DNA of 32,721 nt from Paludibacteraceae bacterium (GTDB lineage Bacteria; Bacteroidota; Bacteroidia; Bacteroidales; Paludibacteraceae): contig CAJOFT010000008.1 of NCBI GenBank assembly GCA_905234025.1, positions 1-32,721 of the forward strand, written 5' to 3'. Of the stretch, positions 1 through 32,721 are shown piece by piece (within the stretch, counting starts at the first letter, position 1; every line of letters begins with the position of its first letter). A model generated the notes under the pieces. The model had not been told where the DNA came from, searched no databases, and was given only the letters and a program-made list of their open reading frames with translations. Made by a program: the position numbers and the translations under genes.

Positions 1-403
1 GAATTGTAAATTCATGGTCTACCTTACAACTCGTTACATCACTCGCACTCATCTTGGTGTCGCCCACAAACACATTATATGTTGTTTTACCAGACGCAGT
101 GGAAACACCCTTGACAATAATCTTGGACACATTAAACGATAACGCGGGGAGCGTCAAAGTTGCATCTTTTTTACCAATCAGCAAAGCCGTAACCACACCG
201 CCAGTACCAGTTATTGCCTTATGGCCAGTAGCGGCAGCAACGGAAATGGTGTAGCCACCGTTCGTGTAACTTTCAGTGGTGGTTTTGGCCTCTGTCGGGA
301 AACTCCAGCCTGCAGCTGTGAAGTCAAGTGTTAACTTCGGCGTGTCCGCCATCATGCTACCAACAAAGAGGATAGCTGCTACAAAAGAAAAAATCTTTTT
401 CAT
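1..403 (-). CDS. Secreted protein of unknown function, N-terminal part only (3' end runs off the window start)
   Basis: Minus-strand frame from ATG at 403-401 stays open to base 1: MKKIFSFVAAILFVGSMMADTPKLTLDFTAAGWSFPTEAK...DATLTLPALSFNVSKIIVKGVSTASGKTTYNVFVGDTKMSASDVTSCKVDHEFTI. Signal peptide-like N-terminus; upstream TAnnTTTGC promoter. Resembles a segment of the adjacent 663-aa protein (NATLALPAFEYSVSKIIVTGRSLASAKTEMNILVSG). Confidence 0.8.
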   Translation of the reverse strand, partial: MKKIFSFVAAILFVGSMMADTPKLTLDFTAAGWSFPTEAKTTTESYTNGGYTISVAAATGHKAITGTGGVVTALLIGKKDATLTLPALSFNVSKIIVKGVSTASGKTTYNVFVGDTKMSASDVTSCKVDHEFTI

Positions 404-440
404 AAAATAATAGATTTAAATGGTTAATAATTTTGTTAAT

Positions 441-460
441 TATATTGTATAGACAATATA
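441..460. other. Perfect 8-bp dyad (TATATTGT-ATAG-ACAATATA) in the predicted 5' UTR of the 1-403 gene
   Basis: Read directly from the sequence; lies between the -7 element (478-486) and the start codon (403). Confidence 0.6.
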
Positions 461-477
461 TTGCTCACAAAAATCGG

Positions 478-510
478 GCAAAGTTACGACATTTTCGGGA
501 ACTGTGCAAG
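478..510 (-). promoter_or_regulatory. Bacteroidota-type promoter for the 1-403 gene
   Basis: GCAAAGTTA (revcomp TAACTTTGC) at 478-486; -33-like CAAG (revcomp CTTG) at 507-510 with 20-nt spacing. Confidence 0.65.
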
Positions 511-554
511 CAAAAAGCGGACAAAATGCCGTTTTTATGCTGTAAAGCAGTTTT

Positions 555-2546
555 TTACTGCTGTCTGCCCAAAACGTCAAAGCACTTGCCATTATAATAT
601 ATATATAGGTGTCCGTTGACAAGACGCTTTTCTACGAACGGTCTGTCATTAACTGCTTGAATCTCCTTTACAGCCGTAGGAACGGGCACTTCGTCAAGGT
701 AATACTTGGATGTTTTGCTTACGCCGGGCTGACCGCCATAGTTGGAAAGCACACCATATACCCAAACCTCATGTCCTTTGAGCGTCGGGTTGCTCACGAT
801 GTTCAAAGCATTGCGCACTTTGCCCTGCGGCAGTTCCACAAACACCATCTTCGACGGGTCTGTTTCTGTGGCGGAAGCGGCAATAGCTATCGCATTCGTA
901 GCTTCAGAACTCAAGGCACGAATCTTGATGTTCGGCTCAAAGCCGTCAATGATATAACCATGTACCCACGCTTTCCAGCCAGGGTTGTTCAGCGCCTGCA
1001 CATCCGGCACTTCGTACGGAGAAGTGGTGCTGCCTTCGGCGGTAACATTGGCGATGGCGTATTTGGCAGTGGTCACCTCGGACTTGTTGCCATCCTTAAC
1101 GGCGATAGCGCGGATGGTCAGTTTGTCCGCAACAGGAATAGCGGTGCTGTAAAGGGCTGACGACTCGGTCGGACGGGAACCGTCCAAGGTGTAGTAAATC
1201 TTTGCGCCTTCGGTGACAGAAGAGAGTTCAACCAGTTGTTCCGTCTTATAAACTCCCGCAGGCACGGACACATCCGGTGCTTCCGGCATACCGGGAACAG
1301 TGCCATAGACATCAATGGTTGTCACCTGTGCGGGATTGTCGTTGAGAACGGTCAGCACATACACATTACCCGCCGCACGGTAATCGCGGGAAATGAGATA
1401 GATATTTTCCTCCTGCGAACCGACAGTCGGCGCGCTTGCAGGATTTCCGCTGACCAGAATGTTCATCTCCGTCTTCGCGGAAGCCAACGATCTGCCTGTC
1501 ACGATAATCTTTGACACGCTGTACTCAAACGCAGGCAATGCCAACGTGGCATTCGCTTTGCCAAAGAGCAGGTAGCCGCCGCCCCAACTGCTCCACGTAT
1601 AACCGCCGTTGTTCTCTGTGTTTCCTGTTCCGGTGAGGGTAATGGTCTGCGACGTGCTGCTGTTCGTGAAACTCTTTGTTTCTGTCAGCCGCGATCCGCC
1701 GGTCGGAAAACCCCACGGATTAGCAGCAGGCGTGAAATCGAACAGCGCCAACGGTTCGTGTCCTTCAAACTCAGCGGTAACGGTTACATCGAATGCAGGC
1801 ATAAGAAACTGGTTGTCCGTAATGGGTTCTGTCTTGTCGCTCTCGCCGTCGTTGTAAGAATACACAAGCGAACCTTCCACATACTCATAGCCTTTAGCGG
1901 GCGTGAGGGTGATTTCCACCACTTCATCCTTGTTGGCAAACGCCATATCGGATGCAATCGTGCCTCCGTCCACCGTATTCAGCGTGATCTTATGCGGGCG
2001 GTTGTAATAAAGGGCAAAGGTCTCGTCCTTGATGTTGGTGGATGTCTGAGAAGAGTGGTTATAGACTTTCAGGTACGTTTTACCCTCGTTCTGATTGACG
2101 CCGATGTACTGGTTAACACTGCTTACTTCTGCGTAGAGATAGTAATCCGCTGACAGGTTCCAGACACAAGTTGCCGACTTGTTCGGTACGCTCACACGCA
2201 CGGCATCATGCGCATTACTGCTGGTAGCACTGGCGTTGATGTTCAGCATATTATTGCCGCTATTGAACGTGAAGTTGTCGCCGACTTTTCCCACCGTAAA
2301 GATGACTGTCTTGTCGGGTTCGATTTTTCCGTCCGTTTCCGTAATAACAATGGTAGTAGGCGCAGAACCGGTTGCCTCCTCTGCACTGATCGCATAGATG
2401 GTGCCTCCGAAGGCATACGTAAGAACAACCTGGTCACCGGTTTGGAGCGTGCCAAAGTCGGCATTGTTCAATTTGGTAAACGCAGCGGCTTGTGTTGCCA
2501 AAACCGCAACAAGTGCAAGAAGCACTGAAAGGAAATGTTTTTTCAT
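555..2546 (-). CDS. Secreted 663-aa protein with chitobiase/beta-hexosaminidase C-terminal-like domain and short C-terminal NGxxYIxxNGxxF motif
   Basis: Signal peptide MKKHFLSVLLALVAVLATQAAAF; GAKIYYTLDGSRPTESSALYSTAIPVADKLTIRAIAVKDGNKSE matches the CHB_HEX_C-like pattern; C-terminus VEKRLVNGHLYIYYNGKCFDVLGRQQ. Confidence 0.85.
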   Translation of the reverse strand: MKKHFLSVLLALVAVLATQAAAFTKLNNADFGTLQTGDQVVLTYAFGGTIYAISAEEATGSAPTTIVITETDGKIEPDKTVIFTVGKVGDNFTFNSGNNMLNINASATSSNAHDAVRVSVPNKSATCVWNLSADYYLYAEVSSVNQYIGVNQNEGKTYLKVYNHSSQTSTNIKDETFALYYNRPHKITLNTVDGGTIASDMAFANKDEVVEITLTPAKGYEYVEGSLVYSYNDGESDKTEPITDNQFLMPAFDVTVTAEFEGHEPLALFDFTPAANPWGFPTGGSRLTETKSFTNSSTSQTITLTGTGNTENNGGYTWSSWGGGYLLFGKANATLALPAFEYSVSKIIVTGRSLASAKTEMNILVSGNPASAPTVGSQEENIYLISRDYRAAGNVYVLTVLNDNPAQVTTIDVYGTVPGMPEAPDVSVPAGVYKTEQLVELSSVTEGAKIYYTLDGSRPTESSALYSTAIPVADKLTIRAIAVKDGNKSEVTTAKYAIANVTAEGSTTSPYEVPDVQALNNPGWKAWVHGYIIDGFEPNIKIRALSSEATNAIAIAASATETDPSKMVFVELPQGKVRNALNIVSNPTLKGHEVWVYGVLSNYGGQPGVSKTSKYYLDEVPVPTAVKEIQAVNDRPFVEKRLVNGHLYIYYNGKCFDVLGRQQ

Positions 2547-2558
2547 GGTAGTATATGT

Positions 2559-3551
2559 TTATAAGGTTTTTAGATATTTGTCTGCATCAAGTGCCGCCTT
2601 GCAGCCGGAGCCCGCCGCCACAACTGCCTGACGGTAACGCGGGTCGCAGCAATCGCCAGCGGCGAAAACTCCTGTGGCGATGTTGGATGTTTGACCGCTT
2701 CGCTGTTGGACGTTGGCGGTCAGACATTCCTGCGTACCGGGAGTGGTGAGCAGGTAGCCTTCTTCGTTCATGGCAAGCTGGTCGCGGAACAGTTGCGTGT
2801 TCGGGTGATGCCCGATGGCAAGGAAGAAACCGTCAATGGCGATATGATGAATCTGCTCGTCCGGCTCGCCCTTGCGGTAAACGAGGTCTGCGCCTTGCAC
2901 TTTGCCTTCGCCGGTCAACTGAAGGGTATTATGCTCAAAGAGGACTTCAATCTTGGGATTGTTCAGCACACGGTCCTGCATAATCTGTGAGGCGCGGAGG
3001 AATGGTTTGCGGACAATGAGATAAACCTTTTCGCAGAGGTTCGCAAGGTATTGCGCCTCCTCACAAGCCGTGTCACCGCCACCGACCACAGCCACGGTTT
3101 TCTTGCGATAGAAGAAGCCGTCACAGGTGGCGCAGGCACTGACACCGCGACCACGGTATGTTGTCTCGGACGGTAACCCGAGGTACTTGGCAGAAGCACC
3201 GGTAGCGATGATGAGAGCTTTGGTCTCGTATAAGTCGGTATCCTCGACCCAAATCTTGTGCGGAGTGTCAAGTTCGACTTTGGTCACTACGCCGGAGATA
3301 AAGGTTGTGCCGAAACGCTCCGCCTGACGACGGAGGTCGTCCATCATCTGGAACGGCTCCACGCCATCGGGATAGCCGGGGAAGTTCTCAACTTCGGTAG
3401 TGGTCATCAGTTGTCCGCCGAGTTGCGGACCTTCAATGAGCACTGGATTCAAATTGGCACGCGCCGCATAAATAGCGGCGGTATATCCGGCAGGTCCGGA
3501 ACCGATGATAATCAAGTTATGCACGTTATTGTTCATGTATTGTTTTTTCAA
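2559..3551 (-). CDS. trxB: Thioredoxin-disulfide reductase
   Basis: GSGPAGYTAAIYAARA, CATCDG redox motif, GGGDTACEEA and GVFAAGD motifs. The start may be the internal MNNNVHNLIIIGSGPAG. Confidence 0.95.
   Translation of the reverse strand: MKKQYMNNNVHNLIIIGSGPAGYTAAIYAARANLNPVLIEGPQLGGQLMTTTEVENFPGYPDGVEPFQMMDDLRRQAERFGTTFISGVVTKVELDTPHKIWVEDTDLYETKALIIATGASAKYLGLPSETTYRGRGVSACATCDGFFYRKKTVAVVGGGDTACEEAQYLANLCEKVYLIVRKPFLRASQIMQDRVLNNPKIEVLFEHNTLQLTGEGKVQGADLVYRKGEPDEQIHHIAIDGFFLAIGHHPNTQLFRDQLAMNEEGYLLTTPGTQECLTANVQQRSGQTSNIATGVFAAGDCCDPRYRQAVVAAGSGCKAALDADKYLKTL
2682..2720 (+). repeat. Repeat element inside trxB: GTTGGATG TTTGACCG CTTCGCT GTTGGACG TTGGCGGT
   Basis: Two GTTGGA(T/C)G units 23 bp apart with TGACCGC/GCGGTCA ends; encodes extra residues (ECLTANVQQRSGQTSNIAT) just before the conserved GVFAAGD. 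Similar DNA occurs at 20157-20204 on the other strand. Confidence 0.65.
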
Positions 3552-3616
3552 TTAGGTTGCAATCGGGTTTCTCTCAGGCTTCTCTCGGGTCAATCACGCA
3601 ATAATCACGCAATAAT
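3551..3616. repeat. Period-11 degenerate tandem repeat, 6 units, between trxB and the lolA-like gene
   Basis: ATTAGGTTGCA / ATCGGGTTTCT / CTCAGGCTTCT / CTCGGGTCAAT / CACGCAATAAT / CACGCAATAAT, contiguous 11-mers. Confidence 0.75.
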
Positions 3617-3662
3617 GGCTGCTTGAAGATGGTGCAAGCCGAGGCGTCAATAAATCAACAAA

Positions 3663-4190
3663 TTAACGCAGGTCGTTGACAAATGTTTTTGGGTCGGGCG
3701 TTAATATGTATGTTTGTTGTTCTGTAATGTATTTCGTGTTGCGCAGGATGAGTGAGGTGGTCTTTTTTCCCTCGCGGACTTCAAGACGGACAGGGAGTTT
3801 GTCTTTTCCACCAATTGATTGGTCCTTCGGGGTGAGCGTAATAATCGTTGAGCCGTCCGCCTCGCGCTCCGTGATATTACAAACCTCACTCAATGCACAG
3901 GCATAAAGGAACGGATTGGTTTCAAGCAGTTCCTGTTCCGTCGGACGGGAAAGGGTCAGTTCGTCCGTGTCCTCATTATATATATATAAGGTGTTGCCAT
4001 CGTACGCCGCTTGCATATCAAAAACCGCAAGACGGAATTTTTCCCCCTGCATGGTTACCGAACCGGTATGATTCAGCGGCTGCGAGGCATCTGCGGAAAT
4101 CGTCAAGGTAAAATCCGCCTGCAAAGTTTTCGTTTCCAACGACGTCAGGAACGATTGCAAAACCGTTACTATAATCAGGCAAAGTTTCAT
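3663..4190 (-). CDS. LolA-like outer-membrane lipoprotein carrier family protein
   Basis: 175 aa, signal-like N-terminus, TLQADFTLTISADA...GSVTMQGEKFRLAVFDMQAAYDGNTLYIYNEDTDELTLSRPT...NPFLY; downstream of ftsK with ATGA overlap. Confidence 0.8.
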   Translation of the reverse strand: MKLCLIIVTVLQSFLTSLETKTLQADFTLTISADASQPLNHTGSVTMQGEKFRLAVFDMQAAYDGNTLYIYNEDTDELTLSRPTEQELLETNPFLYACALSEVCNITEREADGSTIITLTPKDQSIGGKDKLPVRLEVREGKKTTSLILRNTKYITEQQTYILTPDPKTFVNDLR

Positions 4191-6700
4191 ACGTTCAGTG
4201 ATTCCAACAATCTTTCGAGGGATTCCATGTCCTGAATAAGCACGTCGCGGCCCTTCGGACCTTTATTCGGACCGACAATTCCGGTAGCTTCGAGCTGGTC
4301 GGACAGTTTGCCGGCACGGTTGTAGCCGATTTCGAATGCACGTTGCAAGCGGGAAGTGGAACCTTCCTGTTTGGAAACGACATAACGCGCCACATCGGCA
4401 AACATCGGGTCCAGACGCTTCGTGTCCACAGAACCCGGAGCAACTGTCTCTTCCTGTCCTTCTGGCACGTATTCGGGCAACTGGTAAGGCTGTGAGTAAC
4501 CTTGTTGCTCTTGGATATGGTTGACAATCGCTTCCACCTCGGGTGTATCGACAAAGGCGCACTGTATGCGCGTGAGGTTACCGCCGCCGGAATAGAGCAT
4601 GTCGCCCTTACCGATAAGTTGGTCAGCACCTTTGGCATCGAGCACCGTGCGGGAATCCACTACAGATTGCGTGCGGAAGGCAATGCGGGTCGGGATATTG
4701 GCTTTGATGGTACCCGTAACTATCTTAACGTCAGGACGTTGCGTTGCAAGAATCATGTGCATTCCAACGGCACGGGCTTTCTGCGCGAGACGCTGGATAG
4801 GACGTTCCACCTCTTTGCCCGCCTGCATGATGAAATCGCCGTACTCGTCGATAACAATGACCAGATAAGGCATGAAGTGGTGGTGCAGAATCTTCTTCGT
4901 GACCACATTCTCCACGTCTTTTTCGGGATTGAGGACGCGGGAATTGAACTTTTCGTTGTAATCTTCCAGATTGCGGCAGTTGGCTTCCGCGAGCAGCGAA
5001 TAGCGATCCTCCATCTCTATCACAAGGGAGTTGAGCGTGTTGATAACCTTCTGGCAATCGGTGATGATGATATCGCGGTCTTCCTGGTCGGGCATCGCCG
5101 CCATATAGTGCTTGAGCAGCGGTTTGTAAATCGAGAACTCGACCATTTTCGGGTCCACAAGCACAAACTTCAGTTCTGCTGGATGCTTCTTATATAATAA
5201 AGAGGTGATGATGGCGTTCAGACCGACAGACTTACCCTGACCGGTAGCACCGGCGACAAGGAGATGCGGCGTTTTGGCAAGGTCGAAACAGAAAACTTCG
5301 TTTGTGATGGTGCGTCCAATAGCCACCGGCAGTTTCATCTTTTGTTCCTCCTGGAAACGCTTGGATGCGATAACAGAGTGCATGGAAACAACCTGCGGTT
5401 TCTCGTTCGGCACTTCTATTCCGACCGTTCCTTTACCCGGCATCGGCGCAATGATACGGATACCTATTGCGCTGAGAGACAGCATGATATCGTTCTCTAA
5501 GTTCTGAATCTTGGCGATGCGGATACCCGCCTTCGGAACAACTTCATATAGCGTGACGGTTGGACCGACAGTAGCTTTGATTTGCTCGATTTCGATGCCG
5601 TAGTTGCGAAGTGTTGTAACGATGCGGTTGGCATTTGCCTGCTGTTCTTCCTGATTGATAACGGGAGCGGTCTCATTGTCATATACTTTGAGCAGGTCGA
5701 GTGTCGGGAACTTGTAGAACTCCAAATCCTTGCGCGGATCGTACGGTTCCAGTTGCTTGACAATTTCGACTTCGTCCGTTTTGTTGATGTCAAGGTCGGG
5801 ATCTTCGGGTGTTTCCGGAACATCCGGTATTTCCGGCTCATCCGGCGTGTCAGGCTCTTCATGCGTGTCCGGTGTCTCAATCTCAACCGTTATTACATCG
5901 TCGCCAACAGGCGTATCCGGCTCATCCTCTTCAGGCGTATCTACCGTAATAAGAATCGGCTCGGTCGGAGTTTCTGTCGGATCGGTTCCAGGAACATCGG
6001 GATTCGGGATTTCCGGCACTTCTTTCTTGCGGAACAAGCCTTTGCACCACTCGCCGAAACGTTTCATCTTCGGGAAGAACGTCTCGTCTGCAAGGATAAA
6101 GAAGATAAGCAGTGTTGCCACAAGGATAATCGTCGAACCGATTGGTTGGACATAACTGGTCATGAGTTCGCTGAGCCATTCGCCGTGCGCACCGCCCCAA
6201 CGGAAGAACGTACTGATGCCCGTAACGAGCTGTGCGAAACCAAGCGTTACGCTGCCCCAGATAAGCCAAAAGACCGAACAGAACAGCAGTTTCCATCCGC
6301 TAAAACTGAACGCATGAAGAAGCTTGAGTGTATAGAGTGACAACGCCACAAGAATAAGCACGGAAACGATTCCGAAAGAGCCGTCCACCATAAAATCAGC
6401 GATATGCGCACCCGGCAGACCCATTACATTCGCGATTTGCGCGCGCGTAGCCACCCGCTCTGCGTGAGACATGTTCAGCAGGCTCTGGTCCTGCGCACCG
6501 GTAAAGAAGTAACTGACCCAGGCTATGAGGGCAAACAACGAAAACGCCAGCAAAACAACGGCACAAATCACCTGCGTCCGACGGTCTGAAAAGAACGCAC
6601 GGAGTTGTTGGATTAAAGGAGTTTTCTCGACCTCGATCGTGCGCGTTTCGCGAACTGTGTCGCGGTCGGAACTGATATTGGAAGACGGTCTTCTCGGCAT
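4187..6700 (-). CDS. ftsK: DNA translocase FtsK/SpoIIIE family
   Basis: 837 aa; N-terminal TM helices, acidic Pro/Glu/Thr linker, LLVAGATGQGKSVGLNAIITSLLYKKHPAELKFVLVDPKMVE Walker A region, VIVIDEYGDF Walker B, C-terminal gamma-like winged helix (RLQRAFEIGYNRAGKLSDQLEATGIVGP). Confidence 0.97.
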   Translation of the reverse strand: MPRRPSSNISSDRDTVRETRTIEVEKTPLIQQLRAFFSDRRTQVICAVVLLAFSLFALIAWVSYFFTGAQDQSLLNMSHAERVATRAQIANVMGLPGAHIADFMVDGSFGIVSVLILVALSLYTLKLLHAFSFSGWKLLFCSVFWLIWGSVTLGFAQLVTGISTFFRWGGAHGEWLSELMTSYVQPIGSTIILVATLLIFFILADETFFPKMKRFGEWCKGLFRKKEVPEIPNPDVPGTDPTETPTEPILITVDTPEEDEPDTPVGDDVITVEIETPDTHEEPDTPDEPEIPDVPETPEDPDLDINKTDEVEIVKQLEPYDPRKDLEFYKFPTLDLLKVYDNETAPVINQEEQQANANRIVTTLRNYGIEIEQIKATVGPTVTLYEVVPKAGIRIAKIQNLENDIMLSLSAIGIRIIAPMPGKGTVGIEVPNEKPQVVSMHSVIASKRFQEEQKMKLPVAIGRTITNEVFCFDLAKTPHLLVAGATGQGKSVGLNAIITSLLYKKHPAELKFVLVDPKMVEFSIYKPLLKHYMAAMPDQEDRDIIITDCQKVINTLNSLVIEMEDRYSLLAEANCRNLEDYNEKFNSRVLNPEKDVENVVTKKILHHHFMPYLVIVIDEYGDFIMQAGKEVERPIQRLAQKARAVGMHMILATQRPDVKIVTGTIKANIPTRIAFRTQSVVDSRTVLDAKGADQLIGKGDMLYSGGGNLTRIQCAFVDTPEVEAIVNHIQEQQGYSQPYQLPEYVPEGQEETVAPGSVDTKRLDPMFADVARYVVSKQEGSTSRLQRAFEIGYNRAGKLSDQLEATGIVGPNKGPKGRDVLIQDMESLERLLESLNV

Positions 6701-6717
6701 AATACATCAAATTTGGC

Positions 6718-6750
6718 GCAAAGATACAAAATATTTTCCATAAATGCAAG
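6718..6750 (-). promoter_or_regulatory. Promoter for ftsK
   Basis: GCAAAGATA (revcomp TATCTTTGC) at 6718-6726; -33-like CAAG (revcomp CTTG) at 6747-6750, 20-nt spacing. Confidence 0.7.
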
Positions 6751-6770
6751 GATTAAATGCAGTTTTGCGT

Positions 6771-6788
6771 TTTTTTCTTAAGAAAAAA
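6771..6788. promoter_or_regulatory. Perfect 18-bp palindrome TTTTTTCTTAAGAAAAAA between the divergent ftsK and rnf promoters
   Basis: Read directly; centred midway between the two -33 elements (6747-6750 and 6808-6811). Confidence 0.5.
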
Positions 6789-6807
6789 GCAATTTTTGTG
6801 CCAAGAG

Positions 6808-6840
6808 TTTGCGTATATCAAAAAAAAAGTGTACTTTTGC
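6808..6840 (+). promoter_or_regulatory. Promoter for the rnf operon
   Basis: TTTG at 6808-6811, 20-nt spacer, TACTTTTGC at 6832-6840; exact fit to the Bacteroidota -33/-7 consensus. Confidence 0.85.
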
Positions 6841-6860
6841 GGGTTGTAATGTGAATAAAC

Positions 6861-7130
6861 ATGTCTGAATGTGAAAACAAACCGACTAACTCCTGCGGCG
6901 GCTGTGCGCTAAAGTCGCATTGCAGCATCGTGGAGGAAGACAACCGGTTCACACGGCGGCAACGGTGGAAAGCACTGGCACTGGGCTATATTCTGCCGTT
7001 TGTGCTGTTGGCAGGCGTGATTGTTATCGCAGACACACTATCCGACAACGAATACCTCATCGGAGGACTTGCCTTGGCAACGGTCGGAATTTATTACACA
7101 ACCTTGTTTTTTATAAAACCAAAAGTATGA
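6861..7130 (+). CDS. Short RseC-like (SoxR-reducing system) membrane protein, N-terminally truncated relative to the family
   Basis: 89 aa, NSCGGCALKSHCS (CxxCx5C) followed by two TM helices; first gene of the rnf operon, ATGA overlap with rnfB. Confidence 0.7.
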   Translation: MSECENKPTNSCGGCALKSHCSIVEEDNRFTRRQRWKALALGYILPFVLLAGVIVIADTLSDNEYLIGGLALATVGIYYTTLFFIKPKV

Positions 7131-7984
7131 ATATAGTTGTAATTGCATTGCTCGTTCTGGGCGTGACGGGATTAACGGCGGCGATACTGCTGTTCGTGAC
7201 GGCTCAGAAGTTCAAAGTGGAAGAAGACCCGCGCATTGACGAGGTGGCGGAAGTCCTGCCCGGCGCAAACTGCGGCGGTTGCGGATTTGCCGGTTGCCGA
7301 GCTTTGGCGGAAGCCTGTGTGAAAGCGGATTCGCTGGACGGATTGCTGTGTCCTGTCGGCGGTAGCGAAACAATGGCAAAAGTGGCGGGGATTCTCGGAA
7401 TGGAAAGTGTAGCGGCAGAGCCGATGGTGGCTGTTGTACGATGCAACGGTACGTGTGAAGCGCGTCCGAAAACCAGCGAGTTCAACGGTTCACGGAGCTG
7501 CCAGATCATGCACAGTTGCTATGTGGGCGAAACGGCTTGTCCGTTCGGCTGTCTCGGTTGCGGCGATTGCGTGGCTGCGTGTCAGTTCGGCGCGCTGAGT
7601 ATGAATCCCGAAACAGGTTTGCCGGAAGTGGACGAAGAAAAATGTACGTCCTGCGGCAAGTGCGTCAAGGCGTGTCCGAGACAACTCATCGAACTGCGCA
7701 AGAAAGGTCCGAAGAGCCGCAGAATCGTTGTTCTGTGCCGCAACAAAGACAAAGGTGCCGTAACCCGCAAAGCCTGTCTGAACGGCTGTATAGGTTGCGG
7801 AAAGTGCCAGAAAGAGTGCAACTTCGAGGCAATAACCGTTGAGAACAACCTTGCGTATATCGACTTCAACAAATGCCGCTTGTGCCGCAAGTGTGAAGCT
7901 GCGTGCCCGACAGGTGCCATTCACGCCATCAACTTCCCGCCGCGGAAAGTAGAAGAACCTAAACAAGAGGAGGCAAACGTATGA
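7127..7984 (+). CDS. rnfB: Electron transport complex subunit RnfB
   Basis: MNIVVIALLVLGVTGLTAAILLFVTAQKF N-terminal helix, CGGCGFAGC...C cluster motif, multiple CxxCxxCxxxC(P) ferredoxin motifs. ORF track starts at 6920, but the in-frame ATG at 7127 overlaps the upstream stop. Confidence 0.96.
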   Translation: MNIVVIALLVLGVTGLTAAILLFVTAQKFKVEEDPRIDEVAEVLPGANCGGCGFAGCRALAEACVKADSLDGLLCPVGGSETMAKVAGILGMESVAAEPMVAVVRCNGTCEARPKTSEFNGSRSCQIMHSCYVGETACPFGCLGCGDCVAACQFGALSMNPETGLPEVDEEKCTSCGKCVKACPRQLIELRKKGPKSRRIVVLCRNKDKGAVTRKACLNGCIGCGKCQKECNFEAITVENNLAYIDFNKCRLCRKCEAACPTGAIHAINFPPRKVEEPKQEEANV

Positions 7985-9315
7985 GTACATTCAAGATTGG
8001 CGGAGTACATCCGCAAGATAACAAAGTATATAGCGCCGGAAAGGCGATTGTTGATTGCCCGCTGCCGCAAAAGGCAATTATCCCGTTGGTGCAACATATC
8101 GGAGCACCCGCGCAACCGGTGGTTGAGAAAGGCGACAAAGTGCGCGTCGGACAACTGATTGCCAAAGCTGGCGGTTTTGTTAGCGCAAATATCCACTCGC
8201 CGTTCAGCGGCACAATCGCAAAAATTGACACAACTGTTGACGGGTGGGGAGCCCGTGTTCCGGCAATATTCATTGACGTGGAAGGCGATATCTGGGAAGA
8301 CGGAATAGATAGTTCCGACAAACTTGTCCGCGAAGGGATTCTTGAACCGAAAGAAATCATCGACCGTATTTCCGCAGCCGGAATAGTTGGTCTCGGCGGC
8401 GCATGTTTCCCGACACATGTCAAGCTGATGCCGCCTCCAGGCAAAAAAGCCGAAGTGCTGATTGTGAACGGCGTGGAATGTGAACCGTATTTGACCTGTG
8501 ACCATCAGTTGATGATGGAAAAAGGCGAAGAAATAATCATCGGCATCCAACTTTTGACACGTGCTTTGGGTATTCAGCGTTCCATTATCGGCATCGAGAA
8601 GAACAAACCCGATGCGATTGCACATATGCAGAAACTTGCCAGCCGCGTATTAGGCATTTCGGTAATGCCGCTTAATCTCAAGTACCCGCAAGGCGGAGAA
8701 AAACAACTCATTGATGCCTGCATAGGCCGCCAAGTGCCAAGCGGTGCGCTGCCGATTGAAGTAGGAGCCGTGGTTGATAATGTGGCAACGGTATATGCCG
8801 TTTACGAGGCAGTACTGAAACGCAAACCGCTGATTTCACGCGTTATGACCGTAACCGGCAAAAACGTTGCCAAGCCCGGCAACTACCGTGTGCGTTTCGG
8901 CACGCCGTTGGCGGATGTGGTTGCATTGGCAGGCGGAGTGCCTGAAGACACCGGCAAGATTATCGGTGGCGGTCCTATGATGGGACGTGCTATGAACAGC
9001 ATTGACATGCCTGCCAACAAACGGGTCAGCGGATTGTTGTTTATGCCGGAAAGTGAATCGCGGCGTATTGAGCCGGAGAATTGCATCCGTTGCGCGAAAT
9101 GCGTAGGTGCCTGCCCGATGGGATTGGAGCCTTACCTGCTGGCACGCCAAGCCGAATTGCAACTTTGGGATGGCATGGAAGCCCATAATATTATGGATTG
9201 CATCGAGTGCGGCTGCTGCACGTTCACATGCCCGAGCCACCGTCCGTTATTGGATTATGTGCGTATGGGCAAAGCCAAAGTCGGCGGCATCATACGCGCC
9301 CGCAATGCCAAATAA
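7981..9315 (+). CDS. rnfC: Electron transport complex subunit RnfC
   Basis: 444 aa, GGVHPQDNK N-terminus, GLGGACFPTHVK, VNGVECEPYLTCDHQLM, two C-terminal 4Fe-4S motifs (CIRCAKCVGACP, CIECGCCTFTCP). Confidence 0.97.
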   Translation: MSTFKIGGVHPQDNKVYSAGKAIVDCPLPQKAIIPLVQHIGAPAQPVVEKGDKVRVGQLIAKAGGFVSANIHSPFSGTIAKIDTTVDGWGARVPAIFIDVEGDIWEDGIDSSDKLVREGILEPKEIIDRISAAGIVGLGGACFPTHVKLMPPPGKKAEVLIVNGVECEPYLTCDHQLMMEKGEEIIIGIQLLTRALGIQRSIIGIEKNKPDAIAHMQKLASRVLGISVMPLNLKYPQGGEKQLIDACIGRQVPSGALPIEVGAVVDNVATVYAVYEAVLKRKPLISRVMTVTGKNVAKPGNYRVRFGTPLADVVALAGGVPEDTGKIIGGGPMMGRAMNSIDMPANKRVSGLLFMPESESRRIEPENCIRCAKCVGACPMGLEPYLLARQAELQLWDGMEAHNIMDCIECGCCTFTCPSHRPLLDYVRMGKAKVGGIIRARNAK

Positions 9316-9322
9316 AATAAAA

Positions 9323-9354
9323 AAATGATTAAATGAGAAAATAAGAAAATGAAT
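9323..9354 (+). repeat. Period-8 repeat in the rnfC-rnfD spacer, running into the rnfD start codon
   Basis: AAATGATT AAATGAGA AAATAAGA AAATGAAT; the rnfD ATG (9349) lies in the last unit. Confidence 0.75.
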
Positions 9355-10347
9355 AAATTGATTGTTTCTCCGGCGCCTCACACCCATAGCGGTGACAGTG
9401 TGCGCAGAAATATGTTACTCGTGATTTTGGCGCTTGTGCCTGCGTTTGCCGTTTCAATGGCGGCATTCGGCTGGGGCGTGCTTATCACGACCGCCATCAG
9501 CATCGCAGCCTGTGTCGGCTTCGAGTGGCTGATTGCGAAGTTCATTCTCAAACAAGAACCGACCATCGGCGATCTTTCCGCTGTATTGACGGGCTTGCTG
9601 CTGGCATTCAACCTGCCGAGCAACCTGCCATGGTGGATTGTCATTATCGGCGCATTTGTCGCCATTGCAATCGGCAAAATGTCGTTTGGCGGACTTGGGC
9701 AGAACCTTTTCAATCCGGCATTGGTCGGACGTGTGTTCCTGCTCATTTCATTCCCTGTACAGATGACCACTTGGCCGCGTCCGTTGGGATTTGTGACAGG
9801 TTATATTGATGCCGCAACAGGTGCCACACCGCTTGCCGCCATGAAGCAAATCGTCAAAGGCGGCGACGCTTCTGCAATTGGCAAACTTCCCGAACTGTGG
9901 GATTCGTTCATTGGTCTGGTTGGCGGTTCATTCGGTGAGGTTTGTGCATTGGCGCTTATTCTGGGCGGTTTGTTGCTGATTGTCACTCGCGTCATCACAT
10001 GGCATATACCGGTTTCTGTACTCGCAACGGCAGCACTCTTTGCGGCTGTAACAGGCTTGTGTGGCGGACTTCCTGAAGGTTTCGGCACCGGTGAGTATGT
10101 GCTGATGACCCTTTGCACCGGTGGTTTGATGTTGGGTGCTTTCTTCATGGCAACCGATTACGTCACTTCTCCAATGAGTGCCTGGGGCAAGATTATCTTC
10201 GGCGTAGGCATTGGCTTTATCGCAATGGTAATCCGTACGTGGGGCGCATATCCCGAAGGCGTTTCTTTTGCGATTCTGATTATGAACGCCTGTGTACCTT
10301 TGTTGAACAAGATTCGCCCGAAACGCTTCGGCGAGCAAAAAAAGTAA
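9349..10347 (+). CDS. rnfD: Electron transport complex subunit RnfD
   Basis: 332 aa polytopic protein with SPAPHTHSGDSVRRNM start, FGGLGQNLFNPALVGRVFLL, TGATPL flavin-attachment-like motif. Confidence 0.96.
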   Translation: MNKLIVSPAPHTHSGDSVRRNMLLVILALVPAFAVSMAAFGWGVLITTAISIAACVGFEWLIAKFILKQEPTIGDLSAVLTGLLLAFNLPSNLPWWIVIIGAFVAIAIGKMSFGGLGQNLFNPALVGRVFLLISFPVQMTTWPRPLGFVTGYIDAATGATPLAAMKQIVKGGDASAIGKLPELWDSFIGLVGGSFGEVCALALILGGLLLIVTRVITWHIPVSVLATAALFAAVTGLCGGLPEGFGTGEYVLMTLCTGGLMLGAFFMATDYVTSPMSAWGKIIFGVGIGFIAMVIRTWGAYPEGVSFAILIMNACVPLLNKIRPKRFGEQKK

Positions 10348-10351
10348 GACT

Positions 10352-10993
10352 ATGGCTAAATTACAAAGTACATTTATTAATATGGCATTGTCGCTGACGT
10401 GCATTACGTTGGTGGCAGCCGCTGCGTTGGCAGGTGTTTATCTGCTGACGCAGGCGCAGATTGAGCAGCAGAAGCGCGAAGCGCAGGACGCTGCCCGCAT
10501 TGCAGTGCTTGCCGGACACGAAGACGGCATCGCCATTGAGACGCAGGCAGATGGCTTCGGCGGTGTCATCAAACTGATGGTCGGCTTTGACAAGGACGGT
10601 CACATTCTCGGCTACGAAGTGCTTGAGCAGCAGGAAACACCGGGGCTCGGCACGCATATTGTCGAGTGGTTCAAGAACGCCGACAAGCCCGGACAGAACA
10701 TCATCGGCCGTGAGGCAACAGGAATGTTCCGTGTTTCAAAGGACGGCGGAGACGTGGATGCCATTACCGCGGCAACTATTTCGTCCCGCGCATTCCTTGC
10801 CGCAATTAACGATGCTTACGTGCAATTCAAGTCGCTGCAGGGCGAACAGGTCGAGGCTTGGACCGGCGCATCCGTAATGAAACCCGAAATGCCGGAGATT
10901 CCGGAAATAAAGGAGATACCTGACACCACGGCAATTCCCGACACTTTGGCAACCGTAGAACCAATAGAAGAAAAGGAGGCACAAGATGAATAA
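10352..10993 (+). CDS. rnfG: Electron transport complex subunit RnfG (FMN-binding)
   Basis: 213 aa, single TM, ETPGLGTHIVEWF, DAITAATISSRAF FMN-binding region; Pro/Glu/Ile-rich C-terminal tail. Confidence 0.94.
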   Translation: MAKLQSTFINMALSLTCITLVAAAALAGVYLLTQAQIEQQKREAQDAARIAVLAGHEDGIAIETQADGFGGVIKLMVGFDKDGHILGYEVLEQQETPGLGTHIVEWFKNADKPGQNIIGREATGMFRVSKDGGDVDAITAATISSRAFLAAINDAYVQFKSLQGEQVEAWTGASVMKPEMPEIPEIKEIPDTTAIPDTLATVEPIEEKEAQDE

Positions 10994-11573
10994 ACCCACC
11001 CAAACATTACTGAACGGCATTCTCAAGGAGAATCCGACTTTTGGTCTCGTGCTCGGCATGTGTCCGACACTCGCGACCACAACAAGTGCCATCAATGGCA
11101 TGTCCATGGGCTTGGCAACGCTGTTCGTGCTGGTTTGCTCGAACATCGTTATTTCGCTCCTCAAGAACCTCATTCCTGACAAGGTGCGCATTCCTGCTTT
11201 CATCGTTGTTATCGCCACATTCGTGACACTGGTGCAACTGCTTATGCAAGCCTACCTGCCCGCAATCTACAACGTGCTTGGATTGTTTATCCCGCTGATT
11301 GTGGTGAACTGCATTGTACTCGGTCGTGCAGAAGCGTTTGCCGCAAAGAACAGCGTCGGACTTTCCGCATTGGACGGAATCGGAATGGGACTTGGCTTCA
11401 CATTGGCGCTGACAGTTCTCGGCGCATTGCGTGAACTGCTCGGAACAGGTGCTGTATTCGGTTGGCATGTCTTCCCCGACAATTACGGAGCGCTTGTCTT
11501 CGTCCTTGCTCCGGGTGCATTCATCTGCCTTGCCTACCTGATGGTTGCAATGAACAAACTTATAAAGAAATAA
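10986..11573 (+). CDS. rnfE: Electron transport complex subunit RnfE
   Basis: 195 aa, ENPTFGLVLGMCPTLATTTSAINGMSMGLA, IVVNCIVLGRAEAFA. Confidence 0.96.
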   Translation: MNKPTQTLLNGILKENPTFGLVLGMCPTLATTTSAINGMSMGLATLFVLVCSNIVISLLKNLIPDKVRIPAFIVVIATFVTLVQLLMQAYLPAIYNVLGLFIPLIVVNCIVLGRAEAFAAKNSVGLSALDGIGMGLGFTLALTVLGALRELLGTGAVFGWHVFPDNYGALVFVLAPGAFICLAYLMVAMNKLIKK

Positions 11574-11575
11574 TC

Positions 11576-11591
11576 TTGAAATTTTGAAATT
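11576..11591 (+). repeat. Two perfect octamers TTGAAATT TTGAAATT immediately before the rnfA ATG
   Basis: Exact 8-bp duplication abutting the start codon at 11592. Confidence 0.6.
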
Positions 11592-12185
11592 ATGGTTTAC
11601 TTCTTGATATTTATTTCCGCGATATTTGTTAATAATATCGTTCTCAGCCAGTTTCTCGGCATTTGTCCGTTCCTTGGTGTCAGCAAGAAGATTGACACGG
11701 CTCTCGGAATGGGTGCCGCTGTGACCTTTGTACTTACGCTGGCAACCGTTGTAACCTATTTGCTCCAGAAACTGCTCATTCTCTGGCACGTAGAGTTCTT
11801 GCAGACCATTCTGTTCATCCTCGTCATTGCCGCGTTGGTGCAGATGATAGAGATTATCCTCAAGAAAATCTCTCCGTCGCTCTATGAGGCGTTGGGCGTG
11901 TTCCTTCCGCTGATTACCACCAACTGTTGCATTCTCGGTGTAGCCATTCTTGTGGCAAACGGCACAAACAAACTGCCTGTCGGCGCAGACCATAACTTGC
12001 TTACCGGCACGCTCTTTGCATTTGCAACAGCCATCGGCTTTGCATTGGCACTGGTTATTTTTGCCGGCATGCGCGAACAGCTCAGTATGAACAAAGTCCC
12101 CAAAGCAATGGAAGGCACTCCGATTGCACTCCTCACAGCAGGACTTCTTGCAATGGCTTTCATGGGCTTCTCCGGAGTCGTGTAA
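11592..12185 (+). CDS. rnfA: Electron transport complex subunit RnfA
   Basis: 197 aa, IFVNNIVLSQFLGICPFLGVSKK, ITTNCCILGVA. Confidence 0.97.
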   Translation: MVYFLIFISAIFVNNIVLSQFLGICPFLGVSKKIDTALGMGAAVTFVLTLATVVTYLLQKLLILWHVEFLQTILFILVIAALVQMIEIILKKISPSLYEALGVFLPLITTNCCILGVAILVANGTNKLPVGADHNLLTGTLFAFATAIGFALALVIFAGMREQLSMNKVPKAMEGTPIALLTAGLLAMAFMGFSGVV

Positions 12186-12203
12186 CACCTTAAATATAAT
12201 ACT

Positions 12204-12479
12204 ATGTTATTCAAATTAGCCTCATCGCTCCACCGCGAAGAACTGCGTTTGCCGTTTGAACCGGATCCGCAGTGGGTCGAAGAAAACCAGGTTGTTGCCG
12301 TTTTGAGCGGCGGCAGCGAAGCATTGTTCCTCGAAAAGGTGAACAAGGGAGAAATTACCCTTGACAAGCCTATCTATCTTATTGCCGGTGAGCAGAGCAA
12401 TTCGCTTGCCGCAAGCTGCGAAATATTAAGTTGGATCAATCAACACCACGGACATGGAGAGATTAGGACTCATCGGTAA
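12204..12479 (+). CDS. N-terminal fragment of a fucose/arabinose isomerase-like protein (possible half of a split or frameshifted gene)
   Basis: 91 aa; VVAVLSGGSEALFLEKV...PIYLIAGEQSNSLAASCEILSWINQ resembles the first domain of fucose-isomerase-like proteins. Confidence 0.5.
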   Translation: MLFKLASSLHREELRLPFEPDPQWVEENQVVAVLSGGSEALFLEKVNKGEITLDKPIYLIAGEQSNSLAASCEILSWINQHHGHGEIRTHR

Positions 12480-13194
12480 ACCATCAGATTGGCTTATCTC
12501 GTCAATTTACGACGCAAACATTATCCGCGAGAAATTAGGCTGCGAACTTGTCGAGATTCCCATTTCGGAAGTTCAGTCACTCGGCGAAGTCGAAGAAGGC
12601 GAAAAGGGCGCATTGCGCATTTACGACCGCCTCAAAGAACTGGTCGCCAAGTATCATTTGGACGGTCTGACACTCCGTTGCTTTGACCTGCTGACCGTTT
12701 GCAAGAACACCGGCTGTCTGGCGCTTGCCAAACTCAATGCCGAAGGTATTCCTGCAGCGTGTGAAGGTGATGTGCCTGCGTTGCTGACCATGGTGCTTGC
12801 CAAGCGCATTTCCGGCTGCTCGGGCTTCCAATGCAATCCTGCCCGCGTGAACACGGAGAACGGCGAGATGCTTTGGGCGCATTGCACCATTCCGCTCAAC
12901 ATGGTCGAAAAGTACGAGTACGATTCCCATTTCGAATCCGGAATAGGTATTTCCATCCATGCAGACCTGTCGTTAGGCGATTATACGCTGGTGAAAGTAA
13001 GCGGCGACCTGAAGCGCATTTTTGCGGAAGACGTCCAGCTTGTCCGCAACCAATACCAACCTAATCTCTGTCGCACGCAGGTATGGCTCAAAACAAAGCA
13101 GGTAATTCCATACCTGCTCTCAAAGCCTATCGCTAACCACCATCTCCTTGTGCCCGGTCATCATGCCGCCGAGTTCATGAAAGCGGTGGAGTAA
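12454..13194 (+). CDS. Fucose/arabinose isomerase-like protein, C-terminal part
   Basis: 246 aa; RLGLIGKPSDWLISS, LTLRCFDLL, ACEGDVPALLTMVL, FQCNPARV, HCTIPLNM match the FucI/AraA-like fold pattern; overlaps the upstream ORF by 26 bp in another frame. Confidence 0.6.
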   Translation: MERLGLIGKPSDWLISSIYDANIIREKLGCELVEIPISEVQSLGEVEEGEKGALRIYDRLKELVAKYHLDGLTLRCFDLLTVCKNTGCLALAKLNAEGIPAACEGDVPALLTMVLAKRISGCSGFQCNPARVNTENGEMLWAHCTIPLNMVEKYEYDSHFESGIGISIHADLSLGDYTLVKVSGDLKRIFAEDVQLVRNQYQPNLCRTQVWLKTKQVIPYLLSKPIANHHLLVPGHHAAEFMKAVE

Positions 13195-15912
13195 TCATTT
13201 CATAAACTTCTCGTAATCCTCCACGGAGAACGTTGCGGGAATAAGTTTATAATTATCCTCTGTGATACACAGGAACGTGAGCTGCAATTCTTTGAAAAGG
13301 AGTTGCAGTTCGCTGTTTTTGGCTGTCAACCCGAGATACCAGTCTGTTTCGCCGAGATTCTCAAAGCCCGAAATACGCAGTGCGCAGCCATTTTCCCAAA
13401 CAGGCATTTTCTGGAGGTCAAAGTCACGGATCAGGAACTGCGAGAAGTTGAATAGTGCCACTTCGTACAGCAGTTTGTTCAGTTTCTGTTCATCCGTTTC
13501 GGGCAGGCAGAGCAGAATAAGACTTGCCGTATTGGTTTCTTTGGAGAATTGTTTCTCTGCCGCTGCTTCTTCGGGTGCTTCTTCCGTTTGTTGGCGAAGT
13601 TCGTCCAAATCGGATGTCATCGCACCTTTCTGGCTTTCCATGCCTTGCCCCATCATCGCGAGCATATCCTTTGCCATCGCACCGAGTTCGCTCTCGGGAT
13701 AACGGGAAACCATGTCCTTGAGTTCGGCGATAAACGCGTCTTGTCCGTCTGTCCGTGCAACCGCCACGGCATTTAGGAACAGGAAGCGTGGCATCAGCGG
13801 TGACAGCGGATATTCCTCTTCTGCATATTTCTTGTTGGCTTTGACCGTTGCAAATTCACTCTTGCGGTATGCGTTGTAGGTCGCTTCATAGACGGAATCC
13901 TGCTCTTGCGCCATGCGTTGCAGTTTCTCGAAGTAATCCGGCTGCGAAACAATTCGTGCCTGATCTGTATCCGGCCAACGGCGCATAATCTCCTGCCGGT
14001 AACGTTCCGCCGCAAGATTGTCCTGTGCTTTGAGTGCTTGCAGGTACTTCATATAATAGAGGTCTGTCAACCGCCTGTCATCCGGGAAACGGCGCTCGAA
14101 ATCGGCAAAGGTTTCGTCTGCCAGTTGCTGGTCACCGACTTTGTCCTGATAAATATATATAAGGGCATAGAGCGCATCGGCAATAAGGCTGTCGGAAAGG
14201 GCTATGTCCTCTTCTGTTTTGGGAATCTGCTGGAGGTAATATTCTGGCTTGTGCGTGTCAGTTTCCGGCACGACAACGGTGGAATCCGCTGCTGTGTCCG
14301 AACCTTCTGTTCCTTCTCCGTCCTGCCCGGCTTGGTCGTCATTTGTATCGTTGCCAAAGGTGGACACGGCTGCTTTGCTTCGTCTGCGCCAGTTGTCTTC
14401 GAGTGTACGCGTTCCCCATTGTTTGACGAACTGCTGTTTACCGGAGCGCATCAACTGGGCATTATAGAAATACCAATCTGCGGCAGCACCTCCGGCTCCG
14501 CCGATCATATTCTGCGTATTGACGCTTTGCAGACCTTCGTTCTCCGCCTCGCGTTGGGCAATCAGTTCTTTCTCCGCAGCTTCTTCTTCGGCTTTGATGA
14601 GGTCTTCAATGATTTTGTCCACAACCTTGCGTTGCTCTTCCGGCGTAAGCTTTGACAACCGTTGCAACGAATCCTGCAACTGTACGGTGGAGTAGGTTGC
14701 AATCAGTTCGTCCAACACTTCCGAACGCTTCATCAGACGGTCATAATCCTCGTTTTCAGCAGGGATTATGGTCACGGCCTCCTGATAGCAGGGCTGTGCA
14801 GGTACATAATCGCGCCGGTCAAAGTTTATATCGCCTGCTTTGACCAGTACGGCAGCTTTGGCAGGACCTGCCTGCGTACTTTTCTCAATGGCGATGGTAT
14901 AGTTTTCAAGTGCCTTGGTTGTATCACCGGAAGCGAGGTAGATATCTCCGATTGCGCCGTAAATGCGGTCGAGTTGGTCCTTGTGCTTTGCCAATTTCGC
15001 CATCTTCTCCAGTTTCTTCACGGCGGAACGTCCCTGCATCATAGCGAGGTTGATGCGCGCGTTGAAATCCATTGCCGGAACAGGAGCCATGCGGATGCAG
15101 CGTTTGTAAGCTTCTTCGGCTTCCTTGCGTTTGCCTTCCATTTGGTAAAGTTGTCCGAGCACATATACGAATCGTGGTCTGTGCACCTTGCGTTTCTCGT
15201 CCGGAGCAGCAATCTTGACAAACGGAATCGCTTCGTGGTATTGTTTGCCTTTGAGGAGCACATCGGCTTTTGCGGCGGAATATTCGGACGCATGTTTGCG
15301 GCTCAGTGCATCCACATTGACTTTGTTTATCATATCTTCCGCCTCATACTGCCAGCCCATTTCGGCATATGCCCGTGCAACGCGCAACTGGCATCGTGCT
15401 ACCACGTCCGGATCGTTTTCATAGTGCCTGATTACATAATTGAATGTTCCGACACTGCCAAGAAAATCGCCTTTGTAGAACTCTGATTCGCCCAACCGGA
15501 TCCACACGTTTCCCATCTGGTTATTGAATTCTTCTTGTTCGAGCCAGAGCTTGTAATTCGGGTCCTTGCGCTTTTTCGGGTCAGGTTTGGGTTTGGACTT
15601 GATGCTGTGCAGTTTGATGCACTTGCGGCATTTCTCAATCGTCTTGTCCATCTGGGAAGCGGAAGCTTCGGCAGCTTTGTGGTTGCTGACAGGATACAAC
15701 GGAATGACATCAGAGAAATCGTCCTCATTGGCTTTGATGATGGCTTGCTGTCCTTCCTGAAAAGCGATATTTCCATTGAAGAAGATGTTGTACTTCACCT
15801 TCGTCTGATGGAACGAACGTGTCGCCGCCGTATTATTCTGCGTGGAGCAGGCGGTGTTCAGGACAAGCGGCAGTGCTATAAGTCCAAATAATATGATTCG
15901 TATATTTTTCAC
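13195..15912 (-). CDS. porW: TPR lipoprotein, PorW/SprE-like type IX secretion system component
   Basis: 905 aa from a GTG start; lipoprotein signal LPLVLNTACST; KVKYNIFFNGNIAFQEGQQAI; TPR-rich body; C-terminal FNFSQFLIRDFDLQ...ISGFENLGETDWYLGL. Confidence 0.75.
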   Translation of the reverse strand: MKNIRIILFGLIALPLVLNTACSTQNNTAATRSFHQTKVKYNIFFNGNIAFQEGQQAIIKANEDDFSDVIPLYPVSNHKAAEASASQMDKTIEKCRKCIKLHSIKSKPKPDPKKRKDPNYKLWLEQEEFNNQMGNVWIRLGESEFYKGDFLGSVGTFNYVIRHYENDPDVVARCQLRVARAYAEMGWQYEAEDMINKVNVDALSRKHASEYSAAKADVLLKGKQYHEAIPFVKIAAPDEKRKVHRPRFVYVLGQLYQMEGKRKEAEEAYKRCIRMAPVPAMDFNARINLAMMQGRSAVKKLEKMAKLAKHKDQLDRIYGAIGDIYLASGDTTKALENYTIAIEKSTQAGPAKAAVLVKAGDINFDRRDYVPAQPCYQEAVTIIPAENEDYDRLMKRSEVLDELIATYSTVQLQDSLQRLSKLTPEEQRKVVDKIIEDLIKAEEEAAEKELIAQREAENEGLQSVNTQNMIGGAGGAAADWYFYNAQLMRSGKQQFVKQWGTRTLEDNWRRRSKAAVSTFGNDTNDDQAGQDGEGTEGSDTAADSTVVVPETDTHKPEYYLQQIPKTEEDIALSDSLIADALYALIYIYQDKVGDQQLADETFADFERRFPDDRRLTDLYYMKYLQALKAQDNLAAERYRQEIMRRWPDTDQARIVSQPDYFEKLQRMAQEQDSVYEATYNAYRKSEFATVKANKKYAEEEYPLSPLMPRFLFLNAVAVARTDGQDAFIAELKDMVSRYPESELGAMAKDMLAMMGQGMESQKGAMTSDLDELRQQTEEAPEEAAAEKQFSKETNTASLILLCLPETDEQKLNKLLYEVALFNFSQFLIRDFDLQKMPVWENGCALRISGFENLGETDWYLGLTAKNSELQLLFKELQLTFLCITEDNYKLIPATFSVEDYEKFMK

Positions 15913-16646
15913 TATTCCAATCCTTTCACATGACTTTTGGCAGCCACAAAATCCTTGAGATAGAAAGGCTCGTGGTACGCTATTTCGTTAGGCTCGGTAC
16001 ATGCTATTCCGTTGGCAACGATTATTCCCGCCAGAGCAGCCATATAGACAGCGTTCGGCATCACCTCCGGCACAAAGTGCACATCGTCTTTCTCCAACAG
16101 TTCTCTGCATTTTGCGGCGCCGTCACCGAAGAAAAAGAGCGGATGGTCGTCCGGCAGTTTTGTATTTCCGTCTATTATCCGTGCTTCTATTTCCCCTATT
16201 AGTTTGACCGGTTGGTTGTTATTCGTTTTGCTCGCAGCACCTTTCCGCAGGAGATAAATGCCGGTATATACTTCCATCCTGCGTGCGTCTATCATCGGCA
16301 TGAGGTAACATTCATCGGGCAGTTGCTGTTCCGCGATAACCGAAAGACAGAGCACATCGGTCGTTCTGATTGGTACAAGCGGCACATTCAGTCCGTAGCA
16401 CAATCCTTTGGCGGTGCTTGTACCGATCCGCAAACCTGTGTAACTGCCCGGCCCGTCGGACAGAGCCACGGCGTCAATGGTTAGGTTCTGCTGTTTGGCA
16501 TCGTCCAACAGCTGCGTGATAAACAGCGGAAGCTGTCTGGCATGGTTGCCGGATTCCTTGTCCATTTGGAAGGAAACGATTTGTCCGTCAGCAACGATAG
16601 CGGCAGAACAGACTTTGGTGCTTGTTTCGATTGCGAGTATTACCAT
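15912..16646 (-). CDS. tsaB: tRNA threonylcarbamoyladenosine biosynthesis protein TsaB
   Basis: MVILAIETSTKVCSAAIVADG, ALSDGPGSYTGLRIGTSTAKGLCYGLNVPLV. ORF track extends to 16868, but the ATG at 16646 follows a canonical promoter, so upstream residues are unlikely to be translated. Confidence 0.93.
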   Translation of the reverse strand: MVILAIETSTKVCSAAIVADGQIVSFQMDKESGNHARQLPLFITQLLDDAKQQNLTIDAVALSDGPGSYTGLRIGTSTAKGLCYGLNVPLVPIRTTDVLCLSVIAEQQLPDECYLMPMIDARRMEVYTGIYLLRKGAASKTNNNQPVKLIGEIEARIIDGNTKLPDDHPLFFFGDGAAKCRELLEKDDVHFVPEVMPNAVYMAALAGIIVANGIACTEPNEIAYHEPFYLKDFVAAKSHVKGLE

Positions 16647-16663
16647 GTTGCACAATTCAGCGT

Positions 16664-16696
16664 GCAAAGGTACTGCTTTATTCTGACATATGCAAA
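16664..16696 (-). promoter_or_regulatory. Promoter for tsaB-porW
   Basis: GCAAAGGTA (revcomp TACCTTTGC) at 16664-16672; CAAA (revcomp TTTG) at 16693-16696; 20-nt spacer. Confidence 0.85.
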
Positions 16697-16722
16697 AAAA
16701 ATCGCTGCAAAACCCAAATAAA

Positions 16723-16755
16723 TTTGCACGTGTCATTTTTTTTCTGTACTTTTGC
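16723..16755 (+). promoter_or_regulatory. Promoter for the thioredoxin gene
   Basis: TTTG at 16723-16726, 20-nt spacer, TACTTTTGC at 16747-16755. Confidence 0.85.
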
Positions 16756-16773
16756 ACGCTAATTTGGAAAATT

Positions 16774-17190
16774 ATGGCTAAAAAACTCATTGTATCCGTA
16801 TTTTTGACGCTCTTTGTAGCAGGAGCTATGGCACAAGGCGTCTCGTATATCACCACGCAGCAGTTCAAAGAGAAAATCTTTGATTATGCGAATGAAAAAG
16901 ACTGGAAATATCTCGGCACAACTCCTTGTGTGGTGGATTTCTACACCACTTGGTGCGGTCCTTGCAAACGCTTGGCGCCGATTATGGAGGAGCTCGCACA
17001 AGAGTACAAAGGCAAAGTCAATTTCTACAAAGCAGATACGGAGCAGGAGCGCGAATTGGCGTACGTGTTCCAGATTTCCAGCATTCCGCAGGTCCTCTAT
17101 GTGCCGAAAGAGGGACAACCTATTCTGCTCAAAGGACTCTATCCAAAAGAGGAAATCATGAAGATTATCGACGAGCATCTTCTCAAATGA
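16774..17190 (+). CDS. Periplasmic thioredoxin-fold protein
   Basis: Signal peptide MAKKLIVSVFLTLFVAGAMAQ; VVDFYTTWCGPCKRLAPIMEELA; SSIPQVLYV cis-Pro motif. Confidence 0.92.
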   Translation: MAKKLIVSVFLTLFVAGAMAQGVSYITTQQFKEKIFDYANEKDWKYLGTTPCVVDFYTTWCGPCKRLAPIMEELAQEYKGKVNFYKADTEQERELAYVFQISSIPQVLYVPKEGQPILLKGLYPKEEIMKIIDEHLLK

Positions 17191-17232
17191 AAAAATGGGT
17201 AAATGCGAAAATGAGCAAATGCGAAAATCCTA
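17185..17232 (+). repeat. Period-8 repeat spanning the thioredoxin stop codon and the spacer before the antiporter gene
   Basis: AAATGAAA AAATGGGT AAATGCGA AAATGAGC AAATGCGA AAATCCTA (then AACTCTCC); stop TGA at 17188-17190 lies in unit 1. Confidence 0.8.
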
Positions 17233-17239
17233 ACTCTCC

Positions 17240-18868
17240 GTGTCTGTTGAATTTGTCCTGCTGATATTGTCGCTTCTGTTTTTTGCCAGTATTTTTACTG
17301 ACAAAATCGGTTACCGTTTCGGCGTTCCGGCATTGTTGCTGTTTTTGGCGGTCGGAATGTTCTTCGGACCGAATGGGGTAGGAGCTTGGTTCGGTTCTGA
17401 CGGAATCGGCTATATGCTGGATGTGAGCAGCGCGCAGGCTATCGGAACGGTGGCATTGTGTGTGATTCTGTTCTCCGGCGGCTTGGACACGAAGATTGCG
17501 GACATACAGCCCGTCTTTGCGCCCGGAATTACATTGGCTACTGTTGGCGTATTGCTCACCTGTGTTATCTCCGGCGTACTGATATATCTTATTTTCGGCT
17601 GGATGCATGCCATTGCATCCGTGAGCATATGGACAGCGCTCCTTATGGCGGCTACAATGTCCTCCACGGATTCGGCAAGCGTGTTCTCCATTCTGCGTAC
17701 CAACGGACTGAAACTCAAGCATAATCTGCGTCCGTTGTTGGAGTTGGAATCCGGCGCGAACGACCCGATGGCGTATATTCTGACCATCACACTCATCGAA
17801 ATCGTGAAGAACGATTCGATGGAAATAAGCGGATTAGCCATCTTCCAGGATATACTTGTGCAACTCGTCATGGGCGCGGTCATGGGCTTCCTCTTCGGCA
17901 AGTTCATCGTGTGGTTGCTCAACCGCGCAGACCTCAGCAACGAGAGCCTTTACCCGATTATGGTGCTCACGGCATGTATTTTCATTTTTGCTGCCACTTA
18001 CTATCTCAAAGGCAATCCCTATCTCGCGGTATATATCGGCGGACTGATTATCGGAAACAGCAAGTTCACCCGCAAACGCCAGACCAAATCGTTCTTTGAC
18101 GGACTGACGTGGCTCAGCCAGTTGGTGATGTTCCTCATGCTTGGTCTGATGGTGCGGCCGGTGGAACTTTTCAAACCCGAAGTGTGGCTGGCGTCATTCA
18201 TCATCTCGATTGTCATGGTGGTGTTCTCGCGGCCGTTCAGTGTCATGCTCTGCCTGCTGCCGTTCAAGCAGTTCAAGCAGGCGGACAGGCTGTTTGTCAG
18301 TTGGGTGGGGTTAAAAGGAGCCGTGCCGATTATCTTCGCAATCCTGTGCATGGCAAACGGCTTGCCGCATGCAGATATCGTGTTCAATGTGGTGTTCACA
18401 TGTACGATTGTTTCGCTCCTTGTGCAAGGCACAACGCTCAGCGCGATGGCGCGCAAGCTCAAATTGGTGCAGGCGGGAGACCCGAAAAAGAACAGACTCC
18501 AGTACTTCGACCTTGACCTGCCGGAGGAAATCGAATCCTCTGCCCGCGAACGGATAGTGGATGAAGCACTGATCCGGAACGGCTGCAAACTCAGGGAGAT
18601 TGCCATTCCCGAACATACACTGGTGATTATGGTCCGCCGCGAAGACACGTTCTTTGTGCCCAAGGGCGACACCGAACTGCAACTCAATGATGTACTGCTT
18701 GTCATTTCGGACAACAATGCTGAGAAAGTCGTGCAGGACCTTGAAGATGAAGAGTCTGAAATCCTTATGCACTGGTGGATGGACTTCACACGCCACACAG
18801 GACGTTTTATCAAAGTCCGCTGGCGCAAACTCATCGAAGATCAGAAAAAACGAAAAAAAACAATATGA
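17240..18868 (+). CDS. CPA-type potassium/proton antiporter (NhaP2/CvrA-like) with C-terminal TrkA_C domain
   Basis: 542 aa from GTG start; GVPALLLFLAVGMFFGPNGVG, ATMSSTDSASVFSILR, LELESGANDPMAYILT, WVGLKGAVPIIFA; C-terminal IPEHTLVIMVRREDTFFVPKGDTELQLNDVLLVI. Confidence 0.93.
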   Translation: MSVEFVLLILSLLFFASIFTDKIGYRFGVPALLLFLAVGMFFGPNGVGAWFGSDGIGYMLDVSSAQAIGTVALCVILFSGGLDTKIADIQPVFAPGITLATVGVLLTCVISGVLIYLIFGWMHAIASVSIWTALLMAATMSSTDSASVFSILRTNGLKLKHNLRPLLELESGANDPMAYILTITLIEIVKNDSMEISGLAIFQDILVQLVMGAVMGFLFGKFIVWLLNRADLSNESLYPIMVLTACIFIFAATYYLKGNPYLAVYIGGLIIGNSKFTRKRQTKSFFDGLTWLSQLVMFLMLGLMVRPVELFKPEVWLASFIISIVMVVFSRPFSVMLCLLPFKQFKQADRLFVSWVGLKGAVPIIFAILCMANGLPHADIVFNVVFTCTIVSLLVQGTTLSAMARKLKLVQAGDPKKNRLQYFDLDLPEEIESSARERIVDEALIRNGCKLREIAIPEHTLVIMVRREDTFFVPKGDTELQLNDVLLVISDNNAEKVVQDLEDEESEILMHWWMDFTRHTGRFIKVRWRKLIEDQKKRKKTI

Positions 18869-20475
18869 AAACGGTAGTTTTCTTAACCGGTGCGACCGGC
18901 ACGATGGGCTGGGCGGGTGTGCAGGAGATTCTGCGCTTCCCCGACAGATATACGTTGCGCGTGCTGGCGCGTCCGTCGCAGAAGAACAAGCAGAAACTCA
19001 CACCTTATATCAATGCCTTTGCGGAGGATACATTCCAGGTTGTTTGGGGCGACCTCACGTCCTATGACGATGTGCTCAAAGGTGTTACGGGGGCGGACAT
19101 CGTGCTGCATGTCGGCGGCATGGTTTCACCGCAGGCGGATTATCGTCCCAAAGCGACCCGCAAGACCAATCTCGCAGCCGCAACATACGTCCGGGACGCT
19201 GTGCTTGCGCAACCTGCGGACAAACAGCCGAAAGTGGTCTATGTCGGCTCTGTAGCGCAAATGGGCGACCGCCGCGAACCGCTTCACTGGGGACGCGCAG
19301 GCGACCCGATATGTGTTAGCGCCTATGACCACTACGGGCTCACCAAAGCATGGGCGGAACGTATCATCACCGACTCCGGCATCAAGAATTGGGTCTCGCT
19401 CCGTCAGTCAGGTATTCTCTATCCCGCAATTCTCAAAAACTATGACCCGATCATGTTCCATGTGCCTGTGCGTGGCGTGCTGGAGTGGGCGACAGTGGAG
19501 GACAGCGGACGGCTCCTGGAACGCATCTGCCGACCGACCGTGCCTGCGGAGTTCTGGAAGAACTATTATAACATCGGGTCAGGCGAACAGTACCGCATCT
19601 CGAACTATGAGTTTGAGTGCCTGCTGTTGGACGCTATCGGCTGCCCGAGACCCGAAAAGATATTCAATGCCAACTGGTTCACCACGCGCAATTTCCACGG
19701 TATGTGGTATCTGGACAGCGACAAACTGGAGGACTTCCTGCACTTCCGTGCCAACGTGCCCATTAAGGATTATTTCCGCCAATTGGCGAAGTCAGACACG
19801 GTGCCGTGGGGCATCAAGTTCGCATCCAAGACCCACATAGCGAAACTCGTGCCGCATATGGTCAAACTCGCAATGCGAAAGATGGCTAACTCCGAGGAGC
19901 ATGGTACGCAACGCTGGATAAAAGACCTGAACGCACAGGACGAATCCCGCAGGAAGAAAGCTGCACTGCGTGTGGCAGCCTATTACGGATCCTATGAAGC
20001 ATACAAGGCTATTCCCGATTGGAAGCATATGGATCTCTCGCATAACAGCAGCAAAGCGGTCATTATGAACCACGGCTATGACGAATCCAAATCGCTCTCC
20101 GAACTGACGCTTGCAGACATGCAGAAAGCTGCAGAGTTCCGCGGCGGCAAGTGCCTCGGTCTAACTTCCAACAGCGCCAGCGGTCTCACTTCCAACAGTC
20201 CGAAGGACGGTCACTTGTTGGACGCGCAACTCGTTTGGCAATGTGCCCAAGGGCACACCTTCAAGGCTTCGCCGCGGCTCATCCTGCTTGGTGGGCACTG
20301 GTGTCCCGACTGCTTCCCGTGGCCTTATGCCGACACGGATAAACCGGTGAACCCATGGAACTGGGACGCCGAAGCCAAGCGCAATCCGTTCTTTGCACAA
20401 CTCTGGAGTCCGCTTCACGATGTCAGTGAAAACAATACCTACGGACCCGAAATATTTGACGGTTGGGAGAAATAA
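18865..20475 (+). CDS. NAD-dependent epimerase/dehydratase family protein with C-terminal zinc-ribbon-like extension
   Basis: MKTVVFLTGATGTMGWAGVQEIL Rossmann motif, YDHYGLTKAWAE active-site YxxxK; C-terminal CAQGHTF...HWCPDC. Starts at the ATGA overlap with the antiporter (ORF track start 18775 is upstream). Confidence 0.88.
   Translation: MKTVVFLTGATGTMGWAGVQEILRFPDRYTLRVLARPSQKNKQKLTPYINAFAEDTFQVVWGDLTSYDDVLKGVTGADIVLHVGGMVSPQADYRPKATRKTNLAAATYVRDAVLAQPADKQPKVVYVGSVAQMGDRREPLHWGRAGDPICVSAYDHYGLTKAWAERIITDSGIKNWVSLRQSGILYPAILKNYDPIMFHVPVRGVLEWATVEDSGRLLERICRPTVPAEFWKNYYNIGSGEQYRISNYEFECLLLDAIGCPRPEKIFNANWFTTRNFHGMWYLDSDKLEDFLHFRANVPIKDYFRQLAKSDTVPWGIKFASKTHIAKLVPHMVKLAMRKMANSEEHGTQRWIKDLNAQDESRRKKAALRVAAYYGSYEAYKAIPDWKHMDLSHNSSKAVIMNHGYDESKSLSELTLADMQKAAEFRGGKCLGLTSNSASGLTSNSPKDGHLLDAQLVWQCAQGHTFKASPRLILLGGHWCPDCFPWPYADTDKPVNPWNWDAEAKRNPFFAQLWSPLHDVSENNTYGPEIFDGWEK
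20157..20204 (-). repeat. Tandem 2 x 24-bp repeat inside the epimerase gene (minus-strand reading GTTGGAAG T(G/T)AGACCG ...)
   Basis: CGGTCTAACTTCCAACAGCGCCAG / CGGTCTCACTTCCAACAGTCCGAA, encoding GLTSNSAS-GLTSNSPK; related to the trxB insert at 2682-2720. Confidence 0.75.
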
Positions 20476-20478
20476 GCC

Positions 20479-21729
20479 TTATTGTTTGGGCTTTTGTGAC
20501 GGACGGCGGTGGAAGAATTTCCGCCGCTGTTTCTTTGGTGCGCCTTTTTGTGGCTGCGGCGTATCAGGAGCGGGAGCTTCGCCCAATTCGGCTGGAAGTG
20601 GCAGACGCTCAATGTGCTTCTTGAGGAAAGACTCAATCTTGCGGAAGAAACGCCGGTCTTCAACGCTGACAAGCGTCACGGCGGCACCTATATTTTCTGC
20701 ACGCGCGGTACGCCCGATACGGTGTACGTAGTCCTCCGCGTCACGCGGCACGTCGTAATTGATGACCAACGGAATATCATCCACATCAATGCCGCGGGCG
20801 ACAATGTCCGTCGCAACGAGTACGTCTAATTTGCCATTGCGGAAGTCCAACATCACCTCGTCGCGCTCTTTCTGCTCCAAATCCGAGTGCATCGCGCGTG
20901 CGTTGATGCCTTTGAGACGCAAGGATTGGGTCAGGTCTTTGACGCGCTGCTTCTTGCCGACAAAAACAATGACTTTCTTGAGTGCCGTCTGGGACTGGGA
21001 CGCAAAATGTGCCAGCAGATGCTGCACCATCGCCGTCTTTTGCCCCTCATACAAATCCACAGCCATTTGGTGAATGGCTTCCGGCGGACGGGAAACCGCA
21101 ATCTGCACCTCGACAGGGTTGTGCATGATCGCTTTTGCCATCTTGCGGATGTCCGCAGGCATGGTTGCCGAGAACATAATCTTCTGGCAGTTTGCAGGCA
21201 GACGTTTGTATATCGACATGATATCGTCGTAGAACCCCATGTCAAGCATACGGTCAGCTTCGTCAAGAATAAAATATTTGACGCCGGAGAAATCCGGATC
21301 GTAGATGTTGATGAGACTGAGCAGGCGTCCGGGAGTGGCGATAACGATGTCCGCACCTTTGGTAATGCCGGAGGTCTGGTTGCCCCAGGCTCCGCCGTCA
21401 TTGCCGCCATACACAGCTACGGACGAGAACGGTACATAGTAGCCGAATCCTTCCATCTGCTGGTCAATCTGCTGGGCTAATTCGCGGGTCGGCGCCATAA
21501 TGATGGCGTTCAGTTTGTCGGGGTCGTGGTCGTCGTAGGCAAGGTTCGTGAGCAAGGGTAGGATATACGCAGCCGTTTTGCCGGTGCCGGTCTGGGCACA
21601 GGAAATGACATCATGACCGTCCAAAATGACAGGAATAGTTTTCTCTTGCACCGGGGTACACTCGTCAAAGTGCATGTCCCACAGGGCATCCAGCACATCA
21701 TCGGAAAGGGGTAGCTCGTCGAAATACAT
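20479..21729 (-). CDS. DEAD-box RNA helicase (RhlE-like)
   Basis: AQTGTGKTAAYILP, PTRELAQQI, ATPGRLLSLI, DEADRMLDMGF, SATMP, VATDIVARGIDVDDI, HRIGRTAR. Confidence 0.96.
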   Translation of the reverse strand: MYFDELPLSDDVLDALWDMHFDECTPVQEKTIPVILDGHDVISCAQTGTGKTAAYILPLLTNLAYDDHDPDKLNAIIMAPTRELAQQIDQQMEGFGYYVPFSSVAVYGGNDGGAWGNQTSGITKGADIVIATPGRLLSLINIYDPDFSGVKYFILDEADRMLDMGFYDDIMSIYKRLPANCQKIMFSATMPADIRKMAKAIMHNPVEVQIAVSRPPEAIHQMAVDLYEGQKTAMVQHLLAHFASQSQTALKKVIVFVGKKQRVKDLTQSLRLKGINARAMHSDLEQKERDEVMLDFRNGKLDVLVATDIVARGIDVDDIPLVINYDVPRDAEDYVHRIGRTARAENIGAAVTLVSVEDRRFFRKIESFLKKHIERLPLPAELGEAPAPDTPQPQKGAPKKQRRKFFHRRPSQKPKQ

Positions 21730-21732
21730 GGG

Positions 21733-23070
21733 TTATAAATTCCTTATCCGCCACTCGTTGGGATATTGGTTGTTCAGCCGGTTGCCGACATTCTTCGCGA
21801 AGCCGATAGGCACGTCCTCATATGTCAGCAGAATCGTTCCCATCGGCACGTTTTCCGGCACTAAAGTCTCTGTTCGCAGGTAGCTCAACGCCTGCTCGCG
21901 TTGCAAGTCCACCCTGTGGAACGCCTCGCGCTTGAGGTCTTTGACCATACTGAGGCTATGCTGCGGTACGACACCTTTGCCGCGTTCCTCACCGATTCCG
22001 AAACCGGTCAGTACGCAGGTCATGTTCGTGCACAGACTGTCAATCAGTGCCTTGTGCTTCATAGGGTAGGCGGTCATGAAGCGGTCGTTCTGCCGTATCG
22101 CCCATGCTTCGGGGTGCTGCACCCACGTCCGCATGACTTTCTCATATTCAGGATTGCAGAACGTCGGACGTTTCGGCTCTTTGATCTTATATGGTGCGAA
22201 CGGTTCGAGGTTCTTGCGGAACGCACAGATATAGAACCCTTCGCCTTTGACTTTGTGCGGGTAGAAATGGTAGCCCGGGAAACCTTCCTCAATGCCCCAG
22301 GACGGCTCGTAATGCAATGGCAGCACCTCCGCACCCAGACATTCCGCTATCCATTGGGCGTTCTCTTCGTCCTCTTCGCGGTTGAACGTGCACGTCGAAT
22401 AAATCAGCACACCGCCCGGCTTCAGCGCTTCCCAGACGTTCATCAAGATACTGCGTTGCCGTTCAGCGCACATCTTCACGTTCTTTAGGCTCCATTCTTT
22501 GCGGGATTCGGGGTCTTTGCGGAACATCCCTTCGCCCGAACACGGCGCGTCAACCAATATGCAGTCGAACAGGTTCATGCAATGCTCGCCGAAATCTTCT
22601 GCGGGGTTGTGTGTGACTACCGTATTGCCGTTGCCCCATTTCTGGATGTTTTCGCTCAGAATGAACAGCCGCTGCCGCACGACTTCGTTGCTGACCAACA
22701 GACCTGCGTCTCCCAGATGCTGGCTGATAAGCGTGGATTTGCCGCCGGGAGCCGCGCACAGGTCTAATACAATGCTTTCGGGGGACACATACTGGTCCAA
22801 AGCCTGTTGTACGAACATCGAACTGGCTTCCTGCACGTAGTAGCAACCGGCATGGAACAGCGGGTCGGTAGTGAAAGAAATGCGTTCCGTCAGGTAGTAG
22901 CCGTCGATATGCCACGGCACCTCTTCGGTGTCGCACGGGAAGGTCAGGACGTCCTTTTTGTCGTTCAGCCGGATGGATGTCACCGGCTCTGTTTCCAGGG
23001 CACGGAACAATTGTTCGGCTTCACTGCCCAACTCCTGACGCATACTATCCAAAAACTCCAACGGAAGCAT
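21733..23070 (-). CDS. rRNA cytosine-C5 methyltransferase, RsmF/NOL1-NOP2-Sun family
   Basis: MLPLEFLDSMRQELGSEAEQLFRALE start at 23070; VLDLCAAPGGKSTLISQHL, VDAPCSGEGMFRKDP, YSTCTFNREEDE. ORF track start (23154) lies upstream of the predicted promoter. Confidence 0.93.
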   Translation of the reverse strand: MLPLEFLDSMRQELGSEAEQLFRALETEPVTSIRLNDKKDVLTFPCDTEEVPWHIDGYYLTERISFTTDPLFHAGCYYVQEASSMFVQQALDQYVSPESIVLDLCAAPGGKSTLISQHLGDAGLLVSNEVVRQRLFILSENIQKWGNGNTVVTHNPAEDFGEHCMNLFDCILVDAPCSGEGMFRKDPESRKEWSLKNVKMCAERQRSILMNVWEALKPGGVLIYSTCTFNREEDEENAQWIAECLGAEVLPLHYEPSWGIEEGFPGYHFYPHKVKGEGFYICAFRKNLEPFAPYKIKEPKRPTFCNPEYEKVMRTWVQHPEAWAIRQNDRFMTAYPMKHKALIDSLCTNMTCVLTGFGIGEERGKGVVPQHSLSMVKDLKREAFHRVDLQREQALSYLRTETLVPENVPMGTILLTYEDVPIGFAKNVGNRLNNQYPNEWRIRNL

Positions 23071-23108
23071 TTTTACTGTACTTTTTCTCGCTTTTTCAAA
23101 TTCAAGCC

Positions 23109-23141
23109 GCAAAATTACTACAAAAATTTTGATTACGCAAA
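23109..23141 (-). promoter_or_regulatory. Promoter for the rsmF-like / DEAD helicase operon
   Basis: GCAAAATTA (revcomp TAATTTTGC) at 23109-23117; CAAA (revcomp TTTG) at 23138-23141; 20-nt spacer. Confidence 0.85.
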
Positions 23142-23167
23142 AAAAATCGCACATTTCCGTGCGATTT
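23139..23167 (-). terminator. Rho-independent terminator (minus strand)
   Basis: AAATCGCAC-ggaaat-GTGCGATTT followed by a T run on the minus strand (8 T in total at 23146-23139, overlapping the stem). Confidence 0.75.
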
Positions 23168-23237
23168 CCTTTTTACCTGCCCAAAATATCCTATTGTCAA
23201 TTAAAAACTCACCCTGCCAATTCCCGTAGCATCTCGG

Positions 23238-23270
23238 GACTTCACTGGGACTTCTCCAAGACTTCTCCGG
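23238..23270. repeat. Period-11 tandem repeat, 3 units, inside the candidate sRNA
   Basis: GACTTCACTGG / GACTTCTCCAA / GACTTCTCCGG. Confidence 0.75.
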
Positions 23271-23311
23271 CATTTTCCTTGTTTTGGGAATAACTCATCT
23301 TTTTATTCGCC

Positions 23312-23344
23312 ATAAAAGTACTACATTTTTTTGAATTATACAAA
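23312..23344 (-). promoter_or_regulatory. Promoter-like element upstream of the candidate sRNA
   Basis: ATAAAAGTA (revcomp TACTTTTAT) at 23312-23320; CAAA (revcomp TTTG) at 23341-23344; 20-nt spacer. The -7 box lacks the TTTGC ending. Confidence 0.5.
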
Positions 23345-23408
23345 TTAAATTATTCAATTTCAATAATTTATTTTGAATAATTGCATTTTTATGGTTTTAC
23401 CTCCCCAC

Positions 23409-23445
23409 AAAAAGAGTGCAGTTCTGCTTAAAAACTGCACTCTTT
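23409..23445 (-). terminator. Intrinsic terminator for the 872-aa protein gene / secreted-protein operon
   Basis: Perfect 13-bp stem AAAGAGTGCAGTT / AACTGCACTCTTT (23411-23423 / 23433-23445), T5 run on the minus strand. Confidence 0.75.
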
Positions 23446-23456
23446 CATGAATCTAT

Positions 23457-23539
23457 AACTCGTTAACTCCTTAATTCTCTAACTCATTAACTCCTTAATT
23501 CTCTAACTCATTAACTCCTTAATTCTCTAACTCGTTAAC
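23457..23539. repeat. 3.5 copies of a 24-bp tandem repeat built of three octamers (AACTCRTT AACTCCTT AATTCTCT)
   Basis: Units 23457-23480, 23481-23504, 23505-23528, partial 23529-23539; only a G/A change between copies. Confidence 0.9.
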
Positions 23540-23567
23540 GCGTGTGCGCTTGTCCTGTAAGTGGGTT

Positions 23568-26156
23568 TTATTTCACCACGGCTCCGGTGAGGGTGTAGAT
23601 ATGTCCGTTGCGGAGAATCATTACCTGTCCGTTATACAGCTCTTTCCGGACTGTGGTTGCTTCGTCCGCAACCTTCTCTGTTCCGGTTCCGATAGCAGAT
23701 GCCGTATAGCTTGCTACAGCACTATCGCTGTCGGTCTTGCCGTCTGCCGTTGCGTAGGCGGAAATAACAGTCATACCGGTAATGGTCACCTCTGCGGTAT
23801 TGCCGCTACTTACATAATCCGAAACGCCGTTGATGGTATAGTGTATAACGGCACCTGTCTCGGCGCTGATGGTCACTACCGTTCCGCTTTCATATTCACC
23901 GTCCGCCAGACTGAATACAGGTGTACCGGTTTTCGGTACGGTATAGGTAACACTTACCACTTCGCTGTTCAGCATGCCCTTATGGGCGCGATAGGCTTTG
24001 ATGGTTGTCGTTTTGGAAATCGTCCATGCGGCACCGCCTAACAGATATAACCATTCTCCGTCGTCCTGCGAATAATAGATGGTGTCGCCTGTCACGCCCG
24101 CAACCGTCACGTTGCTGCCTGCGGGAACCTCTCCCGCGGGAAGACTGAATACCGGCTTTTCCGCCTGCGGCAGAACAACCTTGTAATGCCGTGTCACGGT
24201 GCTGCTGTTCGTGTGACCGTCCTGAGCGGCGTATGCCGTGATAGTGACATCCTCCGTAATGGGGACGCTGACGCTTTCCACGGCAACGTTGTTTTTCCCG
24301 TTGACCGAATACATGATTTTTACACCTGCTGCCACGCTGATGGTAACCGTATTGCCGTACTGAACGGACGCATTGTCCGCTAACGAGAATACGGGGGCAT
24401 CCAGCGAACCGTATGTGATGGTATAGGTTGCTGTGGCAGTGGTACTTGTGGTGTAACCCTCACGGGTCAAATATGCACTGACGGTCACGGTTGCGCCGTT
24501 GTCGCCCGATAGTGTGACAGTTTTGTTTCCGGTTGTCGTACTCTCGGCACCGCCGTTGATGCTGTAGTGCAGTGTTGCAAGGGCGTCACTGGACTCTATC
24601 GTCAGCTCCGTACCCCATGCAACCGAACTTCCGCCGGCAATGGAGAAAGTCGGCGCAGTCAATGTCGGCTTCGGGGCATCGGAAACCGTATAGACGCCTT
24701 TCACCGTCCAACTGGTGCTCTTGCCCTCCTTGACGGCGTATGCCATTATAGTAACAGGCGATGTAATCGTCAATGCTCCGCTGTAGGCGCTATAGGTACT
24801 GCCGCCGTCCACGGAATAGTATATCTTTGCACCGGTTTCGCCGTTCAATGCCACCTTTGTGCCGCTTGTTACGGCACCAGGGCTGACGCTCAATGTCGGA
24901 GTGGCGGTCTGCGCCGTGTAACGTTCAATATAATCTATATCGTCCACATACAGGCTTATGCCGCCTGACTGGATGCGGAAGCGCACAATATCCGTACTGC
25001 TGATACCCGTCAGCGGTATTTCAAACCGTTGCATGGTGGTGGCAAGGTCTGTCTTGGTCAGTTCGCGCAGGGTCTGCCAGTCACCGCCTGCCCAAGTCTG
25101 GCTGCCGCCTTCGGACACCATCGTTCCTTTCTGGTAGGAGACGGTAATGGATGCTTCGCTCTTTTTCGCGGCATAGATACTTAATCCCGCAGGGCAGGGT
25201 ACAGCAGGCGTATAAATCACACTTGCGGACTTGATGCGGAAATACGGCGTGCCGCTTTTGGTGGCACCGCGGTCTTCCGTTTCTGAGGAAGCGATACTGC
25301 AATCCGGCCAGAAGTTCGCATCGGAACAGGGGTTCTGTGTCACTTTTCCGACTGCTGTCTTGATGGTCTTGGTGACGATGTCGCTCATCCCCAAGTCTGA
25401 TGTCCATGCTCCCACTTTCAGCGTCACGGTACTGCCCGCAGTGATGTTCACCCGCGTAGCGGACGTGGAAGACGTTGTCGGCGTGCTGCCGTCCGTGGTA
25501 TAATAAATGACTGCTCCTGCGCTTGTGCTTGCGAGGTCGGCATATACTTTGTCCGAGGCATAGTAGGTTGTGTCTCCTGCATTGGCGACGTATTCGGAAT
25601 TGCTGCCGTCAATAGAGATGGTCGGCATATCCGTTTTGCCGTCATACGATGTCCAGTGCACATTGAAGATATTGATACGGATGTCTTCTCCGCTCACGCC
25701 TTCCTGCATAGTGATGGACAAGGTGGATACGTCGCGCACTTTAAGGGTGGCACTCAGTTCATAAACCGTACCGATTACTTTCACATTGCCCGTTACATTG
25801 ACCGTTTTGCTGCCTGCTTTGACCACAAAGACACGGTTTACTCCATAGCCTTTGGTGGCACTGTTGGCACCGCTGATGCTGAATTTCACTTCGCCGATAC
25901 CTTCGTCCACGGAGGTTGTTCCGAGTGTGCCGCTGATACCGTTACCGCTGACGCCGCCGCTGATTGTTAGAGCTTTGTAGGTGCCTACGGTACTGTTACG
26001 CAATCCCACAACGGTCCATGAATCGCCGTTATTGCCGCTGAAACTCTTGCTTTCGCTGATACTGCTTGTACTTACATTTTCCAACGGAATACTGCCTTCC
26101 GCATAAACGCCTGCGCATACCATCAGCACCGCAATAATTGCTATCGTCTTTTTCAT
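23568..26156 (-). CDS. Secreted multi-domain protein with about six chitobiase-C-terminal-like (CHB_HEX_C) repeats
   Basis: Signal peptide MKKTIAIIAVLMVCAGVYAE; repeated 'PxFSL..G.....GT.VTI....GA.I.YS.NG......S....I...TTI.AYA...G...S' units; C-terminus RKELYNGQVMILRNGHIYTLTGAVVK. The ORF track adds 10 residues upstream (to 26186). Confidence 0.85.
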   Translation of the reverse strand: MKKTIAIIAVLMVCAGVYAEGSIPLENVSTSSISESKSFSGNNGDSWTVVGLRNSTVGTYKALTISGGVSGNGISGTLGTTSVDEGIGEVKFSISGANSATKGYGVNRVFVVKAGSKTVNVTGNVKVIGTVYELSATLKVRDVSTLSITMQEGVSGEDIRINIFNVHWTSYDGKTDMPTISIDGSNSEYVANAGDTTYYASDKVYADLASTSAGAVIYYTTDGSTPTTSSTSATRVNITAGSTVTLKVGAWTSDLGMSDIVTKTIKTAVGKVTQNPCSDANFWPDCSIASSETEDRGATKSGTPYFRIKSASVIYTPAVPCPAGLSIYAAKKSEASITVSYQKGTMVSEGGSQTWAGGDWQTLRELTKTDLATTMQRFEIPLTGISSTDIVRFRIQSGGISLYVDDIDYIERYTAQTATPTLSVSPGAVTSGTKVALNGETGAKIYYSVDGGSTYSAYSGALTITSPVTIMAYAVKEGKSTSWTVKGVYTVSDAPKPTLTAPTFSIAGGSSVAWGTELTIESSDALATLHYSINGGAESTTTGNKTVTLSGDNGATVTVSAYLTREGYTTSTTATATYTITYGSLDAPVFSLADNASVQYGNTVTISVAAGVKIMYSVNGKNNVAVESVSVPITEDVTITAYAAQDGHTNSSTVTRHYKVVLPQAEKPVFSLPAGEVPAGSNVTVAGVTGDTIYYSQDDGEWLYLLGGAAWTISKTTTIKAYRAHKGMLNSEVVSVTYTVPKTGTPVFSLADGEYESGTVVTISAETGAVIHYTINGVSDYVSSGNTAEVTITGMTVISAYATADGKTDSDSAVASYTASAIGTGTEKVADEATTVRKELYNGQVMILRNGHIYTLTGAVVK

Positions 26157-26182
26157 GATAGTTGTATTTATGTCTTTGTTTG

Positions 26183-26509
26183 TCACTCTTTCCGGCGGCG
26201 GGTCAAACTGTATGCCGCACCTAAAACGGTTAATACCAATATCCCGTCACCGACAGGCAGTGCTCCCGGATCGCCGATATCGTCATCTTTGCCGACCTTG
26301 CGGATGCCGGGTCTGTTCCGTGTGCCGTTTTCGTTGTCATAGGTGGTGGAAACTCCCTGTTGGGCAGCCATGGGCAGGTTCGTTCCCGAACCTGCCATAG
26401 CTCCTGTCGATTGCCACTGCATCTGCGGCTCTTCTGCCAATGACTGTGCCGCGATAGTGGTGCACAATGTGATTGCTGCTACTGAAAGAATATACTTGAT
26501 TGTTTTCAT
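26183..26509 (-). CDS. Small secreted/membrane protein with C-terminal PVGDG-TM-RRRK signal
   Basis: 108 aa; MKTIKYILSVAAITLCTTIAAQS signal peptide; C-terminus GALPVGDGILVLTVLGAAYSLTRRRKE. Confidence 0.75.
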   Translation of the reverse strand: MKTIKYILSVAAITLCTTIAAQSLAEEPQMQWQSTGAMAGSGTNLPMAAQQGVSTTYDNENGTRNRPGIRKVGKDDDIGDPGALPVGDGILVLTVLGAAYSLTRRRKE

Positions 26510-26550
26510 AACTTTTCCTTTCTTATTTTATTCAACAACTGATATTCTTT

Positions 26551-29500
26551 TTATCGTACAAACGTCTTGACGGCGGCATTGCCTTCAGCCGATTGGATCA
26601 CGATATTATATACGCCCTGCTGCGGTGCGTCAACGTTCACCACATGTTCGCCGTCTGCTTTGCCTTGACGCATCAGTTTGCCGACCATGTCGAATACGAG
26701 TACTTCGGCGTCCGCAGGTACGTTGCAGATACTTATCTGTCCGTTGTTGCAGACAACTGTCACATGCTCGCCGTTGATGGTCTCCGTTGAGGTGGTTACT
26801 TGTGCGGCGCGACGGATGCGGACGCTGTAGCCCGTATTCGTACCCTTCGCAGCTTCAATGGTGTAATCCTCAATCAGCAGGTTCGCAACCACGTTGCCGT
26901 TGTACAGCAACTCGATGCTTTCCGCACCCTTCGTCCGGCTGGAGCCTTCGTTCAGGCTGATGGTGTACTTGCCAGCCTTCGGCGCGTACAGTTCCATAGC
27001 CACATTCTCCGCATTGGCATCCGGAAGGGCGATATATGCCATCTTCTCGTTGCTTGCGTCAAGGAAGTACAACTGCGGTTTCGCGGCAGCGGCGTACATC
27101 TTGGTCAGGTCTCCGGCAATCTCGTATTCCGGCGTGAAGCAGTCATCCACTACTACACCGGCAATATCGCTCATGCCTTCTCCGTTTACGGTCAGGTCAA
27201 CCTCTACGCGTTGTTTCTGTGCGGTAGCCTTGCGGGCGGGAGCAGCTGACAGCGTGCGGTCTGCCTTCTGATAGGTCAGATTCAGCGTGTTGTCAGTACC
27301 GTTGGTCGGGTCAACTGTCTGTACGAAGTAGCCCTTGAACGGCTCTATCGTTGTAGCCGAAGCCTTCGCCTGTTTATAGGTCTTGGAGTTGCCTCCGTTC
27401 GGGATGGATACATAGACATAATCCAAATCTTCATATTCACCGGTCAGTTCGTTAACCATACCCAAAATCAGGTTTGTTTTGTTGTTCAAACCGTGACCAT
27501 CTACTGACGAACCGAACATACTGATATACGGTGAGCCGACGAAGTTCCAGCCGTGGTGGCGCTTGTCGTTCGCCAGACCATCCACCCAGTTATATACATC
27601 CGTTGTCTTCGCGTCATCACCTGCCTCGGTATATTCCTTCGTGGTCTTCGGCGGGAAGTAAACGCTCTTGAACTGTCCGTCCCATTCGGTGGTGAACAGA
27701 CCGATGATATATGCCTCGTTCGCTTTCAGCGTGCCGCTTACCGGCATCTGCTTCCAGTACTTCGAGCTTGTTCCGGGATAAGCGCTTGAGCCTTCCGACT
27801 GACGGGCGGCACCGTCGTAGTACTTGATGCCCCAGTCTTCCCAGTACTCACCCATCGTCTTACCGTTCTGCTGGCGGATTGCCGAGATATCGCAGTCGTA
27901 AGGCAGTGAGAACGGATACCAGTACTGGTCATCAATACGTTTCACGTGAACAACCTTGCCTGCGGCTATCGTGCTTCCGTTGTTGTTGATGATAGCGTAA
28001 CCGACCTCGTCGTTCTTCGCCTCCATCAGCAGACCGTCTAACAGGAAGCCCTGTTTTGCGCTGTTGTCAAAGCTTGCACCCGGATATACGGTCATGTTGC
28101 GGAACTGGCTGACACCGCCGCTTACGTGGCTCAGTTTTGCCTCGTCACGGATAACAACGTCACAGTTGGCGCATGTGTCACCTCCGAACGAGAACAAATC
28201 AGCCGTTGTCAATTTGTTGGCATCTACTACGATAGGCACTTTGTAGTCCTCGGAGGCATGAACGTTCTCTGACAATACACCGTTAATCGTGTCTATACTC
28301 ATCACCTCAATATGTATCGTCTTGCAATAGAACTCAGGTACATCCATTTCAACGGTGAATGAACCATCCGGATTCCTGTCTGCGCCTACTTCGTAATCGC
28401 CGACTTCTGTCCAAGCATTGTAGTAACCTGCATAGTCGTAACTACCCACGAACGAGAAGTTCGAGCACGATACGGCATCCTGGTCTCCTTCGGTCGGTAC
28501 GTGCGAGCCTTGCCATTCGGTATTCAGCGTCACCATATTTTCAATATTGCTGTTGATGGCATTGGCTCCGCTGGTTACATTCTTCCTGCGCACCAACAAG
28601 CAACGGTTGGTGGATAGCAGATAGCCCGGATGCTCGGAACTGGTGTTATAGTCGCTCGCTCCACTCATGTCTTGACCGTAACCTACCCAACCTTTGTCAT
28701 CACCGTCCTCATATTCACCGGTCTTGCTGTTGTACCAGTGCCATGCACCTTGTACGTTCTTGCCGCTCGGTGAACCGCCGTCTGTCCGGCCGCCGATGAT
28801 ATCCAGCATGTACCAGTCGCCGCGGGCATTGCTGTACGGCTCGGGCCAACTGATGGCAGCACCGGTCTTGGCGCTGGTAGTCGGTAGCGCATTATTGCGG
28901 GCAATAGTTACTGCGTCGGTCTTACGTACCAACATAAGTGCATCGTCACCACTGAACGAGAGTGGCAAATCAGACGACGTACCTTCCTGCCACCAGGTAC
29001 TCATCACATCTATTCCGACAGCATTCTGTTCGCAGGTTCCTACTTGGTTGGTCGTATAAACCACAATCTCTTCGTCAGGACATATCCAGCCCGGTTTGAT
29101 ATTACCCATTTCGCTCAAATCCATGACATTGGAGTGCCATCCGTCATATTTGCTGGACGAACGCCATACCTCCATACCTGCCAACGAAATAGTATCGTTC
29201 GTCGGGTTGAAGATTGCCCAGAGTTTCTTGTGGCTGTATGCCTCGTAGTACTTCGAGAAGAAGATTTCGTCACCGACGTTGAGTTCAATCTCGTCTGCCG
29301 TCTTCTCGCGGTTCATTACAATACGCACACTGTCAGCCTCTACGTTATGCTCTATCTTCAGTTCTGAATTGCTGATTTCCGTTACTTCCACAATCGGTTT
29401 GTCGGTGTCTTCACCGGCAGTTACCGTCCAATTAATATTCACTGTCACGGGTTCTGCCAATCCGCGGGTGTTAAGTATAACCGGACAAGTACCTGTGCTT

Positions 29501-32500
29501 CCCGGGGCGGTGTTCGGAGTGAAGAGTACGCGTATCGTACCACCTTCCTGTGCTACGGTGCTGTTACCCAACGTAATCTGGTCGCTGCCAGTTGCTACGC
29601 CCTTGCTGACACTGATTTCTGCCGTGGCATCCCAAACCTGTACGGTAATCACACCTGTTGCGCTTGAACCGGCAGGAGCACTGATTTCAATGTCATCCGC
29701 CTCAATTACCGGACCGTCAGCCTGCAAGGTCTTAAAGGTGATGCTGTTCGACGGACAGCCGTTCGCGTTCTTCAGCAAGTAGGTATATTGCGTGTTACCG
29801 CTCAGTGTACCTAATGCCTGAGAACTTGCTGCAGACAGATCCGCAATCGGGAATACCTTGTCCGGCTCTTCCGCATTCGGTGCACTGATACGTTTCAGCG
29901 ATACATCATCCAGATAGAACGGGTGGAAGGTATAACCAACATCCGCACGGTGTCCCACGAACGGTAATGCCTTAATCGGATTCTCCAATACAAATACATC
30001 CGTTATCTGTACATAGGTGTTGTTGGATTGTATGCTGGTATAATCCGGCGAGAGCGCATAGCAGGTCTCGTTTGTTGAACCAATCAATGTGCAACCTGCC
30101 AAACCTTGCTTGAAGTAAGAATGTTTGTCGCTGTAGCCGCTATATACCGGTACCTTTACCCAAGAGGTCATTTCGTATGTACCGGCAGGCAGAGTAACAG
30201 GGTTACCGTAAATCACTGTCGTGTATCCGAAGCCGGCATAGCCGCTTCCTTCCTTACTTGCGTAGAGGGCATGCGTGCCGGAGTGGGCATTGCTGCTCTT
30301 TACTTCGTATGCATCGCAACTGTACAATGCACCTATATTCAGGAAGTCCCAACCGGTCAGATCGCCTGTCTCGAAGCCCTCGTTGGTGATGTATTCGGCA
30401 TCTACCACACCGTCGCGGTACAAGTATAACGTACCTTCCGTTACACCTTCGAAGTTCGCGCTGCTGTTCCAGTTGGCAGTTGCGCTGTTCTTGGTGATAG
30501 CGGAAGCCGCCAAAGCCAAGGTCTCGAAGTCTGTCGGACAGTCGCTCGACTTGATAGGACGGGTGTAAGTGGTACCGGTTCCGTCCGTAATGGTCAGCGT
30601 ACCCGAAGTGACAGCAGGATTGGTCAGCGTCAAATCAATGTAGCCGCCCAACGCACCGGTAGCAGGATCATAAGTCGTATGGTCAACTAATCCGTAACCG
30701 CTGCTGACAGTTGGAACCACTTCGCAACCCGGCACTTTCTGACCGACCATATATACATGGGTTGTCTGTCCGCCAAGTACAACAATCTTATCTCCTGCCT
30801 CAATCTCCGTCGTATGACCTGCATCCTCATAGAACTTCACATAACTGCTACCGCTACTTGGCCAAGTATGGAACGCTACTTCTGCACTCTCCTTTGAGCC
30901 ACAGCTCATAGTGGTGTAGTATGTTGTATTGGCTGTCAATCCTGTTACTTCTTGCGAAGTGCCATCTACATTCTTATGATCATATCCGGTCACATATTCA
31001 CGGGCAACAGTAGATATAGTCACAGATTTTAAGCCATAACTTCCTGCTGCCGTACTTGCAGCAAAGACTATTCGATCGTTTGCCGCCAATCCACTCAATT
31101 TGACATTCCAAGTTTCCAACTGATTAGATGTTGTACTGAATGTTTTATTTGATGTACGTACATCATCAATATAGATGGTCTTCTGATGGCTTGTTGACGG
31201 ATAATTGTTGCCTGCGACCACATAAAGTTGTACAGTTCTGTTGGCAGATGCAAAGTTCTTGGTTGTAAAGGTAACTTGTAATTCTGTGCTTGCATCAATT
31301 GTCGATAATTTAGGAGATGCAAATGCATTGGAAGTGGCAGAAGTATAGAAAGTATACCCGCTATTGGTATTAGTTGCCAAAACACCATTTTGATCTGCAT
31401 TGGTTTTTCCACATCCCCAAGCATTATTGCCGGCTTGGGAATAGGTGCTAATAGTTGTAGTTGGGAAATCGGCATTAACCAACTCTGTGTCATTATGCTT
31501 GAATAAATTTAACTGCAACGTATTTGGTGCTTCACAAGTAAAATCATCCCAATGAGCAACTATGCTTGTCGGACTGGTGATACAAGGCATCATTGCCGTA
31601 GGAGCGGTACAATCCAAACTATAGACAAAGTCCACATGCGCATCTGCGAAACCTAAGCCGTTGGAATCAAAGAATCCCGCACCCTCATTCGCCAAACTAT
31701 TATAGTAACTAATACGGTAGGTATGTCCGGAAACAAGACTCGTTGTCGGAATACTGAATTGGGCTATACCGGATGCTACAGAATAATTGTTGAATCCTGT
31801 ATTCCAGTCATCGCCATTGGTGCTTAGGTCGCGGATAAATACGGCACTACCAACCTTATAGGTAGCATCTACCAACGAGCTTCCATCATTAGCTTGATAT
31901 ACCGCAGAACCTCCATTCAGATATACATAGAACTTATCATCGTACGTCAAACTATTATGACAAATCTTTCCTCCGCTTAGTTCATCTATACGGAACGTCA
32001 TCTCTGCCAAATCGCGGATGGTAATAGTCACATCTACAGTAACATTTGCGGCACCGACGCTGCTCAGCGTCAAGGTCGTCACATAGTCGTCGGCAACGGC
32101 TGTCGAAGCCATGTTAACCGTCACATTGCCTGCTTCATAGCTTGCCGTAATAGCCGGATTGCTGCTCGTCACGCTGATAGTGCCGTACATGTCGGTACCC
32201 GTTACTGCAAAACTCTCTGAAGTCGCCACATTGATGACGCCGTACAGGTGTTGTGCGCCCGGATCAGTAATAACCGGAGCAGGGATATGCAGCGAACTAA
32301 CCGATGTCGCATCGCCCTGACAAACCGTACCGTCCGCACGCAGCCAGATATTAGTGCCCTTGTACGTTGCCAACGGCAGCGAGAAGGTCAGCTTCTTGCA
32401 ATCAATCGTTCCTGTAATGTCCGTCCATGTTTCTTTATTGTCCTTACTGATCTCATAGTTCGTGGTGCCGTCATACGGTATCGATACGGTGGCTGTCGTG

Positions 32501-32721
32501 CCATCATAAGCATCCAGCGTCATCACCGGATTGATGATATAAGCGCAAGGATCACCGCTTACCGGCAAAATGCGGAAGTCGTACTTGTACGAAGAAGCAT
32601 TGCTTGTGTATTGACCGATTGTCGAACCGCTATAACCCAATCGTGCATTGGCGGTACGAATAGTATCATCCAAATGGAAATTGAAGGTTACAAGGTCACT
32701 ACTTTCTGCAAACCATTTCTG
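26551..32721 (-). CDS. Giant secreted T9SS cargo protein (5' end beyond window), with a lamin-tail-like domain and C-terminal T9SS type A sorting domain
   Basis: Frame remains open from the reported TTG at 32673 to 32721 (QKWFAESSDLVTFNFHL-DDTIRTANARLG...). C-terminus ADAEVLVFDMVGKLMRQGKADGEHVVNVDAPQQGVYNIVIQSAEGNAAVKTFVR fits the Por secretion tail; LTD-like segment FSKYYEAYSHKKLWAIFNPTNDTISLAGMEVW. Confidence 0.85.
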   Translation of the reverse strand, partial: QKWFAESSDLVTFNFHLDDTIRTANARLGYSGSTIGQYTSNASSYKYDFRILPVSGDPCAYIINPVMTLDAYDGTTATVSIPYDGTTNYEISKDNKETWTDITGTIDCKKLTFSLPLATYKGTNIWLRADGTVCQGDATSVSSLHIPAPVITDPGAQHLYGVINVATSESFAVTGTDMYGTISVTSSNPAITASYEAGNVTVNMASTAVADDYVTTLTLSSVGAANVTVDVTITIRDLAEMTFRIDELSGGKICHNSLTYDDKFYVYLNGGSAVYQANDGSSLVDATYKVGSAVFIRDLSTNGDDWNTGFNNYSVASGIAQFSIPTTSLVSGHTYRISYYNSLANEGAGFFDSNGLGFADAHVDFVYSLDCTAPTAMMPCITSPTSIVAHWDDFTCEAPNTLQLNLFKHNDTELVNADFPTTTISTYSQAGNNAWGCGKTNADQNGVLATNTNSGYTFYTSATSNAFASPKLSTIDASTELQVTFTTKNFASANRTVQLYVVAGNNYPSTSHQKTIYIDDVRTSNKTFSTTSNQLETWNVKLSGLAANDRIVFAASTAAGSYGLKSVTISTVAREYVTGYDHKNVDGTSQEVTGLTANTTYYTTMSCGSKESAEVAFHTWPSSGSSYVKFYEDAGHTTEIEAGDKIVVLGGQTTHVYMVGQKVPGCEVVPTVSSGYGLVDHTTYDPATGALGGYIDLTLTNPAVTSGTLTITDGTGTTYTRPIKSSDCPTDFETLALAASAITKNSATANWNSSANFEGVTEGTLYLYRDGVVDAEYITNEGFETGDLTGWDFLNIGALYSCDAYEVKSSNAHSGTHALYASKEGSGYAGFGYTTVIYGNPVTLPAGTYEMTSWVKVPVYSGYSDKHSYFKQGLAGCTLIGSTNETCYALSPDYTSIQSNNTYVQITDVFVLENPIKALPFVGHRADVGYTFHPFYLDDVSLKRISAPNAEEPDKVFPIADLSAASSQALGTLSGNTQYTYLLKNANGCPSNSITFKTLQADGPVIEADDIEISAPAGSSATGVITVQVWDATAEISVSKGVATGSDQITLGNSTVAQEGGTIRVLFTPNTAPGSTGTCPVILNTRGLAEPVTVNINWTVTAGEDTDKPIVEVTEISNSELKIEHNVEADSVRIVMNREKTADEIELNVGDEIFFSKYYEAYSHKKLWAIFNPTNDTISLAGMEVWRSSSKYDGWHSNVMDLSEMGNIKPGWICPDEEIVVYTTNQVGTCEQNAVGIDVMSTWWQEGTSSDLPLSFSGDDALMLVRKTDAVTIARNNALPTTSAKTGAAISWPEPYSNARGDWYMLDIIGGRTDGGSPSGKNVQGAWHWYNSKTGEYEDGDDKGWVGYGQDMSGASDYNTSSEHPGYLLSTNRCLLVRRKNVTSGANAINSNIENMVTLNTEWQGSHVPTEGDQDAVSCSNFSFVGSYDYAGYYNAWTEVGDYEVGADRNPDGSFTVEMDVPEFYCKTIHIEVMSIDTINGVLSENVHASEDYKVPIVVDANKLTTADLFSFGGDTCANCDVVIRDEAKLSHVSGGVSQFRNMTVYPGASFDNSAKQGFLLDGLLMEAKNDEVGYAIINNNGSTIAAGKVVHVKRIDDQYWYPFSLPYDCDISAIRQQNGKTMGEYWEDWGIKYYDGAARQSEGSSAYPGTSSKYWKQMPVSGTLKANEAYIIGLFTTEWDGQFKSVYFPPKTTKEYTEAGDDAKTTDVYNWVDGLANDKRHHGWNFVGSPYISMFGSSVDGHGLNNKTNLILGMVNELTGEYEDLDYVYVSIPNGGNSKTYKQAKASATTIEPFKGYFVQTVDPTNGTDNTLNLTYQKADRTLSAAPARKATAQKQRVEVDLTVNGEGMSDIAGVVVDDCFTPEYEIAGDLTKMYAAAAKPQLYFLDASNEKMAYIALPDANAENVAMELYAPKAGKYTISLNEGSSRTKGAESIELLYNGNVVANLLIEDYTIEAAKGTNTGYSVRIRRAAQVTTSTETINGEHVTVVCNNGQISICNVPADAEVLVFDMVGKLMRQGKADGEHVVNVDAPQQGVYNIVIQSAEGNAAVKTFVR

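Follow-up and report, generated by a model that had tools for sequence, protein, structure and literature searches.

What kind of repeat interrupts two unrelated genes of a rumen bacterium, and how does it come to lie there in frame? The window considered here, 32,721 nucleotides in length, is contig C8 of a MAG (1.94 Mb in 171 contigs, 79% complete), and a preliminary description of it had reported two 24-bp copies in tandem at 20157-20204, within an epimerase gene, as part of a dispersed repeat that invades coding sequence and is also found in trxB. Reading the sequence gave exactly these copies, CGGTCTAACTTCCAACAGCGCCAG at 20157-20180 and CGGTCTCACTTCCAACAGTCCGAA at 20181-20204, both in frame and together encoding GLTSNSASGLTSNSPK. 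They do not form a plain 24-bp duplication, however, because the second 24-mer ends partway through a hairpin loop, and the array runs on past 20204 as AACA-GTCC-GAA-GGAC-GGTC, the unit being a heptamer plus a hairpin (Table 1). The full order is GGTCTAAC-TTCCAAC-A-[GC GCCA GC]-GGTCTCAC-TTCCAAC-A-[GTCC GAA GGAC]-GGTC (hairpins in brackets), and the hairpin GTCC-GAA-GGAC is also present in the MiaB array on contig C72.

The product of the epimerase-like gene has a CxxxH..CxxC region at its C-terminal side and gives weak 3Beta_HSD and NAD_binding matches, while its AlphaFold model resembles PDB structures of sugar 4,6-dehydratases and epimerases. Orthologues were found in 33 of the 37 genomes searched. 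Residues 436-444 have a pLDDT below 50 and lie between two strands of the model, and the loop that holds the array varies in length among the orthologues. The array in trxB, read on the minus strand as CCAAC-GTCCAAC-A-[GC GAA GC]-GGTCAAAC-ATCCAAC-A, shares the design of the epimerase array, a degenerate heptamer tandem with small hairpins between the heptamers. Here the TrxB loop measures 78 nt, against 36 nt in most congeners, and the insert is an alignment gap against PDB 7e52. In genome G014, the ORF adjoining trxB (L134) has an in-frame insert of its own, AAGAATT and then CAAAATT tandems with a GCTC-CGAC-GAGC hairpin between them, and in two epimerase orthologues (L100 and L109), other loops hold further repeat-like inserts (KVKGERLMVNGERLK; AQLSTFNFQLST).

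Table 1. Host genes, arrays and mini-hairpins located in the window.
Feature	Position	Strand	Basis	Details
Host gene 1, NAD-dependent epimerase/dehydratase-like (extended SDR fold)	18865..20475	+	ORF	
Array in host gene 1	20157..20212	+	Sequence, pattern matches	Encodes GLTSNSASGLTSNSPKDG
Mini-hairpin 1	20174..20181	+	Sequence, linker census	GC-GCCA-GC, GNNA loop
Mini-hairpin 2	20198..20208	+	Sequence	GTCC-GAA-GGAC, GNA loop; partly outside the interval of the preliminary description
Host gene 2, thioredoxin reductase trxB	2562..3551	-	TIGR01292, 349.9 bits, above cut-off	
Array in trxB	2681..2716	-		CCAACGTCCAAC, hairpin GC-GAA-GC, GGTCAAACATCCAACA; encodes roughly ANVQQRSGQTSN
trxB mini-hairpin	2697..2703	-	Sequence, linker census	GC-GAA-GC

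The element is far more abundant than chance allows. Within the window, the core GGTCNNACNTCCAACAG has three matches with at most two mismatches, where 0.13 are expected, and no shuffle reached three. Across the genome, GGTCNNACNTCCAAC has 45 matches with at most one mismatch and 18 exact ones, against 6 and 0 for the reversed pattern; 129 seeds, in 36 clusters, were counted in 626 kb, a sample picked in part for containing matches, against 6 in the reversed DNA. The genome-wide excess over controls that the preliminary description called for is thus large. The heptamers of the element are here the degenerate NTCCAAC and NTCTAAC, and the spacing of the word TCYAAC peaks at 7, 16/17, 23/24 and 30/31 nt, as expected from heptamers with hairpin inserts of 9 or 10 nt. 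An excess of period-7 tandems is general (92 vs. 23 in the genome itself, 85 vs. 13 in G014). Of 25 arrays in the genome itself, 20 are inside ORFs of at least 150 aa; a pooled set of its contigs, G014 stretches and named loci, partly selected by motif, has 75 arrays in ORFs and 120 outside. Other repeats are also present. The window has a 24-bp unit repeated 3.7 times at 23452-23539 (TCTCTAACTCATTAACTCCTTAAT), outside the listed long ORFs and also readable as 8-mers, as well as short 8-mer tandems at or between gene ends (17184-17228 and 9323-9358; AAATGAGA-like and AAATGAGT), and contigs C13, C17, C55, C11 and C42 carry further dispersed heptamer families (ACACCGT/ACACCAT, AAATCGT and AAACGTT). 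The most over-represented 11-mers of the genome sample, e.g., GTACTTTTGCA, resemble the TAnnTTTG promoter element of Bacteroidota.

The hairpins have stems of 2 to 5 bp (GC, GGC, GTCC, GTC, GT, AC, GCC, GACC, GATGG and GCGC were seen), mostly GNA or GNNA loops, and the flanks ACA...GGTC. The stems covary, that is, their sequences differ and the pairing is kept. Among the distinct, flank-defined linkers, the form searched for (GCGNAGC) left out, fully paired ones numbered, against the expectation from reshuffled 3' arms, 19 vs. 8.6 at 7 nt, 13 vs. 3.9 at 9 nt, 11 vs. 1.5 at 11 nt and 6 vs. 0.6 at 13 nt, and among 8-nt linkers with a 4-nt loop, 23 were paired vs. 10.7 expected; these stem counts, like the loop counts, come in part from motif-selected loci and include related copies that are not independent. 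Loops of the form G..A make up 18 of 21 linkers in the genome itself (selected on their flanks). In Kordia, with a pattern that left the loop open, they account for 49 of 75, followed by AAA (21 of 75). Other loops are common among the distinct long stems of the linker comparison. The third base of the tetraloop is mostly C or T, unlike that of RNA GNRA loops. Judged from sequence only, most units, not all, have a GNA or GNNA loop closed by at least two G-C pairs, a combination that makes DNA mini-hairpins extraordinarily stable (78 C for GCGAAGC; PMC4686876). The d(GCGNAGC) and d(GCGNNAGC) mini-hairpins share the stem and loop design of the genomic element, but were described for synthetic DNA use and not as a genomic repeat (PMC4686876). 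Nearest-neighbour folding neither found our hairpins unusually stable nor separated the two strands, so their special stability is argued from the similar published oligonucleotides and from the sequence.

Distribution goes beyond the source species, an extension of what had been proposed. At least 120 GTDB stretches match a 22-nt pattern, and every named match listed belongs to Bacteroidota. Most of them are Paludibacteraceae or Bacteroidales MAGs, joined by Kordia, Tenacibaculum, Mesonia, Acidiluteibacter, Saprospiraceae and other Flavobacteriales. The rarity of GGTCNNACNTCCAAC in the genus suggested a species-specific element, which was ruled out by the looser hairpin motif ACAGCGNAGCGGTC, found in 26 of the 37 genomes that represent this genus of Paludibacteraceae, with 0 to 155 copies per genome (one match in total for the control). 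In the isolate Kordia algicida (G061), 75 matches to the open-loop pattern were found against 0 for the control, and all 12 places examined are outside long ORFs. Hairpin units also form longer clusters in that genome (C1, 1026367-1027062 and 4210645-4211550), with spacings of, e.g., 154 bp. As the element is found both in isolates and in MAGs from several projects, an assembly artefact is improbable. Phage carriage was considered, and one viral contig in IMG/VR matches, right at its end.

Which genes are entered, and where? By NCBIfam and Pfam, sense arrays lie in HtpG, MurF (one unit, without a heptamer tandem), GSCFA (two arrays), ArgRS, IleRS, ValRS, MiaB, RibBA, a MurU-like nucleotidyltransferase, TrxB and the epimerase-like gene; a further sense host, C90:4680, is probably Tex, a name given from its sequence, and its NCBIfam matches are to S1 and helix-hairpin-helix parts only. 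The same orientation relative to the host, as had been claimed, does hold for the trxB copy, which is sense, but is no general rule, for the arrays in RimO, polyprenyl synthetase, PrmA, Mfd (two arrays) and an ABC ATPase are antisense. When loops were compared across the 37 genomes of the genus, the sites in the epimerase, trxB, IleRS and RibBA were shorter or empty in many congeners, which shows that the peptide is no old conserved loop and, together with the excess of copies, supports the idea of a dispersed repeat that invades coding sequence; outside genes, however, it is found as well. The IleRS loop has 69 nt here against 27 nt in many congeners (FHLKDGRYIIAW), its insert being a gap against the solved structure, and the RibBA interdomain linker has 84 nt against 21 nt in L365, L370 and L373. 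At the equivalent RibBA and ArgRS loops, other congeners have related hairpin arrays with different linkers (e.g., GGCGAAGCCGGTCTTTCAGCGAAGCGGTC), and unrelated tandems occupy some congener loops, namely CTCGCCT in ArgRS, GTCGAAA in IleRS and also AAAATT, while in G001 the epimerase site is occupied by a CAGCAGT tandem and the putative Tex site by the hairpin family. The ArgRS loop of G035, G030, G032 and G021 (L316, L319, L324 and L329) has other palindrome-rich inserts (CTCGAGATCTCGA and CCTAGG). The insertion sites are tolerant loops of variable length throughout the genus. Because of this variation, no clean insertion with defined ends could be made out, and each case is one of sequence inserted or replaced in a tolerant loop, not a clean gain of 48 bp.

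Several known repeats resemble the element in part. Cyanobacterial SDR elements are reportedly 21-27 nt long, hairpin-bearing, placed inside tandem heptamers and without a gene of their own; they are also said to be dispersed and to show compensatory stem changes, and a reverse-transcribed RNA intermediate is said to have been proposed for them. Tandem heptamer repeats of cyanobacteria are known as STRR. Judged by this description of SDR, the present element is alike in its covarying hairpins, its arrays in tandem heptamers, its dispersal and its lack of an own gene; it differs in sequence, in its occurrence in Bacteroidota among the matches listed, in stems that are free to change from unit to unit of an array while the ACA..GGTC flanks stay fixed, in its mostly GNA or GNNA loops, and in its many in-frame copies in conserved genes. 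The SDR work (Elhai et al., 2008) is cited in PMC3116915 and PMC4390886. Rickettsia palindromic elements, palindromic repeats of ~150 bp, also insert in frame in unrelated protein genes (PMC10969869), whereas ours is made up of 7-bp units and 7- to ~13-nt hairpins in short direct arrays, with no ~150-bp palindrome. The nearest described repeat that we found for the phylum is the TAACTGA heptamer, likewise a tandem of 7-bp units, abundant, intergenic and present in five Bacteroidetes (PMC4679880), while the heptamers here are degenerate, are interrupted by hairpins and often lie in genes. REP/REPIN sequences are also small dispersed hairpins (PMC3116915), but are mostly extragenic, unlike the 20 of 25 arrays in ORFs noted above. 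By analogy, the element appears to work most like SDR in heptamers and to affect genes like the Rickettsia elements, and is classed with neither. Our literature search found no description of the present element, most subscription papers being outside its coverage.

Why, then, are the arrays in genes mostly sense? In the pooled set, in-gene arrays are sense in 63 cases and antisense in 12, while those between co-oriented genes are neutral (23 same, 31 opposite). This neutrality rules out transcription-coupled insertion and makes it most likely that the in-gene bias reflects the peptides that survive, not the mode of insertion. The stop-free TCC heptamer accounts for 42 of 114 TCC/TCT units in coding sequence vs. 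36 of 186 outside ORFs. A replication-strand bias sought via GC skew was weak (hairpin strand positive in 82 of 194, p 0.04) and is not relied on. One could suppose instead that the inserted peptides are kept by selection for a function, e.g., as linkers or recognition tags, considering the strong sense bias in genes and the similar peptides in unrelated proteins; this is very unlikely, because units occur in each of the three sense frames (64, 46 and 14), congener loops hold unrelated sequence or nothing, and many arrays lie outside genes. Mitochondrial byps are inserts that are skipped by the ribosome. Hairpins within coding sequence recall them, but that the present inserts are skipped likewise is barely conceivable, since those checked are in frame and stop-free, and the flagged IleRS and RibBA orthologues have no interior stops, all of the stops being upstream of the start or past the end.

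Could an enzyme be moving the element? A non-autonomous element that an HUH (Y1/RAYT-like) transposase mobilises in trans would fit the small imperfect hairpins, the dispersed copies and a single-strand logic, all of which resemble REPs (PMC3116915). We nevertheless regard it as unlikely. Neither Y1_Tnp nor RVT_1 has a match in G000, G001, G014, G024, G026 and G034, copy-rich genomes among them; Y1_Tnp has none in G002 either, while G027, with the strongest Y1_Tnp match, has no copy of the element. G014 is 98% complete and G024 carries 155 motif copies, and while the genome of the window is the incomplete one described above, the other copy-bearing genomes without a Y1_Tnp match are 94-98% complete. 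Moreover, the units form direct tandem arrays rather than inverted pairs, and occur freely inside genes. An RNA intermediate and a reverse transcriptase, as proposed for SDR, would suit the length, hairpins and heptamer setting given above for those elements, but is more doubtful still, as RVT_1 is present in only 8 of the 37 genomes, the loops fit DNA GNNA better than RNA GNRA, and orientation is neutral between genes. From the missing matches in copy-bearing genomes, a RAYT or reverse transcriptase seems unneeded in general, absence from incomplete genomes being no proof. Local replication slippage could also have built the arrays from chance seeds with no dispersal at all, as the unrelated heptamer tandems in congener loops (CTCGCCT, GTCGAAA, CAGCAGT and AAAATT) and the general period-7 excess would lead one to expect; the recurrence of one hairpin-plus-heptamer consensus at dozens of unlinked places and in distant Bacteroidota makes this an unlikely account as well.

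The reading that we favour, and consider probable, is that of a non-coding dispersed micro-satellite of mini-hairpins that would spread by slippage and template switching and survive in in-frame loops. Such an element would have no enzyme of its own. Its mini-hairpins would fold when DNA becomes single-stranded during replication or repair, and the folded hairpins, with the 7-bp repeats, would promote slippage and template switching, by which arrays would be lengthened and occasionally copied to new sites. Genes would lose most of the insertions that they receive, and those kept would be in frame and stop-free, in flexible loops, and encode bland sense peptides (SNSEAV and TAQRS). Against slippage and template switching, long-distance spread is harder to explain than local growth, and an uncharacterised trans-acting enzyme, or one encoded in the missing fifth of the MAG, may be responsible for it. 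We give tentative credence to a more radical possibility, a protein-free replicator operating as single-stranded DNA, in which the stems would drift while still paired, the fold only would be selected, host replication would do the copying, and the loops of essential proteins would be continually remodelled within a bacterial family.

Length differences in such loops should be read with caution, as they are no evidence for adaptive domains. If the micro-satellite reading is true, the enzyme-free spread of ~20-nt elements would become directly testable, e.g., in cultured Kordia algicida. The element would then be a clear natural case of tiny non-coding DNA making new protein segments in essential genes, such segments arising in many lineages at homologous loops.
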